Positions 1 to 64,000 of a DNA stretch of 64,000 bases are shown here, one piece after another. This DNA is from Spirochaetales bacterium (GTDB taxonomy: Bacteria > Spirochaetota > Leptospiria > Leptospirales > Leptonemataceae): contig JABTUL010000001.1 in NCBI GenBank assembly GCA_015075425.1, positions 1,302,001 to 1,366,000 of the forward strand, given 5' to 3'. The notes beneath the pieces are model-generated. The model saw only the letters and a program-made list of their open reading frames with translations. It had not been told where the DNA came from and did no database searches. Made by a program: the position numbers and the translations under genes. How positions within the stretch are numbered: the stretch's first letter is position 1; each line of letters begins with the position of its first letter.

Positions 1-195
1 CTACTGCCCACCGCCAGGATCCTGGGTGATATCAGTACGCCGGAACTCATCATTCAAAATGGTGTGATTCTGGAAGGCCGCTGCATGATTTCCAACGATC
101 TCAAACATTCAGCCAAAGATTACATTGAAGCCGAGTACGGCCGCGACAATCTGTCCCTTGAGCGACTCTTTGGGGCACGCCAGAAAACAGCCTGA
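1..195 (+). CDS. Bactofilin C-terminal end (partial)
   Basis: Frame 1 is open from the window edge to a TGA at 193-195 and gives 64 residues; the start lies outside the window. The text contains GDISTPELIIQNGVILEGRC, the beta-helical rung pattern (glycine-aspartate, T-P, hydrophobic alternation, then G-x-x-x-E-G-R-C) typical of the polymer-forming bactofilin/DUF583 family. Bactofilins assemble into membrane-associated filaments that scaffold cell shape or envelope machinery. The polar tail after the rung (NDLKHSAKDYIEAEYG) is usual for the family. The end overlaps the 5' region assigned to pdxA, so the two genes may be translationally coupled. The family call rests on one repeat and is fairly but not fully secure. 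Confidence 0.7.
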   Translation, partial: LLPTARILGDISTPELIIQNGVILEGRCMISNDLKHSAKDYIEAEYGRDNLSLERLFGARQKTA

Positions 196-1156
196 GATCC
201 TGATTACCGGTGGCGACCCGGCCGGAATCGGTCCCGAATGTTTGCAGTCGATCTTTCCGGAAGTTTTACGCTCTGCGTATCCGGTGCGCTACTTCTGCAC
301 CGGGCCGGATGATCATATAGAAGTATTGCAGACAACAGCAAAAAAGAAAGGTGTTAGCGCAGAAGTTCTGCGCGGCGGACAACAAATGGGAAGCGCTTCT
401 CTTTCCATTGTTCGGCTGGGTGGTCGGCGTCTGAGGCCCGGGAAATTATCCGGCCAACTGTCCATCCAGGCGCTCGCTCTTGCCTGTGCTTACAGCCGGA
501 CTACACCGGTGCGTGGTCTTTTAACCCTACCGCTTTCCAAGGAGCTGGTGCTACGGAGCGGGCAGCGGCAATTCAGCGGACATACAGGATTTCTCAGGGA
601 GTTTTTTGCCGTGCCCGAAGTCCTGATGCTCATGCACGGACGTCGCTTCAGTGTCATCCCACTTACCGAACACATTGCTCTGTGTAGAGTTTCTGAGCTG
701 CTCATGCGCCGGTTGCGCAGCCGGGCCCTCCGTGATCTCTTGCTTGCGCTTTCACAGAAAAGAATTTTTGCCGGGAAACCGATCGTTCTGTGCGGTCTCA
801 ACCCGCATGCGGGGGAAAACGGTAAGATTGGTTCGGAAGAAGCTGTGATGAAAAGGATTCTTCAGGGCTGGCGTCGGGTGGGTTTGCATGTGGATGGTCC
901 CGTGAGTGCTGATGCGCTTTTTGCCTGGAAGGCGCCCGCCCGCCTGGTTCTGGCCTGCTACCATGATCAGGGCCTGATCCCGTTTAAAGCTCTGGAAGGG
1001 GAGCGGGGGGTCAATGCGACCATCGGTCTGCCTTTTTTGCGCACAAGTCCGGATCACGGGCCGGCCTTCGATATTGCTGGAAGTGGTCGGGCCAGCGCCT
1101 TATCGACCAGGGCAGCCTGGGAGCTGCTTGTGGGAGGAGGTGCCATCTGGAACTGA
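125..1156 (+). CDS. pdxA: 4-hydroxythreonine-4-phosphate dehydrogenase PdxA
   Basis: PdxA oxidises and decarboxylates 4-phosphohydroxy-L-threonine in the DXP-dependent route to pyridoxal phosphate, using NAD and a divalent metal in the cytosol. Diagnostic stretches are GDPAGIGPE near the N-terminus and three metal-binding histidine segments in the usual order: SGHTGFL, NPHAGENG and CYHDQGLIPFK. The end has SPDHGPAFDIAGSGRAS. Length is near the usual 330. The first 20 or so residues are not family-like. In-frame TTG codons at 125, 158 and 170 are the only candidate starts, with no clear ribosome site, so the real start is probably 158 or 170, overlapping the bactofilin end. A pdxB homologue lies at 10440, consistent with the same pathway. 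Confidence 0.92.
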   Translation: MKPSTAATICPLSDSLGHARKQPEILITGGDPAGIGPECLQSIFPEVLRSAYPVRYFCTGPDDHIEVLQTTAKKKGVSAEVLRGGQQMGSASLSIVRLGGRRLRPGKLSGQLSIQALALACAYSRTTPVRGLLTLPLSKELVLRSGQRQFSGHTGFLREFFAVPEVLMLMHGRRFSVIPLTEHIALCRVSELLMRRLRSRALRDLLLALSQKRIFAGKPIVLCGLNPHAGENGKIGSEEAVMKRILQGWRRVGLHVDGPVSADALFAWKAPARLVLACYHDQGLIPFKALEGERGVNATIGLPFLRTSPDHGPAFDIAGSGRASALSTRAAWELLVGGGAIWN

Positions 1157-1596
1157 AACTCTATTATTTTCCTGTTTTTGCGCTGTGGTGGTTGGGCCTT
1201 CTGACTTTTCTTTTGCGCCGACAGGTTTCTTTGACCCATCGTTTCCTGGCCTTTACTTTCAGCGCTTTTTACGCTCTGTGGTACTATGAAGAATGGATGG
1301 GTTCCCTGAAGTATTTGCAGACCACTCCCCTCTTCACGATCGTCAGCGCTGCTTTCCAGAGCCTGTTGCCCTTTTTCTCCCTTCTTTTATTTATTGCCTG
1401 GCCTGCCGTTCTCCTTTCGGGGTGGTTTCGTTCCGCAGCCGATCAGGCAGGAAGTCTGGCCCGGCTGGTGGCTTTCACCGCCTGCTTCTGGATCGTCTGG
1501 CTTCTGTTTTTCTTTTATCAACCCGAACCGGCCGGTTTTGTTCGCCTGCTGGAAAAGGTCATCCAGTTGCCGCCTCCGCCCACAACGCCTCAGTGA
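1147..1596 (+). CDS. Small integral membrane protein, unknown function
   Basis: This is a hydrophobic protein of about 149 residues with three to four membrane segments (residues about 5-23, 30-45, 62-90, 100-120 from the start used here) and a proline-rich tail. The first TTG with a track-style start is 1192, but a strong ribosome site (GGAGGAGG, 1133-1140) sits 6 nt before an in-frame CTG at 1147. Using that CTG restores the first half of an N-terminal membrane helix followed by RRQ. The CTG start would overlap pdxA by 10 nt. Its 3' end overlaps the convergent glycosyltransferase gene by 7 nt. I recognise no family. It could be an accessory membrane protein cotranscribed with pdxA. Confidence 0.6.
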   Translation: MELKLYYFPVFALWWLGLLTFLLRRQVSLTHRFLAFTFSAFYALWYYEEWMGSLKYLQTTPLFTIVSAAFQSLLPFFSLLLFIAWPAVLLSGWFRSAADQAGSLARLVAFTACFWIVWLLFFFYQPEPAGFVRLLEKVIQLPPPPTTPQ

Positions 1597-2768
1597 AGGC
1601 TTCTTGTTCTTCGCGGAACAAAAGGCAGGACTTTGCTCGAGAGGGCCATTTCCAGAGAGCGACCCAGAATAAAATACAACGATGATGCCAGTGTCAAAAA
1701 GAAGATCAAAAGACCCAGAGTGATCCGGCTTTCTACCCGGATCACGCTTGTCCATAGCGGGAGGAGCAGGACTCCATTGATGCAGGCCAGAAAGAACAGG
1801 ATTTCCATGGGACTGCGGCCGCTGCGGTGTAAGAGCTGGAAGAAATGATTGCGATGGGCCTGAAAAATATTGTGACCGCCCAGCAGTCGCTTGAACAGAG
1901 TAAGGCCAGCATCGAGGAGTATGGGGAAAAATAGAATCAGAAAGCTGATCCAGCCGGCCGCTGCGGGTGGGTGGGCATTCCAGTTAAAGATAAACTTACT
2001 ATCAGAATCGGGATAAACGTCAGCAAAAGGAAAAAGAAGCGACACATAACCGGTGACAAAACCCAGAAGATAGGAACCATTATCGCCCATGAATATCCGG
2101 GCCGGAGCCAGATTCCAGACCAGAAAACCCAGGATGGCCGCGCTCAGACTGAAGAGCACGGTGGACATCATTTTGAAAAAGATGGCCGGGTGCAGGTCAC
2201 CGCGCGGGGGCTGGGCGAGCAGGGTCTCATAGTCCATGAGCAGCAAGATCCCTGCGGCCGCGGTAAGAATGAGTGCCTGAAAACCAGCCAGCCCGTCGAG
2301 GCCATCCATAAAATTGAAGAAATTTATACATAAAAGAATCCAGAAGACCTGCACCAGCCGGGCGGGCCACCCCTGCAGAACAAAGAGATCCCCTGCACTC
2401 CACAAGGCCGGCAGGCCACCGGTGACAACGAGCAGCGCAAGTACAACCTGAATGACCAGGCGCGGCAGGGCCGGCTGCGATATGGCATCGTCGACAAGGC
2501 CCACAATCCAGATAATCGTGCTGCCAATGATCAAAGTTACTACAGGTACGCCCAGTTGCAGTGGACTGAAGGCCACAAGGAGAGCAATACAGGTTAAAAA
2601 CGGCAGAATGATGGCAATCCCGCCGCCCCGCGAGACAACACTTTTATGCGCCGAACGCTCATTGGGGACATCCGGTAGAAAGCGCGGAAACTGAGCCAGG
2701 AGTCCAGAGATGATGAAGCTCAGCATAAAGGAAAAGAGGACCAGCAGGACCTGCGAACTCAGCTGCAT
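1590..2768 (-). CDS. WecA/MraY-type polyprenyl-phosphate glycan-1-phosphate transferase
   Basis: The family moves a sugar-1-phosphate from a UDP-sugar to undecaprenyl phosphate on the cytoplasmic face of the inner membrane, the first step in making O-antigen, teichoic acid or related glycans. The 392-residue protein has about eleven membrane segments and the loops that define the family: VDD in an early loop, NFFNFMDGLDGLAG, FMGDNGSYLLG, and a late histidine-rich loop GGHNIFQAHRNHFFQ. The last loop resembles WecA/TagO more than MraY. The sugar cannot be read from the sequence. MraY itself is less likely because no cell-division/murein genes surround it. Convergent with the preceding gene. Confidence 0.82.
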   Translation of the reverse strand: MQLSSQVLLVLFSFMLSFIISGLLAQFPRFLPDVPNERSAHKSVVSRGGGIAIILPFLTCIALLVAFSPLQLGVPVVTLIIGSTIIWIVGLVDDAISQPALPRLVIQVVLALLVVTGGLPALWSAGDLFVLQGWPARLVQVFWILLCINFFNFMDGLDGLAGFQALILTAAAGILLLMDYETLLAQPPRGDLHPAIFFKMMSTVLFSLSAAILGFLVWNLAPARIFMGDNGSYLLGFVTGYVSLLFPFADVYPDSDSKFIFNWNAHPPAAAGWISFLILFFPILLDAGLTLFKRLLGGHNIFQAHRNHFFQLLHRSGRSPMEILFFLACINGVLLLPLWTSVIRVESRITLGLLIFFLTLASSLYFILGRSLEMALSSKVLPFVPRRTRSLH

Positions 2769-2835
2769 CTTAGCTTTTTGCCTTTACCATCGTTAAAATG
2801 TTGACCTGATTTGTGCCGGTTCGGCTGAGTATAGC

Positions 2836-3726
2836 ATGACCTTTGATCCAACCGGGCTTTTCACCGCTATCGCAACTCCTTTTACCGGTGACGGTAAGTC
2901 AATCGATTATACGGCCTATGCAGCGCTTCTGGAAAAACAAATCGAGGCCGGAGTTCGGGGTGTTGTTCCCTGCGGCACAACCGGTGAGTCTCCCACTCTG
3001 AGCCACGCAGAGCATGAGGAACTGATTCGCAAGACGGTGGAGCTGGTCCGGGGGCGCTCTCTGGTGATTGGCGGGACCGGATCCAATGCCACGGCTGAGG
3101 CCATCAGGCTGACGGAGCAAGCCTGCGAAGCCGGTGTGGATGCCGTCATGCTCGTCAATCCTTATTACAATAAACCGACCCAGGAGGGTCTCTACCAGCA
3201 TTTTCGTGCTGTAGCCCGGGCATCAAGCGTGCCGGTCATCCTGTACAACATCCGGGGCAGAACCGCTGTGAATGTGGAAAATGAAACGATGCTGCGCTTG
3301 CTGGACGTGGAGCGTATTGTAGCCGTGAAAGAGGCCAGCGGAGATTTACTCCAGATGGCCGCCTTGAAAGAAAAGGCCGGAGATCGGCTGGCCCTACTTT
3401 CTGGTGATGATCTTTTGACTCCGGCCGTCCTGAGCATTGGCGGCTGCGGTGTGATTTCCGTCATTTCCAATGTTTACCCGCGGCGTACCGGCCGCATGGT
3501 GGCTGCTTTTCTTTCCGGTGACTACGCTTCCGGCAGGAAACTCTTTTATGAACTGCGAGGCTTTATGGAGGCCTGTTTCTGGGAAACCAATCCCATTCCG
3601 GTGAAAGCGGCCCTGGCCTTCCGCGGTCTGTGTACTGGAAGTGTACGTTTACCCCTGACGGAGCTTCCTCCGCCCAAAAAGAAAGCTCTGTCGGATCTTA
3701 TGGACAGGCTGGGTGCCGATCAATGA
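2836..3726 (+). CDS. dapA: 4-hydroxy-tetrahydrodipicolinate synthase DapA
   Basis: DapA condenses pyruvate with aspartate semialdehyde, the first committed step to diaminopimelate and lysine. The 296-residue TIM barrel shows [11 protein letters not shown] (pyruvate pocket), [16 protein letters not shown] (catalytic tyrosine), the carboxylate-binding arginine in YNIRGRT, and the Schiff-base lysine in AVKEASGD. The usual proline in Y-N-[VI]-P-[GS]-R-T is arginine here, a small oddity. The ATG at 2836 has no obvious ribosome site. The stop overlaps the dapB start as ATGA (3723-3726), so the pair is translationally coupled. Confidence 0.95.
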
Positions 3727-4496
3727 TTTCTCTGGCCGTATCCGGTGCGGGTGGTCGTATGGGGCGTACCATTCTTTCTCTGGCAGAGGGTATGGACGTG
3801 CAGGTGACCGGAGCGCTGGACCCGGTGAGCAAAGGCCTTCGAGCGGCGGATATATCAGATTACAGAAAAACACCGCTGACGATCAGCGATGATCCAGAAG
3901 AAGCGCTTCGGGGTGCGCGGGTTGTGATCGATTTTTCCGTTCCCGCAGCCACACTCGATTTGCTCAAGCATTGCGAAGCAACAGGCACGGCAATGGTGAT
4001 TGGAGTCACCGGATTTTCCCTGCCAGAACAGGAGCGTCTGGACCAGGGTGCCCGGCGCATAGCCATGCTGCAATCACCTAATATGTCACTCGGGGTGAAC
4101 TGGCTGTTCCGGCTGGTCGCGGAAAGTGCCCGCGCTCTCCAGCAATATGAGGTGGAAATTACAGAAGCCCATCATCGTTTCAAGAAAGATGCACCTTCAG
4201 GGACAGCGGTCAGGTTACGCGATATTATCCTGGAATCGCGGCCGGATAGCCAGGTTGTCTACGGCAGAGAAGGCAAGGAGACGGCAAGATCTCCCGGAGA
4301 AGTGGGAATCCATGCACTGCGCGGTGGCGATATCGTTGGCGAACATACGGTGTATTTCATTGCCGATGGTGAAAGAATCGAGATCACGCATCGTGCCACC
4401 AGCCGGGAGACTTTTGCCCGGGGAGCCCTGCAGGCTGCAATCTTTCTTTGTGACAAACCTGCCGGTCGCTACGGGATGCAGGATGTTCTGGGCTGA
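3723..4496 (+). CDS. dapB: 4-hydroxy-tetrahydrodipicolinate reductase DapB
   Basis: DapB reduces the DapA product with NAD(P)H on the way to diaminopimelate. Starting at the ATG inside the dapA stop gives 257 residues and an exact family N-terminus, with the dinucleotide loop GAGGRMGR at residues 8-15. An open upstream extension to 3630 is only the shadow of dapA. Further signatures are VIDFSVP, GVTGFS, the catalytic E-A-H-H-R-x-K-K-D-A-P-S-G-T block, and [11 protein letters not shown] before the C-terminal arginine-rich strand. The stop shares one base with the start of cdaA (TGATG), continuing the coupled unit. Confidence 0.95.
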
Positions 4497-5284
4497 TGCA
4501 GCTGGATGATCTTAAAATTTTTCTAATTATTATCGATGTACTGATCGTTGCCTTTATCATCTATCGGGTCTATCTACTACTGCGGAGGACCCGGGCGATC
4601 CAGTTGCTCATAGGATTTGGCCTGATTCTTCTGCTTGATCTTCTGGCAGAGCGCCTGAGTTTTGAGACACTCTCCTGGCTTATCAAGTCCGTTTCTTCCT
4701 ATCTTGTCTTTGGCATCATTGTTCTCTTGCAACCTGAACTGCGGCGCATGGTGATTGAAATCGGTAATATGCGGTTATTCCGCTGGTTGCAGCCGCCCCG
4801 TTCGGTGCCCCTGACGGAGATTTGCGAAGCCGTGAAGATCATGGCCCAGGAGCGGATCGGGAGTATCATTGTCATCCTGCGCGATATTCGCGCTCAATCC
4901 ATCATTGATTCTGCCGTAAAACTCGATTCTCTTATCAGCCGTGAATTGCTGCTGACTGTCTTTCACAAAGATACAGCCCTGCATGATGGGGCGGTAGTGA
5001 TTGAAGCCAATCGGATTGTGGCCGCATCGTGTTATCTGCCCCTCTCTTCAGCCCGGATTCTAAAGAAAACATACGGAGCCCGTCATCGCGCAGCAATGGG
5101 CATTTCTGAAGAGACGGATGCCATCGTCATTGTTACGTCAGAAGAGACCGGGAAAATTGCTCTGCTCGTCAACGGGGAAATGAAAACACCCGTAAAACAC
5201 ATGGAATTGCAACCAACCATTGCACGTCTGCTTAAAGCAGAAGAAAAAGAGATCACAGCCATTCTGCGTGGTGAGCGAACATGA
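4496..5284 (+). CDS. cdaA: Membrane diadenylate cyclase CdaA (DacA)
   Basis: This enzyme joins two ATP to make the second messenger c-di-AMP, which controls potassium and osmolyte transport and cell-wall homeostasis. The 262-residue protein has three N-terminal membrane helices (about residues 5-25, 35-55, 62-80) and a DAC domain. The catalytic motif HDGAVVI is at about 165 and GARHRAAMG at about 200, followed by the serine/threonine-rich strand IVIVTSEETG. Length and layout match CdaA rather than DisA or CdaS. It is joined to dapB by a one-base overlap and to the YbbR gene by ATGA, so c-di-AMP synthesis is linked here to diaminopimelate synthesis. Confidence 0.94.
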   Translation: MQLDDLKIFLIIIDVLIVAFIIYRVYLLLRRTRAIQLLIGFGLILLLDLLAERLSFETLSWLIKSVSSYLVFGIIVLLQPELRRMVIEIGNMRLFRWLQPPRSVPLTEICEAVKIMAQERIGSIIVILRDIRAQSIIDSAVKLDSLISRELLLTVFHKDTALHDGAVVIEANRIVAASCYLPLSSARILKKTYGARHRAAMGISEETDAIVIVTSEETGKIALLVNGEMKTPVKHMELQPTIARLLKAEEKEITAILRGERT

Positions 5285-6279
5285 TTCGGATGCGCTGGAA
5301 ATCCATGCTGGGCAGTTTGTTGACAGCCATTATGCTGGCCAGTTATGTCAAGTATGCCCGAACAGATACCCGGGTGTTGCAGGTGCGAGTGGAAAAACCG
5401 GCTCTGGGTCGCAATCTTGTGTTCAGTGAAACTTTACCTTCCTTCCTCCATGTCCGTTTGAGCGGGCCTGTAGAACTGATGGAGTTTCCCGTTGATGACC
5501 TGCGAATCCAGCTGTACAACCCCGGTCCGGAACCGGGAAGCAATGTTTTTCAAACGCGACTGGTACCGCCACTACCGGAAGGCATTCAGGCTGAATACAT
5601 CAAAGACATGGCCATAGCTCTGGATACTCTGACCACCCGCAGCCTTCCTGTTTATCCTCTGATTGAAAGTCGCATCCCGGGCAGTCAGCCCGGGTTTGTT
5701 ACCGTACAGCCGGAACAATTGCGCGTGCAGGGGCCGCGCGGTCGTCTGGAACAGATGGTTCGTCTGAGTACGCGCACGCTCCGCCTTGAGCCGTCCTTAC
5801 ATCTGAACACCCATCGCGTTCTGCTCGGGGAAATGCCCGAGCATATTGTTCTCGCACCCAACCAATCGTTTGAGGTAGAAGTGCAATTGCGCCTGCTGCC
5901 GGCTCTATGGAAGGAGCGTCTTGCCTACCGGAGCTTTGAGAAAATTGCCGTGCGCTGTTCGCCGGCACCGGCTGGCATTGCTCTGGATGATCCACCTCTG
6001 GTAACGATTTACATTCGCGACGAAGCGGAAATCGCGGAAAAGGATCTGACTCCCTCCATTCCCTGTCCGGTGCGTTACGACGAAGATGCAGGCCGGGTCT
6101 TTCCCTCCGACACCCTTCCTGACCTTCCTGTCCATTTACGACTCGAAAAGCCCGAAGACCTGCTGGCCATTGAACCGTTTCGGGTCATGGCCCGTTTCAA
6201 AAGGGATGCACCGCGCAAGGTCAATGCGCGGGTCATCCGGGAAGCTTTTGGAGATCATGTCATCCAGAATGAGCCATAA
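5281..6279 (+). CDS. YbbR-domain protein, CdaR-like regulator of CdaA
   Basis: In Firmicutes the neighbour CdaR, a single-pass protein with extracytoplasmic YbbR domains, binds CdaA and tunes c-di-AMP output. This 332-residue protein has a short N-terminal membrane anchor (residues about 8-24) and then beta-rich repeats with the YbbR pattern: LPSFLHVRLSGP, LPVYPLIE, VTVQPEQLRVQGPRGRLEQ, LPALWKE and LPVHLRLEKPEDLLAIEP. It overlaps cdaA by ATGA. The glmM gene that follows in Firmicutes is absent. Its 3' end overlaps the convergent phosphatase gene by 20 nt. The role is inferred from family and position. Confidence 0.85.
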   Translation: MIRMRWKSMLGSLLTAIMLASYVKYARTDTRVLQVRVEKPALGRNLVFSETLPSFLHVRLSGPVELMEFPVDDLRIQLYNPGPEPGSNVFQTRLVPPLPEGIQAEYIKDMAIALDTLTTRSLPVYPLIESRIPGSQPGFVTVQPEQLRVQGPRGRLEQMVRLSTRTLRLEPSLHLNTHRVLLGEMPEHIVLAPNQSFEVEVQLRLLPALWKERLAYRSFEKIAVRCSPAPAGIALDDPPLVTIYIRDEAEIAEKDLTPSIPCPVRYDEDAGRVFPSDTLPDLPVHLRLEKPEDLLAIEPFRVMARFKRDAPRKVNARVIREAFGDHVIQNEP

Positions 6280-7813
6280 TGGCGAAGGCAACCGGTATTC
6301 TTAAAGTTTCTGCAAGCAAATCTGATTTGATTTCCGCAGCCTCGCGATCCAGTTGCAGGCTGTCCTCCGTGGCCTGTTCGGAAGGCAGGAGCCCTAAATG
6401 GATTCCCTCTTTGCTGCTTTTCAGGCGGACTTCCTGGATGCTGTTTTTACCGGACCGATTCAGGGCGAGAGCGATACGCAAAATTCCGGCCATCTGTCTG
6501 ACCTGATCCTGTTCTTTTGTGGGCAGCAGGGCAAATTCTGGATGTTTGAGGGAAGGGAAAGCTTTGCGGTGGTAGCGGGTAAGCAGGGCAATGGTGTGGA
6601 TTTCCTGGTTTTGAAAACCCAGGATTTGATCAGAATTTTTTACTATGTAATAGCTGTGCTTGTGATGGCCGGAGTGAGCTACTATCAGGCCGATGTTGCA
6701 TAGCAGGGTGGCCGCGTGGAGCAGGAAGATTTGATCTTTGTTGATAGTTATGCGCTGCGCCTCAAGGAGTTGACGGGCAATCTGTCGGGCAAGTCCAGCC
6801 GCATGTTCGAGAGCATCAAGACCCGGAAGTCCCGGCAAAGTTAAGCGACCGCACAGATTGCGCACAGAAGAAAGACGAATATCGGCCGTGTGTTTTCTAA
6901 GGCCCAGCCGTTCCAGTGAGTCAAAAAGAATTCCTTCCCGCAGGGCATAGCGGGATATTCTCAATTCCTTGATCTGCAAAGTATTCATGATTTCAGAAAG
7001 TAGAACTGCACCACCGACTATGATATCTGCGCGTTTCCCATCAAGGCCCGGTAGCCTGGCGCGCTCGCTGGCCTGCCGGATGGAAAGGATCTGTTCTGTG
7101 ATTTGATTGAGCCTTGCTGCTGTAAGCGACTCAGGAAGCTCCGTTGCCCTGTTTGACATGGCGGCCAGCGTTTCAATGGTGCCGCTTGATCCCACGGCGA
7201 CTTCGAACCCGTGTGAGCGAACTTCTTGCTGCAGACCGGAAAGTGCGGTGCGAATAAAGCTACGGCATTGTTTTACATTTTCTTTGCTAATTGGTTCCCG
7301 GGAAAAAAATCGATCTGTAAGGCGTATGGCACCGAGTTTGAGAGACACGGAAAAAAGAGTCAGTCCCCGTTCTCCCACGGTGAATTCCGTTGAGCCACCG
7401 CCAATATCAATGGCTAAAATCCTTCTCTCAAAGAGGGGCATGCCCATCAGTATGCCCAGGTAAATGAGCCGGGCTTCTTCCGTCCCGGAAACCACTTCAC
7501 AATGAATCTGGCAGCGCTTTTCAAGCTCGCGCAGAAAATCCGCCTGGTTTGTGGCCTCGCGCACTGCCGATGTTGCCACAGCGCGGATCTCAGCCTCATA
7601 GTCGCGTGCGATACGGCAAAAACGTTCGAGCGCATGGAGGGCCCTTTCCATGGCCTCGGGTTTGATCAAATCCAGGTCATGGCTGCCGCTGCCCAGGCGT
7701 ACCGCTTCCTTTTCCCGGGTAAGGATCTCGTAGTGGCCCGTCGCATCCAGGCGCATGATGGCCATGTGTACGGAATTGGTACCGATGTCGATTGTAGCCA
7801 GGTAGCGATCCAT
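6260..7813 (-). CDS. Ppx/GppA family exopolyphosphatase or pppGpp phosphatase
   Basis: Family members hydrolyse polyphosphate or the pentaphosphate of pppGpp. The 517-residue protein has the sugar-kinase/actin fold signatures: DIGTNSVHM near residue 5 (phosphate loop 1), AIDIGGGSTEF near 140 (loop 2) and VGSSGTIETL near 205 (adenosine/loop region). Its C-terminal half, beginning near residue 310, is the all-alpha HD-like domain of long Ppx/GppA enzymes, with HAATLLCNIG and H-S-G-H-H-K-H-S. Polyphosphatase and guanosine pentaphosphatase cannot be told apart by reading. It is transcribed away from the ABC exporter, with a 50-nt shared upstream region. Confidence 0.88.
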   Translation of the reverse strand: MDRYLATIDIGTNSVHMAIMRLDATGHYEILTREKEAVRLGSGSHDLDLIKPEAMERALHALERFCRIARDYEAEIRAVATSAVREATNQADFLRELEKRCQIHCEVVSGTEEARLIYLGILMGMPLFERRILAIDIGGGSTEFTVGERGLTLFSVSLKLGAIRLTDRFFSREPISKENVKQCRSFIRTALSGLQQEVRSHGFEVAVGSSGTIETLAAMSNRATELPESLTAARLNQITEQILSIRQASERARLPGLDGKRADIIVGGAVLLSEIMNTLQIKELRISRYALREGILFDSLERLGLRKHTADIRLSSVRNLCGRLTLPGLPGLDALEHAAGLARQIARQLLEAQRITINKDQIFLLHAATLLCNIGLIVAHSGHHKHSYYIVKNSDQILGFQNQEIHTIALLTRYHRKAFPSLKHPEFALLPTKEQDQVRQMAGILRIALALNRSGKNSIQEVRLKSSKEGIHLGLLPSEQATEDSLQLDREAAEIKSDLLAETLRIPVAFAIMAHSG

Positions 7814-7863
7814 GGGACGATTATTCAGTTGAAGGGGAATTCCGGCAAGAAAATGGTGCTAAA

Positions 7864-8868
7864 ATGTCTGAAATCATCACCGTTCAGGATCTGAGCAAGC
7901 GTTTTGACATTCGCAAACGCGGTTCGGGATTTGCAGGAGCGGTTAAGGGACTTTTCTATGCGCAGAAAAGTGAGCTGCTTGCCGTTGATAGTATATCCTT
8001 CAGCATCCAGCAGGGCGAACTGGTGGGTTATCTGGGTCCCAACGGAGCCGGCAAATCGACTACCATCAAAATGCTTACAGGCATTTTGCGTCCCAGCAGT
8101 GGTCGAATCAAAGTTGCCGGCATTGAAGATCCGCAGGCCAATCGGCAGAAGTTAGCTTATCGCATGGGCGTCGTTTTTGGCCAGAAGACCCAACTGTGGT
8201 GGGATCTGCCGGTTAGCGAAAGTTTCGATTTACTAAAATCTATTTATCGCATACCGGAGACAGATTACAGGGAACGCATGGAGTTTTTTTCTGACCTGCT
8301 GGGGCTGCGCGATTTTCTGTTCCAGCAAACGCGAAAACTATCGCTGGGCCAGCGCATGCGCGCAGACCTGGCGGCATCACTTCTGCACCGGCCTCCCGTT
8401 CTTTTCCTGGATGAGCCGACGATTGGGCTTGATATTCTCACCCGGGAAGCCATCCGGAAATTCATCAAGGATTTGAATCGCAGTGAAAAAACAACAATCC
8501 TGCTTACCACCCATGATATGCAGGATGTGGAATTTCTGGCCAATCGGTTGATCCTTATTGACCACGGTAAAATTCATTATGATGGCAGTTTACAGGAGTT
8601 CACCTCCCGAATGAGTCCGGATAAAGTCATCACACTTCATCTGGAAAGTCCGGTGGAAGAGGCTCAACTCATGACAGCTGGCTTTACTATCAAAGCAGCG
8701 CATTCGCCGCTGCACTATGAATTTCTGGCTCCGGTGGATGCTCGCATAGGTCCGCTGATCGATTCTGTTGTGCGCGCTGGAAGCCACATTGCGGAAATGA
8801 GTGTAAGGCACAGGGATCTGGAAGATACGCTCAAAGCCATGTATGGCAATTCAAAGAAGGAGCTCTGA
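7864..8868 (+). CDS. ABC-2 type exporter, ATP-binding protein
   Basis: ATPase of a three-gene exporter. Walker A GPNGAGKST is at about residue 60, the Q-loop follows at VVFGQKTQLWWDL, the signature is LSLGQRMRADL, Walker B is VLFLDEPTIGLD and the switch histidine is in TTHDMQD. The long first strand (FDIRKRGSGFAGAVKGLFYAQK) and the W-W-D-L-P motif are typical of the subgroup paired with DUF990-type permeases. Substrates in this subgroup are mostly unknown; drug, viologen or lipid export have been proposed for relatives. About 100 residues follow the core and may be regulatory. The stop overlaps the next start by one base (TGATG). Confidence 0.92.
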   Translation: MSEIITVQDLSKRFDIRKRGSGFAGAVKGLFYAQKSELLAVDSISFSIQQGELVGYLGPNGAGKSTTIKMLTGILRPSSGRIKVAGIEDPQANRQKLAYRMGVVFGQKTQLWWDLPVSESFDLLKSIYRIPETDYRERMEFFSDLLGLRDFLFQQTRKLSLGQRMRADLAASLLHRPPVLFLDEPTIGLDILTREAIRKFIKDLNRSEKTTILLTTHDMQDVEFLANRLILIDHGKIHYDGSLQEFTSRMSPDKVITLHLESPVEEAQLMTAGFTIKAAHSPLHYEFLAPVDARIGPLIDSVVRAGSHIAEMSVRHRDLEDTLKAMYGNSKKEL

Positions 8869-9650
8869 TGGCCTTTAAGTTCATTTCCATGGCCTTCCAG
8901 CGTCAGGCAGCCTACCGCGTGGAGTATTTTACCGGCATCTTAAACGCATTTCTCTATATTTTTATCTTTACTTCTATATGGAAGGCCTTGATCCCGGAGG
9001 ATGGTTCCATGAGCGGCCTTAGCCGGTCGCACATGATCGCTTACGCCGTTCTCGGTACCATCATCAAAGTGACCTTTGCTCGCAATGATTCTTTGCTGGG
9101 AAATCGGGTGAAGACGGGTGAGATCGCCGTTGACCTCATGAAACCGTACAGCATTCCCTTTATGCTCTTCTGTGATACTGTTGGGACCAGTCTTTTCCAT
9201 TTCCTGGCCAGAGCTCTGCCGCTTCTGATTTTTTCCATTTTCTTTTTTGAAATCCAATTGCTTGTCGATGCGGAAATACTTCTGGCTTTCGGTCCGGTGT
9301 TTGTTCTTTCTTTTGCCCTCTTTTTTTTGCTTTCCCTCTTCATCAGCAGTATGGCTTTCTTTTTTGTTGAGGTCTTTCCCTTCTGGATTTTCTACTATGC
9401 CCTGATCACCCTGGCTTCTGGCGCGATCATCCCCATTGATTTCTTCCCGGATATCTGGCGCCAGCTGGTGCTGGCCACGCCATTCCCCTATCTTTTTTAT
9501 TTTCCTACCATGATCCTGATTGGTAAGATGACCGTGTTTTCTTATCCAGAGCTTATCCTGTACTATCTAACCCAGCTGACGGTGATGGGCATTCTCTGCA
9601 GCGGAACATACTATCTGGGTCTGCGCAAATTATCTATAGCCGGAGGGTGA
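8868..9650 (+). CDS. ABC-2 type exporter permease (first)
   Basis: This is a 260-residue permease with six membrane segments, beginning MAFKFISMAFQRQAAYRVEY, the amphipathic N-terminus followed by a first helix that marks the DUF990/ABC-2 family. The segment between helices 2 and 3 (NRVKTGEIAVDLMKPYSIPF) carries the conserved G-[ED]-I-x-x-D-L-x-[KR]-P pattern that contacts the ATPase. The C-terminal helices end in GLRKLSIAGG. The gene overlaps the ATPase gene by one base and is followed after one base by the second permease, so the transporter is probably a heterodimer. Confidence 0.88.
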   Translation: MAFKFISMAFQRQAAYRVEYFTGILNAFLYIFIFTSIWKALIPEDGSMSGLSRSHMIAYAVLGTIIKVTFARNDSLLGNRVKTGEIAVDLMKPYSIPFMLFCDTVGTSLFHFLARALPLLIFSIFFFEIQLLVDAEILLAFGPVFVLSFALFFLLSLFISSMAFFFVEVFPFWIFYYALITLASGAIIPIDFFPDIWRQLVLATPFPYLFYFPTMILIGKMTVFSYPELILYYLTQLTVMGILCSGTYYLGLRKLSIAGG

Positions 9651-9651
9651 T

Positions 9652-10440
9652 ATGATTTACGGTAAGATGATTCTGGCGGCAATAGCTTCCCGGATGGAAT
9701 ACCGGGGAAGTTTTATCGTTTTTATACTAACCCTTGTGGGTTTTTACGCAGCGCAGGTTGCAGTCATCGGGGTCATGATCTATCGTTTCAAGAGCATTGG
9801 CGGCTGGACGGCAGGGGAGATTGCCTTTCTATATGCGCTGCTCGTTCTTTCTCAGGGTATTGTAGCCATGCTCTTTGCCGGCCTCATTGATTTTTCGACG
9901 TACGTTCGCGAGGGTTCTTTTGACCGCGTGCTCCTGCGGCCTCTCTCTCCCATGTTACAGATTCTCTGTTTGCAATTCGATCCGGCCGGCATTACTCATC
10001 TTTCTTTAGGGGTCATTGCTCTGGTGATAGCCAACGGTATGCTCGACCTGGCCTGGAGCTTCTCTTTTGTTTTCTATATGTTTTTGAGCATCACCGGCGG
10101 AGCATTGATTCTTGCGGCCATCCGTATTATGGTTGCGGCCACTGCCTTTTTTACTGTATCCAATCAAGGATTGCAGCATCTTTTTGTTTTTTCCAGCCGG
10201 GAATTTTTACTTTATCCCGTGAGTATCTATGCCCGGCCGGTTCAGTACATGCTTACGTTCATCATGCCGATTGCCTTTGTGAATTTCTATCCGGCCCATC
10301 TTTTTCTCGGTCGTGATGCGAGCACGCTGATTCATCCCGCTTTCATCTATCTTACCTTTCCCACCGGAATCTTGATGATGGGCATCGCTTTCCTTTTCTG
10401 GCGGGCCGGCACTCGAGCCTATTCCAGCACAGGAAACTGA
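9652..10440 (+). CDS. ABC-2 type exporter permease (second)
   Basis: This is a 262-residue partner of the preceding permease, with the same layout: an N-terminal segment ending before the first helix, helix pairs, and the ATPase-contact motif in a variant form (REGSFDRVLLRPLSP). Six membrane segments are readable. Its C-terminal region ends FLFWRAGTRAYSSTGN, again a family trait. It starts one base after the previous stop, and its own stop overlaps the pdxB start as TGATG, placing pdxB in the same transcript. Confidence 0.88.
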   Translation: MIYGKMILAAIASRMEYRGSFIVFILTLVGFYAAQVAVIGVMIYRFKSIGGWTAGEIAFLYALLVLSQGIVAMLFAGLIDFSTYVREGSFDRVLLRPLSPMLQILCLQFDPAGITHLSLGVIALVIANGMLDLAWSFSFVFYMFLSITGGALILAAIRIMVAATAFFTVSNQGLQHLFVFSSREFLLYPVSIYARPVQYMLTFIMPIAFVNFYPAHLFLGRDASTLIHPAFIYLTFPTGILMMGIAFLFWRAGTRAYSSTGN

Positions 10441-11492
10441 TGGCCAGAAATCCCGGGCGAATCATTGCCCCACAGCTTTTATGGGAAGGAGAAGTGGCCG
10501 CCTGGCGGAGCCTCCTCGAGCGTTTCTACCACGTTGAGGATTATGACCCGGCCAGGTTGAATGCCAATTATTTTAGAGAACTCAGTGGCCGGGGAGCGGA
10601 CCTCTTGATTTTTCCGGCCGCTTTTTCGCTGCAAACGGAGTGGATTGCTCCGGGCTTCCAGGGAGCTCTGGGCAGTGTTTCCACCGGAACGGATCATATC
10701 AATCGATTAGAGCTAAAAGAGCGAGGGATTTCCTTCTTTCATGCTCCCGGTTGCAACGCAGCTTCCGTTGCGGAATTTTGCGCGGGCCTGCTTGCTCTCC
10801 TTTTCCCCGAAGTTGAGGATCTGCGCACCCAGCATCTGGGCATTGTCGGCTACGGGCGGATTGGGCAACTGCTGGGTCAGATTGCCCGGGCCGCAGAACT
10901 GCCATTTTCTTTCTATGATCCGTTCCTTGGCGATCCCGATATCGGCGTGCTAAAGGAAGCGACGCTTATAAGCTTTCATGTTCCGCTCACTCGCGATGGG
11001 CCTTTTCCCACCCAGGGTATGGTTACTTCCCGGTACATCGAGCAACTGCGATCCTGTCGCACGATCATCAATACGGCCCGAGGGGGAATCTGGACGGAAG
11101 ACGGGCTGGCTTCTGCCGCTCATCTCGATCTTTGCTTTGATGTCTTTCCTGTGGAGCCACCAGGCCATCTGTATGGTTGCCGCTACGCAAGCCCCCATGT
11201 AGCCGGATACAATGCCAGTGCCCGCCACAGGGGGCTGCAAATGGTTCTTGATGCTTTTCTTTCGACAAAAGGGCAGTGTATTTCCTGGCCGCCTCTGCGT
11301 TCGAGAGCCACAGAATTCAGCGGCTTCACGGCACCCGCCGTAGAAGACGCGCTCCTGCGTACAGATCCCGGCCAATTTGCCCGTCGCCGGGCAGAGTATC
11401 CCTGGCGCGGTGATATTTTTGATTTGCGGCTCGAGTCTTTAAGCCCGAACGGGCGCTTTCTGGCAGAGAGGGTCCGTGATGCTCTCTGCTGA
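10440..11492 (+). CDS. pdxB: Erythronate-4-phosphate dehydrogenase (PdxB-like)
   Basis: PdxB oxidises 4-phosphoerythronate in the DXP-dependent pyridoxal phosphate route. The 350-residue protein is a D-2-hydroxyacid dehydrogenase: the NAD loop GIVGYGRIGQLLG is at about 137, the catalytic arginine is in NTARGG, the glutamate is in FDVFPVEPP, and the histidine is in SPHVAGYN. Two pieces point to PdxB rather than a general dehydrogenase: FHVPLTRDGPFPT, and the H-V-A-G-Y-N-x-x-A-R-H-R-G ending that matches the PdxB H-I-A-G-Y pattern. The C-terminal extension after residue 270 is weakly like the PdxB dimerisation domain. pdxA at the window start supports the pathway. Overlaps queG. Confidence 0.8.
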   Translation: MARNPGRIIAPQLLWEGEVAAWRSLLERFYHVEDYDPARLNANYFRELSGRGADLLIFPAAFSLQTEWIAPGFQGALGSVSTGTDHINRLELKERGISFFHAPGCNAASVAEFCAGLLALLFPEVEDLRTQHLGIVGYGRIGQLLGQIARAAELPFSFYDPFLGDPDIGVLKEATLISFHVPLTRDGPFPTQGMVTSRYIEQLRSCRTIINTARGGIWTEDGLASAAHLDLCFDVFPVEPPGHLYGCRYASPHVAGYNASARHRGLQMVLDAFLSTKGQCISWPPLRSRATEFSGFTAPAVEDALLRTDPGQFARRRAEYPWRGDIFDLRLESLSPNGRFLAERVRDALC

Positions 11493-12387
11493 TACTGTCC
11501 TGCAAATGGCCGCAAGGCATGGCTTTGATCTGGCCGGCATTGCCGATTTGCGCGAGCCGCTGCCACATAAAGACTACAACAAAGAGTGGATCACTTCCGG
11601 TCAGCATGGCAGCATGCAGTATCTGGCCCGCACGCTGCGGGAGCGTCTCGACCCGGGCCTGTACTTAAAGGATGCCCGCAGCGCAGTAGTGCTTGGCGTT
11701 CTTTACCGGAGTGAAAGAATGGATCAGGCCTTAGAGGAAGCGGTCTGTAAGGTGGCCCGCTATGCGGGTGGGCGCGATTATCATAAAATTTTAAAGAAAA
11801 AAGCCTATCGTTACCTGGCGGAACTGTTGCCCGGGAATCCGACTTTGAAATTTCGCATCTGTGTGGATACAGCCCCCGTTGCCGAAAAGCTTCTGGCCGC
11901 GCGGGCGGGACTGGGTTTTCAGGGCAAGAATACTCTGGTGATTCATCCGGGCAAAGGGTCCTACTTTTTTTTAGTTGTGATTCTTCTGGATCAGCAGTTG
12001 CAGCCCACTCCCCCCGTAGCCGATGGGTGTGGTCAGTGTCGTCGCTGCATCGATGCCTGTCCAACCCGTGCCCTCAAGCCCTATCAACTGGATGCCCGCC
12101 GTTGCATCTCTTACCGGACGATTGAAGACCGGACTCCAGGCGAGTTTGACGGGTCATCCGCCGGCTGGGTCTTTGGTTGCGATATCTGTCAGGAAGTCTG
12201 CCCCTACAATCGAAAGCCTGTGTACGCCACGCATCCAGCTTTTCAATTTCGTGAGCGCCTGCTTCCCTTGATGGAAGGGTATCTGGAAGATGAGAATGTT
12301 TATGAATACACTGCCACAGGCAGCGCTCTGCGCCGGGCCGGTTATGAAAAATTGAAATCCAGCGTTGAGGTGGTTCGTGGATCTTAA
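11479..12387 (+). CDS. queG: Epoxyqueuosine reductase QueG
   Basis: QueG reduces epoxyqueuosine to queuosine in the wobble position of tRNAs with GUN anticodons, using cobalamin and two [4Fe-4S] clusters. The start used is the ATG at 11479 (a GTG lies directly before it), giving 302 residues. Diagnostic text: YAGGRDYHKILKKK, the cobalamin-side segment VDTAPVAEKLLAARAGLGF followed by GKNT, and two ferredoxin motifs. The first is C-x2-C-x2-C-x3-C in CGQCRRCIDACPTRAL, and the second is C-x2-C-x3-C in CDICQEVCPYN, with a further cysteine in RRCISYRTIE. Overlaps pdxB upstream and mutY downstream. queF is also in this window (50414), but in a different operon. Confidence 0.95.
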   Translation: MLSADTVLQMAARHGFDLAGIADLREPLPHKDYNKEWITSGQHGSMQYLARTLRERLDPGLYLKDARSAVVLGVLYRSERMDQALEEAVCKVARYAGGRDYHKILKKKAYRYLAELLPGNPTLKFRICVDTAPVAEKLLAARAGLGFQGKNTLVIHPGKGSYFFLVVILLDQQLQPTPPVADGCGQCRRCIDACPTRALKPYQLDARRCISYRTIEDRTPGEFDGSSAGWVFGCDICQEVCPYNRKPVYATHPAFQFRERLLPLMEGYLEDENVYEYTATGSALRRAGYEKLKSSVEVVRGS

Positions 12388-13399
12388 ACCACTGTACCTC
12401 TGGTATCAAAAAAACAAAAGATCACTGGCCTTTCGGGAGCGCCGGGATGCCTACGCCGTCTGGGTAGCGGAAGTGATGTTGCAGCAGACCCGGGTTGCAG
12501 CGATGGAAGATCGCTACAGGAATTTCCTCAGACTTTTTCCGGATCAGGAATCACTGGCAAGGGCTCCAGAAGAGGACGTGCTGGCCGCCTGGTCGGGCCT
12601 TGGTTATTACAGGCGTTGCCGCAATTTGCAGCGGGCAGCCCGGGAGTTGACCGGAAAAGGCTCGGATTTTCCGGCCTCCTGGAAAGAGGCGATCCGTCTG
12701 CCAGGAGTTGGAAAGTACACGGCCGGCGCTGTCTTAAGCCAGGCCTATGGCATACCGGTGCCGGCCGTCGATGGCAATGTCCGCCGGTTGCTCAGTCGGC
12801 TCTCATTAGACCGGGATGCCGTCGATGCCCTTGCCGAGCGCTTGATAAAAGAGCGAGGCAGTTTTCCCGCCGGAGATCACAACCAGGCTTTGATGGAACT
12901 GGGAGCCCTGATCTGCCTGCCGCGCCGTCCGCGTTGCGAGGCCTGCCCTCTACGTTCGATCTGCAAAGCTCGTCTTTGCGGTCAGACGGAGTTTCTTATT
13001 CAGAAACCAGAGAAAATTGATGTGAAAATGGAAGTTCTATTTTTGCAAAGTAAAGACGATTTTTTGATAGTGCGCAGCCCCAGAGTGAAATTTTTTAAAA
13101 ATTTATGGTCTCTACCACTGCGCTTTCAGCCGCCGCATGAGGACTGGTCACTGCCCGAGCTAAGTCATCTCCTGGGCAACGAGATAAGCGCACAGGCAAT
13201 GCCTCGATTTTTGCACAGTATTACGGAGCACCGATTACAGGTCTTTCCCCGACGCCTGGTCCTGCACAGGAGGCCCCACTTGAAGTCAGAAGAATGGCAG
13301 TTTGTTTCTCTGGCCGGGCTAAAGGTATTGTGCGCACCTTCGCTTTTTCAAAAAGCAATCAAACGTATGCTGGAGTCTCCAGAGAGTACTGACGCATGA
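12377..13399 (+). CDS. mutY: A/G-specific adenine DNA glycosylase MutY
   Basis: MutY removes adenine mispaired with 8-oxoguanine. The GTG at 12377 lies 5 nt after a GAGGTGG ribosome site and is preferred to the TTG at 12365; it gives 340 residues. Seen: FRERRDAYAVWVAEVML with the catalytic glutamate in EVMLQQTR, the helix-hairpin-helix LPGVGKYTAGA, the catalytic aspartate in PAVDGNVRR, and the iron-sulfur loop C-x6-C-x2-C-x5-C (CLPRRPRCEACPLRSIC). The C-terminal 120 residues form the NUDIX-like 8-oxoG recognition domain. The start overlaps the queG stop by 11 nt, and the 3' end overlaps the convergent mtnB by 41 nt. Confidence 0.95.
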   Translation: MDLKPLYLWYQKNKRSLAFRERRDAYAVWVAEVMLQQTRVAAMEDRYRNFLRLFPDQESLARAPEEDVLAAWSGLGYYRRCRNLQRAARELTGKGSDFPASWKEAIRLPGVGKYTAGAVLSQAYGIPVPAVDGNVRRLLSRLSLDRDAVDALAERLIKERGSFPAGDHNQALMELGALICLPRRPRCEACPLRSICKARLCGQTEFLIQKPEKIDVKMEVLFLQSKDDFLIVRSPRVKFFKNLWSLPLRFQPPHEDWSLPELSHLLGNEISAQAMPRFLHSITEHRLQVFPRRLVLHRRPHLKSEEWQFVSLAGLKVLCAPSLFQKAIKRMLESPESTDA

Positions 13400-13997
13400 G
13401 AAGTTTGGCCTGGCAGAGGTAATCTATGCATTCGGCCTGTGTTTTGGCCCGGCTGACGGTGGGGCCCCAGACATAGATTCCGTGGTTGCGCACGGCAACT
13501 GCGGGCGAGCGCGGAAAAGAGATGATCGCCTCACGCAATTGCGCGGTGAGATCACATTCTCTTGCTGTATTTTCTATGACGGGGAGCTGGTAGGTATCGT
13601 AGTATCCAAAGTCGGCGATGCCCTTGATCATCTCAAGTTCCGTCCATTCCAGCACGGCAATGGACTGTTCTGTGCGGGCCAGTCGTGTTGCGAGCATAAC
13701 AGGTAGTGAATGCGAATGGAGCACAGCGCCAGCATCCCGCAATTCGTAAGCGGCCATAAAAAGAGGTGCGCATTCAGAAAGTTTCAGGGCCGGATTTTGT
13801 GGCCTGTCTACTATGTTCCCCTGTAGATCCAGGGTGAAGATTTCATCGGCTTTGATCTTTTCTTTTTCCACAGCGCTGGGTGCCATGTAAATTCGATTTC
13901 CTTCGCGAATGGAAATCCCTCCACCCGTCCCGCTAACCCAGCCCTGATGGTAAAACTGAGCGCAAAGTTCGCTGATATCTTCTTTTGCCCGACTCAT
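13359..13997 (-). CDS. mtnB: Methylthioribulose-1-phosphate dehydratase MtnB
   Basis: MtnB, a class II aldolase-fold zinc enzyme, dehydrates 5-methylthioribulose-1-phosphate in the methionine salvage pathway. The ATG at 13997 gives 212 residues and a family-like start (SRAKEDISELCAQFY). Zinc ligands are visible as H-S-H in VLHSHSLPVM and a later histidine in AVRNHGIYVWG. GWVSGTGGGISIR and YMAPSAVEKEKI are MtnB/APIP-type phosphate-binding segments, and the E-L-E-M-I-K-G loop follows. An upstream in-frame extension to 14081 only overlaps the preceding gene. No other methionine salvage genes are in the window. Fuculose aldolase is less likely because of the MtnB-specific loops. Confidence 0.88.
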   Translation of the reverse strand: MSRAKEDISELCAQFYHQGWVSGTGGGISIREGNRIYMAPSAVEKEKIKADEIFTLDLQGNIVDRPQNPALKLSECAPLFMAAYELRDAGAVLHSHSLPVMLATRLARTEQSIAVLEWTELEMIKGIADFGYYDTYQLPVIENTARECDLTAQLREAIISFPRSPAVAVRNHGIYVWGPTVSRAKTQAECIDYLCQAKLLMRQYSLETPAYV

Positions 13998-14038
13998 GGT
14001 GCAAAGGGGCAGGGCAAAGCAATTACGCAAGCCAAAAG

Positions 14039-14920
14039 CTAAGGTGGCCGGGCATGACTCAAGCGTTCCAGTGTATCCCAATCGAAGAGTTCAGAGCGTA
14101 GCTCGCTATGGAAATGACGGGCGTGGTAGTGGTTGTGGCGTCGGGCAGAGGCCATGGCCCCGGCGATATTCGTGGTGTAGAAGAAAAGAGCGGCGCTACC
14201 TACAGCAATGGATGCCGTATGAGGTCGTCCGGTCTCCTTTTCCATCTGGTAAAGCAGGGCCGCCGAGCCGATAAAAAGAAAATTAAATCCAAAAGCCACA
14301 AGTCCATCAATTTCATGGTTCGCATAGATCTGTCCACTTCCAGGCAAGAGGGCGGAGGAGAGACCGGCCACCCAGGCTTTCTTTTGTGGTTTCTGGCTGT
14401 ACTCCGCCACCTTGCTGGATAGCTTCTGCGCTTTTTCCACTATCCACTCATCCCGGGATTCTCTGGACAGCCTTTCATAGTAAGCCATGGCGTCGGAAAA
14501 CCTGTTATCTTCCAAAAACAGAGTTCCGGACAGGAGAGCGGCACTCTCCTTCTCAGGAACGCTAAAATTGCCCTGCTCGATTTGCCGTCGTAAGTCTAAA
14601 GCGCGGGAGATGCGACCATCCCGCAGACTGGAATATAGCAGCAGCAGTCTGCCAGGAAAAAAACCCGGATCGCTATAGGTATCGAGAGCCGCTTCACTGG
14701 CTGAATAATTAAAATCTCTTAAATGAGCGAAAGCCAGATAAAATGCGTAGTGATTCTTTTGCCCAGCGCTCAGCGGCCGACGCAGCAGTCGTTCATATTC
14801 CAGGGCGGCAAAGCTAAATTTCTTTTCACGATAAAGCTCCCGGGCAAAGGAATCCTGGGCACGGGTTGATTGCAGAGCCAAAAAAAGAAGAGCCACGCAA
14901 AAAAACTGCAGTTGGGTCAA
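14039..14920 (-). CDS. Exported helical-repeat protein with C-terminal membrane segments
   Basis: Unrecognised in detail. The 293-residue protein begins with a signal peptide ending near A-Q-D (residues 1-22). About 150 residues of helical repeat follow, resembling TPR (EKKFSFAALEYERLLRRPLS, then a second unit near DNRFSDAMAYYERL). The C-terminal part has the motif ALLPGSGQIYANHEIDGL followed by two membrane helices, a pattern common in spirochaete and Bacteroidetes envelope proteins of the DUF5683 kind. The stop lies 41 nt upstream of the mtnB start, and its own start overlaps the PilZ gene stop by ATGA. Probably an inner-membrane or periplasmic scaffold; no enzymatic motif seen. Confidence 0.75.
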   Translation of the reverse strand: MTQLQFFCVALLFLALQSTRAQDSFARELYREKKFSFAALEYERLLRRPLSAGQKNHYAFYLAFAHLRDFNYSASEAALDTYSDPGFFPGRLLLLYSSLRDGRISRALDLRRQIEQGNFSVPEKESAALLSGTLFLEDNRFSDAMAYYERLSRESRDEWIVEKAQKLSSKVAEYSQKPQKKAWVAGLSSALLPGSGQIYANHEIDGLVAFGFNFLFIGSAALLYQMEKETGRPHTASIAVGSAALFFYTTNIAGAMASARRHNHYHARHFHSELRSELFDWDTLERLSHARPP

Positions 14921-15858
14921 GGCTTACCCCGGATCAAGTTACGGAACAGGCGATCCGTTATGGCCATCTGTCCATCCTTAAACTGTAGATGAATTCCGTG
15001 CCGGCTTATAGACACAACACGAGCCTCTAAGAGAAAGCTCGATCCCTGCAGAGTAAAACGCAAGCTTCCGTCCGCGGCAGTTTCCGAACCAGAAATCAGG
15101 GCCCCGCCAGCGCTCACGTTGATCAATTCAACTCTTTCTCTATTGTAAGTGGCCGGGATGGAGAGGGGAAAACGAACATGCGCCCGTCTCTGGGGGGCGC
15201 GCCAGAGAAGAGTGTGCTGGTAGCGTGATTCCCCCAATGGCATGAGTTGCAAAGTATATCTTCCCTCTGTGCGATGGATTGCGGCCTCGCCGCTGAGCGG
15301 GTTGCTCATCTGTAGCACAAAGTATTCGGCGGTTTGCGATTGGAGTCTTCCTGCTTGCTGATTGTCCCGGTAGAAAACCGTTCCCGGTGGCAAATCGATG
15401 GAGGTAAAGGCTTCCAGTCCATCTTTGCGCGGTGGAAAATCCAATCGGTAAATCAGTCGGGCGAGTTGTGGGGTGCGCGCCATACGTTCGGCTTCAGCCT
15501 GGCTATTCAGATATTGTCGCAGGGCCAGGTAGAATGTCTGTTCCTCGCGGCAGAGGAGAGACAGGGATATTTCCGGATCGGGCGTAAAGGCGACAATTTT
15601 CTGAAGTAAATCGATTTCGCTTGCCGTAATTTTGCGCTCTTCGACCATAGCTTCAAAATTCAGCCGGGAATGCTGGATCAGTCGCTTTCGCCGTGACTGC
15701 CGGCGCAACTGATCCAGGCGAATCAAGAGCAGGAGAACCAGCACGAGCCCGGCAAAGAGACCCAGAATTTCCAGCGGTGAGGCCGGTCGGATTCCACCCG
15801 AAAGACTGGAAAAAAGCTGGTCCACGTTTTCCTGGTTCCAGCTTCTGATGGGCTGCAT
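14917..15858 (-). CDS. PilZ-domain membrane protein
   Basis: PilZ domains bind c-di-GMP. The 313-residue protein has one N-terminal membrane helix (about residues 27-43), a cytoplasmic helical linker, a beta-rich middle region and a C-terminal PilZ domain. The two c-di-GMP motifs look intact: R-x-x-x-R in RRAHVRFPL (about residue 222) and N-x-S-x-x-G in INVSAGGALI (about residue 244). The domain ends with VVSISRHGIHLQFKD. Its ATG overlaps head to head with the first codons of the YidD-like gene on the other strand. An HD-GYP protein at 60112 could act on the same messenger. Confidence 0.82.
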   Translation of the reverse strand: MQPIRSWNQENVDQLFSSLSGGIRPASPLEILGLFAGLVLVLLLLIRLDQLRRQSRRKRLIQHSRLNFEAMVEERKITASEIDLLQKIVAFTPDPEISLSLLCREEQTFYLALRQYLNSQAEAERMARTPQLARLIYRLDFPPRKDGLEAFTSIDLPPGTVFYRDNQQAGRLQSQTAEYFVLQMSNPLSGEAAIHRTEGRYTLQLMPLGESRYQHTLLWRAPQRRAHVRFPLSIPATYNRERVELINVSAGGALISGSETAADGSLRFTLQGSSFLLEARVVSISRHGIHLQFKDGQMAITDRLFRNLIRGKP

Positions 15859-16222
15859 TCTGCTTTTCTCTGGAAGCTGCGGCAGCGGTCAAACGTCAAA
15901 ACCGCTGCGGTTGATTCTGGATCGCCATGCCCGCCATACCCATCTGGACGGGCCCCGCTGCCCCATGTTTCCCTCCTGCGTGGCCTATGCCCGCCGATTG
16001 CTGGAGGAGCGTCCTTTCCTTGCTCCCTTTTACATAGCCGATCGCTTCTTTTTTCGGGAATGGGGTACGCTGTCCCGGCGTTACCACCGCGCTCCTGGTA
16101 ATTTGAGCTGTGATTTGCGCTACTGGGACCCGGTAGAGGAGCTCAGGCGGGATTTTAGACCTTCCTTTCTAAAAGAGGATTTTCAGGCGCAAAGAGATTG
16201 TCACAGGGACATAAGACAATAA
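15848..16222 (+). CDS. YidD-like short lipoprotein or membrane protein
   Basis: A 124-residue protein with a short hydrophobic start and possible lipobox (FSGSC, cysteine at residue 11). The core DGPRCPMFPSCVAYA matches the C-[RP]-[FM]-x-P-[ST]-C-x-x-Y-[AS] signature of YidD, the 70-residue membrane-protein-insertion efficiency factor. Here the motif is embedded in a longer protein with an arginine-rich second half (REWGTLSRRYHRAPG and WDPVEELRRDF) that standard YidD lacks. Its ATG overlaps the divergent PilZ gene by 11 nt, so the true start may be further in (for example the TTG near 15908). recJ follows after 4 nt. Confidence 0.55.
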   Translation: MGCILLFSGSCGSGQTSKPLRLILDRHARHTHLDGPRCPMFPSCVAYARRLLEERPFLAPFYIADRFFFREWGTLSRRYHRAPGNLSCDLRYWDPVEELRRDFRPSFLKEDFQAQRDCHRDIRQ

Positions 16223-16226
16223 TTAT

Positions 16227-18083
16227 GTGGCCGTGTCTCCTTCTTCCCTTTTGCTCAACCGTCTGAGCCAGCATCCGGATTTCAGCCATATTCAGGAACG
16301 GGATTATTTTTCACCGGATCTGGAAATCGATTCCCCTCTGCTTTTACCGGATATGGAGATGGCCGTGCTCTTATTGCGCCAGGTCCTGGATCAGGGGGGA
16401 CACATTTTGCTCTGTGGCGACCGGGACGTGGATGGCGTGACCTCGGTGAGCCTTCTGGCTCATTTTCTGAGGTCGGAGCAAGAGCGGCGCGGCGCGGGCT
16501 CTCTAACCCTTCGTGTTTCTTCAGAGGGAGATGATTACGGTTTATCCGGCGCCTTCTATGAGGAGATTAAAACCCACAGGGCCGACCTTCTTATCACTCT
16601 GGACATGGGAACGTCCAATGGCGCGGAAATCAAGGAACTGCGCGCGCGCGGATCTAATGTCATAGTGCTCGATCACCACCAGCTGGGAGACTCCACCTGG
16701 ATTGGCGACTATGCCCTGGTGAATCCCGTTCGCATTCACCCTGATTGCAAGATTGCGACAGTTGGGCTTGCCTTCAAATTCATCCTGGCCTATGCTCTTT
16801 CTTTTACCCGCGAATGGAATCTGCTTTTTACTTTAGATGACCTGAACTTTCGTCTGGGAGCTTACATAGACGGGGAAAGTCCGCTGCCCCGTGAAGCTTT
16901 ACCGGTGAAGGATTATCGGCTCGGGCCACTGGAGCTTGATCTTTTGCGCCGGGATCCGCGACGTAACGGTCGCATTCTATTTGCACGCATACTGGCGGCA
17001 CGGCCACGGCTCTTTGAGCTGGTGCTCGCCTGGACCGATCTTGTGGCCCTGGGCCTGATGACGGACCTGGTTCCTTTGCGCGGTGAGAATCGAAAGCTGG
17101 TGCGGCTGGGACTTGGACTTTCGCCCCTTGCCCGGCGAAGATCCTTCCGTGAGGGTCTCTCTTCACTCATGAATGCCCAGCGGCTCGATCAGGAAAGTCT
17201 GACCAGTCGCGATCTGAGTTTTTCCCTGGGGCCGGCGCTCAATGCTGCCGGCCGCATGGGAAAAACGGAACTGGCTGTGCAACTTTTGACCGCACGGAAG
17301 AAGGAGGACGCACGGGAGTATTCCAGTGCATTGTTACGTCTGAATGAAGAGCGCAAAGCGCGCACAGAGGAAAACTGGAAGATTGTCAGGGAAATGCTAC
17401 AGGCAAATCCGGCGCGAAAAGAGTGCAGCATCCTGTTTTGTTTTGATCCGGCGTTGAAAAGCGGTGTATCGGGAATCATGGCAACCCGGCTGGTGGAGGA
17501 GTACAGGAGGCCGGTGATTTTTATCAATCCGGATGGCGCTCATGCGCGCGGGAGCATCAGGCGTTATCAAAATGAAGATGTGCTGGAAATTCTTCGTCAG
17601 AGCGCCCGGTTCTTCGAGCAGTATGGCGGTCATAAAGAAGCTGCCGGTTTTTCTATTGCCTACGAGCAAATCGATCCTCTGGAAAATCATCTGAGGGAAC
17701 TTTTTGCGCAGTGGCAACCCGGGGAAAGGCATGACTCGGGTGCGCATCTTGTGCTTTCCGCGTCGCAGATCTCCTTTCGCACGTATCTGGAACTCAGTCG
17801 TCTTGAACCCTTTGGCCAGGGAAATCCCCCGCCGCTCATTGAGCTTGCTGGAGTGCGGGTACACAAACACAGTGTAATGAAATCCATTCACCTGAAGTTC
17901 AAAGTAGCCCAATGCCCGGCGGAATTTGTGCTCTGGCATCGGGGCGCAGATTTCATTGAACGCGGCGGGCTGGCCGCCACATTACGCCTGCGAGGGCACC
18001 TGGAAAAAAATACTTTTGCCGGCAGACGGACGCTACAGTTCAGGGTCCAGGAGTACAGTCTCTCCGGGGAGCCGGAGAATTGA
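16227..18083 (+). CDS. recJ: Single-stranded-DNA-specific exonuclease RecJ
   Basis: RecJ degrades single-stranded DNA 5' to 3' in recombination and mismatch repair. The 618-residue protein has the DHH phosphoesterase motifs: GDRDVDGVTS (motif I, about residue 68), DMGTSNGAE (motif II) and LDHHQLGD (motif III, about 150). Next come VNP, the linking helices, SFSLGPALNAAGRMGK, and the DHHA1 domain with GGHKEAAGFSI near residue 470. The C-terminal OB-like domain (LSRLEPFGQGNPPPLIEL) is present. The start is a GTG with no strong ribosome site, 4 nt after the YidD-like gene. Length is normal for the family. Confidence 0.95.
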   Translation: MAVSPSSLLLNRLSQHPDFSHIQERDYFSPDLEIDSPLLLPDMEMAVLLLRQVLDQGGHILLCGDRDVDGVTSVSLLAHFLRSEQERRGAGSLTLRVSSEGDDYGLSGAFYEEIKTHRADLLITLDMGTSNGAEIKELRARGSNVIVLDHHQLGDSTWIGDYALVNPVRIHPDCKIATVGLAFKFILAYALSFTREWNLLFTLDDLNFRLGAYIDGESPLPREALPVKDYRLGPLELDLLRRDPRRNGRILFARILAARPRLFELVLAWTDLVALGLMTDLVPLRGENRKLVRLGLGLSPLARRRSFREGLSSLMNAQRLDQESLTSRDLSFSLGPALNAAGRMGKTELAVQLLTARKKEDAREYSSALLRLNEERKARTEENWKIVREMLQANPARKECSILFCFDPALKSGVSGIMATRLVEEYRRPVIFINPDGAHARGSIRRYQNEDVLEILRQSARFFEQYGGHKEAAGFSIAYEQIDPLENHLRELFAQWQPGERHDSGAHLVLSASQISFRTYLELSRLEPFGQGNPPPLIELAGVRVHKHSVMKSIHLKFKVAQCPAEFVLWHRGADFIERGGLAATLRLRGHLEKNTFAGRRTLQFRVQEYSLSGEPEN

Positions 18084-18119
18084 AATCGCTTCTTCCTGGC
18101 CCGGATTCAGGAAAACTGT

Positions 18120-18133
18120 GGGCAGGCTTGCCC
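18120..18133 (-). terminator. Possible terminator of the ACIII/CcoNOP operon
   Basis: Read on the minus strand, directly after the stop of the last small gene, GGGCA and TGCCC pair around a 4-nt loop. They are followed by ACAGTTTTCC. The stem is only 5 bp and the T-run is four bases and offset, so this is at best a weak intrinsic terminator. It could also limit read-through from recJ on the other strand. Confidence 0.3.
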
Positions 18134-18343
18134 TTACTGAATCCAGCGCCAGCTATCGTTATTGTGGTAGGGCGATGCTGTACCCCCCACGGGATGCAGC
18201 GGTGTTCTAACGGAAGCTTTTACACTTTCAAAGGGAACCGCCTGGCCAGCTCCCGGGGAGCGCAGCAGGAGCAGCACCGCTGAGAGGCCCAAAACCATGG
18301 TGGAAAAAGACAGAATGAGCATTATGCCCATGAGTGTTTTCAT
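18134..18343 (-). CDS. Small single-pass membrane protein ending the ccoNOP-like module
   Basis: A 69-residue protein with one N-terminal membrane helix (about residues 4-27, LMGIMLILSFSTMVLGLSAV) and a polar, histidine-containing tail. It starts inside the stop of the CcoP-like gene (ATGA, 18340-18343), which argues that it is real and cotranslated. It has the size and place of a small accessory subunit such as CcoQ or CcoS but shows no clear similarity to either. The competing open frame on the plus strand in this interval has no gene-like features. Confidence 0.55.
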   Translation of the reverse strand: MKTLMGIMLILSFSTMVLGLSAVLLLLRSPGAGQAVPFESVKASVRTPLHPVGGTASPYHNNDSWRWIQ

Positions 18344-18813
18344 TCACCCTTTTTGATGGAGCCGTTGCGGTCGGCAAGGAAATACAGGATCTGCCAGGCC
18401 TGAGCTTTTGACAGACTGGCCCCACCCATTGGAGGCATGATCTGGCCGGTCTTCGAATCTGCGGCCGAAATCCCGGTTGTAATCACGCGGAAAATGTCAC
18501 TTTCCTTATCTCCGTGAAGCCAGGTGGCATCGGCAAGGGAAGGGCCCACACCCCCCTCACGATTGGGGCCGTGGCAGGCAATACAGGCGGTCTTGTAGGC
18601 AGTCTCCCCCGCCGTCACTGCGTCAGCTGTTCGGTCCGGGATTTGCACCTCAGCGCGCACAACGAAGGTCCCGGTCTCATCCAGCAGAGCATTTTCCGGG
18701 TTTTCGTTTAGAAAGCCATGATAGAAAATTCCATAGAGCAAACCCCAGAGGAGAGCTCCCAGAAACAGGAACAGTATCCAGTTGGGCAATCCGGTCGCGT
18801 TGTTTTTTTCCAT
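18340..18813 (-). CDS. CcoP-like membrane-anchored monoheme cytochrome c
   Basis: This 157-residue protein has an N-terminal single helix preceded by T-G-L-P-N-W (about residues 8-32), which resembles the CcoP anchor that carries P-L-P-x-W. One class I cytochrome c domain follows, with heme motif CIACH at about 77 and a methionine ligand in MPPMGG at about 127. Authentic CcoP of cbb3 oxidase binds two hemes; this protein has one. It should carry electrons on the periplasmic side. It starts 2 nt after the CcoO stop and overlaps the last small gene by ATGA. Likely a subunit of the CcoN-like complex encoded upstream. Confidence 0.8.
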   Translation of the reverse strand: MEKNNATGLPNWILFLFLGALLWGLLYGIFYHGFLNENPENALLDETGTFVVRAEVQIPDRTADAVTAGETAYKTACIACHGPNREGGVGPSLADATWLHGDKESDIFRVITTGISAADSKTGQIMPPMGGASLSKAQAWQILYFLADRNGSIKKGE

Positions 18814-18815
18814 GA

Positions 18816-19478
18816 TCAGTCTCGGTAGTATTTCCCTGCAAATTCTCGCTGCTTCTTGCCGCGATCCAGAAGAAAGGCAACAAGAGCGTCACCTTTGCTC
18901 TTTTCTTTTAATTTTTCAAAAACGGAAATCTGGTAAGCTTCAGACAGGTAAGCACCGCTGCCGATCATCGCTTTGATTTTCCAGGACAGAAAAAGCCCGT
19001 CTCCGGCTTCCTCGTCAAAAAGATAGCCATAATCATGGAGCGCCGCTGCCGGGCCGCTTGCTTTACCGGCCAGCAGGGCTTCCAGTTCACTTTTACTTTT
19101 GAGTCCGCTTCGCGACAGGTCACCACCGATGCGGATACTGCCGGCAACGGACGGTGAATCATAATCGTACTCTGCGGCAACGGGCTGTGGAAAATATCCG
19201 AATTCCTCAAGTTTGCTGAACCTTTTGTGGTCCAGAGCAACGGGACGGAGCTGTTGCGTATGGCAGTACTGGCAACCCTCCGTAACATAGATTTCCTGTC
19301 CCTGGATAACCGCCGGGTCGGGAGGTGAAAGCAGAGAACCCTGTCCGGACAGATTGATTGCCAGATAGGGAAGGATAACCTGAACCAGGAAACCAGAGAG
19401 GAACACCAGCAGGGGGAAAACCACAGCGGACACGGGCCGGGTAAGGACGCTTCTGGCAAATGTATACAGTCGATCCAT
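18816..19478 (-). CDS. ccoO: CcoO-like monoheme cytochrome c subunit
   Basis: CcoO carries heme c on a single membrane helix and feeds subunit I of cbb3 oxidase. From the ATG at 19478 the protein has 220 residues, with an N-terminal helix (about 15-38) and the family heme signature EGCQYCHTQQLRP at about 67-79. In CcoO the distal ligand is the methionine of an M-P-x-Y-x-[FW]-L segment. Here the corresponding stretch reads ALHDYGYLF, so the methionine is missing and a histidine stands next to its place. The heme may therefore be bis-histidine or five-coordinate. The gene begins one base after the stop of the CcoN-like gene. Confidence 0.85.
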   Translation of the reverse strand: MDRLYTFARSVLTRPVSAVVFPLLVFLSGFLVQVILPYLAINLSGQGSLLSPPDPAVIQGQEIYVTEGCQYCHTQQLRPVALDHKRFSKLEEFGYFPQPVAAEYDYDSPSVAGSIRIGGDLSRSGLKSKSELEALLAGKASGPAAALHDYGYLFDEEAGDGLFLSWKIKAMIGSGAYLSEAYQISVFEKLKEKSKGDALVAFLLDRGKKQREFAGKYYRD

Positions 19479-19479
19479 A

Positions 19480-20826
19480 TTATCGGTCTTCCTCAACTAA
19501 CAAATATTCCTGTGAGCTGGAATCTTCTTTGCGCGCGCCAAAGAGTGAAAGGGGCAGAAGCAGCATTCCGGCCAGAGTCAAAACACGACCCAGAAAGTAA
19601 ACACTGCGCAGGCTGTACCAGTACTGTGCGGGCATTGAGTCGGTCGGATCGACGAATAGTTGCCCGGCGAATAGAACAGAAATCCAATTCTCCGATGAGT
19701 GAAAGGCCTGAATCGTACCCTGAATCACATTGGCCCCGAGGCTCAAGCCGAGGCCGAGGAGAACCAGCTGCCCGGTGCGTGCAGAAACGGGAATCTGCAA
19801 ACCGCGCGAGAACAGTAAAATTCCCGCGGGCAGGAGAAGCAGGAAGGCTGCCTGAACCAGATCCCGGCCGGTCAGGTAGGTGAAGCCAAAGTGGGCTGCA
19901 CCTGAGCGTAGTGATGAAATGGAAAAGACGATCGCGAGTACGACCAGGGCCACGGCGCTGAAACGTGCCAGCGGTTCGGGGCCAGCCCGCCAGAGGAGGA
20001 CTGCAGCGGCCAGAACGCTGATGGCAAATACGAGGCCGGTTACACTGCCCAGAGTCTGCAAGATGGGGTGGGCCGGGCCCATCAGAAGCCCGGACCATCC
20101 GGCCAGGGCTGCCGTAACGGCCAGAAGAATGACGGTGAGGGAGAGCGCATTCTCATCCGAACTGTTCCTCTGCCAGACTGAGTGCATGGCCACCGAAGGT
20201 AGTACAATTCCCGTACCGAGCAGGGCAAAGCGGTAGTATTCCTGCAGGCCTGCATCCTGTACTCCCTGAAATAACGAAATACTCAGCAGGGGATGGATGG
20301 GTAACCCTATGTTGCCCAGGAAATAGACGATGATCAAAGAAGCGCTGATGAAGATGAGCAAGCCGCTGGCAGATTGCACCTGCGTTTTTTTTCCCACTGT
20401 AAAGAGGACCACGGCCAGAAAAAGGACCAACGACAGCAGAACGCCGTTATCCAGAAGGAAAGGCAATTCTCCGTACTCCCGGCCGCTGTTGAACCGTAGC
20501 CAGATGGCCAGAATCCCACCGGTCACACTCAGGTTGAGTAACGCAACGGCAGCGAGACCCACCGGAGGCCAGGCCACGGTTTGTTTCTCTGCTCGGGAAA
20601 GAGTCAGGTAACCATGGGCAAACAGGAGATTCAGGCCTGCGCCAAAAATCAGGGCGGTGGCCAGCGCTGGCCGAATCTGGCCATATCCCAGGACATAGTT
20701 GTCCGGAATCTGATAGATAAGCTGCAACTGGTTTAAGATTTCCAGAAAAAGAGCGACGATGCCCCAGAGAGCAAAGAAATGAAGGTGCAGCCGAAGGATC
20801 GCCGGATAAGCTAAATATTTTTTCAT
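19480..20826 (-). CDS. CcoN-like subunit without oxidase metal ligands
   Basis: The 448-residue, roughly 12-helix protein follows CcoN (cbb3 oxidase subunit I) in order: an N-terminal helix ending in a Q-L pair, GQIRPALATALIFGAGLN (CcoN: G-R-L-R-P-L-H-T-x-A-V-I-F), GVQDAGLQEYYRFALLG (CcoN: G-V-Q-D-A-x-x-Q-W-W-Y-G-H-N), GPAHPILQTLG (CcoN: G-P-H-H then Q-T-L-G) and TGRDLVQ (CcoN: I-G-H-V-H-S-G). At the six ligand positions it has Leu55, Phe200, Ala252, His253, Arg321 and Leu323. Five of six histidines for heme b, heme b3 and CuB are therefore gone, and binuclear chemistry is excluded. It sits between a diheme cytochrome and CcoO/CcoP homologues behind ACIII. Probably a membrane scaffold; function unknown. 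Confidence 0.82.
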   Translation of the reverse strand: MKKYLAYPAILRLHLHFFALWGIVALFLEILNQLQLIYQIPDNYVLGYGQIRPALATALIFGAGLNLLFAHGYLTLSRAEKQTVAWPPVGLAAVALLNLSVTGGILAIWLRFNSGREYGELPFLLDNGVLLSLVLFLAVVLFTVGKKTQVQSASGLLIFISASLIIVYFLGNIGLPIHPLLSISLFQGVQDAGLQEYYRFALLGTGIVLPSVAMHSVWQRNSSDENALSLTVILLAVTAALAGWSGLLMGPAHPILQTLGSVTGLVFAISVLAAAVLLWRAGPEPLARFSAVALVVLAIVFSISSLRSGAAHFGFTYLTGRDLVQAAFLLLLPAGILLFSRGLQIPVSARTGQLVLLGLGLSLGANVIQGTIQAFHSSENWISVLFAGQLFVDPTDSMPAQYWYSLRSVYFLGRVLTLAGMLLLPLSLFGARKEDSSSQEYLLVEEDR

Positions 20827-20827
20827 G

Positions 20828-21664
20828 TTACCTTTGACCTGTGCTATTGATATAGTCCCGGATCTGATCCAGGTCTTCCTGAACCAGTGACGAAAAATCG
20901 GGTAACCAGCCCGTTTCCCCGTGGAAATCCCGGGTCAGATCAAGTCCGGATGTGGTGATGAATTTGCCGCACAGGCGATTTCCCGGTTCCCTGCAGGTAA
21001 CAAAGCCCGTCCGGATGTTTTGTCCCTCGCCGCGCAGACCATGGCAGCCGGCACAGTTCGCCTGGTAAAGCCGTGCGCCTGATGAATCATACAGCTCACG
21101 AGTCGCCCTGGTGGCAGTTACTGCTGGCGCGACCTGCAAATCGATAGCTTCTTTGAGGATTGAGGGATCGGGTGCTTTTTCACGCTCTGCCGGCAGGTTG
21201 AATCCCAGGATCCAGCGACGGTCGGCTGTCTTTGTATAGGCCTCCCGGGCTTCGCTGAAGTCTTTGCTCAGAGCTTCCACCTGCTTATCTCTGGCTTCAC
21301 CGCTTAACGGCTTGTGTTGCCCGAAAAGAAAATGGGCCATCTGCCAGCGAGCTTTATCCGTTAGCTGGTGGAAGGTGTGAGACTTCATCAGCGCCGTGCC
21401 CTGGGTCATGGCTTTGAAATAGCGCACGGGTGTGGCATCCGGGGATGGATCGGTCGTGAAGTTCGTGGCTGCTAAACCCTGGCTTTGCAGTTTACTGGCC
21501 TCGCTTCCTTTGCCATCGAAATCGATTCCGTGACAGCCTGCACAATTGGCTGAAGCATAGTGGATCGAACCGGAGCGTAGATCAGCGCGGGTGGGCTTTT
21601 CAATGAACTGATCTTTTTGCTGGCAGGCGAGCAGGATGAATGTACTTAAAATTACAGTTCTCAT
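20828..21664 (-). CDS. Diheme cytochrome c lipoprotein
   Basis: A 278-residue protein with a lipoprotein signal (ILLAC, cysteine at residue 14) and two cytochrome c domains, each with a CAGCH heme motif (about residues 41 and 205). The first is followed by GIDFDGKGSEAS and has methionines in the ALMKSHTF region. The second has GLRGEGQ. Between them lies a charged linker of about 80 residues. It starts 7 nt after actF and ends one base before the CcoN-like gene, so it links ACIII and the CcoNOP-like module in one transcript. It is likely an outer-leaflet or periplasmic electron carrier between the two. Confidence 0.85.
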   Translation of the reverse strand: MRTVILSTFILLACQQKDQFIEKPTRADLRSGSIHYASANCAGCHGIDFDGKGSEASKLQSQGLAATNFTTDPSPDATPVRYFKAMTQGTALMKSHTFHQLTDKARWQMAHFLFGQHKPLSGEARDKQVEALSKDFSEAREAYTKTADRRWILGFNLPAEREKAPDPSILKEAIDLQVAPAVTATRATRELYDSSGARLYQANCAGCHGLRGEGQNIRTGFVTCREPGNRLCGKFITTSGLDLTRDFHGETGWLPDFSSLVQEDLDQIRDYINSTGQR

Positions 21665-21671
21665 ATTATTC

Positions 21672-22898
21672 TCACTGGTGGAAGTGCAAGCACTCTTCCA
21701 GGCGGGGATCTTTTTTGGGGATCAGCGAAGAACGGCCCAGGGCATAGCCCATCACCAGCAGAAAAGCACCGATGATGAAGGCCAGAGCGCCAGCTTCCTG
21801 CCAGCTGAACATCACGAAATGTCCGTGATCCAGCGTGGGGTAGGCTATCCAGTACAGGTCCACAACCTGGCCCACCAGGATGAGAACCGCAACCCCGGCC
21901 ATATAATTGAAATTACGTTTGGATTCCCGCTTGATGATGAGAAAGAATGGGAGCACAAAGCGCAGCACGGGCAGGAGGAAACTCACATAGGCCCAGCCAC
22001 TGTCCCATTTGTATCCGCCACGGATGGAATAGAAGATGGTCTCTTCCGGAATGTGGCTGTACCAGATGAGTAAAAACTGGCTCACGGCTATGTAGCCCCA
22101 GAAAATCGTATGGCCCCAGAGGTACTTTCCCACATCATGAAGATGATTTTCGTTGAGGGTTTCACCGTAGTAACCATGCTTCTTCAGATACCAGATCCAG
22201 AGGATGATCGAAGCATAGACGGAGAGACCGGTGCCTGCAAACATATAAACGGCCCACATGGTGCTGAACCAGTGCGGTTCCAGGCTCAGGGTCAGGTCCC
22301 AGGAAGACATGCAGTAGGTCAGGGCAAAGAGCACCAGAAAGGCAGCGGAAATGCGTGCCAGCTTCCGCGTCGTTGAGACATCGCCATGCTCGTCCTGGGC
22401 CACGGACATCCGGTAAAAAATCAGGCCGAATACAACCCACAGACCGAGGGCAGCCAGATTGCGAATGATGAAAAACCACTTATCAAGCCAGGGTTTCTTA
22501 TGGTTGATGAGATGATCATCGGGCCTGGCTCGCGTCCAGTGACTGAACAGATCATCAAACCCCACAAGAAAAAGCACAAGAAGTAATACGATGAGGACAG
22601 GCAGAAACCAGACGTAGTTTTCCATGAGCCGGCGCATGGTGACAACCCAGGCCGCTCCACCCACATGAGCTATGGCGGAAAGAAAAATCGCACCGGCGAC
22701 CAGGAAGATTCCGAAAAGAATGGCCATGTACGCTGACATGTAAAGTCGGCTGTAACTGGCTCCTTCAGCCCCATGGGAATGCCAGGGAAAAACGACCTGG
22801 AGGGCAAGAGTTAAGAGCCCCACACCCATGAGGACCAGGGCAGTCAGGCGTAAACCTGAAGGCATCTTGAATTGTAACTTGGATTCGGCGGTATTCAT
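21672..22898 (-). CDS. actF: Alternative complex III subunit ActF
   Basis: ActF is one of the two large membrane subunits of alternative complex III, the quinol:cytochrome c oxidoreductase unrelated to bc1. The 408-residue protein has about ten membrane helices, a duplicated NrfD-remnant fold as in ActC, and family-like segments YVWFLPVLIVLLLVLF, YMSSWDLTLSLEPHWFSTMWAVY and PEETIFYSIRGGYKWDSGW. It lacks cofactor motifs, as expected. Overlaps actE by ATGA and is followed 7 nt later by the diheme lipoprotein. Confidence 0.9.
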   Translation of the reverse strand: MNTAESKLQFKMPSGLRLTALVLMGVGLLTLALQVVFPWHSHGAEGASYSRLYMSAYMAILFGIFLVAGAIFLSAIAHVGGAAWVVTMRRLMENYVWFLPVLIVLLLVLFLVGFDDLFSHWTRARPDDHLINHKKPWLDKWFFIIRNLAALGLWVVFGLIFYRMSVAQDEHGDVSTTRKLARISAAFLVLFALTYCMSSWDLTLSLEPHWFSTMWAVYMFAGTGLSVYASIILWIWYLKKHGYYGETLNENHLHDVGKYLWGHTIFWGYIAVSQFLLIWYSHIPEETIFYSIRGGYKWDSGWAYVSFLLPVLRFVLPFFLIIKRESKRNFNYMAGVAVLILVGQVVDLYWIAYPTLDHGHFVMFSWQEAGALAFIIGAFLLVMGYALGRSSLIPKKDPRLEECLHFHQ

Positions 22899-23491
22899 TT
22901 CTGGGCCTGCAAAGCGCGGATATAGTGCACGATCGTCCAGCGATCCGCTGGTTCGATCTGGGCCGCGTAGCCTTTCATGGCTCCCCGGCCCGTGGTCATA
23001 AGATGAAAAATCTTGCCGTCACTCCACTCGCGGGTGGGTGCATCGGCTGTGGAAAAAGCTGGAACCGCGATGGAATAGCGCGGCGTCACCGGGCCATCCC
23101 CTTTTCCAGTCAGGCCGTGGCATACACCGCAGTAGATTTCGTAACGATCTTTACCACGTGCCAGAGCCTCTGCCGTGCGCGGAACGGGATTGCGAAGTTC
23201 TGCCCCGGCTTTTTCAATGTCTGCCTGAGCATAACGATAAGGCGCGTAATTGCGAGGGGTTGCTCCCTCCGGCGGGACGCGAATTCCAGAATGATCTCCC
23301 CCCCAGGCTGGCAGCTCATCGGCCCCGCGGGTGTAACCCTCCCGGAAAACTTCTGTCTGGGTATAGTCCTCTTCCTGTGCCTCAACAGCATGCGAATCCT
23401 GCATATCGAGCAGCCAGTGTAGCCGGGTTTCCCGGGGCCGGTAGCAATAGAGCAGGGAAAAGACAATAAGAGCGATTGCGGAATACTTCAT
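22895..23491 (-). CDS. actE: Alternative complex III monoheme cytochrome c, ActE
   Basis: ActE is the lipid-anchored monoheme cytochrome c of ACIII that passes electrons on to the acceptor. In 198 residues there is an N-terminal hydrophobic segment with a possible lipobox (SLLYC), then the heme motif CGVCH at about residue 128. The likely methionine ligand is in RGAMKGYAAQI at about 172. The upstream stretch with R-N-Y-A-P-Y-R-Y is conserved in ActE. Overlaps actD and actF by four bases each. Confidence 0.9.
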   Translation of the reverse strand: MKYSAIALIVFSLLYCYRPRETRLHWLLDMQDSHAVEAQEEDYTQTEVFREGYTRGADELPAWGGDHSGIRVPPEGATPRNYAPYRYAQADIEKAGAELRNPVPRTAEALARGKDRYEIYCGVCHGLTGKGDGPVTPRYSIAVPAFSTADAPTREWSDGKIFHLMTTGRGAMKGYAAQIEPADRWTIVHYIRALQAQK

Positions 23492-24141
23492 GAATCTGCC
23501 TTTACCACGGTGATTTCGCTACCGCCCAGACCACTTAAAAAGGCCTGAACGTCCGCCTCATTGTAATTGGCGGAATCTGAAGGAATCCATAAACAGAAGC
23601 GATCATCGGTGATGCGCGGGTGCAATACTTTACGAGAGACTTTCGGGATTCGACCCAGTATATACATGACAGCGACGGTGGTCAGACCGCCCAGAAGCAC
23701 GGTCAATTCGAACATAATAGGGACCATCGCTGGCCAGGCAAACGTGGGCTTGCCGGAAATATTCAGGGGATAGGAATTCAGGTAAGGGATCGTACTTACC
23801 TGCTCGTGCACGGTAAACATCATTAAAAAAGCAACAATAGTTCCCGTAATTCCGGCAACAAACGTAGCATAGGGAACTTTGCTGCGGGTCAGTCCCATAT
23901 CAAACTCAAGGCCGTGAACCGGAAAAGGCGTCAGACAATCAAAATTCGTGTAACCTTTGTCGCGTGCAGCGCGTGCAGCCTTTTGTATGGCTTCCGGTGT
24001 ATTGAACAGGCCAAAAACCCCGGACTCGGTTTCCCTGTAGGTGTACTTAAAGAAATTTTCTTCCAGCCGTGCCCAGGCTTTTACCGGCGCCGCAAAAAAT
24101 GCATCCAGAGCTTTCTCAATTGTTTCCAGAATTTTATTCAT
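23488..24141 (-). CDS. actD: Alternative complex III subunit ActD
   Basis: ActD (DUF3341) is a small membrane subunit of ACIII. The 217-residue protein has an N-terminal cytoplasmic portion with GVFGLFNTPEAIQKAARAAR and the conserved FDCLTPFPVHGLEFDMGLTRSK, ending in R-S-K before two membrane helices (about 90-112 and 130-155). The C-terminal region KVLHPRITDDRFCLWIP matches the family. It lies 7 nt after actC and overlaps actE by ATGA. Confidence 0.92.
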   Translation of the reverse strand: MNKILETIEKALDAFFAAPVKAWARLEENFFKYTYRETESGVFGLFNTPEAIQKAARAARDKGYTNFDCLTPFPVHGLEFDMGLTRSKVPYATFVAGITGTIVAFLMMFTVHEQVSTIPYLNSYPLNISGKPTFAWPAMVPIMFELTVLLGGLTTVAVMYILGRIPKVSRKVLHPRITDDRFCLWIPSDSANYNEADVQAFLSGLGGSEITVVKADS

Positions 24142-24148
24142 AGAAGCC

Positions 24149-25534
24149 TCAGTGCCCGAACCCTTTTGCTTCCGGGGATTTGATCACTGTTTTCACCTCG
24201 GCAATGGCAATGGCCGGGAACAATCGCACAAACAGCAGGAAGAAGGTGAAAAACATGCCAAAAGAGCCTATCATGATCAGGTAGTCCACGACTGACGGAA
24301 AGAACATCCCCCACGAAGAAGGCAGAAAATCGCGATGTAAGGAAGTGACGACGATAACATAACGCTCGAACCACATCCCGATATTGACAAAGATACTGAT
24401 AATCCAGAGTGCAACGGGATTGGTGCGGATCTTCTTGAACCAGAAAAGTTGCGGTGTGATGACATTGCAGCTCATCATGATCCAGTAGGCCCACCAGTAT
24501 GGGCCAAAAGCCCGGTTGATGAAAGCAAAGACTTCAAAAGGAGAGCCGCTGTACCAGGCCATAAAAAATTCCGTGCCATAGGCCAGACCCACAAGGGAGC
24601 CGGTGAGCATGGTGATTTTGGCCATATTTTCCAGATGTTTTTCTGTAATATAGTCTTTGAAATTGAATAGTTCACGCATGATAATGAGCAGGGTGAGTAC
24701 CATACCGAAACCGGAAAAGATGGCCCCGATCACAAAATAGGGCGGGAAGATCGTGGTATGCCAGCCCGGAATGACTGAGGTGGCAAAGTCAAAGGATACG
24801 ATAGAATGCACGGAAAGCACCAGCGGAAAGGAAAGGCCTGCCAGGATCATCACCATGCTTTCATAATGGGCCCAGGCGCGGCTCGATCCTACCCAGCCTA
24901 AAGACAGAACAGAATAGACGCTTTTACGGAATTTCTGCCAGGCATTTTCTGGTTTGATGCGGTCGCGTATGGAAGCAAAGTCCGGCACCAGTCCTGAGTA
25001 CCAGAACACCAGGGAAATGATCAAATACGTGGATATGGCGAATACGTCCCAGACCAGCGGAGAACGAAAGTTGGGCCAGAGCACGCCCCGTTCGTTGGGG
25101 TAGGGCATGGCCCAGAAGATGTACCAGACCCGTCCCACATGGATGTTGGGATACAGTCCGGCGCAGGCCACAGCAAAAATCGTCATGGCTTCAGCGGAGC
25201 GATTGATCGCCGTCCGCCACTGCTGGCGGAAAACATAGAGAACGGCCGAGATGAGAGTCCCCGCATGTCCAATACCGATCCAGAAGACAAAATTGATGAT
25301 GTAGAAGCCCCAGCTGACCGGAACGTTGACGCCGCTCATACCCATGCCCGCACCGACAAGAACGCCCAGCGCCACCGTCTGCATGCCAAAGATGGAGAAG
25401 GCAATGAGAAAGGAGATCCACCAGAGCCGGTTGGGAAAAGTCTCAACAGGCTTTGCTATATCCCGGGTTGTATCTGTGTACGTTTTGCCGCCCGTTACCA
25501 GGGGGGCATTCAGTTCTGTGGACACGCTTTGCAT
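24149..25534 (-). CDS. actC: Alternative complex III quinol-oxidising membrane subunit ActC
   Basis: ActC is the NrfD/PsrC-like membrane subunit that holds the quinol site. In 461 residues about ten helices are readable. Landmarks: [29 protein letters not shown] (cited by its ends P-V-S-W to A-V-L-Y), [27 protein letters not shown] and [21 protein letters not shown], all typical. The histidine in G-H-A-G-T and nearby acidic residues form the quinol pocket in known structures. The gene starts 2 nt after the actB stop. Confidence 0.93.
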
Positions 25535-25536
25535 AC

Positions 25537-28500
25537 TTAGGCCTTATTCCTGATTTTCGCAAGATAGGTAACGGATGGTTCAACTTTGAGGAAATCGAGC
25601 ACTTTGTAGGCACGTTCATCCCTGGACAACCGGTTCACGCGGCTCTTCTCATCGTTGATATTGCCAAAAGAAATGGCCCCGGTGGGACACACTTCCTGGC
25701 AGGCCGTCACCATATCTCCGTCGCGGACAGACTCACTGCCCCTGGCTTTTGCTTCCTGCCGGGCTGTGGCAATACGCTGGACGCAGAAACTGCATTTTTC
25801 CATCACTCCGCGGCTGCGTACGGTCACATCGGGATTCAAGGCCAGTTGCTGCGGTGAACGCAGCTTGCGGACCAGGCCATCCATGTAGATCCAGTTTTCA
25901 AAAAAATTGAAACGACGGACTTTGTAAGGGCAGTTGTTTGCGCAGTATCGCGTACCTATACAGCGATTGTAGGTCATCTGATTGAGGCCCTCACTGTCAT
26001 GGGTGGTTGCGGCCACCGGGCAGACAGTTTCACAGGGAGCATTTTCGCAATGCTGACAGAGCATGGGCTGGTAAGCAACATCGGGATTTTTTTCATCACC
26101 ACTGTAGTAGCGATCGATGCGCAACCAGTGCATCTCCCGACCCATCAGGACTTCATCCGGACCCACCATGGGGACATTGTTTTCTGTATGACAGCTTGTT
26201 ACGCAGGCGTTGCAACCTGTGCAGGAGGTGAGGTCAATGACCATGTGCCAGCGCATACCGGTGTACTGCCAGGCAGGCATGAGGCTGGCATCCTTGGGGT
26301 AGTGGATCTTTTCCGGTTTGAACTGGCCGGGATTTTTCTTGAACTCATCCAGGTTCGCTTCCAGAATGATTGGCCTGTCGTACTGGCTGGATCCGCCGTA
26401 GGGAGCATTGGGCACGGAATCAGGCGCAAAAAATGCTTTATCTTCTTTATTGTATCCGTCGCGGTAGACGGTTTGCGTACAGGGAATCTCCACACGGTCG
26501 CCCGTTTTTTCCGTACTCACTGACAGGCCGCTTAGCTGAAGACCTGTTGCCTCCAGTGCGCCCAGAGCCAGTCCATTGGCTCCAACCCTGTTGCCCGTTT
26601 TTCCGGCGGCTTCGCGTCCATACCCGAGAGCCACAGTCAGGCTTTCCGGGTGGAGTCCGGGCTGCAGCAGCACCGGAAGGCGCAGACTGCCATGGCCGGT
26701 TTTTATTTCGAGGATTTCGCCCTGCTTCCAGCCCTGCTTGCGCGCCGTTTCCGGCAGCACACAGACGTGATTGCCCCAGACCGTCTTGGTGATGGGATCG
26801 GGAAGTTCCTGGCGATAGGCATTGTTGGCTCCGGAACCGTCGAGCATCGAAAGACTGTAATAGGGGCCGAGGCGCATCCCCCCGGCTGCGGGCAATGTGG
26901 CGGGCAATGTGTCCAGAGCACCGGCCTTGCGATTGGCGGCTGTACCATTTCTCCTGCTCTGGCCCGGAGCATAAAACCCTGTTTGCAGAAAGGAAGTCCA
27001 GAAAGCTTCTCCCCTTGCGGCCCAGCGCCCGCGCAGGAAGTCATAGAAACGAGTCGCACCGCCCAGGGAGCCTCCGGAGAAAGCAATCAGGTAATCTTCA
27101 AACGACCGGGTTTCATACAGCGGCCGGATAACCGGTTGCACAATACCATAAATTTCTTTTTGAAATTCCAGATCACCCCAGTTTTCCAGGTAGTGATTGA
27201 GTGGCAGGGCCATAGCAGCGGCAACGGACGTCTCATCCAGCCGGTCTGTCAGTTGGACGATGGGCGTGCCCCCCAGGTCCTCCGCCTTGAGTCCCGGTAC
27301 GTGGTAGAGCGGGTTGACCCCGGATAGAATAATGGCTCCGTAAGCGCCGCGCTTGATTTCAGAAAGGAGGTTCTTAAGTTCGCGATCGTTCATCCCCGCA
27401 GAAAGGAAGAGGGAATTCTGGTAGTCCACGGTGATTCCATCGTTGCCCAGCATGCTGTTTAAAAGATTTACGGCCACTTGCAGCTCCGGCCCGGATTGCA
27501 CTCCGCCTGCCAGCACCAGACTCCTGCCGCGCTCACGGGATAGTTCGCCGGCAATCTTTTTCAGTGCATCTGCCGGGATGCCCAGGTAGTCAGCCACTCG
27601 GGCGGGAAGGAAAGCGGAAAGATCTTTGCCTGCGGTAAGACCATGGTTTTCATCAAGCTCTGCGGCAATACTCAGAGCCGTGATGAGTGCATCACCCGGA
27701 CGAACGGCAAACCGTTCATCGGCATTGCCTCCGGTTACGCTGAACATGGATTCGATTACGATCAGCCGATTCATTTCTTTAGCCCGGCGGATATTGCGGG
27801 CCTGAGCAAAGGCATGGGTGAAACGGGCCGGCTGGATGTGTGTTCCCAGAAAATCGGCATCAAAAGAAACGACAAGATTGGCACGGTCAAAACGGTAGTC
27901 GGGTAGCAGGCGCTGACCGTAACTCAATTCCTGACCCTGAGCCACCTGGCGCCAGGTGGCATCAGCAGACCACTCCACATGCTTTCCGCCGGGATTGGCC
28001 TGTAAAAATTCTGTAACCAGGGCCCGACTGGATGGCCCCTGCAAAGGATTGGTCCAGAGTAAGTAGTTACCTTTTTTTATTAGATTGCGAGCTGCGGCAA
28101 CGACTTCAGCAGGCGCTGCCTTTTTCTTTTTTCCCTTCTCCAGAAGAACCGGCCGGCGCAAGCGATCCGGATCGTAAAGGTCCAGTAAAGAAGCGATTGT
28201 AGATGCTGATGCCCCGCCATTTGTTCCGGGAAAGCCAGCATTTCCGGCCAGCTTCACCGGCCGGCCTTCCCGGGTCCGCACGGTCAGCCCGGTTCCGTCC
28301 GGCGCCGTGGTGGAATAGAAAAGCGGCACGCCGGGTGTCATTTCCGGAGGCTGGATGACAGCGGGCACGATGCGTTCGACGGGTTTGCGACAGGCTGCCG
28401 TGGTCATCACAGCACCCGCGCCCATGAATTTCAAAAAGTTCGCCCGGCTGAGCCGGGAATCCGCCGCTTCAGCAGCCATTTCATTGCGGGAAGTCTGGAA

Positions 28501-28578
28501 TTCCGGCTTTTGCCACTGGTTGGCCTGGCCGGATCTCTCCGCGAGCGACAGCCAGTAATGTTTCTTTTCTTTATCCAT
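25537..28578 (-). CDS. actB: Alternative complex III iron-sulfur/molybdopterin-like subunit ActB
   Basis: ActB joins a molybdopterin-oxidoreductase-like domain without cofactor to a four-cluster iron-sulfur domain on the periplasmic side. The 1013-residue protein has a degenerate twin-arginine-type signal ([15 protein letters not shown], residues about 43-57) followed by cysteine 62. The B1 domain runs to about 770. The B2 domain shows [48 protein letters not shown] and CSFCVQR, then CQEVCPTGA, giving one [3Fe-4S] and three [4Fe-4S] clusters in homologues. Located between actA and actC with 2-12 nt gaps. Confidence 0.94.
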
Positions 28579-28590
28579 TCCTGTTCCTTC

Positions 28591-29151
28591 TCAATAGTGA
28601 CAAGTGCCGCATTCTGTGATTTTGACTGTTACGTTGTTTCCGGGCGGTTTTTCCTGTTCCGTGAAATCGCGGTGACAATTCACGCACCAGCCCATATTGA
28701 AATCTACCGCTACATGCACTTTATCCATAGCAGCGACATCGCCATGGCACTGCTCACAGGACAGGCCCCGAGCAATGTGTGGCTTGTGGGCAAATCGAAC
28801 ATGGTCCGGCAGGTCATGCACCTTCACCCAGGCCACGGGTTTACCCTGACGGTAACTTTGTTTAAGGTATTGAATATCCTGGCTGTCCGGAGCTACATGC
28901 TCATGGCATTTCATACAGGTGGCCAGATCCGGAACGACTGCCGTTGGCGATTTTTCCACTCCATAGTGACAGAACTGGCAATTGATCTGTAAGTCACCGG
29001 CATGAATTTTGTGGCTGAAAGCGATCGGCTGGTCGGGCTGGTACCCTTCATACTTGGCATCACTGGCAATCAGGTAAATGGGCCCTCCCACCAGAATCAA
29101 AAGCAGGAGAAGCTTAATTCCGTGTTTTTTTGCGATGCGAATTATGGCCAT
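28591..29151 (-). CDS. actA: Alternative complex III pentaheme cytochrome ActA
   Basis: ActA is the membrane-anchored pentaheme cytochrome c of ACIII. From the ATG at 29151 (preferred to the TTG at 29187) it has 186 residues with one N-terminal helix (about 10-28) and five heme motifs: CQFCH, CMKCH, CEQCH, CVNCH and CGTCH. Histidines in FSHKIHAG and FAHKPHIARG are the usual distal ligands. It is the first gene of the operon; the next is actB after 12 nt. Confidence 0.94.
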   Translation of the reverse strand: MAIIRIAKKHGIKLLLLLILVGGPIYLIASDAKYEGYQPDQPIAFSHKIHAGDLQINCQFCHYGVEKSPTAVVPDLATCMKCHEHVAPDSQDIQYLKQSYRQGKPVAWVKVHDLPDHVRFAHKPHIARGLSCEQCHGDVAAMDKVHVAVDFNMGWCVNCHRDFTEQEKPPGNNVTVKITECGTCHY

Positions 29152-29390
29152 TCGTGTTGTTCCAATTGGGGCCAGAAATTTTAGCAAAAAGTTGCTGTCA
29201 ATAGAATCTGGTTTTTTTCTGCCAGAAGGGCAGTAAACCTGACGTGCTGACAGCTGACCGCTGGTAATGTCCCGATGGCGTTACATTCTTGCCTGATTCG
29301 CTGGCCTGAAAATTGCTATCGTAAGTGTAAGATAACATCTTCCGGAGAATTTTGAGAACAAATCTCAATAGCTGCGGATGAAGGATACAG
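29152..29390. promoter_or_regulatory. Divergent promoter region between actA and clpB
   Basis: This 239-nt interval separates the two divergent genes and is the longest non-coding stretch in the window. It must hold both promoters. The pentamer CTGAC occurs three times in direct order at 29239, 29247 and 29254, a possible regulator-binding array. Nearer clpB, TAACAT (29333-29338) is a fair -10 match without a well-placed -35. clpB has a good ribosome site (AAGGA, 29381-29385) 5-6 nt before its ATG. Toward actA, TTGACA and TAAAAT occur but only 12 nt apart. No CIRCE-type heat-shock operator was seen. Confidence 0.45.
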
Positions 29391-31967
29391 ATGAAACTGG
29401 AAAATTTAACAGCAAAAATGCGGGAAGCTCTGATTGATGCAGAGAAAGCAGCGACAGAAGCGGCCAATCCGGAGTTTACACCGGAGCATCTTCTTTACCA
29501 GTTGATGGTTCAGACGGGTGGAATGGGACGTATGTTGCTCGATCGCTTGCAGATCAATGCTGCAGCAGTGGAAGGACTTATTCGTACGTCACTCGGGCGA
29601 TTGCCCACAGCATCGGGAACGGAAACCCGGGCCAGTAAGTCGCTCATTGATCTTTTGAACCAGGCCGAAAAGATTCGCAGTGCAGAAAAAGCCAGCTACC
29701 TGAGTACGGAGCATGCCATACTCGCTTACCTTCGCGATAGCGGTCGTCCGTTATCTGCAGAATTAAAAAAGCTGGGACTCGATGCTCAGGTTACACAGAC
29801 GGTTTTTGCGGACTTAAAGGGAGGCCGTAGCGTGCAAAGTGAAAATCCAGAAGATTCCGTTGATGCCCTGAACAAATACGCCCGCAATCTCAACGAAGCG
29901 GCCCGCAAGGGGAAACTTGATCCGGTCATCGGCCGCGAAGAAGAGATCCGGCGCATCATGCAGGTGCTGACACGCAGAACCAAGAACAATCCCATATTGA
30001 TTGGTGAGCCGGGAGTGGGCAAGACCGCGATTGTGGAAGGCCTCGCGGGCAAGATCGTGGCCGGTGAAGTGCCTGAAGGCCTGCTGGAAAAAGAACTCTA
30101 TGCCCTGGATTTAGGATCGATGGTAGCCGGTGCTAAATACCGGGGGGAATTCGAGGATCGTTTCAAGGCATTGCTGGATGAGGTGCAAAAATCCGATGGG
30201 CGGGTCGTTTTGTTTATTGATGAATTGCATACCCTGGTGGGTGCCGGTGCGGCAGAGGGAAGCCTGGATGCTTCCAACATGATCAAACCTGCTCTGGCCC
30301 GCGGTGAGCTGCGTTGTGTTGGTGCGACCACCCTCAAGGAATACCAGAAATACATAGAAAAGGATGCCGCTCTGGAGCGTCGCTTCCAGCCCGTTTATGT
30401 CAGCGAGCCTGATGTGGAAGATACAGTGACCATTCTGCGCGGGTTAAAAGATCGCTATGAGCTGCACCATGGAGTGCGCATCACAGACGGAGCGATTGTT
30501 GCCGCCGCACGCCTCTCTCATCGCTATATCACAGATCGATTCCTGCCGGATAAGGCTGTGGATCTGATTGATGAGGCCTGCTCGCGCATGCGTATTGAGC
30601 TGGATTCTTTACCGGAGGAGCTCGATCGGACGGAGAAAAAGATCAAGTCCCTCAAAATCGAAAGAGAAGCCCTGAAGATGGAAAAGGATAAGGCCAGTCA
30701 GGAAAGGCTGGCGATGCTGGAACGTGAGCTTTCTGATCTGGAAGAAGAATTCCGCCGTAAGAAAGGCATCTGGGAAACAGAGAAAGCTGGCATGGAGGAG
30801 GCCAAAGGCATCCGCGAAGAAATTGAAAAGCTGCGCCTGGAAGAAAAGGAAGCAGAGAGGCGTGGAGACTTAAACCGCGTGGCCGAGATTCGCTACGGCC
30901 GTATTGTCGAACTGGAACGCAAGCTGGAAGCCGCGGAAAAGCGGATGCTGGAGAATGACAATAAGTATGTGAAGGAAGAGATTACCTTTGAGGATATCGC
31001 CGCGATTGTGGCCCGCTGGACCGGGATTCCTGTGACCCGCATGCTGCAGGGAGAAAAGGAACGTATCCTCGGCATGTTTGATAAACTCAAAGAAAGAGTG
31101 ATCGGTCAGGATCACGCTCTCCAGGCGGTCACCGAAGCCATCCAGCGCTCGCGCAGCGGCCTTTCGGATCCGGATCGGCCCGCCGGGGTTTTTCTCTTTC
31201 TGGGACCCACAGGTGTGGGCAAGACAGAAACGGCGCGAGCTCTGTCAGGTTTTCTTTTCGATGATGAAAATGCCATGCTGCGCATTGATATGTCCGAGTA
31301 CATGGAAAAGCATTCCGTTTCCCGTTTGATTGGCGCGCCGCCGGGCTATATCGGGCATGATGAGGGTGGACAGCTTACGGAAGCAGTGCGCCGCCGGCCC
31401 TACCAGGTCATTCTCTTTGATGAAGTTGAGAAAGCGCATCCGGATGTCTTCAATCTGTTTTTGCAGATTTTTGACGATGGTCGTCTTACCGATTCCAAAG
31501 GGCGCACGGTGGATTTCAAACATTCCATCATCATCATGACTTCCAACATCGGCTCCTCCTATCTTATGGAAGAAAATCTCGATCAATCTGTGAAAGAACA
31601 GAACGTACGCACGGAACTGCATCGATTTTTTAAGCCGGAATTCCTCAATCGATTGGATGACATTATCTTTTTCCGTCCCGTAGACCGATTGGCCCTGCAA
31701 TCCATTGTGCATTTGCAGCTGCAACGATTGATGGAGCGAGCCCGGGAGCAGGGATTGAAGGTAAAAGTCGATGCAAAAGCCATTGATTACCTGGCGGAGC
31801 GCGGGTACGATCCGCAGTTTGGTGCCCGGCCGCTCAAGCGTTTGATCCAGAAGGAGGTGGGGAATTTGCTCGGTCAGCTGATTCTGGGGGGCACCTTTGA
31901 GACGGAGCTGGAGTACCAACTGACCCTGGAGGCCGGGCGGCTGTTACTGGCTAAGGGGAAGACTTGA
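29391..31967 (+). CDS. clpB: ATP-dependent disaggregase ClpB
   Basis: ClpB is a hexameric AAA+ chaperone that, with DnaK, pulls proteins out of aggregates. The 858-residue protein has the N-terminal double Clp repeat, Walker [10 protein letters not shown] at about 205 with Walker [11 protein letters not shown], and the coiled-coil middle domain rich in E and K (about 410-530). The second AAA module has GPTGVGKTE at about 605 and [12 protein letters not shown], and the C-terminal D2-small domain includes [12 protein letters not shown]. The middle domain rules out ClpA or ClpC. Length is standard. A good ribosome site precedes the ATG. Confidence 0.97.
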
Positions 31968-31999
31968 CACGGCCGCCCCCCGGGAAAGCTTGACCGCTT

Positions 32000-32200
32000 A
32001 TGAAGGCCGGCATCCATCCTGAATACAAAGATTGCACCGTGTCCTGTGCTTGCGGCGCCCGCTACCAGCTCAGAAGTACAAAGGAAGCCATGAGTGTGGA
32101 GATCTGCTCCACCTGCCATCCTTTTTATACCGGTAAACTGCGCCTTGTGGATGCCACCGGTCGCGTGGATCGATTCAAAAAGAAATACAAGCTCAAGTAA
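32000..32200 (+). CDS. rpmE: 50S ribosomal protein L31 (zinc type)
   Basis: This 66-residue L31 starts MKAGIHPEY and keeps the cysteines of the zinc-binding C+ form: C-x3-C in CTVSCACG and C-x2-C in [11 protein letters not shown]. The R-V-D-R-F-K-K-K-Y end is standard. It lies 32 nt after clpB and directly abuts the following lipoprotein gene (stop at 32200, ATG at 32201). Confidence 0.96.
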
Positions 32201-32638
32201 ATGGCCAGGCCCGCCCGGTGGATTGCGGGGGCACTTGCCTTTACGCTTACTTTTTCTACCTGTAACTACGTAGGTCTGCCGCGCGTGTCGGACTATTCGG
32301 CTGAGCAAAGCCGGGCCGTCCTGGATGATGCTTTTGAATTCCTATTGCTTGCTGCTCTTCTTGTGCGTAGCGGCCCCATTGATGAAACCATACTGCTTGA
32401 GTTGTTGATTCAGCGCTGGGCCCATCGTTATCGTTTTAAGCTCAATAAGAATGAGTTCTATAAGAAAAAGGACGTGGATCGCTGTGCATCCACAATCCGC
32501 CGTACTGGACTTTTGACGCTTCTGGCTACGGGCGTGGAATCGCTGTATCTGGTGGTTTTACACCCCGATTGCGATCTGCACTCATCCGGGGAGTCGCCTC
32601 TCCTCGATGACGACTCCGTGGAACGATTCCTTTTTTGA
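32201..32638 (+). CDS. Putative lipoprotein, unknown function
   Basis: A 145-residue protein with signal peptide and lipobox FSTC (cysteine 21). The mature part has a hydrophobic helix (about 47-56, FLLLAALLVRSG), a basic stretch RFKLNKNEFYKKKDVDRC and a second hydrophobic helix (TGLLTLLATGVESLYLVVL). It resembles the many small lipoproteins of Leptospirales, but I cannot name a family. It directly follows rpmE with no gap and probably shares its transcript. Confidence 0.65.
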   Translation: MARPARWIAGALAFTLTFSTCNYVGLPRVSDYSAEQSRAVLDDAFEFLLLAALLVRSGPIDETILLELLIQRWAHRYRFKLNKNEFYKKKDVDRCASTIRRTGLLTLLATGVESLYLVVLHPDCDLHSSGESPLLDDDSVERFLF

Positions 32639-32640
32639 AT

Positions 32641-32684
32641 TGCTGTTTTTGAATTTCTGTTCCGCCGTCAATTCAACGACAGCA
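32641..32684. terminator. Inverted repeat between convergent genes, probable bidirectional terminator
   Basis: TGCTGT (32641-32646) and TGAATT (32650-32655) pair with AATTCA (32670-32675) and ACAGCA (32679-32684). This gives two 6-bp stems interrupted by a 3x3 internal loop, with a 14-nt apical loop. It sits exactly between the ends of the lipoprotein gene (plus) and the M20 peptidase gene (minus), overlapping the latter's stop. There is a T-rich stretch before it but no clean T-tail after it on either strand. Confidence 0.4.
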
Positions 32685-34116
32685 TTGCATCGAGAATGAT
32701 GCGGATGCCCAGTTCCAGATTCTCCAGGCTCAGATACTCATTCTTGCTGTGTGTGCTGCCCAGTTCTGTTTCCGTGAGCAGTACCGGGGTAAGGCCGTAA
32801 CAATCCAGCCCGAGTTGCCTGAATACTGTGTTATCTGTGTTCCCCGGGGTCAGGAGCGGTGTGGCCACGCTGCCAGGAACGGCGCGGGTTGCCGCACCGG
32901 CAAGAGCCTGAAAAAAGGGAGAGTCAATGGGCGACGAATTGGGGGTGATCCGGGAGATTTCCTGGGTGATTTTTACCTCATGCCGTGCAGCAATTTCTTC
33001 TATTTTCGAGCGGTAGCTATCTGGTGTTTCACCCGGCAGGAGGCGGATGTCCAGCATCGCGTAGGCTTTGTTACCGATTACGTTGGGCCCCTGGTCCTCG
33101 TTGGTATAAAGAGCGGCGATGGAGCGGGTATTGGTGGTCATCGCTGTCAGATAACGATTGGACAGGATGATTCCGCCAAGGATCTGTCCTACGAGCGGGT
33201 TGGTGGCTCGCTTGAGGAAAAAAGAATTGGGAAAGGGGCTGGCCGTACCCATCTGATAAAAGAATCGCTCTGTTTCCTTTGTGATTGTAATTCCTTTTTC
33301 CATATCCGCTACATCAGTTAAAAAACGGATCATCTTCTTGACGGCATAATCCTGGGGAGGGCGCGCCCCGTGGCTGGATTCGCCTTCAGATTCGAGTTTG
33401 AGCCAGAGCAGGCCCTTTTCTCCAAACTGGATATTAAAGATTTTACTATTTTTGACCGCCACATCCAGAGTGCCCAGTCCGCCTTCATTGAGTACGTAAC
33501 GGTAACCCTGGAAGAGATCTTTGTGTTCAAGAGCCAGGAATTTGCTGCCGTATTCAAATAGCGTTTCTTCATCGGCTACGGCCAGAAACATGACTTTGTT
33601 TTTGAGTTTCACACCGGACCGTTTGAGATGCAGGAAAGCCATCAGTTCCATGACCGTATGTCCTTTCATGTCCAGAGCCCCCCGTCCCCAGATTTTTCCA
33701 TCCTGGATGATTCCGGAAAAAGGATCCACAGTCCATTCAGAGGCGTCTGCTTCCACAACATCCAGATGCGAGGAAAGGATGATTCCTTCTTCCCCCGGTT
33801 GCTCCGGAATGAGCTCGGCCACGAGATTCACCCGATCGGGGTGACCTTTTTTATGGAGTAGCCGGACCGGAATTCCTTCTCGTTCAATAATGCTGCGGAG
33901 TTTTTCCGCTACGGCCCTTTCATTGCCACGGATGCTGCGAATGCGCAGGAGCTCCTGTAGAATGGGAGTCGCTTCTTCCCGCAAGGCCTGGTAGGGGAGG
34001 GTGGCTGCTGTTTGTGTTGACCCGGCCGGATCAAGACCCCGACCGGTGTCCAGGAAAATATAGACCAGAAGAACAAGGAGGAAACCCGCCAAAGCGAGCA
34101 GGATTTTTTTAAGCAT
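32668..34116 (-). CDS. M20 family metallopeptidase, membrane anchored
   Basis: M20 enzymes hydrolyse peptide or N-acyl-amino-acid bonds with two zinc ions. The ATG at 34116 gives 482 residues and an immediate N-terminal helix (residues about 4-22), so the enzyme is anchored and probably periplasmic. Ligands are visible: SSHLDVVEAD (histidine, with catalytic D two residues on), GRGALDMKG (bridging aspartate), ADEETLFEYGS (catalytic glutamate and ligand), LNEGG, and the late histidine in STHSKNEYLS. The SHGARPP dimer-domain motif is present. It is close to carboxypeptidase S/PM20D1. An earlier in-frame start at 34149 lacks support. Confidence 0.88.
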   Translation of the reverse strand: MLKKILLALAGFLLVLLVYIFLDTGRGLDPAGSTQTAATLPYQALREEATPILQELLRIRSIRGNERAVAEKLRSIIEREGIPVRLLHKKGHPDRVNLVAELIPEQPGEEGIILSSHLDVVEADASEWTVDPFSGIIQDGKIWGRGALDMKGHTVMELMAFLHLKRSGVKLKNKVMFLAVADEETLFEYGSKFLALEHKDLFQGYRYVLNEGGLGTLDVAVKNSKIFNIQFGEKGLLWLKLESEGESSHGARPPQDYAVKKMIRFLTDVADMEKGITITKETERFFYQMGTASPFPNSFFLKRATNPLVGQILGGIILSNRYLTAMTTNTRSIAALYTNEDQGPNVIGNKAYAMLDIRLLPGETPDSYRSKIEEIAARHEVKITQEISRITPNSSPIDSPFFQALAGAATRAVPGSVATPLLTPGNTDNTVFRQLGLDCYGLTPVLLTETELGSTHSKNEYLSLENLELGIRIILDAMLSLN

Positions 34117-34202
34117 GGTTGTTTCTGGGAACCGGGCCTGGCAGGGCAAAGGTTTTTTGTCTTTTGCTTGCAGGGGGAGGCCCTTTTCATTTCCTTAAAG
34201 CT

Positions 34203-34400
34203 ATGGAAAAAATCCGACCTCCCATGACCGTATTTCAATTCAGCAAACTGAGCGATGATTCCCTGCGCGATCTGGTTTCCCGGGGTGAGTTCAAAAGAAT
34301 CCGTTACTTTGCTGATGGTCAGAGTCGCGAAACCGACATCAAAGAATGGATTCGGCTTAAGAGGCCGCAATTCGCCCACGCAAAAGAGCTGGGCCTGTAA
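34203..34400 (+). CDS. Small conserved-looking protein of unknown function
   Basis: From the ATG at 34203 this is a 65-residue soluble protein with balanced charge and an internal methionine at 34224 as an alternative start. It reads [20 protein letters not shown], then a short strand pair and an R-P-Q-F ending. Its TAA shares one base with the ATG of the GDP-fucose synthase gene (TAATG), which supports real translation. No family recognised; size and coupling suggest a small regulator or an adaptor. Confidence 0.5.
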
Positions 34401-35362
34401 TGTCTTTCTCAAAAGAAAGCAAAATCTATATAGCCGGCCACCGGGGGCTTGCCGGTAGCGCCCTGTGGCGGATGCTTGAGTCGGCTGGCTACAGAAATCT
34501 GGTGGGGCGCACGCACGCAGAACTGGACCTGTGTAACCGGGCTGCTCTGGACGACTTTCTGGCCCGGGAAAAACCGGAAGTGGTCTTTCTGGCCGCAGCG
34601 CGGGTGGGCGGGATACACGCCAACAGTACCTATCCTGCTGAATTCATTTACAGCAATCTCACGATCCAGTCCAATGTTATTGATGCCAGCTACAGGCAGG
34701 GCGTTCAAAAGCTCATTTTTCTGGGATCCTCCTGCATATATCCCAAGTATGCCCACCAGCCCATGTCCGAAGATCAGCTGCTTGCGGGAAAACTTGAGCC
34801 CACCAATGAACCCTACGCCATCGCTAAAATAGCCGGAATCATCATGTGCCAGAGCTACAATCGTCAGTACGGCACACGATTTGTGAGCGTAATGCCCACC
34901 AATCTCTATGGACCCGGCGACAACTACCATCCGGAAAATTCGCATGTTCTGCCAGGGCTTTTACGGCGCTTCCATGAGGCCAAACTGAGTCGCCTCCCGG
35001 AAGTTGTGGTCTGGGGGACAGGGCAGCCACGCCGGGAGTTCCTTTATTCTGATGACCTGGCCCGCGCCTGTATTTTCTTGATGGAAAATTATGAAGAAAA
35101 TGACATTGTTAATGTAGGTTCTGGTGTGGAAGTGACCATTCGTGAGCTTGCGGAAACGATTCAATCTGTAGTAGGTTATGAAGGCCGGTTGGTTTTCGAT
35201 CCATCGCGACCGGACGGCACTCCACGCAAGCTTCTTGATGTGAGCAAACTGCATCGCCTGGGCTGGCGTCACCAGATTGAACTGCGTGAGGGACTGAAGC
35301 TGGCTTACACGGACTTTCTGGCTCACTATGAGGATCTGGAGCCCGCACCGGCTTCACGTTGA
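34400..35362 (+). CDS. fcl: GDP-L-fucose synthase
   Basis: Fcl epimerises and reduces GDP-4-keto-6-deoxymannose to GDP-L-fucose with NADPH. The 320-residue short-chain dehydrogenase shows [12 protein letters not shown] (cofactor loop), [14 protein letters not shown], the catalytic serine in LGSSCIYP, and tyrosine-lysine in [11 protein letters not shown] cysteine and histidine pair used by the epimerase is in SSC and [11 protein letters not shown]. No GDP-mannose dehydratase is present in the window. The fucose product probably goes to lipopolysaccharide. The end overlaps the next start as TTGA. Confidence 0.93.
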
Positions 35363-36555
35363 CTCATCCTGATCTTATTGTTGTTGGCGCCGGAATTGTT
35401 GGCGTTGCTGCTGCTCTGGAAATCAAACGCCGGCACAACCTGCGCATCCTTGTGGTGGAAAAAGAGGCAGAGCCCGGGCTTCATGCCAGCGGCCGCAATA
35501 GCGGTGTTTTGCATGCCGGGTTTTACTATTCTGCGGATTCCCTGAAGGCCCGTTTTTGCCGGGAGGGCAATGCCCTGTGGACGGCCTACTGTCGTGATCG
35601 CCGGCTCCCTCTGCTTGCCTGCGGCAAACTTGTTGTCTGTCGCGGCCCACAGGACCTTCCTGTCCTTGAGCTTTTGCTTGAGCGCGGCAAGAAAAATGGA
35701 GTATCCCTTGAGCGATTGACGGCGAATGAAGCCCGTGCAATCGAACCGCGCGTACGCACCTTTGAATCGGCTCTGTATTCCCCTTCAACAGCCACCGTTG
35801 ATCCGCTGGCCGTTCTTTCTTCGTTGATCCAGGATGCCCGCTCTCTGGGAATCGAATTTCGCTTCGGGCTTACGTTTCTCTCTGCCGGTAAAAATGGTTA
35901 CGAATTCAGAGAGGGCAAACAAAGGATCACCATTGCAGCCCCCAAGTTTTTGAATGCAGCCGGGCTTTATGCGGATCGGATTGCCCATGTTTTTGGCCAT
36001 GGCCAGCGTTATACGATTTTACCCTTCAAGGGACTCTACCTCTATGCGGACGGTGGAAGTCTGGCCTGTCATATCTATCCCGTACCGGATCCCGGGCAGC
36101 CTTTCCTTGGCGTTCATTACACCCGGACGGTCGATGGCCGACTGAAAATCGGACCCACGGCCATCCCGGCTTTCTGGAGAGAGCAATACGACTTCCGCCA
36201 TCCTGAATTTTCTGAATTTTTTGAGATCGTCCGGCTGCAGGCGCGGCTTTTTCTGCGCTCAGGTTTTGACTTTCGTCGGCTGGCCCTCACAGAAATCCGC
36301 AAGTATCGCCGGAAAACACTCGCAGGGTTTGCCGGTGAACTGATGGAAGGAGAGTTTCGTTACTCAAAGTGGGGTCGTCCAGGGATTCGTGCTCAACTTC
36401 TGGACTTGCAGGAAAATAAGCTGGAGATGGATTTTGTAACCGAGGGCGATGAAGGGTCCTTTCATGTCCTCAATGCTGTATCACCGGCCTTCACCTGCGC
36501 GTTGCCCTTTGCCAGAGAAATAGTCGATCGGATGGAAGGCTGTGGGTCTCTTTGA
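35359..36555 (+). CDS. lhgO: L-2-hydroxyglutarate oxidase-like FAD enzyme (LhgO)
   Basis: LhgO oxidises L-2-hydroxyglutarate to 2-oxoglutarate and gives electrons to the membrane quinone pool. The 398-residue protein has the FAD motif [15 protein letters not shown] at about 9, [26 protein letters not shown] (start V-V-E-K, end F-Y-Y), the family mark [13 protein letters not shown], and a late [18 protein letters not shown]. The start is TTG overlapping the fcl stop (TTGA), the non-ATG analogue of the usual ATGA coupling. A different 2-hydroxyacid cannot be excluded. Confidence 0.88.
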
Positions 36556-37261
36556 TCTGTTCCGCAAAAAAAGTCCGCCGCCAGAGCCAGCCGAGCCCCG
36601 GGCTGACTTCAAGCGGCTGCGCCGGGCAATCCTTCAGGCCCGTGAGTCTTATGCGAAACTCTTGCCGGGAAGATCGGCAGAAAAGGGGCTGCTTCTACGC
36701 ACAGATCGGTTTCAATTGCAAAAGACGGGCTTTGGTTTGTATCGTCTGGAAGCCCAGGACCTATCAATCACGATCAGTACAGAATCTTTTATCCACAATA
36801 AAGACGGTAAAATCCAGGGCCTTGTGCAATTGAGCGAACCGGCTCTGGCCCGGGCCATTCGCGGTCGCGAGCTTGGTCTTTTCTTTCCCGCACAGGTTGG
36901 ATCCGGCAGTGAGCTTTTGCGGACTCTCCTGCCGCAGTCCCACGGAGTGGATCTAACTTCTCTTATGGACCTTCCCGTCATCGTACGGGAAACCTGGTTA
37001 TCCAGGGCCGGGCCGGCTCTGGTGGCTCATGTGCTGGTTGGACACAAAGCCGCGACAATCGACCCCATCTGTGAAAACATGTCCCGCCGCTTCCAGGCGA
37101 TGGTAGCCGATGAGCTGGAACTACTTTGCGGCCCGGCCCGGGAAAAGCTCAGCAATCCGCACAGCGGGCGGTTTGCTCTTCTCGAGAACGACCGTGCTCT
37201 TAACGAGGCGGAAGAAATACTCCGGAAAATCTGCCGCATTGAGGAATTGCGCCAGCACTAA
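36542..37261 (+). CDS. Unknown cytoplasmic protein
   Basis: A 239-residue protein starting with GTG inside the lhgO end (14-nt overlap), beginning [10 protein letters not shown] with a proline-rich linker after it. That start is typical of small cytoplasmic or membrane-surface proteins. The body alternates strands and helices, with the stretches [19 protein letters not shown] and [19 protein letters not shown]. There is no catalytic motif and no membrane helix. I do not recognise a family. It ends convergently with the phosphonate operon (4-nt overlap). Confidence 0.6.
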
Positions 37262-38874
37262 AATCGGCTGGCAGCCAGAACATCATCCACGCTATCCACA
37301 TCGAGCCAGTGCCCGGTACTGTAGACCAGACGGATATGCTCGCCACGCGAAAGAAGGCGGCAGAGAAGGTCGGGGATCTTGCTGCGCCGCAGTTCCTCAG
37401 ACGACATTTCCTCAAGGATCTCTTTTACTGTCTGACAGCCGCGATCGGAAAGGCGTAAAAATCCCATCCACTCGCCGTGAATGCCATGCCCCTCTTCTGC
37501 CGGGATTTTCTTTAAATAGACAGGATGATAAAAAGCCGATCTGGAGTTGGGTTCGCTGGCCGTGATGTAGTCGGCCACACGATTGCGGTTGCGACTGGTC
37601 TGCCAGTCCGCGTCCACGGCGACGGCAAAGTCTGCTTCCAGATCGGCCAGTTCTTGCGGGATGTACTTTTTAAAAAGGACGTCGCCATAGCAAACAATAA
37701 CATTTCCGCTAAGGCAACTGCGAGCCGTATACAGGGAAAAGACTTCCTGCGTGCTTTCAAAATCGTCATTGTCGAAATAACGGATGCTGGTTAAATTAAC
37801 CGATTCTTTACCGTACCCGCGCACACAGACTAAATCCTTGATTCCAATGCTGCGCAGGGAGTCAGCAATATGAGCAAGCAGGGGCCTGCCTTTAATATCT
37901 ACCATACACTTGGGCCGTGAAACCGTCAGCTCCCCCAGTTCCTGTCCGCGAGAAGCAGCAAGAATGATACTTCTGAAATTGCCGGTGCCGGCTGGCAGAT
38001 AAAGTTTCTCGGCTTCCGCCAGCTCATCCTCACCCTGAATACGGAATACTTCCGCAACGGAAACGATATTATCTTCAACATTGATCAGAGTTTTTTCCTG
38101 GAAGATTTGTCTGGCTGTATCCTGCATCGCTTTTAGAGCGGAGCGCATCAGATGATTGGCCCAGATAACGGCAGCAAAGCCCTGCTCCACAAAAACATCT
38201 GTTGGTGTTGTGTAGTATTTGGTGGGTACTATAATGACCGGTAAACGATTGCCCCATTCTTTCTTAAACGAAAGAATTTCAGAAGGATTGGCCAGAGCGC
38301 TATGGATTAAGATGGCATCCGCTCCGGCCGCATGGTATGTTTCTGCCCGCCGCAGCGCTTCATCGAGTCCCCAGCCGGCAATGAACGCTTCCACCCGGGC
38401 CACAATGCAAAAGTCGGCATCGCTCTGGGCGTCTTTACCCGCTTTAATCTTTCCGGCGAATTCCTGGCTATCTGCCAGTGGTTGGGTTGTTCCTTTAATG
38501 AAACTATTTGTTTTAGGAAATATCTTATCTTCTATGCAGACTCCGGCAACGCCGCGGCTTTCGAGTTTGCGAACCACGCGGCGCATGGTGTTGAAATTGC
38601 CATAGCCCGTGTCGCCATCAAGGAGAATGGGTATGCGACTGGCATCGCACATGAATTCTAATACTTCCAGTACCTGAGTCCAGCTGGCCTCGTTGCTGTC
38701 GCGCACACCCAGGGCTGCGGAAATGGAAAGCCCGGAAGCCCAGATGGCTTCAAATCCTGCTTCCTCCGCTATGCGTGCCGAGAGTCCGTTATGAGCTTCC
38801 ATAAGAAAACCGATTTCCGGGCGGTACAGCAGATCACGCAGCAGTTTGCTTTTATGCGGATTCGTTTTTTCCAT
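37258..38874 (-). CDS. aepX: Phosphoenolpyruvate mutase fused to a nucleotidyltransferase
   Basis: PEP mutase forms the C-P bond of phosphonopyruvate, the entry to nearly all natural phosphonates. Residues 1-290 are the mutase barrel: [10 protein letters not shown] (metal aspartates) and [11 protein letters not shown], the E-D-K-x(3)-K-x-N-S signature that separates PEP mutase from isocitrate lyase relatives. From about 298 a sugar-nucleotidyltransferase-like domain begins with [15 protein letters not shown] and [14 protein letters not shown], then VCYGDVLF and AVAVDADWQ. The usual G-x-G-x-R of such enzymes reads S-R-G-x-E. Similar fusions are known in Treponema and Bacteroides. It overlaps phnW by 23 nt. 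Confidence 0.9.
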
Positions 38875-39976
38875 GAGGGATACCTGACTGGACGAGATAC
38901 TCTTTGAGATGCTTCAAGAAGGAATGAATGTCTTCGGGATACAGATCTCCCAGGATGCTCAGGCGAAAGGTGGCTTCTTTTGCTCCTTTGCCGGGATAGA
39001 TGGTGAATCCTCTTGCATAAAGGAAATCGTGCAAATCATCAAAGCTAAAGGCCGGGTGATCCATTTCACACACAGCCAGAAGAATTCCGGACTCCTGTTC
39101 TGGCGGCAAAAGAAAACCAAATCCCAGGGCTTTCAGACCTGCGTAAAGAATGTCAAAATTTTTCCGGTAACGGGCGCTACGGCCTTCCTGTCCCTCCGCG
39201 AAGAATTCGCGCAACGCCTGGCGTAAGGCGTAGGCCACCTGCACCGGTGGAGTGAAAGGCATCTGATGAGTGCTGTGAAAACCCTGATACTGCGCGGGCA
39301 AATCCAGGTAGTAGCTGCGCCTTTTTTTGCCGCCCGCCATCAGGCTTTTTCTTTTGCAGATCACAAAGGAAAGGCCAGGCATTCCCTGCAGACATTTGTT
39401 AGCGGAACTGATAATGTAATCATAGGGAGTCTCTTGTACGTTGATGGGAATTCCACCCAGAGAGCTCATGGCATCTACGACAATTTCCCGCCCATAGCGG
39501 AAGGCCAGGCGGGAAATATCTGCGACCGGGTTTAGCATTCCCGTTGTGGTTTCATGATGAACGACAAAGACATGGCTGATATCGTCTGCCGCGATCAGAG
39601 CTTCCACCTGGCTTAAGTCTGGATAATCGCCGTATAGTATACGGTAGGAAACCACCGGAATTTCATAAATTTCCGCGATTTGACGCATCCTGGTGCCGTA
39701 AGCGCCATTCTCTACAATCAGGATTTTCTTACCGGGTCCGGGCAGAGAGGCCACACAGGCTTCCATGGCAGCCGTGCCGCTGCCCGCAAAAAGGACAGCG
39801 ACATATTCGTCGGTGTCTCCGGAAACGACACGAACCAGATCCGTGGCGATTTCCTGCATAAGATCACCGAACTCGCGCTCCCGCGGACAGATGTCACTCT
39901 GGACCAGAGCCTCCTTCACGGTGGCAGAGGTGGTGGCCGGTCCCGGATTCAGAAGAATCTTGCGCGGCGGTTGCAT
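38852..39976 (-). CDS. phnW: 2-aminoethylphosphonate:pyruvate aminotransferase-type enzyme
   Basis: The 374-residue class V aminotransferase converts phosphonoacetaldehyde to 2-aminoethylphosphonate in this biosynthetic setting. Seen: [17 protein letters not shown] at the N-terminus, [15 protein letters not shown] (phosphate cup of the PLP pocket), [14 protein letters not shown], the cofactor aspartate in [10 protein letters not shown] and the Schiff-base lysine in [12 protein letters not shown]. PhnW is best known from degradation, but the clustering with PEP mutase and decarboxylase makes synthesis the likely direction. The start shares one base with the previous stop (TGATG). Confidence 0.9.
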
Positions 39977-40716
39977 CAGGGCGTTTTTTCTTTTGAGCGG
40001 AGGGCGGGAAGGATTTTTGTGCGGGCCCTTTCCAGATGAGCGGGATCATCAATTTCACACCAGATCAGGTCCGGAACAAGCAGGTAGTACAGGGGAAAAG
40101 TGGATGCAAGGGAGTTTAAAGCATCTGTTTCATAGTGTTCGCTACGCCCGGCAGGAAAGGTGGACTCTGCATACCGGATCATGGCCGCATGCGTTTCCTT
40201 ACCGATGAGAGAGATGCCGGTCAGTTCACCGGCCAGATGTTCAATCTTCTGCGGATCTTTGCTGATGGCGTGAATTCTTCCGGCATGCCCCGAAACATAA
40301 ACTTCATCGCCCGAGTTTGTCCTTCCACTGAGGAGGACAGCGTTCTCCATTGTGCATTGTTGAAGAATGCTTAAAGATCGTTCCTCATAGAGAATATCCG
40401 ACTCCAGGAGCAGAAAAGGAGGCTCTACCTGCCTCGCAGCTACCATGTAGGAATACAGGCTCCCGGTCTTTGCATAGTCTGCATTGTGAATCGTAGTAAA
40501 GGGAAAATGTTTTTTTAATTCTTCATAATGATTGTATCCAGATCCGGTGACCAGGTATATGTCCGTGATCCCGTTCCGGCCAAGGAGGCGCAAGGAGCGT
40601 TCGATCAGTGTTTCTTCTCCTGGTTTTAGAAAGCCTTTGGGCAGGCTGTGTGTGCCGGAAATACGACTGCCCAGGCCCGCGGCAAGGATCAGAGCCCTTC
40701 CGGTCGCCTTATCCAT
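39976..40716 (-). CDS. Nucleotidyltransferase, probable 2-aminoethylphosphonate cytidylyltransferase
   Basis: From the ATG at 40716 this is a 246-residue NTP transferase of the LicC/PntC kind. ALILAAGLGSRISG carries the complete G-x-G-x-R nucleotide loop, followed by LPKGFLKPGEETLIERSL, VTGSGYNH and LLLESDILYEERSL (the metal aspartate). Located between the phosphonopyruvate decarboxylase and the transaminase, it is best explained as activating 2-aminoethylphosphonate with CTP for transfer to a lipid or glycan. Substrate is inferred from context. The longer frame to 40806 only overlaps the upstream gene. Confidence 0.8.
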   Translation of the reverse strand: MDKATGRALILAAGLGSRISGTHSLPKGFLKPGEETLIERSLRLLGRNGITDIYLVTGSGYNHYEELKKHFPFTTIHNADYAKTGSLYSYMVAARQVEPPFLLLESDILYEERSLSILQQCTMENAVLLSGRTNSGDEVYVSGHAGRIHAISKDPQKIEHLAGELTGISLIGKETHAAMIRYAESTFPAGRSEHYETDALNSLASTFPLYYLLVPDLIWCEIDDPAHLERARTKILPALRSKEKTP

Positions 40717-41878
40717 TCCCGTTTTGTAGAAAAGCACGCATGCGCCCGGCGATGGTTGTCGGATGGAGATCCGGCCGATCCATGTCCTTCCCGGCGCCCG
40801 GAGCAATGCGCAGATAGAAAAAGGTCAGAGGGCCCGGCTGACCCAGGCGTGTCTTAACCCCCTGCCCCAGGTCCGCTGCGCTACCGGCAGCATAGAAATG
40901 ATCAAATCCCGCTGCCTGTGCCAGAGCGCTGAAGTCCACATTGCTGGAAATGGTTCGTTGGCCGCCCGTTGAGTCATGGACGTTGTTATCGAGTAGAATG
41001 TACAGTAGATTTCCTTTATGGAAAAGCCCGCTGGTGAAGATGGTTGATGCGCGCATGAGCAGGGAGCCATCGCCATCGATGACTACTACCGGACCTTTGT
41101 TAAATAGGGAGATGCCCGTACCGATCGACAGAGCAAAGCCCATAGAGCCCTGCATATAAAAATGGCCCGGCCGGTCCCCGGTATTGAAAAGCGAGCGCGA
41201 GGTAAAACCCGTAGTGGCCACGATAGCCGTATTCTCTGTGGCCTCGTGAATGGATTTCATGGCCAGATCACGGTCCGGTAGTTCGTCTGGTCCAGCCTGG
41301 TGACGGGCGAAGGTTCTTTCCCGGCGGTAATCGGGTTTGAATTTTAGCGGTTGACCGCTGAACAGATCTTTTTTGATGATGAACGCATAACTCTGGCGTT
41401 TATCGATACTGTCAGTGGCCGCAGCGAGGGCAGCATGTAGACCGTTCTCTCCGTCCAGACGATCTTCCAGAATAGTAAAAGGTACGCCGATCAGGCGCAA
41501 CAGGTCCGGTGTGATGCGGCCCATGATCTCATGCTGGTAGGCATCCTTCTGTCCCGGTGTTGCCCGCCAGGTTACCAGAAAGAGAGCCGGTATGCCATAG
41601 ATCAAATGCAGGGATGTCAATGGATTAACCAGGTTTCCCAGTCCGGAATTCTGCAGCAGCACAACTCCTTTCCTTCCGGCAAGCCAGGCACCGGCGGCCA
41701 GAGCTGCGGCTTCCCCTTCGATGGTAGCCGGAATGTACTGCAGTCCACTTTCTGAGGCATCGATGACGGAATTGATGAGCGGTTTTAAGTACGAACAGGG
41801 GACACCTGTGTAAAAGTCGAATCCAGCTCCTTGTAGAGATTGAACAAATGCCGTGGCTTCCAAAACGATAGCTCCCAT
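40709..41878 (-). CDS. ppd: Phosphonopyruvate decarboxylase
   Basis: Ppd, a thiamine-diphosphate enzyme, decarboxylates phosphonopyruvate to phosphonoacetaldehyde and drives the unfavourable mutase step. The 389-residue protein shows FYTGVPCSYLKPLIN, the catalytic glutamate in ATIEGEAAALAAGA, QNSGLGNLVNPLTSL, and the diphosphate/magnesium motif from DGDGSLLMR to the asparagine in LLDNNVHDSTGGQ. It is the first gene of the four-gene operon and overlaps the next by 8 nt. A 75-nt gap separates it from the divergent moxR gene. Confidence 0.93.
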   Translation of the reverse strand: MGAIVLEATAFVQSLQGAGFDFYTGVPCSYLKPLINSVIDASESGLQYIPATIEGEAAALAAGAWLAGRKGVVLLQNSGLGNLVNPLTSLHLIYGIPALFLVTWRATPGQKDAYQHEIMGRITPDLLRLIGVPFTILEDRLDGENGLHAALAAATDSIDKRQSYAFIIKKDLFSGQPLKFKPDYRRERTFARHQAGPDELPDRDLAMKSIHEATENTAIVATTGFTSRSLFNTGDRPGHFYMQGSMGFALSIGTGISLFNKGPVVVIDGDGSLLMRASTIFTSGLFHKGNLLYILLDNNVHDSTGGQRTISSNVDFSALAQAAGFDHFYAAGSAADLGQGVKTRLGQPGPLTFFYLRIAPGAGKDMDRPDLHPTTIAGRMRAFLQNGNG

Positions 41879-41953
41879 TGCAGATGGGAAAAGACTCTGC
41901 CCCTGTCAAGTTTAGAATGGTTGCCCCCCAGCTCATCGCAAGAAGGCTGGTTC

Positions 41954-42940
41954 ATGGCAGAGACTTTTGATCCCGCATACATTCAGGCTGCGTCATCGAG
42001 TGCGAAACGACTCATGGCCAATATTCGCTCGATCATTGTCATTGAGGAACAACGCCTGGAAACTCTGATTGCTGCACTTGTTGCCGGGGGTCACGTCATT
42101 CTCGCCGATACACATGGAGTCGGAAAAACTTCGCTGGCCCGGGCGCTGTCCGAATCGATTGAATGGGAGGATTTTAAAGTTTCCTCACAGGGGATCGCTG
42201 TGGAGCCGTTCAATCGCATCCAGTGTACGGTGGATCTCCTGCCCCAGGATATCCTGGGATTCAATCGCTTTGAACTTTCAGGAAGTGATTACATTTTCAA
42301 TCGCGGACCCATATTCTCTCACTTTGTCCTCTGTGATGAGATCAATCTCCTCACCCCCAAGACACAGGGCAGTTTCTTCCAGGTCATGGAAGAGCAGCGA
42401 GTGTCCATTGAGGGCAAGACATACCAGATCCCGGATCCCTTTTTTATTATAGCGACCATGAATTTGCGCGGCCAGCACCTGTTCCCTCTACCGGCACCCC
42501 AGCTGGATCGGTTTATGGTTGAGATTTCCCTGGGCTATCCGGACGGGCCAAGCGAGCTTGAGATTCTCAGACGCCATGAAAAAGAGGACTCCTGGGCCAG
42601 CTTCAAACCCGTGGTCAACGCGGCTGAGTTGCTTGCCTGGCAGAAGCTTGTCGATGGCGTTACCATCCACGGCAGTGTTCAGGAATATGTTGTCAATCTG
42701 GTGCGGCGGACCCGCAGCCTGCCTGGAATTGTCACCGGAGCCAGCCCGCGGGCCGGGATCAAGCTTTCGCGCCTCTGCCGTGCTGTAGCTTTGATCCGCG
42801 GCCAGGATTTCGTGACCGTTGATCTGGTTAAGGAATTTGCTCCGGCAGTTCTGTCCCATCGGCTCGAGCTTCAGGACCCGTCAGCCGATCGGCGTCAGGC
42901 ACTTGAGCAGGCTTTGCGGGAAGTACGCGTTCCGGCATGA
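41954..42940 (+). CDS. MoxR-family AAA+ ATPase
   Basis: MoxR ATPases act as chaperones, often on VWA-domain or DUF58 partner proteins. From the ATG at 41954 (after AAGAAGG, 41940-41946) the protein has 328 residues. Walker A is DTHGVGKTSLARAL (the family more often has G-x-P-G-x-[AG]-K-T), Walker B is FVLCDEINLL, and sensor 1 is in FFIIATMNLRGQH. Arginine-rich sensor 2, G-A-S-P-R-A-G-I-K-L, is standard. Overlaps the DUF58 gene by ATGA, the usual partner. Confidence 0.92.
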   Translation: MAETFDPAYIQAASSSAKRLMANIRSIIVIEEQRLETLIAALVAGGHVILADTHGVGKTSLARALSESIEWEDFKVSSQGIAVEPFNRIQCTVDLLPQDILGFNRFELSGSDYIFNRGPIFSHFVLCDEINLLTPKTQGSFFQVMEEQRVSIEGKTYQIPDPFFIIATMNLRGQHLFPLPAPQLDRFMVEISLGYPDGPSELEILRRHEKEDSWASFKPVVNAAELLAWQKLVDGVTIHGSVQEYVVNLVRRTRSLPGIVTGASPRAGIKLSRLCRAVALIRGQDFVTVDLVKEFAPAVLSHRLELQDPSADRRQALEQALREVRVPA

Positions 42941-44178
42941 GACAACTTTTGCGGTTGTATCCGCTCGCTCTGACCGGCAATCTGGCTCTGGGCGGTTCGA
43001 TCTACCTTCTGGGTCTTGCCTATGCCACCCGGAATGCTTACGCTCTGCTTTTTGGTTTGCTGGGCCTTGTGATTCTTGGTGCGATCATCGTTTTTGTTTA
43101 TGTTCAGTATGCTCTGTACAGACTTGCGGAACTGCGTATCATTGAGCGTGAGCGTCTTGTTGCCCGTAAATCCGACTCGCGGCTGTGGTTTGCTGTTTCC
43201 GGTGTTCGACCCATGCCTTTTTTTCGTCTGCATGTGGGAATCAGGGGCCATCTGCATGCCGGTCGCTCTGCTGATCTGTCCTTTGCCCTTGAGACTGTAT
43301 GTCAGGACGGCACGGAATCCCTGGCGGAGTTTGTGCTATTTTTCCCCGTTGCCGGTGAGATCGAGGGAACAACCCAGGTTCTCATCCGCGATATATTTCT
43401 ACTCACCCGTATTCAGCTGAACGCGCCCATGCACTTCAAAACGGTTGTGGTGCCCCCACCCGTACCCGATCCTGTTCCCCTGCGCTTTGAAATGCAGTTC
43501 AATGCAGAAACCGGCCAGCGCAAGAGCGTTGCAGAAGAAGAGAAGTACTATATGCGTGAGTACATTCCTGGCGATCGTCCCAAGGATATAAACTGGAAAG
43601 CGTCCGCCCGGGTGCAGGAGCTCATTACTCGCATTTCCCCCTACTCACCGGAGCGTACCTATATCATCTGTCTTGAGCTGCGCAATATCGCTCCGGGCCG
43701 GGAGGACAGTCCGCTTTCCATCATGCATTTGAACTATTTGAAATCCTGGCTTCTGAGTTTTATGCTTCAGGTTCACCGCGAAAATCCTGCCTTTCAGTTT
43801 TTTTTACGCTCGGCCCGGAGCAGTTGCACGCTGCGCAATGAAACAGAGATTGAAGCCTACGTTCCGGAATTGGCCCGCATAACCTATCAGGAGGAATGGG
43901 AGCGGCAGGTTGCATCAACGCATCAAGAAAAATTCATATTTACAACCATATTTGATCACAGCCTGCTTACCTATCTGGCAGAATCGGCCAGGATCCGTTG
44001 CAACGTGTTTCGAACCACAGCAATGGGAAAGGATGCGCGTTTGATCCACTTCTATCCTCCCTCAGAGACGTCTGTGAGACCGGCTTTCTGGTTCTTGCGG
44101 CGGTCCCCGCCGCGCCGGACACAGAAGGGTCCGGCTGTAATGTGGATGGACAACCCGTTAAAAGTGAGTATCTTTTAG
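42937..44178 (+). CDS. DUF58 protein, MoxR partner
   Basis: DUF58 proteins have two N-terminal membrane helices (here about residues 15-32 and 37-60), a beta-sandwich and a VWA-like domain. They nearly always lie between a MoxR ATPase and a transglutaminase. The 413-residue protein has the diagnostic MREYIPGDRPKDINWKASAR at about 208-227 and the family's IISPYSPERTY-type strand. No MIDAS metal site is evident in the C-terminal domain. It overlaps moxR, and the transglutaminase gene starts 3 nt after the stop. Confidence 0.9.
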   Translation: MRQLLRLYPLALTGNLALGGSIYLLGLAYATRNAYALLFGLLGLVILGAIIVFVYVQYALYRLAELRIIERERLVARKSDSRLWFAVSGVRPMPFFRLHVGIRGHLHAGRSADLSFALETVCQDGTESLAEFVLFFPVAGEIEGTTQVLIRDIFLLTRIQLNAPMHFKTVVVPPPVPDPVPLRFEMQFNAETGQRKSVAEEEKYYMREYIPGDRPKDINWKASARVQELITRISPYSPERTYIICLELRNIAPGREDSPLSIMHLNYLKSWLLSFMLQVHRENPAFQFFLRSARSSCTLRNETEIEAYVPELARITYQEEWERQVASTHQEKFIFTTIFDHSLLTYLAESARIRCNVFRTTAMGKDARLIHFYPPSETSVRPAFWFLRRSPPRRTQKGPAVMWMDNPLKVSIF

Positions 44179-44181
44179 CCT

Positions 44182-46758
44182 ATGCAGGCGCTCTTTTTCA
44201 CCCGTCTTCTACTGTACCTTTTTGTCGCCGCCACTCCGTATTTGCACCCGGGAGTTGTGGTTTCCTATGATCGTCACAGTTTGCTGACATTCTTCCTGCT
44301 TGTCCCCGGGTTGATGTTTCTGGCCTTTTACATGCGGCCGCCGCGCTTTCGTATCTATTACGGGCCGGTGATGGCGGCATTAGTTGTTCTTCTTTTCTCA
44401 AGCCAGGTGTCCTGGCGATTGACTGTCCCGGCTGGAATTTTAGCCTATGGATCGACTCTGCTTGTCTTCCGGCGCCGCCAGGGCCCTCCCGTTCTGCCGG
44501 TATTTGAACTTTTTTTCTTTTTCCTCATCTATTACCGGATGCTCAATTTTTCCCGGTCCGGGCAGAAGATTGCTGAAGAAAGTACCTATGTTGTACCTCT
44601 TCTCTTCACTCTTGCCCTGCTCGGCTTTCTTATGCACGCTCTGGTCATCTATCGCACTTCCTTTACGGCCATGCGCTCGGGGAAGTTGCGGGAAATATCC
44701 ATGTTTGCGGCTCTGGCTGTCCCGCTTCTACTGCTGGCCGTGATCATCCTTCCGGGAAATTTTGTAAAACATAAGATCATCAACAATCTGCTGACAGAGG
44801 AGCCGCCACCCAACCCCGAGCCCATTGATGAAGAACTCGACCATCAGGGCATTCCCGGTGGCCGTAGCGGCCGCGGTGAAGAGGGCAATCGGGCCGGCCA
44901 GGGCCAGGGCGAGGGCGGGCAGGAAAATCACAATCGTAATGGCCTGCCACTCGGCCGCGGTGAGGAAAAATTGCCCTCAGAACGGGCTGGCAAACAGGGT
45001 CAGGGTCAGCAAGGTCAGGGTCAACAGGGTCAGGGTCAGCAAGGTCAGGGTCAACAGGGTCAGGGTCAGCAAGGTCAGGGTCAGCAAGGTCAGGGTCAGC
45101 AAGGTCAGGGTCAGCAAGGTCAGGGTCAGCAAGGTCAGGGTCAGCAAGGTCAGGGTCAGCAAGGTCAGGGTCAGCAAGGTCAGGGTCAGCAAGGTCAGGG
45201 TCAGCAAGGTCAGGGTCAGCAAGGTCAGGGTCAGCAAGGTCAGGGTCAGCAGGGTCAGGGCCAGCAAGGTCAGGAAAGTGGCGAACGCAATCGTCTCTTT
45301 GGCGCGGATGCCGAGCAATGGAATCAATCACAAGGGCAGGGTGAAGGCCAGGGACAGGGTCAAGGGCAGGGCGGCGAAGGCCCCGGACTGACCCGGGCCA
45401 TTATGGTTCTCGCAAGCAAGATCGATCCGGTGTATTCCGCCGAAGAATACCTGGAAACTTTCGACAGTCGGGCCGGTTTTGGACGCACAGACTCGCGGCT
45501 GAATCATCTGAGTCGCATGCCTCTGGCCCGCACCTGGACGGACCCATTGCGTTACGATGATTACAAACGCAAGGCCGAGGAGTTTTTTTATGTTTCCTCT
45601 CTGCCTGATCGTGCTCTGCCCTACCGGCCCTTTAAGATTGAGCCCACCATTCAGGACATTCGTTACAAACCCTTTGATCTGACCTATCGCGCATGGAGTA
45701 TGGTGAGCACCGTAACTCTCGATGACGTGCGCGCGGCGAATCTTTCGGACACGGAAAAAAGCGATCTTGCTGAATTCCTGGAGGCGAATCTACTTCCCGA
45801 TGATCTGCAGCGGATCCGTCCGTATCTGGGCCAAATCATGGCCGGTGCTGATTCTCACGGCAAACGCATCGAAACAATTCTGAAAAGCTACAAAAGATAC
45901 AAATACAGGCTTGGCTTTAGCGATGAAATGGCCACCGAGCGTCTGCTGGATTTTTTGCTAAAAGATAAAACAGGTGATTGTTCCGAATTTGCCCATTCGG
46001 CAGCGTTGCTCGGTCGGCTCAGTGGAATCCCGTCGCGAGTGGTGCACGGATACCTGGGTAGCAAAGACACGCAGACTCCGGCCCACCGGCGTGGTGCACG
46101 GGTGATGCAAAAGCAGCTACCGATGCTCAAAGACTTCAAACCCGAAGAGCTCTATTTGATTACCAATGGACACCACCATGCCTGGGTGCAATTCTATCTG
46201 CCGGGCTATGGCTGGGTGGACTTTGAAACCACCGCCTTTGCCATTCCGCCGGAACCGCAATTTGATCCCAACAACGCAGATGTGTTGATACCAATCATCG
46301 AGCCGGAGAAAAACGAGAAAGCAAAGGAATTCCGCATCCCCTACCGCACTATGGCCCGGGTGGCCCTGATTGCCCTGCTCACTCTGCTGGGATTGCTCTA
46401 TGCCCTGCGCTACGGTCAGGAAGCTCTCTACTCATGGCAGTCGCGTTCACCAACAGAAAAAGGAGTGCGCGCCCTGGCGCGTTTGCTTGTGCTCCGCCTT
46501 GCAGCCGATGGTCGGCCTTTGCGGGCACCGGCTTTTACATTGCTGGAATACAGTCGCAGCTTCCCGGATCTGGAACCTTTTGCCCTGGGATACAATCGTT
46601 ATCTGTATCGCAGCCAGGCCACTCAGGCCGAGCGTGCCGATCTTATTTTACTTTTGCACCGTGAGTATGAAAAGCTGGCTCGCGAATCGGTCCGTCCCGG
46701 TTTTCTGGCCTTTTTACGCCGACTTTTCAGTTTAAAACCGCTGGCTTATCTGGCATGA
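44182..46758 (+). CDS. Transglutaminase-like membrane protein with a long QGQQG repeat
   Basis: This 858-residue protein has six N-terminal membrane helices (to about residue 195) and then a low-complexity periplasmic segment. That segment includes 18 QGQQG units (residues 274-363) flanked by G/Q/E-rich sequence. A transglutaminase core follows with cysteine in GDCSEFAH (about 597), histidine in HHHAWVQFY (about 664) and aspartate in GYGWVDFETTAF. A late membrane helix (about 720-740) precedes a DUF4129-like cytoplasmic tail. The family may crosslink or cleave envelope proteins. It follows DUF58 and overlaps the beta-propeller gene. Confidence 0.88.
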   Translation: MQALFFTRLLLYLFVAATPYLHPGVVVSYDRHSLLTFFLLVPGLMFLAFYMRPPRFRIYYGPVMAALVVLLFSSQVSWRLTVPAGILAYGSTLLVFRRRQGPPVLPVFELFFFFLIYYRMLNFSRSGQKIAEESTYVVPLLFTLALLGFLMHALVIYRTSFTAMRSGKLREISMFAALAVPLLLLAVIILPGNFVKHKIINNLLTEEPPPNPEPIDEELDHQGIPGGRSGRGEEGNRAGQGQGEGGQENHNRNGLPLGRGEEKLPSERAGKQGQGQQGQGQQGQGQQGQGQQGQGQQGQGQQGQGQQGQGQQGQGQQGQGQQGQGQQGQGQQGQGQQGQGQQGQGQQGQGQQGQGQQGQGQQGQESGERNRLFGADAEQWNQSQGQGEGQGQGQGQGGEGPGLTRAIMVLASKIDPVYSAEEYLETFDSRAGFGRTDSRLNHLSRMPLARTWTDPLRYDDYKRKAEEFFYVSSLPDRALPYRPFKIEPTIQDIRYKPFDLTYRAWSMVSTVTLDDVRAANLSDTEKSDLAEFLEANLLPDDLQRIRPYLGQIMAGADSHGKRIETILKSYKRYKYRLGFSDEMATERLLDFLLKDKTGDCSEFAHSAALLGRLSGIPSRVVHGYLGSKDTQTPAHRRGARVMQKQLPMLKDFKPEELYLITNGHHHAWVQFYLPGYGWVDFETTAFAIPPEPQFDPNNADVLIPIIEPEKNEKAKEFRIPYRTMARVALIALLTLLGLLYALRYGQEALYSWQSRSPTEKGVRALARLLVLRLAADGRPLRAPAFTLLEYSRSFPDLEPFALGYNRYLYRSQATQAERADLILLLHREYEKLARESVRPGFLAFLRRLFSLKPLAYLA
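45001..45270 (+). repeat. 15-bp minisatellite, 18 in-frame copies
   Basis: Eighteen tandem copies of CAGGGTCAGCAAGGT (encoding QGQQG) fill 270 bp without interruption. The twelve copies at 45061-45240 are identical. Variants occur only at the edges: CAACAGGGT endings in the second and fourth copies, and single changes in the last two. Because the unit is a multiple of three, slippage changes protein length but not frame. The near-perfect identity implies recent expansion or contraction. Open frames on both strands over this block are only a consequence of the periodicity. Confidence 0.97.
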
Positions 46759-47969
46759 ACAGCAGGCGATGTGTCTTTCTATTGTCTTTACTGCTTCTGG
46801 TCTGTCGAGCAGACCTTGACTGGGTAGAATACCGTGGACCGGGCGGGGCAGGCTTTACCTCCAACGCGATCCATCCTCCGCTGGGATTGAAATGGAAGAT
46901 CCTGCTGCAAGAAGGCGGGCAACGTTCTGAATCCTTCAATCCACCGATTGTCATGGACCGGACCATCTACTTTGGTTCTGATGATAAAAATTTTTATAGT
47001 TTTGATATGGAATCCGGTTACATGAACTGGATATTCAAGACCCGCGGGAAGGTCAATTCTGTTCCTTTTGCGGACGATCAGCTGGTCTATTTTGGAAGCA
47101 ATGACGGCCGGCTGTACGCTGTGGACCGCCTAAGCGGCAAAGAAAAATGGCGCTTCCAGACCTACAATACAGTTCAGTCACTTGTCCTTAAATCGGATGA
47201 CACAATTATCTTCACCAGCGACACGGGTGCGACCTATTTTCTTTCTGCAGATGGGAAGGAGAAGTACAGGCCCCTGCCCAATCCGGTCTGGTCTCACCAT
47301 ACGTTTCAGGTCTACGATGGAGTCATTTACTGGGCGCCACAGGGACGGCGGTTCGGGGCCTTTCGCATCAAGGATCGAAAATGGTTGTGGCTTGTTAACA
47401 CGGAAACGGACTACGTTGTCTGGTATTCTTTCCCTGCGCTGGCGGACGAGACTCTGTATTTTGGCGGGAATTTCTTTAATTATCGTACATCGCGGCTGGC
47501 CTACTACGCCCTGGATAAGGAAAGCGGGCGGGAAATCTGGAAAGTGGAAGATACGATGGACCTTGGCGATCTGGTGGCCGCAAATCGCAATACCATGTTT
47601 TTCAATCATGTCCCGCTACTGGACTATATGGCTCCGGCTATCTACCGGGATCTGGTTATTTTTACCTCTGGAGATACGGTTGTTCGAGCCATGCGTGCAG
47701 CCGATGGTGCTCCGGTCTGGCGCAAGCGCTTTGACCTGCCTGTGTCCAGCGCCCCTACCATAGCCGGAGATCGTATTTATTTTGGCGTTCATGGCCATGA
47801 AGGTCTGGGGAAAAAGGCCCGCCTGGTTTGCCTTGAGGCCCGTAGCGGCGATGTGCTCTGGGAGGTGGAAGTGGAGGGAGCACCCCTGAACGCTCCGGTC
47901 ATTGCCGGCAGGACGGTGATTTTTGGCACTGCCGACAATCAGTTTTATGTGCTTGAGGAAGTATTTTAA
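46755..47969 (+). CDS. PQQ-repeat beta-propeller lipoprotein (BamB-like fold)
   Basis: A 404-residue protein with a lipoprotein signal (LLLLVC, cysteine at about 17) and repeated blades carrying the PQQ-like pattern G-x-[LV]-Y-A-[VF]-D-x-x-[ST]-G-x-x-x-W. Examples are YSFDMESGYMNWIF, YAVDRLSGKEKWRF, YALDKESGREIWKV and VCLEARSGDVLWEV. Such propellers act as scaffolds (BamB) or bind quinone in dehydrogenases; no dehydrogenase residues are visible. It starts within the transglutaminase stop (ATGA), so it may be part of the same envelope machine. Confidence 0.83.
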   Translation: MNSRRCVFLLSLLLLVCRADLDWVEYRGPGGAGFTSNAIHPPLGLKWKILLQEGGQRSESFNPPIVMDRTIYFGSDDKNFYSFDMESGYMNWIFKTRGKVNSVPFADDQLVYFGSNDGRLYAVDRLSGKEKWRFQTYNTVQSLVLKSDDTIIFTSDTGATYFLSADGKEKYRPLPNPVWSHHTFQVYDGVIYWAPQGRRFGAFRIKDRKWLWLVNTETDYVVWYSFPALADETLYFGGNFFNYRTSRLAYYALDKESGREIWKVEDTMDLGDLVAANRNTMFFNHVPLLDYMAPAIYRDLVIFTSGDTVVRAMRAADGAPVWRKRFDLPVSSAPTIAGDRIYFGVHGHEGLGKKARLVCLEARSGDVLWEVEVEGAPLNAPVIAGRTVIFGTADNQFYVLEEVF

Positions 47970-47971
47970 GA

Positions 47972-48355
47972 ATGAAAGTATGGGATCGGGATATTCTGGG
48001 AGCGTTTGCATCGTTTTTATGCGCACTACACTGTGCGCTTTTCCCCATTCTCCTGACTCTTTTACCGTTGCTCGGTCTGCATCTTTTGCTTTCACGTTCT
48101 TTTGAGCTGGGTATGCTTTTGACTGCCGGTGGCATTGCCGCCTGGAGCGCGTTTCGTGGCTTTCGTCTGCACGGCAGGCCTCTGACCATGCTCCTTTTTG
48201 CTTGCGGGATTCTCCTTTTGATGCTGGGCTTTTTTTTCCAGCACGATGAACCCGTGCATTCGCTCAGCGCCCTGGGAGGATTTCTACTGGTTATTGCTCA
48301 CGTGCAGAACAACCGGCAGTGCCGGCATCCCGCAAGAGCCGGCTCCCTTTCCTGA
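47972..48355 (+). CDS. MerC-domain membrane protein
   Basis: A 127-residue protein with four membrane helices. The first contains C-A-L-H-C (residues about 17-21), the cysteine pair of MerC-domain proteins, and the tail contains C-R-H. MerC proper moves mercuric ions, but stand-alone MerC-domain proteins occur widely and may handle other metals or have another role. No mer genes are nearby. It starts 2 nt after the beta-propeller gene and ends convergently 7 nt before panB. Confidence 0.75.
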   Translation: MKVWDRDILGAFASFLCALHCALFPILLTLLPLLGLHLLLSRSFELGMLLTAGGIAAWSAFRGFRLHGRPLTMLLFACGILLLMLGFFFQHDEPVHSLSALGGFLLVIAHVQNNRQCRHPARAGSLS

Positions 48356-48362
48356 TAGCTCC

Positions 48363-49178
48363 TCAGGGAGAAAAGCTTTGCTCTGGCCCGGGGAAGATTC
48401 CTTCTTCAACTTCTCTGACATACTGATTGGCTGCGTTCTGGACAGTCTCTGCCAGATTCGCATAACGGGCCGTGTGGCGGGGCCGGAAATCAGGATCAAG
48501 CCCCAGGATGTCATGGGTAACCAGAACCTGGCCTGAAGTTCCCGGTCCAGACCCTATACCGATGGTGGGAATTTGAATGGCGGCTGTAATGGCTTCTGCT
48601 GTTTTTCTTTCAATCAGTTCAAGCACCAGCGCAAAACAACCGGCTTCCTCCAGAGCGCGGGCTTTCTCCAGCAGTGTGTCCGTTGCCCGCTGCACCCGAA
48701 AGCCGCCCATCGTCAGATAGCTCTGCGGTTCCAGTCCAATGTGTCCCATGACGGGGACGCCGGCGTCCACCAGAGCACGAATCACTTTGAGGGTCAGTCG
48801 GTTGGCACCTTCCAGTTTGATGGCACTTGCTTCTGTTTTTTTAAGTAATTGTAAGCCATTTTCCACTCCCGTCCGTCGGCTGGTCTGGAAACTGGCAAAG
48901 GGAAGATCGGCGATCACAAAATGATCCGGTGCCCCGCGCCGGACCATGCGTGTATGGTACATCATTTCCGCCAGTGTTACCTGCAGGGTGGATCGCTTCC
49001 CCTGCACTATCATGCCCAGCGAATCGCCCACAAGCAGAGCGTCGACTTTACTGCGTGCCAGCAGCCGTGCCATGGTAGCATCGTAAGCGGTGAGAACAGT
49101 CAGCTTGCGGCCTTCTGCGCGAGCACGGATCCAGTCATGTGGGTAGCGAAGGGGTTTCACAGCAGTCAGGAAGGGCAA
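48363..49178 (-). CDS. panB: 3-methyl-2-oxobutanoate hydroxymethyltransferase PanB
   Basis: PanB makes ketopantoate with methylenetetrahydrofolate, the first step to pantothenate and coenzyme A. The 271-residue TIM barrel has TAYDATMARLL, the metal aspartate in VGDSLGMIVQG, MGHIGLEPQS, KLEGANRL and GIGSGPGTSGQVLVTHDILGL. The usual G-A-x-x-x-C/T-D-G-Q loop reads GSGPGTSGQ here. The first codon is TTG at 49178; a GTG at 49160 is an alternative. It stands alone, with no panC beside it. Confidence 0.93.
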   Translation of the reverse strand: MPFLTAVKPLRYPHDWIRARAEGRKLTVLTAYDATMARLLARSKVDALLVGDSLGMIVQGKRSTLQVTLAEMMYHTRMVRRGAPDHFVIADLPFASFQTSRRTGVENGLQLLKKTEASAIKLEGANRLTLKVIRALVDAGVPVMGHIGLEPQSYLTMGGFRVQRATDTLLEKARALEEAGCFALVLELIERKTAEAITAAIQIPTIGIGSGPGTSGQVLVTHDILGLDPDFRPRHTARYANLAETVQNAANQYVREVEEGIFPGPEQSFSP

Positions 49179-49202
49179 TACCCCCTGTGCGAAAAGCCAT
49201 TT

Positions 49203-49796
49203 TCATCCGTCCAGTATAAGCCCTCCCAGTACAACCGGACCACTGCCATAGATTTCCAGCACGCTGACTTTTATGATGAGCAACTGCGTTTCTTCATAGC
49301 TCTTTCCCGGGCCCACGTCGGGTAAAATGAAATCCAGGGTATGCCAGGCACACTGATCGGGGAAAGAAACCGTCTGCTTCCAGACAACGTGGGCCGGTGG
49401 GATGACGAATTCCCGGTCAGGATCATTGGCCCGCCGGTAGAGCACTTCCAGTCGGGCTTTTTTGATGCGCCCTTTTTCCAGGCATTTCTTTCCACCGTTA
49501 CGGATCGACAGGCGCGCCTTTCCGGCCGATGGATTTCCCTGCACACTCTTGAGGTGAGCATCGGCAAGCAGGAAGGTTCCTTCCGGCGGAGCAGCCGGGA
49601 AAACGAGTTCCTGCTCCTCGCCGCGGAAGACTTTGCCCGAGCATGTGCTGCCAGAATTGCAGAGCACGATGCGGGAGTCGAGCAGCAGAACGGGGAGACT
49701 CCTTCTGCTGCTGCTTGAAAGCGATAGGGTCGCAGCGGCCAGGCCAAGAGCAAATGCCAGCGCCGGTAGAAACAAGCTGAGCTGGAAGCGTTCCAT
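49203..49796 (-). CDS. Unknown exported or membrane-anchored protein
   Basis: A 197-residue protein with one N-terminal hydrophobic helix (about residues 5-27) and a beta-rich extracytoplasmic part with two cysteines in CNSGSTC that could form a disulfide or small metal site. The strand-rich ending (SYEETQLLIIKVSVLEIYG) suggests a carbohydrate-binding or jelly-roll fold. I recognise no family. It lies upstream of panB on the same strand and is divergent from the next gene by 16 nt. Confidence 0.55.
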   Translation of the reverse strand: MERFQLSLFLPALAFALGLAAATLSLSSSSRRSLPVLLLDSRIVLCNSGSTCSGKVFRGEEQELVFPAAPPEGTFLLADAHLKSVQGNPSAGKARLSIRNGGKKCLEKGRIKKARLEVLYRRANDPDREFVIPPAHVVWKQTVSFPDQCAWHTLDFILPDVGPGKSYEETQLLIIKVSVLEIYGSGPVVLGGLILDG

Positions 49797-49812
49797 TGCC
49801 GATTGAGTAAGT

Positions 49813-50427
49813 ATGAAACGATTCTGGCAAGTCTATTCTTTATCGGGTTGGGTTGTGGCCTTTCTGGTCACCCTGGCTTTGATCAAAGAGAAGCAGTCCC
49901 TTGCCGGCACGACTGTGCCGGCCGGAGCCCCGGAAAGGAGTGAAAAGGTCGTTCCAGCGCGTCCGACGCGGATTCTACCAGACCTGCCCGCGCAGACCGC
50001 AGTCCGGACCACAATCCGGGTGTCGGAGAAGGCTGCCTTTAAGACTGCCCGGGATGCCCCTGCAGGTCAGGCCCCGGTTTTGCCCAAACCCCTGAAGGAA
50101 GAAGTGCCTGTCAAAAAAGATAGGGAAATCAAGAGTCCTCCCCAGCAAGAACGGATCCTCTGGCCCAAAGAAGTGCAGGAAGCCGCGCAACTGGACCAGC
50201 CGGTGGTTCGCAGCGGTTTTGAACGGGAAGAATTCCGACCAGGCCCGGAACGATTGATCTATGTAAAGCCGCACGCTCTTTTCCCCGAAGGTGGTTGGAT
50301 CCGGTACAGACGCTACAGCGACATCCAGGACAACGGACAGGAAAAAGTGCGCTTTTACACTGCCAGCGGACACAAAGTCGTGGAGAGGGCTGCTGTGGAA
50401 TGGAACGAAGAAATCAGGGTCGAGTAA
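49813..50427 (+). CDS. Unknown single-pass envelope protein with proline-rich linker
   Basis: A 204-residue protein with an N-terminal helix (about 10-24), a long linker rich in P, A, K and E (residues 30-125), and a small C-terminal domain beginning near RLIYVKPHALFPEGGW. The shape (short cytoplasmic end, helix, extended periplasmic linker, small domain) resembles TonB-like or peptidoglycan-bridging proteins, but no motif proves it. Its end overlaps the convergent queF gene by 14 nt. Confidence 0.55.
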   Translation: MKRFWQVYSLSGWVVAFLVTLALIKEKQSLAGTTVPAGAPERSEKVVPARPTRILPDLPAQTAVRTTIRVSEKAAFKTARDAPAGQAPVLPKPLKEEVPVKKDREIKSPPQQERILWPKEVQEAAQLDQPVVRSGFEREEFRPGPERLIYVKPHALFPEGGWIRYRRYSDIQDNGQEKVRFYTASGHKVVERAAVEWNEEIRVE

Positions 50428-50803
50428 ACGAGCGCCGGACTGTCGTTGTTATGCCCCCGCGCGGATTGTAGGTAGCGGTAAGAACCGCGCGGTGGGGCCG
50501 GACAGTTCCAAGGACATCATCGAGCACGCGGTTCACCACGTTTTCATGAAAGATACCCAGGTTCCGGTAGGCTAAAAGGTATTCCTTGAAACTTTTGAGT
50601 TCGAGGCAGAGTTCGTCGGGCCAGTACGTCAGTCGCAGTTCACCAAAGTCTGGCAGACCGGTTTTGGGGCAGATGGCTGTGAATTCGGGGATCTCCAGAG
50701 TGATTTGATAGCGGCGATCCGCATAGATATTGGCAAAAACCTCAATGGAGGGTAGCTTGAGTTCCCTTATCTCAGTCTGGCGGCCTTCGTATGTAGAATC
50801 CAT
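50414..50803 (-). CDS. queF: NADPH-dependent 7-cyano-7-deazaguanine reductase QueF
   Basis: QueF reduces the nitrile preQ0 to preQ1 in queuosine synthesis. The 129-residue protein is the short, unimodular form. The active cysteine is in FTAICPKTGLPDFG (about residue 45), followed by the QueF motif E-x-K-S-F-K-E-Y and FHENVVN with the substrate-binding histidine-glutamate. TYNPRGGI closes the fold. queG is at 11479, so two steps of the pathway are in the window but in separate units. Confidence 0.95.
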   Translation of the reverse strand: MDSTYEGRQTEIRELKLPSIEVFANIYADRRYQITLEIPEFTAICPKTGLPDFGELRLTYWPDELCLELKSFKEYLLAYRNLGIFHENVVNRVLDDVLGTVRPHRAVLTATYNPRGGITTTVRRSFTRP

Positions 50804-50840
50804 GGAGAAGGGAAGGGCGCCGGTGGCGCCCCATCCAAAA

Positions 50841-51215
50841 TTAAGCCTGAGCCTGACCGGTTTTTTCTTTGATCACCCGGGTCAGTTCTTCGATTTTGTC
50901 TTTGATCTGGTCGAGCTGTTCTTGCGGAACCAGGCGCTGGATCTGATCGACGATGGCAGCGTACTGCTCTTCGAGTTTAGAGATCGCCTCATGGTAGGCA
51001 GATCCCGCTTTTCCAGAAAGGTCATTGGCCTGAGTTACGGCATCGTCAAGCAGCTTGCGCAGTTTTACAGCGGGTTCGCTGGTATCGGTTGCACCTTTGG
51101 ACTTCAGCTCTTCATAAGTGCGCTGCACTTCCTTCACAGCGTTGTTGATAGTGCCTTCACCGGCACGAAACAGAGCAATGCCTGCATTGAGCACATCGTG
51201 TAATACTTTTTCCAT
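50841..51215 (-). CDS. Phasin-family helical protein
   Basis: A 124-residue, almost wholly helical protein with heptad-like repeats (KEVQRTYEELKSKG, ISKLEEQYAAIVDQIQRL and DQIKDKIEELTRVIKEK) and no signal or membrane helix. The pattern matches the poly(hydroxyalkanoate) granule-associated phasin family found in Leptospirales. The protein may coat storage granules or act as a general helical chaperone. An AAGGGG ribosome site lies about 10 nt before the ATG. No PHA synthase is in the window. Confidence 0.72.
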   Translation of the reverse strand: MEKVLHDVLNAGIALFRAGEGTINNAVKEVQRTYEELKSKGATDTSEPAVKLRKLLDDAVTQANDLSGKAGSAYHEAISKLEEQYAAIVDQIQRLVPQEQLDQIKDKIEELTRVIKEKTGQAQA

Positions 51216-51258
51216 AAATTCAAACCCCTTTTAGTGTTATTGAGCAACGCACAAGACC

Positions 51259-51287
51259 ATCGTTTGTGCATCGCACCACGAAGTCAA
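51259..51287 (-). promoter_or_regulatory. Candidate promoter for the phasin gene
   Basis: On the minus strand TTGACT (51282-51287) and AACGAT (51259-51264) are separated by exactly 17 nt and would start transcription some 35-40 nt before the phasin ATG. The -35 is a five-of-six match and the -10 only three of six. The rest of the 141-nt gap (51216-51356) also holds a short GC-rich hairpin (51301-51315). Confidence 0.35.
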
Positions 51288-51356
51288 GTTTTTTTTCTAC
51301 CGGAGCCAGGCTCCGTTGCACGGCCGATTCTCCCGGCCCATCTTTTTCCTGGCAAC

Positions 51357-52328
51357 TCATTTCCCGCCTTTTGCGGCCGGGGCAGTGGTTTTTTCATCGG
51401 TTTCCTGGGGGGTTGTGTCCTTGAGGGGGATGGAGTCCATCTGGCGCAAAAACCAGTTCCGGGCGTCCTGAATGACCCGGCTGCGTGCAGGTTCACTCTC
51501 ATTGAAAATTTCATGGAAAAGGCCCGGATAGACCAGAAGCTTCTTATCTGCCGCGGCGGCCGCACGGAAAAAGGCTATGGCGCCATCGACACCGGCAATC
51601 TTATCCTCGCTGCCATGGGCCACACACAGCGGGATTTTCAGGTTTCCCGCCCTTCGGAGGGCTGCCTTGCCCATTTCCAGCACAGAGAGTCCCAGCCGTA
51701 GCCCGAGCTGGTCATGAACCAGAGGATCGGCCCGGTAGGCGCGAATGACACGCTCGTCATGGCTCAAATAACGGGCATTGAGGCCCGAGGGAAGGACCAG
51801 ATCTCCGGCTACCGGGGCAAGAATCCGTCCCACTTCTTTTTTGATAGCATTTTGAACGGATACATGCGGCTCAAAGGCCGGAGCAGAGAGAAACAGGCCC
51901 AGAAGTTCCCACTGGTTGCTAAAATGAAGTGCAAAGGAAGCCGCAATCAGCCCACCCAGAGAGTGGCCCAGAAGAAAGGGCTTCGCGGCTCCGAATTCGA
52001 GGCGCAGAAAGTAAAGGAAGCTTTCCAGATCGCGGACCATATCCAGCAGGTGGTGAGCATAACCCGGCCGGCCCGCTGACTGGCCGTGCCCGCGTGCATC
52101 CATGAGAAAAAAACGCACTCCGGGAAGATCCAGATCGTGGATAAAATCGTCGTAACGACCCTGGTGCTCCCCCAGGCCGTGATGGATGATGCAATCCAAA
52201 GAATAGTTTTCTGGAATTACAGCCCGAAAGAAAAGTTTGCTGCCGTCAAAAGACCGGAAGTAGCCGCTGTTTTCGTTTCTCCCGGGCACAAACCCTGATT
52301 CTTTTGCGCTATTTGGAATCAAGAACAT
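51357..52328 (-). CDS. Alpha/beta hydrolase, monoacylglycerol lipase-like
   Basis: A 323-residue serine hydrolase. The N-terminus gives an HGLGEHQGRYDDF oxyanion motif (the H-G-x-G-E-H of monoacylglycerol lipases), MDARGHGQSAGRPGY, the nucleophile elbow GHSLGGLIA, acid in AHGSEDKIAG and histidine in PGLFHEIFNE. A cap region lies between the nucleophile and acid. No signal peptide, so probably cytosolic. The substrate is likely a monoacylglycerol or lysophospholipid, by family. The start overlaps the end of the large kinase gene by 20 nt. Confidence 0.88.
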   Translation of the reverse strand: MFLIPNSAKESGFVPGRNENSGYFRSFDGSKLFFRAVIPENYSLDCIIHHGLGEHQGRYDDFIHDLDLPGVRFFLMDARGHGQSAGRPGYAHHLLDMVRDLESFLYFLRLEFGAAKPFLLGHSLGGLIAASFALHFSNQWELLGLFLSAPAFEPHVSVQNAIKKEVGRILAPVAGDLVLPSGLNARYLSHDERVIRAYRADPLVHDQLGLRLGLSVLEMGKAALRRAGNLKIPLCVAHGSEDKIAGVDGAIAFFRAAAAADKKLLVYPGLFHEIFNESEPARSRVIQDARNWFLRQMDSIPLKDTTPQETDEKTTAPAAKGGK

Positions 52329-55300
52329 TCACGCCGGACCAACCGGCCGGAATTTCCCGACCTTCCAGGCGATTGATCCGGGCAAGAAATACGTCGCAGG
52401 CCCGGTCAGCGGGGTTCTGCGCTTTGATAGCTAAAAACTGCTCCCGAGCCTGTGCGAAGGCAGCCCGGGCAAAGGTTTGTCGTGCTTCCTCAAAACGAAC
52501 AGCCGTTTCAAGGCGCAGTCGCTGGTCATCGTTGCGTTCGGGATCAAGAATCTCAATGATCTCAAGCGCTTTTTTCTTTCCTTTGACGAGGACCCGGTCG
52601 AGAACCCGCTGCAGGCGCGGGCTTTTCTGCTGCTTCAGGGCATGTTCCGATACAATGATGGCAGCGCCATAGTGCACGGTTAAACTTTCCAATCGGGAGG
52701 CAAGGTTCACGGTATCGGAAATGACGGTGCCTTCCATGCGGTCGGCTTCGCCTATGGTACCAAGCATGAGCGGGCCGGCGTGGATACCGATGCCTGTTCT
52801 GAGTTCCAGAAAGCCCTTCACCAGGCGAGCCCTGTTGTAGATATCAAGCTTGCGCTGGATTTCAAGAGCGGCTGAGACAGCGGACCCGGCGTCCAGGAAG
52901 AGAGCCATGATGGCATCTCCTATGTATTTATCAATAAAACCGCCCGCTTCGCGAATGACCGGACCAAGTTTACCCAGGTACGAATTGATAAAGCGAAAGT
53001 TATCTTCCGGTGTCATTTGCTCGGACAGTGTGGTAAAGCCGCGGATATCAGAAAAGAAAACGGCCATTTCTCGCTGGATGTTGTCACCCAGGGAAACATC
53101 GACCAGGTTTTTTTTACCCAGCAAATGAAGAAATTCGTTCGGTACAAAACGACTGCTGGCCTGGTGCAGAGCCTGTGACTCTGCCAGAGCTTCTTTCAGA
53201 TTGGCGTACAGCTCGGCGTTTTCCAGGGAAGTAGCGATCTGCGTGGAAAGAATACTCAGGGTCTGAACCCGGTCAGCGGTGAAAACTCCGGGGCTTGAGT
53301 TTTCCAGAACCAGGTAAGCTTTGAGTTCTTTCTTCTGTAGAATGGGATGAATGAGCAAAGACCGCCTTTGCGCTGGATGGGCCTCGTGCCGGGTTCTTTC
53401 ATCTTTCTCCACGTCATCGACCACAACGGTGCTTTGCGTATTACGAGCCAGATGAAATACGGATCCGCCTATCTCCTGTATCTGTGCCGATCGAGCATCC
53501 AGAGACAGCTCACCGCTGCTGTAGCGGGCGAGAACCTGCAGCTCCTGTCCCGCCGCCGGTCGCAGGAGCAGGCATTTCTCGGCTCCGGCATTTTCTGAGA
53601 CCAGGCTGATGAGTTTTTTGAGCAGCTGTTCGAACTCGATTTCACCGGAGATGGCCTGCGATACTTTAATGACACTGAGTAAATCCAGATCGGCTGTGCC
53701 TGTGGTCTGGGTGCTCACCGTGGTCTGGATGGTGCGTTCTTCTTTTTTACTCTGTTGTTTGCGTTCCTTTTCTTCCCTGCGGGAAAGGTCAGGGTAACGC
53801 AGTTCGATATCCTCGGCGATGGCGCGGGCATGGTACTTGCGACTTGTGGCCAGAGCGTCCAGAATATAAATGGCTTCAAATCGATGCCTTTCCAGCTCCC
53901 GGTAAAAACTGGCCGATCTTAGCATGCACAGAACCGCTTCGCACCAGAAATCCTCTTTCAAAGCGGCAGCAATGCTTTCATCATACAGACGAATCGCTCC
54001 GTGAACATCGCCCCCGCGTCGGGCCAGTTCTGCCTGCAGGAAGAGAGCCATGTGACGGTAGTTGACATTTTCTTCCAGTTGATGATTCTTTAGAAAAAGA
54101 AGCGCACCCCGGAGTCGATGTTCAGTTTCTTTATGTTCGGTTGCCGCAAAGGCCAGAGCCAGGCGGAAACGGTGGGAAGGTAAAAAGGAGCTGCCGTGGA
54201 CTGCGCTTTCAAAAGCCTGGGCCTTCAGGGCAAAATCCCTGGCCTGATCAAATTCACTGAACAGCAGAGCGAGGACCGTCTTATAGTAATAGGCAAGGTA
54301 GAGGCCCTGATGAAATTTTCGCTCCTCCCAGCGTGGCAGACTCTGCTCCTCCAGAAACCGATCACCGCTTAACCGACTTTTGTTGCGCGATACGCCGACA
54401 AGGTTGAAGTAAAACTGCCAGCTCAAATCAAAGCTTTCTTTTAGATCGTTCTCCCCGGCGCGATGGACGCTGACCTCTGATTCTTCCAGTAAAGTGCGTG
54501 CCCGTCCCAGGCGTAAAGACAGATTGCATAGACCGCTCAGTGCCCGGCCGTGGGCGTTGCGACCCAGAAAATACAGGTCTCCACTCTGCCGGGCGAGCAC
54601 CAATCCTTCCTGGTATTCCTCCAGAGTCCCTCTGATATGGCCCCTGTGCTGGGATACGAACGTGGCCCGAATGTAGAGGACTCGAGCCTGAACGGCCGTT
54701 GCATTGCGCTCCCGGGCCAGCTGGAGGGCTCGATCGGCCAGAGTTACGGCATGGGCGGGAGAACCCCCGGATTCCAGTAACAGCGGGCCGAGTAAAGACA
54801 GGGCAAATGCAGAAGCCTCAGCATGTCCGGTTTTTTCTGCCAGTTCAAGGATCGACACTATGATCCAGCCCAGGTAAGGTTCGTTTCTTTCCCGGGCGGG
54901 CAGGGCCATATGCATGAGTATATTCTGTATGATAGCTTTTTCCTGCTGGGGATCCTGGAGAATTTTCAGGGTCTTGTCTTTGAGGTAACGCCGGGCCAGT
55001 TTTTTGATGGCGCTGCGGCTCCCGCTGCGGGTGAAAGGGGGCCGCATCCGGGCCAGATTTAACGCTTCCCGGCCGGCCTGCAAAGTGGAATTGGCGTCGC
55101 GGCTGCGGAGTAAGGATAATCGGAGTTCATAGATTTTTAGTAATTCTTTCCTGTCCCGCGTCAGACCCTGAATGGCCACAATGTGACTTTCTGCGGCAGC
55201 ATTCTCTCCGGTCATCACTTCCGTGCGGATGAGCATGGACAGTAACTCTCTTTCTTTTTCCTGACCCCGGGCCAGCTCATAACCGGTGCGAAACAATTCC

Positions 55301-57678
55301 CGGGCTGTATCCGGTGCGGCCGCAGCCAGAGCCTTCCCGCCAGCCCGCAGATTGAGATTGGCCAGAGCCAGACGATCCATGGGGCCGGTGATGGCATTGC
55401 GCGCATGATTCAAATGGGCCGTGATTTCCAGCAGTTTTTCTGCCTGTTCTTCTTCGGAAAGAGAAGTTAACATATACTGACCAATTTTCAGGTGCAGAAG
55501 CTCGAGGGCTCTCTCTGAACTCAAAGAACGGATGGCTTCCTGGATCTGGTCATGGGCAAAACGAAAGGAAACGTCCAGCTTCTTGCTGCGGTCACTCAGA
55601 ATAAATTTGTAGTCACTGCTTTCCGGTACAATCAGGCCTTCCGCAATGAGATGGGTGAGTAGTTGCAGGACTTCCAGGGGGCTGGTGTCGAGCAGGCCGG
55701 CAAGATGATCCAGACGGAAGCGGTGCCCGAGCAGGGCGGCATGCTGGGCCACGTCCAGGGTCTTCTTTGAGCTGGATGAAAGAATGTTGGAAATGATGAC
55801 CTGTGGCTGGAGATTCTGCGCGCTGCTGCGGATTGCAAGGAGATTGTAGATCCAGGAATGTTTTGCTCCATCAAATACGATCAGTTTTTTGCGGTGCAGC
55901 TCGCGCAACATGGACGACAGGAGGAACGGATTGCCGCGCGTTCGGCCAAAGAGCCAAAGCGCAAGTTCATGTCCTGGTAAAAGTTCAGGGCCGCCTTCTC
56001 CAAAGCTGTCCGGATCCGGATCTTCCAGTTTGCCGCCGCGACGGACCCACTCCATGAGTAGCTTTTCTTCAGGCTCCCTGTGACCCAGGGCTGCGGCCAC
56101 GTAGCGATACACATCCGGAAGTTTCAGCGGCAGGAGTTGCAACCGGCGTTCCTCTACCGGTAGGAGATGGATTTCCTTCATGAAGAAATTCAACGGGTGA
56201 CTGTCTTCGATTTCGTTATCTCTATAAGCGCAGATCAGGAGCAGATGGGACGTTTCCGGGTGAGCCAGCAAAAAGCGCAAAAGTTTGAAGGTGGGTAGAT
56301 CGGCCCATTGAAGATCGTCCAGGAAGAGCACCAGAGGACGCCCGCGCCGGGTGAAGGTGCGCAGGAAGGCCGCAAAGATTTCATTGAAACGATTTTCTGC
56401 CTCAACAGGAGGTAGAGCGGCCGGTGGGCTCTGTGGTCCGGTGATGAGCTCGAGTTCAGGAATCAGAGCCGTGAGCAGGCCCGTGGAAGGAGTTGTCGCC
56501 TGGATGATGCGTTCTTTGGTTTCTTCCAGTATCCGTGCCGATTCGCCGAGTAGCGATGTGATTACAGGAACAAAGGCACTGCAAAGACCGCTATAGGGAA
56601 TATTTCGTTTGAGGAGCTCGAATTTTCCGCGGGCAAAGGTTCCACGGGACTGGCTGACGGAAAGATCAAGCTCGGAAATGAGAGCAGTTTTGCCGGTCCC
56701 GGAGTGACCGCTGATAAATAGAATTTCCCGCCCGCCGGCCAGAGCTCTTGCAAAGGCAGCCCCGATCTCGCGCTTTTCGTTTTCGCGTCTAAAAAGAGTG
56801 GACGGCAGGTGAAAATCTGTGGGATGATCGACAAGGCCAGCGGTGAAAGGTTGGTCGGTTTTACCGGAGCGAGCGAGCTCAAGAAAGGCACGCAGGTCAT
56901 GAGCCAATCCCCGGGCACTCTGGTAGCGAGAAGAGACGTCCCGGGCCATGGCTCGTTCGATGATCGCGACGATTGCGGCCGGAGTTTTAGCCCCAAAGAC
57001 TGTGCTTTCCGGGAAGCGTGGCTTTCCCGTCAAATGGGCATGAACAAGTTCCAGAGGATCCTGACCCTGATAGGGTGGGTGGCCAAACAGAGTTTCGTAG
57101 AGAGTTACACCCAGGGAGTAAAGATCACTGCGAGCGTCGACCGGTCTATTGATCCGGCCCGTTGCTTCCGGTGAGATGTAGCTGAGAGTTCCCTCCAGAC
57201 GGGCCGGGGGCAGGGGAGCGGTATTTTCCTGTTCCAGGCGGACAGCTATGCCAAAGTCGATGAGTCGGGTTCCATCGGCTGTTTTTAAGATGTTATCCGG
57301 TTTTAAATCTTTATGAATGATATGGTGATCGTGGACAAAACTGAGTGTCTCCGTGATGGAGAGGGCTATCTGGCACCAGTCTTCCCAGGACTCGATCCGC
57401 GCCCGGGAAAGTGGCACAGCACGGGCATCTTCCATCACCATCGCCAGGCCATTATCGCTGGGCTCAAGGGCCAGTGTCCGGATAATACCAGGATGCTTCA
57501 GTTCTTTTAAGAATTGGTATTCCCGTCTGATTCGGGAAATATCCTGTTCAGATGGGTGTCGCGCCCGCAGGGCTTTAATCAAGACGGGAGTCTCATCCTG
57601 GATGCGGTTGGCGGTGAAAATCCGGGTAGAGGGTCCTGCATGGATTTCCTCCATCAAGGCATAGCCTGAAATCTCCAT
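52309..57678 (-). CDS. Giant Ser/Thr kinase / AAA ATPase / GAF / nucleotidyl cyclase
   Basis: In 1789 residues, domains in order are as follows. A protein kinase (about 1-270) has HKDLKPDN and IDFGIA. A STAND-type AAA ATPase follows, with Walker A GHSGTGKT at about 320 and Walker B VLFLDDLQWAD. Helical TPR-like repeats run from about 640 to 1290. A GAF domain (about 1330-1490) precedes a class III nucleotidyl cyclase (about 1530-1710) with both metal aspartates in FFSDIRGFTTL and GDAIMALFLD, and the late R in NLASRLESL. A short TPR tail ends it. Probably a cytosolic sensor that couples ligand or phosphorylation to cAMP or cGMP output. The closest relatives occur in Leptospirales and myxobacteria. 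Confidence 0.92.
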   Translation of the reverse strand: MEISGYALMEEIHAGPSTRIFTANRIQDETPVLIKALRARHPSEQDISRIRREYQFLKELKHPGIIRTLALEPSDNGLAMVMEDARAVPLSRARIESWEDWCQIALSITETLSFVHDHHIIHKDLKPDNILKTADGTRLIDFGIAVRLEQENTAPLPPARLEGTLSYISPEATGRINRPVDARSDLYSLGVTLYETLFGHPPYQGQDPLELVHAHLTGKPRFPESTVFGAKTPAAIVAIIERAMARDVSSRYQSARGLAHDLRAFLELARSGKTDQPFTAGLVDHPTDFHLPSTLFRRENEKREIGAAFARALAGGREILFISGHSGTGKTALISELDLSVSQSRGTFARGKFELLKRNIPYSGLCSAFVPVITSLLGESARILEETKERIIQATTPSTGLLTALIPELELITGPQSPPAALPPVEAENRFNEIFAAFLRTFTRRGRPLVLFLDDLQWADLPTFKLLRFLLAHPETSHLLLICAYRDNEIEDSHPLNFFMKEIHLLPVEERRLQLLPLKLPDVYRYVAAALGHREPEEKLLMEWVRRGGKLEDPDPDSFGEGGPELLPGHELALWLFGRTRGNPFLLSSMLRELHRKKLIVFDGAKHSWIYNLLAIRSSAQNLQPQVIISNILSSSSKKTLDVAQHAALLGHRFRLDHLAGLLDTSPLEVLQLLTHLIAEGLIVPESSDYKFILSDRSKKLDVSFRFAHDQIQEAIRSLSSERALELLHLKIGQYMLTSLSEEEQAEKLLEITAHLNHARNAITGPMDRLALANLNLRAGGKALAAAAPDTARELFRTGYELARGQEKERELLSMLIRTEVMTGENAAAESHIVAIQGLTRDRKELLKIYELRLSLLRSRDANSTLQAGREALNLARMRPPFTRSGSRSAIKKLARRYLKDKTLKILQDPQQEKAIIQNILMHMALPARERNEPYLGWIIVSILELAEKTGHAEASAFALSLLGPLLLESGGSPAHAVTLADRALQLARERNATAVQARVLYIRATFVSQHRGHIRGTLEEYQEGLVLARQSGDLYFLGRNAHGRALSGLCNLSLRLGRARTLLEESEVSVHRAGENDLKESFDLSWQFYFNLVGVSRNKSRLSGDRFLEEQSLPRWEERKFHQGLYLAYYYKTVLALLFSEFDQARDFALKAQAFESAVHGSSFLPSHRFRLALAFAATEHKETEHRLRGALLFLKNHQLEENVNYRHMALFLQAELARRGGDVHGAIRLYDESIAAALKEDFWCEAVLCMLRSASFYRELERHRFEAIYILDALATSRKYHARAIAEDIELRYPDLSRREEKERKQQSKKEERTIQTTVSTQTTGTADLDLLSVIKVSQAISGEIEFEQLLKKLISLVSENAGAEKCLLLRPAAGQELQVLARYSSGELSLDARSAQIQEIGGSVFHLARNTQSTVVVDDVEKDERTRHEAHPAQRRSLLIHPILQKKELKAYLVLENSSPGVFTADRVQTLSILSTQIATSLENAELYANLKEALAESQALHQASSRFVPNEFLHLLGKKNLVDVSLGDNIQREMAVFFSDIRGFTTLSEQMTPEDNFRFINSYLGKLGPVIREAGGFIDKYIGDAIMALFLDAGSAVSAALEIQRKLDIYNRARLVKGFLELRTGIGIHAGPLMLGTIGEADRMEGTVISDTVNLASRLESLTVHYGAAIIVSEHALKQQKSPRLQRVLDRVLVKGKKKALEIIEILDPERNDDQRLRLETAVRFEEARQTFARAAFAQAREQFLAIKAQNPADRACDVFLARINRLEGREIPAGWSGVNVLDSK

Positions 57679-57716
57679 GGGGTTGAAAAATCAATCCATC
57701 CGTAAAAATACCAGTA

Positions 57717-58772
57717 TTAAACCAGCAGAGAGCGGAAGAAAAAATGAGACATAAGTAAGAAAAGGATTGCGAAGGCAAAAACAAGAAAGCGGCGCTCCGG
57801 TAAGAGCAGGGCCAGCGGCACAAGCAGGGCTTCCTGGCGGTACAGGCTGATATTTTTTCCGGTGGTCAGAGCCAAAAGATACAGTCCGCTACATAAAAAT
57901 AGTATCAATCCGTCACCTCGTCGGAATCCGGATGGCCGCAAAAAAAAGCGGGAGCCAGCCAGTAGCAGGCAAAAAACCACCAGTAAACTTTGCAGAGCCG
58001 CAGTCCGCACGGATGGGTAGGGCGTGGTGGTTGCCATTTCTACGATCCAGTAAAGAATGCTCAAAGGATTCTCGGGACTGCGACCGTAACTTTCCTGCTG
58101 GCCAAAGAATGTGAATGCATTGCCTGTTTCCTTCTGGAAGAGAACAAGAAGCGCGGCAAAAATGAGCACAGGCAGAAGATTGAGCCGACTCAGTTCTCTG
58201 ATCCATTGAGTGATTACCCGGTGGCTGTGCAGCTTGAAGATAAGAACTATGTTAGATAGAAAAAGGAGGGCAAGTCCGGATGTGTACAGACTCACCGCCG
58301 CTCCCAGTGCAATACTGGCATAGAAAAATTCTTCATTTTTCAAATAATGAATCAGTAGAACAAAGGACAGCAGAAATACACTTTGCGGAAAAATCGCATG
58401 AAAGTAGATTGATCCAGGGAATAGAACGACCAGCCAGGCTTTCTCTTTTCTGTCCTGAACCAGGAGCAGAAGGGCCAGCAGATGACAGACATTGGAGATA
58501 AAAAAACCGCACCACTCCTGGGAGGGGAAGACGGGACGAAGCATTCTTATGAGCAGAGGATACCCGGGAAGCCACGCGGCATTGCCACAGATTTGTCCAT
58601 CGCAGCTACGTATCCGGTAACCGTCTCTGGCAATCGACAGATAGTGTCCCGAATCCCAGCGGGCAAAGCTTTCCGGCTGCAGGGGTCCGGAAATGGAGGC
58701 CAGAGCAAGAATCGCCAGAAGACTGAAAGCCCACGCGCTAAGCAGTCCTGGTCGGAGGATGCGCCGGATCAC
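57717..58772 (-). CDS. PIG-V-like GT-C membrane glycosyltransferase
   Basis: A 351-residue protein with about eight or nine membrane helices. The first extracytoplasmic loop has FARWDSGHYLSIARDGY and AAWLPGYPLL, the W-D-x-x-H-Y-x-x-I-A and P-L-[YF]-P motifs of the PIG-V mannosyltransferase family, in which the aspartate is catalytic. Bacterial members use polyprenyl-phosphate sugars outside the inner membrane. It is the last gene of the minus-strand unit running from the ATP-grasp gene: the upstream neighbour's stop overlaps its start by ATGA (58769-58772). The acceptor is unknown. Confidence 0.72.
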   Translation of the reverse strand: MIRRILRPGLLSAWAFSLLAILALASISGPLQPESFARWDSGHYLSIARDGYRIRSCDGQICGNAAWLPGYPLLIRMLRPVFPSQEWCGFFISNVCHLLALLLLVQDRKEKAWLVVLFPGSIYFHAIFPQSVFLLSFVLLIHYLKNEEFFYASIALGAAVSLYTSGLALLFLSNIVLIFKLHSHRVITQWIRELSRLNLLPVLIFAALLVLFQKETGNAFTFFGQQESYGRSPENPLSILYWIVEMATTTPYPSVRTAALQSLLVVFCLLLAGSRFFLRPSGFRRGDGLILFLCSGLYLLALTTGKNISLYRQEALLVPLALLLPERRFLVFAFAILFLLMSHFFFRSLLV

Positions 58773-60115
58773 GGCCCGGCCGTTAGCAGGGAAAGTCCCT
58801 GTTTTACGGGCTTTGCTTTTTTTAGCATGATGGCCAGGCGCGCCGGTTTTTTAAGCCAGGCCTGGAAAGAGGATAAACTCTGCACATTGTAATGAAAGGG
58901 AATGCGCGGAAATTTTTCTCCGGCCGGTTTGTTCAAAAAGCGGACCGTTGACGTGGTGCGCAGTACCACCGAGCTCTCCGTGGTCGGTAGCTCACCCACG
59001 CTTTGAATCATTCCGGTCGCATAACTGCGAAAATAGTCTTCAGCATTGGAAAGATAAAGAATACCAATTGTTTGTTTTTCTTCTTTCATGCGCCGGGCAA
59101 TGGCGCGCAGAGATTGGTGGCCGCGAAGGTCCCCGGGTAAAGCTATGATCTTTCTCTCCTGAGCCAGACGGCGCAGATGATCAAAGTCCGCGGGTAGATT
59201 GTGGAATGATTGCCAGCCAAATTTTCTGGCCGAGGTATCAACATCACGAAAGCGACCAAGGATAGCGGTCCGCCAGCGCCGCAGACTTCCGGCATGAGCA
59301 AGACTGAGCCGTGCACTGACCAGCTTTTCTGATTGTGGATCGGTCCACAGTCGACGGAACCCGGCAAAATCGGGGGATTCTGCCAGGAAAAGGGCGTGGA
59401 TTTGATTGAGTTCCACAACCAGTGGATCAAAATCGAGCAGGTAGATGGTCTGGCTGCGGGCACGACCGGCCAGAATGAAATTCTGGTCCGTGCCCACGCC
59501 AATGTACGAGCCCCCCAGATTCTCAATGTAAGGAAAAAATAGATCAAGGCGATTCTCATTGCTGACCACATAATGTGGGGCACTGAGATTGCGTCTGGCA
59601 GGAAGCACGTCAGGCTTAAAATCCGGTCCAAAGCAAGCGCTGAGATAGGCCGATTGAAAAGCCTCCAGAGCCTTTTGCTCCGATAAGCTGCGCTCCGCTT
59701 TCTCCTGCCGGGTCTTTGTCAGCTGTTTTGCGGGGGCCTTTGCCGGTGGCGGCGAAGGTTTTTGAGCAGCTATAGCGGCGGTAACTTTTTTTTCTGGAAC
59801 AGAAGCAGGAGGGGCGGGTGTGCTTTGCGGCACAGAAGTGCGAGTTGCGGGCGATTCTTCCGTTCTCACCGGTTCTTTCAGGATCGATGCGGGGCCTGGA
59901 ACGGCCGGGGTGGCTACCGGAACACCTGGAGCCGGTGCGACAGCGGGCTCACGAAAAGGGGCTGGATCCAATTTTTTCTGGGCGCGGTTCTCGCGGATTC
60001 GCAGTTCCTCTTCGAGGAGCTCGGATTCGAGGGCAAAATCGGCGGGATCAAAAGCTTGACCCTGAAGAATGCCAGAAAGCACAAAGAGAATCAGAAGGCA
60101 GTTGCCGCGCATCAA
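58769..60115 (-). CDS. Exported Rossmann-like protein, LIC_10091-type
   Basis: A 448-residue protein with a signal peptide (residues 1-21), a long proline/alanine linker (about 50-130), then a globular domain. The key stretch is SNENRLDLFFPYIENLGGSY followed by GVGTDQNFILAGRARSQ and LLDFDPLVVELNQIHALF. The first resembles the SAM-binding loop of methyltransferases but reads GVGTDQ. I associate this pattern with a Leptospira family of known structure (LIC_10091) but cannot verify that. It lies in the periplasm if the signal is real, an odd place for an S-adenosylmethionine enzyme. Overlaps both neighbours by four bases. Confidence 0.65.
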   Translation of the reverse strand: MMRGNCLLILFVLSGILQGQAFDPADFALESELLEEELRIRENRAQKKLDPAPFREPAVAPAPGVPVATPAVPGPASILKEPVRTEESPATRTSVPQSTPAPPASVPEKKVTAAIAAQKPSPPPAKAPAKQLTKTRQEKAERSLSEQKALEAFQSAYLSACFGPDFKPDVLPARRNLSAPHYVVSNENRLDLFFPYIENLGGSYIGVGTDQNFILAGRARSQTIYLLDFDPLVVELNQIHALFLAESPDFAGFRRLWTDPQSEKLVSARLSLAHAGSLRRWRTAILGRFRDVDTSARKFGWQSFHNLPADFDHLRRLAQERKIIALPGDLRGHQSLRAIARRMKEEKQTIGILYLSNAEDYFRSYATGMIQSVGELPTTESSVVLRTTSTVRFLNKPAGEKFPRIPFHYNVQSLSSFQAWLKKPARLAIMLKKAKPVKQGLSLLTAGP

Positions 60116-62097
60116 CGTTTCTCTATCAGTTGAAAAACTTTTGCATCGATAAAAAGAGAAAGAAGGTCAACATCGACATGGCTTGAACGTGCTTCCATTT
60201 GTAGGATGTCGAGCGCACGCTCCGCGCTCAGAGATTTTTTATAGGGCCGATCGGGAGCAGTCAGTGCATCGTAAATGTCGGCAATGGTCATCATCCGGGT
60301 CTGGATAGCAATTTCATCGCCGGATAGACCGCGTGGATAGCCCGTGCCATCGAGTTTTTCATGGTGTCCATGGGCCAAATCGGGCACCCGGCTCAAGTCC
60401 CCCGTCCAGGGGATTTGAACCAGAAAGCGGTAGGTATGGCTGACATGGGATTCGATTTCCAGACGCTCTTTCTGGTTGAGATTGCCCCGCCGGACGGATA
60501 AGCTGACCAGCTCATTCTCTGACAGAAAGGGGACCTCCTGACCGTCTTCCAGGCGGATGCGACTGCGAGCGATCTTCTCCAGCATATCAAAGTTGCCTTC
60601 TTCCACGATGGCCGGCTCATTGCTGGAAAGAATGGTTTGCAGCATGGTATCAATACGCGCAAGGCGGGCATCGCGTTCCGCATTCAGCAGCCCTTCAAAA
60701 ACATCAAGGTCTTCAATGCCATTGGTCTTAATGTGTGCCAGCAGGCGATCGGCATATTCTTTTTGAATGGTTTTACGAATGTAGCGGAAGCGCCAGCGCA
60801 CAATGTCCAGTTCGGAATCATAAAGCTTTCGTGCCTTGACCAGTACCTGTTCGCGCACGCCGACTTTGCCAAAATCATGAAGCAAGGAAGCGTAGCGAAC
60901 TTCGCGGATCTGCTCCGGCGAAAAGTGGACCGTGGCGAATTTTCCCTGGCTCAACCGATCCACGGCCCGGGCCAGTCCTACGGTCAGTTCTGCTACCCGG
61001 AAGCTGTGACCGGAAGTGGTGGGATCGCGTTGTTCGATAGCCGTTACCGATGCCTTCACGAAACCCTCAAAAAGATTGTTTATATCTGAAAGTAAATTAT
61101 TGTTCATGATGGCCACAGCGGCCTGTCCGGCCATGGCGCTTACAAGTTTCAAAGAGCGTTGATCAAAGGGGATGACCGCGTTCCCCTTCATGTCTTCAAG
61201 ACCCAGAATCTGCTGGAAATTACGCTTGCGGTTGATCAGCTGGATGACGCCGATGATTTCATCGCGATGGTTTTTCATGGGGATGACCATCATCGATTTG
61301 GTATGGTAGCCATGCAGTCGGTCGAAGTCCAGATTGAAGCGATACTCTTCCTGTCCGGAAAGGGCATAGACATCATCGATGAGCAGGGGCTGGCCCTGAA
61401 AGGCCACATAGCCGGCAATGCTTTCGCTGTTGATGGGAAGGAGGAACTCATCGGCATTCAGATGAAGCGCTGATTTCTTGAAGCGCAGATGGGTGGGTTT
61501 TTTATTGTTTTCCCGTTCTACCACATAGATGGAGCCACCATCAGCAGCTGCGAGTTCGCGGGCCTGGTTTAAGATAAGTTCGATGAGTCTTTCAAAGTCG
61601 TGTTCATTGGCCAGAGCCTGACCCACTCTGGCAAGCCTGTCCAGATCTGCCTGACTGTAAGTGAGTTCCTTTCTGAGCTGCGCTTTCTCCCGTTCCAGAA
61701 GGGTGATCTGCATGGCACCGGAGATAAGCTCGGCCAGCAGGTCATTCTCGATAGCGGAGGGTGCAATGGTATGGATGCTGCCTGCCGGTATGGGCGCATA
61801 ATCAGCTGCCTGGCGTCTTTCCGGTGAGAGAATGACCAGCCGCGAAGCTGGACTGTCCGTAAGCCAGCCGGAAAGCAGGGATTCATGCCCGGAAAGAAAA
61901 CCGTGGCTCAGGACGGCAACGGCACCTTTTTTAAGCTCCCCCGAGCGGATGGCCGTAAAGAGCTCCTCCATGGTGCGCGAGGGAAGCACTCCTTCCAGAC
62001 GCTCGGAGAGGTCCGCCGAAAAAAAGCAAAGGGTCTCCGTGCCCGTCATTTCAGACATAGAGTAAACGTAATTTCTCCCATGCCTTGTGGCAACCAC
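60112..62097 (-). CDS. GAF/HD-GYP cyclic-di-GMP phosphodiesterase
   Basis: A 661-residue cytosolic signalling protein. Residues about 15-135 look receiver-like (LVILSPERR, a hydrophobic strand pattern) but without a clear phosphoacceptor aspartate. A short coiled coil leads to a GAF domain (about 165-330). HD-GYP runs from about 360, with the metal site LLHDFGKVG and the signature HGHHEKLDGTGYP plus DIYDALTAPDRPY. HD-GYP proteins cleave c-di-GMP. The first codon may be GTG 62097 (one-base overlap with the upstream stop) or the ATG at 62058; the latter has a distant ribosome site. It pairs with the PilZ protein in this window. Confidence 0.88.
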   Translation of the reverse strand: MVATRHGRNYVYSMSEMTGTETLCFFSADLSERLEGVLPSRTMEELFTAIRSGELKKGAVAVLSHGFLSGHESLLSGWLTDSPASRLVILSPERRQAADYAPIPAGSIHTIAPSAIENDLLAELISGAMQITLLEREKAQLRKELTYSQADLDRLARVGQALANEHDFERLIELILNQARELAAADGGSIYVVERENNKKPTHLRFKKSALHLNADEFLLPINSESIAGYVAFQGQPLLIDDVYALSGQEEYRFNLDFDRLHGYHTKSMMVIPMKNHRDEIIGVIQLINRKRNFQQILGLEDMKGNAVIPFDQRSLKLVSAMAGQAAVAIMNNNLLSDINNLFEGFVKASVTAIEQRDPTTSGHSFRVAELTVGLARAVDRLSQGKFATVHFSPEQIREVRYASLLHDFGKVGVREQVLVKARKLYDSELDIVRWRFRYIRKTIQKEYADRLLAHIKTNGIEDLDVFEGLLNAERDARLARIDTMLQTILSSNEPAIVEEGNFDMLEKIARSRIRLEDGQEVPFLSENELVSLSVRRGNLNQKERLEIESHVSHTYRFLVQIPWTGDLSRVPDLAHGHHEKLDGTGYPRGLSGDEIAIQTRMMTIADIYDALTAPDRPYKKSLSAERALDILQMEARSSHVDVDLLSLFIDAKVFQLIEKR

Positions 62098-63365
62098 TAA
62101 CGGTCATAGGTGATCAGAATGCTGCTGGCAATTTCTTCAACAGCACTTTCCAGTTCGCTCAATTGCGATGCCGGTCCGGTCAGACCAAAGACGGCCAGAC
62201 GGTCCAGATTGCCGGCTGTGGTTCTGGTTATGTCTCCCGGCGCTTTGAGTTCCCGGGCAAAAAGAAAGCCGGGGTGAGACTCAAGGCTTTCCGGCCAGCG
62301 CAGGTAAAGCAGGCGGCCATCTTTTGGCAGGATGAAGCGAATGAGCACTGCCCTTTCCTCCGACAGTCCTTCCAGGTGAAAGTCAAGATTCCGGGTGAGC
62401 AAAGCGATGATTTGCTGAAAGTAGTTTTTTCCACCGGCTGCCGGCACCAGGTAATCGGCTAAGAGTTCGCCACCAATTTCCGGGGCGCATTCGATCAGGT
62501 AAAGTTTATCCTCGCGATCATTGGGCCCGCGGCCCAGAATGAATTCAGCCACCATAGGGCCCTGTTTCATCCCTGTTGCCGTGACTACAGCCTGCATGGT
62601 TGTTTCGATGATTTCTCTGCGTTCTTTTCCAGTCTGGCTGGGAAAGCGATGCATAATCTCCGCATACAGGGGAGGATGATCCGACGTGATCTTGTCTGTG
62701 GTGCAAACATGATGGTATATACCATTGCGGCAGTATCCCATTACGGTGATTTCCTGGCCGCGGATAAATTCCTCAACCAGCCATTGCTGCTTATCCGATG
62801 CGTTTTGATCGATGAAGCGCAAAAGCTCTTTCTCTGACGTGAGGAGCGAGATTCCCTGTTTGGCATGACCGATGGCTGGGCGCACAAGCAATGGCAGGGC
62901 AGCAACCCGCAGGCCCACCTTTTCATAGTAGTTGCGCCAGCTGTAACTGCGCGGGACGAGCACACCGGCTTGAGCCAGCCTTTCCTTTAGTTTCCGTTTA
63001 TTTTTGAATAATTTCAGTGTCTCAAGTCCAATGCCTGGCGTGCCAAAGCGCCGGGCAATGAGCGCACTCGACAGGTTGGCCCGGCCAAAGCTGCGACAGC
63101 CCACGCCAGAGATGCTTCCCGGCAGGAAACTTTCCTGGATGCGTTCCACGATGCGGCCCGGGCGTGTGATGCTGCATTGCAAGTGGATATCGGCATGTTC
63201 AAAACCCGGGGCTGAGAGGTTTTGATCCACAGCAATGACACTGTATCCCATCTCCCGCGCCGCTTTGATGACCGGGATCTGGTGCTGGCCTGCACCCAGG
63301 GAAATGAAGTAGCGGGGGGGCGTTTCTATGACTTCGGGTTCATCGGCTTTAAAGAAGGAGAACAT
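62097..63365 (-). CDS. ATP-grasp carboxylate ligase of unknown substrate
   Basis: From the ATG at 63365 the protein has 422 residues. It opens with a pre-ATP-grasp Rossmann region (ISLGAGQHQIPVIKAAREMG, the start of carbamoyl-phosphate synthase/PurK-type folds), followed by KNKRKLKERLAQAGVLVPRSY. The grasp motifs follow: PLLVRPAIGHAKQGI, WLVEEFIRGQEITV and LIECAPEIGGELLADYL. The E-x-x-P-x-x-G-G ending corresponds to the usual E-[IV]-N-x-R-x-G-G metal site. The substrate is unknown; relatives make peptides or acylate amines. The start is well before 63638, where an upstream frame is only a shadow. It shares a base with the HD-GYP start. Confidence 0.8.
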   Translation of the reverse strand: MFSFFKADEPEVIETPPRYFISLGAGQHQIPVIKAAREMGYSVIAVDQNLSAPGFEHADIHLQCSITRPGRIVERIQESFLPGSISGVGCRSFGRANLSSALIARRFGTPGIGLETLKLFKNKRKLKERLAQAGVLVPRSYSWRNYYEKVGLRVAALPLLVRPAIGHAKQGISLLTSEKELLRFIDQNASDKQQWLVEEFIRGQEITVMGYCRNGIYHHVCTTDKITSDHPPLYAEIMHRFPSQTGKERREIIETTMQAVVTATGMKQGPMVAEFILGRGPNDREDKLYLIECAPEIGGELLADYLVPAAGGKNYFQQIIALLTRNLDFHLEGLSEERAVLIRFILPKDGRLLYLRWPESLESHPGFLFARELKAPGDITRTTAGNLDRLAVFGLTGPASQLSELESAVEEIASSILITYDR

Positions 63366-63402
63366 AATTCTCTTTCGGTCATTCCCTGGATTCCCTGAGC
63401 GG

Positions 63403-64000
63403 TTATTGTGGAAGGCGGATCCTGACAGATGTAATCCATTCATTCCATTGGGAAGTGTAGCCATCGTAATGGATGAAATGAAAAGGGCCGTCCTGCTTGA
63501 GAATGCGAGCGGGATAGTAGGTGCCATTCCAGAGAGCCTGGATCCTGGAACCAGCCGGATAGGATTGAAAGGAGATGGGGCGCACAAGATGGCTCGGGAT
63601 ACGCCTTTCCTCTTTCTGGCTGTAGTAATAGAATTCACAGACAGAATTCTGGCCGTCGTCGGTTAAGACCCGGACAGGGCGGGCGTTGCCGTTTTTCTGA
63701 TCCGGGGCCATGGCATAATGGCCCTTGAGATGGCCGGCGCGGCTGCGCGCCTGGCCAAACCGGGTACTCGGGCCAATGCCGTGGCTGAAGAAGCCGCTTT
63801 TCTGGTTTTCCCGGTGCAGCATGGCACTGGCTACTTCCGCCTGCATGTCTGCCAGAGAAATGGTGCCATCGCGGTCATCGTCACAAAGGGGATGACCGGC
63901 CAGACAATCGATCAGGGTCTGCGAAAACGTCCAGTTCTCCGTGGAAATGTTGGTCGCATCTGCGGAAGTGAGGACGATCACCTTTTTACCGACTCGGGCA
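63403..64000 (-). CDS. C-terminal part of a probable caspase-like protein with a Tudor-knot domain (partial)
   Basis: The frame is open from the right window edge to its stop at 63403. The first residues, KKVIVLTSADATN, then FSQTLIDCLAG, then DDDRDGTISLADM, resemble the late strand and acidic EF-hand-like loop of bacterial caspase/C13-type peptidases. The last 60 residues, with IQALWNGTYYPARILKQDG, FHFIHYDGY and WNEWI, are a chromo-barrel/Tudor-knot pattern (the H-Y-x-G-[WY]-x-x-x-W-[DN]-E-W motif). The catalytic histidine and cysteine would be beyond the window. An internal GTG at 63981 is not the true start. It lies 37 nt before the ATP-grasp gene. Confidence 0.6.
   Translation of the reverse strand, partial: ARVGKKVIVLTSADATNISTENWTFSQTLIDCLAGHPLCDDDRDGTISLADMQAEVASAMLHRENQKSGFFSHGIGPSTRFGQARSRAGHLKGHYAMAPDQKNGNARPVRVLTDDGQNSVCEFYYYSQKEERRIPSHLVRPISFQSYPAGSRIQALWNGTYYPARILKQDGPFHFIHYDGYTSQWNEWITSVRIRLPQ

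Follow-up and report, generated by a model that had tools for sequence, protein, structure and literature searches.

A CcoN homologue without heme and copper ligands is encoded within the alternative complex III operon of one family of Spirochaetota

The window, a stretch of 64,000 nucleotides from a Spirochaetales bacterium, carries on its minus strand an operon for alternative complex III (ACIII) that comprises actABCDEF, with a penta-heme ActA and a mono-heme ActE. It continues with four further genes, three of which resemble ccoN, ccoO, and ccoP of the cbb3 oxidase. We refer to the proteins that these three encode as NL (the ligand-less CcoN-like protein), OL, and PL, and to the family of uncultured, Leptospirales-like Spirochaetota in which they were compared as f1. 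From the first gene of the operon to the last, the features are as follows.

28591..29187, minus strand: ActA, penta-heme cytochrome c of ACIII with five CxxCH motifs
25537..28578, minus strand: ActB, molybdopterin-like/FeS subunit of ACIII
24149..25534, minus strand: ActC, NrfD-like membrane subunit of ACIII (Pfam NrfD, E 3e-25)
23488..24141, minus strand: ActD of ACIII
22895..23491, minus strand: ActE, mono-heme cytochrome c of ACIII
21672..22898, minus strand: ActF, membrane subunit of ACIII; the act clusters of f1 and its sister families conserve both its position and its sequence
20828..21664, minus strand: first gene of the added module, encoding a cytochrome c in which a lipobox-like LLAC accompanies two CxxCH motifs
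19480..20826, minus strand: NL, CcoN-like ligand-less protein of 448 amino acids with 12 transmembrane (TM) helices
18816..19496, minus strand: OL, CcoO-like mono-heme c protein with one TM helix and a CxxCH motif (Pfam FixO, PF02433, E 8e-19)
18340..18813, minus strand: PL, encoded by the final gene of the operon, a CcoP-like mono-heme c protein that has a FixP_N-like anchor and retains both CxxCH and the MP motif

Adjacent genes overlap or are separated by short gaps, most within tens of bases, and the overlap between the OL and NL genes is 17 bases. The order NL-OL-PL matches the ccoN-ccoO-ccoP order of cbb3 operons. Downstream of PL there is usually an opposing gene. At 15848-16222, next to a recJ-like gene, lies a gene for a short protein whose GPRCPMFPSC motif is YidD-like; this pair is found again behind several orthologous operons (L030, L031, L032, and L038).

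The NL reading frame is intact and encodes 448 residues on the minus strand (20826-19480); the plus strand of 19480-20826 has stops throughout. Window NL matched the NCBIfam ccoN model TIGR00780 over its N-terminal half only (45 bits, E 7e-12), below the curated cut-off of 583 bits, and a Pfam search with window NL gave no match, COX1 included, whereas eight of its orthologues pass the Pfam COX1 cut-off. Sequence comparison with the PDB matched it to the solved CcoN 3mk7_A (E 4e-9). Aligned with hhalign, a profile of 20 NL orthologues and one of 23 canonical CcoN sequences matched over their full length (475 columns, probability 99.95%, E 4e-38). An AlphaFold2 model of NL made from the family alignment contains 12 long helices (pLDDT 79.8, pTM 0.85). 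When this model was compared with the PDB by Foldseek, the top seven matches were all CcoN chains (TM 0.72 to 0.80), which come from five cbb3 entries and rank above nitric oxide reductases and other oxidases. With the family alignment, NL is unambiguously a full-length homologue of CcoN in sequence and fold. An earlier note on this DNA, made from the sequence alone, had claimed that the protein tracks CcoN over its whole length and had proposed structure prediction as a check; the hhalign result and the best structural match, a CcoN chain at TM 0.80, agree with that claim.

To describe the ligand sites, we use the Pseudomonas stutzeri CcoN numbering, in which we take the six ligands to be H60, H207, H257, H258, H345, and H347. 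The corresponding positions in window NL, and its most conserved stretch, are as follows.

20662..20664, minus strand: L55, in the column of the heme b histidine H60
20467..20484, minus strand: codons of G115-R-E-Y-G-E120, a periplasmic-side loop and the most conserved NL stretch, matching KEYAELEW of CcoN
20227..20229, minus strand: F200, in the column of the CuB histidine H207
20089..20094, minus strand: S245-G246, in the columns of the CuB histidine pair H257 and H258
19855..19863, minus strand: D322-L-V324, in the columns of H-V-H (H345 and H347, the heme b3 and heme b histidines)

In the family alignment, histidine occupies each of the six columns in none of the 20 NL orthologues and in all 23 canonical CcoN sequences of the same class. 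The active site is affected as well. The column of the cross-linked tyrosine in TM7 (Y251) holds A239 in window NL, that of the active-site glutamate in TM9 (E323) holds V300, and both are aliphatic in 18 of 20 orthologues. At the heme b3 ligand position, 16/20 orthologues have Asp. The commonest histidine column anywhere in the family reaches only 9/20; thus, NL has no substitute ligand set. A conserved set of Met or Cys was also not found in the alignment of the 20 orthologues. Identity to window NL is mostly 22-31% among the 20 orthologues, and losses common to sequences this divergent are not due to chance. NL fails the test that defines CcoN and therefore should not bear that name.

Alignment register required some care. 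Joint MAFFT, merged-profile MAFFT, and hhalign alignments were all tried, and none restored the histidines. A pairing of GAAHFG with GHVHAG, which sets H312 on a ligand column, appeared with window NL and three CcoNs only and was overruled by the family alignments; few-sequence alignments are misleading for the NL register, and we let the family alignments decide. The inspection of the six columns with HMM tools, a check proposed in the earlier note, thus upheld its central claim of a CcoN homologue without heme and copper ligand histidines, and its positions L55 and F200 were correct. The other four of its six positions were mis-registered. The note had read Ala252 and His253 as the H-H pair, but the GPAH at 250-253 is not GPHH, which aligns instead to G-W-S-G (containing S245 and G246), and its Arg321 and Leu323, given for H-V-H, are each off by one from D322 and V324. 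It had also stated that NL contains no H-x-H; one occurs near the start of TM1 (H14-L-H16), is not conserved, and lies outside the ligand sites.

The partner proteins keep their c-heme motifs. OL aligns with canonical CcoO by hhalign (E 3e-37) and retains CxxCH in 20/20 orthologues, and CxxCH is present in all PL orthologues; the ordinary CcoP of the same class is, like PL, mono-heme. The Met of the CcoO motif S-x-M-P-x-Y, presumably the distal heme ligand, is found in 22 of 23 canonical CcoO sequences, versus 1 of 20 OL sequences at the same column. The next column is an invariant His in OL (20/20; His154 in the window, and likewise in the OL of L025-L041, L044, and L080). We predict from this that the OL heme c is bis-His ligated, a reading that we keep as an inference because the histidine is offset by one column and is placed without coordinates. 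Orthologues of the cytochrome c upstream of NL have one or two CxxCH motifs. Together with the five of ActA and the one of ActE, the window operon has ten c-heme motifs, versus six in sister operons.

We searched 296 genomes of the phylum for NL with a family profile. Scores were 380 to 634 bits in f1 and at most 203 bits for canonical CcoN, with nothing between. The ligand-less protein is present in 20/22 genomes and 12/13 genera of f1, and the act contigs of the two genomes without it stop before the module. ActABCDEF-cytochrome c-NL-OL-PL is constant in order and strand in every f1 genome in which the region is assembled. For 19 of the 20 genomes, the contig that carries ActF continues directly into the module; for the other, the contig (L033) starts within NL. 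These results agree with the earlier note, which had described the gene as coupled to ccoO- and ccoP-like genes beside ACIII, and its suggestion to look for relatives with the same losses in ACIII operons yielded 20 orthologues, all of which have lost all six histidines. Beyond this phylum, the search consisted of a two-pattern scan of a named genome collection with a six-sequence NL alignment, which matched 11 loci; window NL alone matched none of its contigs. All 11 are in metagenome-assembled genomes, labeled Leptospiraceae, Leptospirales, Spirochaetia, Spirochaetaceae, or just "bacterium," with Leptospirales or Spirochaetia on most. A tblastn search of plasmids found ordinary ccoN only and no NL.

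ACIII itself is more widespread, occurring in 44 of 48 genomes of the class. In the sister families examined (f2 to f6), nothing oxidase-like follows ActF, and the downstream genes are unrelated. Since sister ACIII operons are without the module, the four genes, three of them derived from cbb3, are most simply explained as having joined the ACIII operon on the f1 lineage, in one family. Phylogenetic trees support one origin of the NL/OL module. NL sequences group as one clade with 100/100 support, separated by a very long stem from all canonical CcoN, including those of Shewanella and Hymenobacter, and OL likewise forms one fully supported clade on a long stem. Both duplication of a resident ccoNOP and import are compatible with the tree.

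NL evolves fast compared to canonical CcoN, and the end branch of window NL is 2.1 changes per site. The NL genes are nonetheless under purifying selection. In close pairs, dN/dS is about 0.03-0.05, an approximate figure given a dS of about 1 to 3, and the values for OL and PL are similar; one more distant NL pair gave 0.18. The contention of the earlier note that the gene is intact, in frame, and no decaying pseudogene is consistent with these ratios and with the 20 intact orthologues.

What is conserved in NL lies mainly on one side of the membrane. Of the 47 columns with at least 80% identity, 40 are periplasmic, in loops or outer helix halves (P = 9.5e-6, computed over columns that are not independent), a skew that is absent from canonical CcoN. 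In the loop of G115 to E120, G115, R116, G119, and E120 are each found in 20/20 orthologues and E117 in 16/20. The invariant polar residues are G115-R116-x-x-G119-E120, N172, D191, and Y198, and a conserved charged cluster consists of R116, E117, E120, D126, D191, E196, and R199. We take the KEYAELEW glutamates of CcoN to lie at the Ca2+/heme-propionate site that adjoins CcoO in cbb3. Conservation in NL is lowest in the cytoplasmic half, which holds no conserved acidic residue. This periplasmic skew is expected if a cytochrome interface has been kept while the core drifts freely.

Our preferred reading, to which operon and homology lend a reasonable likelihood, is that NL is a redox-silent membrane scaffold for extra c-hemes that extend the electron exit of ACIII; on this reading, an oxidase that no longer works has apparently been put to new use in wiring electrons out of the complex. 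Of the roles suggested in the earlier note, holding cytochromes together fits best. Proton conduction fits poorly because NL no longer has the residues of the active site and is least conserved in its cytoplasmic half. A quinol contact is possible. The fuller scheme, in which a whole C-type oxidase was absorbed into ACIII as a non-catalytic exit arm with about ten c-hemes, the extra ones docked on a cofactor-free subunit I, has in our view slightly better than an even chance of being right. In the preferred reading, ccoN, ccoO, and ccoP of a C-type oxidase, together with a c-type cytochrome gene, would have been appended to the ACIII operon in a single family, and the CcoN among them would have given up its active-site residues as well as heme b, heme b3, and CuB. 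The periplasmic face of NL would still dock OL and PL and anchor both beside ACIII. Electrons from quinol could then pass from the FeS centers of ActB to the ActA hemes, ActE, the diheme cytochrome, and the OL and PL hemes, and from there to a soluble cytochrome c or a terminal oxidase (caa3 or a separate, true cbb3). By exchanging Met for His, OL would have gained a heme of lower potential, as there is no heme b behind it to reduce.

The terminal oxidase does not appear to be fixed. The canonical ccoNOP set is located elsewhere in the genome, apart from the NL operon, and in inventories of draft genomes NL is found both where the sole detected COX1 match is caa3 (G010) and where it is cbb3 (G017). 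The module is therefore not tied to one oxidase and probably serves general electron output.

The charged cluster is perhaps more than a bare scaffold needs, and it could form a binding or ion site. NL may instead translocate ions or bind quinol as an accessory subunit of ACIII, with a channel or pocket lined by the periplasmic-side charged residues. The invariant polar residues would suit such a function, and ACIII already has cofactor-free, NrfD-like membrane subunits that interact with quinones (PMC8076601). We nevertheless consider this unlikely, as the Tyr251 and Glu323 columns are hydrophobic, the poorly conserved cytoplasmic half is where proton uptake would start, and the conserved cluster consists largely of residues already conserved in CcoN.

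Membership of NL, OL, and PL in ACIII is suggested by their operon linkage, and a separate cytochrome complex merely co-expressed with ACIII, such as a shuttle to another periplasmic acceptor, has to be weighed against it. The additional c-heme motifs, as many as four, and the lack of a fixed oxidase partner would be in keeping with such a complex, but the gene overlaps, the tight spacing, and the constant position directly after ActF argue against it, and we regard it as distinctly improbable. It is more doubtful still that NL is catalytic, with other residues now binding heme or some other metal. The fold is retained, the heme b3 column is usually Asp, and E120, D191, and Y198 are invariant; however, neither a histidine column above 9/20 nor a conserved Met or Cys set is available, and we know of no Asp-ligated heme in a heme-copper oxidase fold. 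That NL is a pseudogene, a frameshift, or an assembly artifact can be dismissed despite its fast evolution, as sequencing error and decay are ruled out by 20 intact genes from independent assemblies and a dN/dS far below 1.

Compared with known systems, NL shares with CcoN the 12-TM fold, full-length profile homology, and periplasmic loop motifs, among them the equivalents of E122/E125, and its operon shares with cbb3 the CcoO and CcoP homologues in the same order. Unlike CcoN, it is linked to ACIII and retains none of the six heme and copper ligands, nor the Tyr of the cross-link or the Glu of the active site. CydB of cytochrome bd is likewise poor in heme and paralogous to a respiratory membrane subunit that carries heme; its fold, however, is unrelated, and it pairs with its heme-bearing paralogue, whereas NL is encoded apart from its own.

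The ACIII of Rhodothermus marinus and Flavobacterium johnsoniae consists, as here, of ActA-F with 5 + 1 c-hemes. ACIII genes often precede oxidase genes, and ACIII-oxidase supercomplexes form (PMC5928083, PMC8361435). The operon described here differs in that ActF is followed by a ligand-less, cbb3-derived c-heme module rather than a working oxidase. In ACIII, quinol electrons travel via ActB and ActA/ActE, and the exit hemes are lineage specific: in R. marinus, electron transfer to caa3 is direct (PMC5928083) and the exit heme is heme c of caa3, while in F. johnsoniae the last step probably runs via the sixth heme and a mobile ActA domain, ActE being dispensable (PMC8552683). An extra c-heme at the ACIII exit, dependent on lineage, is thus a feature common to these systems and ours, but here the extra hemes come from CcoO and CcoP homologues together with a 12-TM oxidase-like scaffold.

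An earlier description of a ligand-less subunit I was not found in the open-licence literature. Judged by its sequence, NL is a new form of the heme-copper superfamily fold, non-catalytic and encoded in an ACIII operon. Few catalytic cores of respiration are as conserved as heme-copper subunit I, and a ligand-free family under selection shows that its scaffold can be retained for a purpose other than reducing O2 or NO. The finding bears on how electrons exit ACIII, which varies among the organisms studied so far. It also points to an annotation hazard, since several NL orthologues pass the Pfam COX1 cut-off and genome surveys would take them for an additional cbb3 oxidase.

Several other oxidase-related genes were noted. 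L004:1450-1875 encodes a 4-TM protein of 141 amino acids that resembles the first helices of heme-copper subunit I and has a T-H-V-H motif, and G004, G012, and G018 have further COX1 matches that are short and weak. L003:1417-4355 encodes a NorB-like heme-copper protein of 530 amino acids and, immediately after it, a cytochrome b-like protein that has cysteine motifs of the ferredoxin type. In G005, L100:561-2814 holds a second divergent CcoN with all six histidines, transcribed away from its ccoO; it groups near Shewanella and Hymenobacter and was possibly acquired. In G003, the canonical ccoN lies in two frames (C1:52443-53560), through a frameshift or an assembly error, and the NL gene of the same genome is intact.
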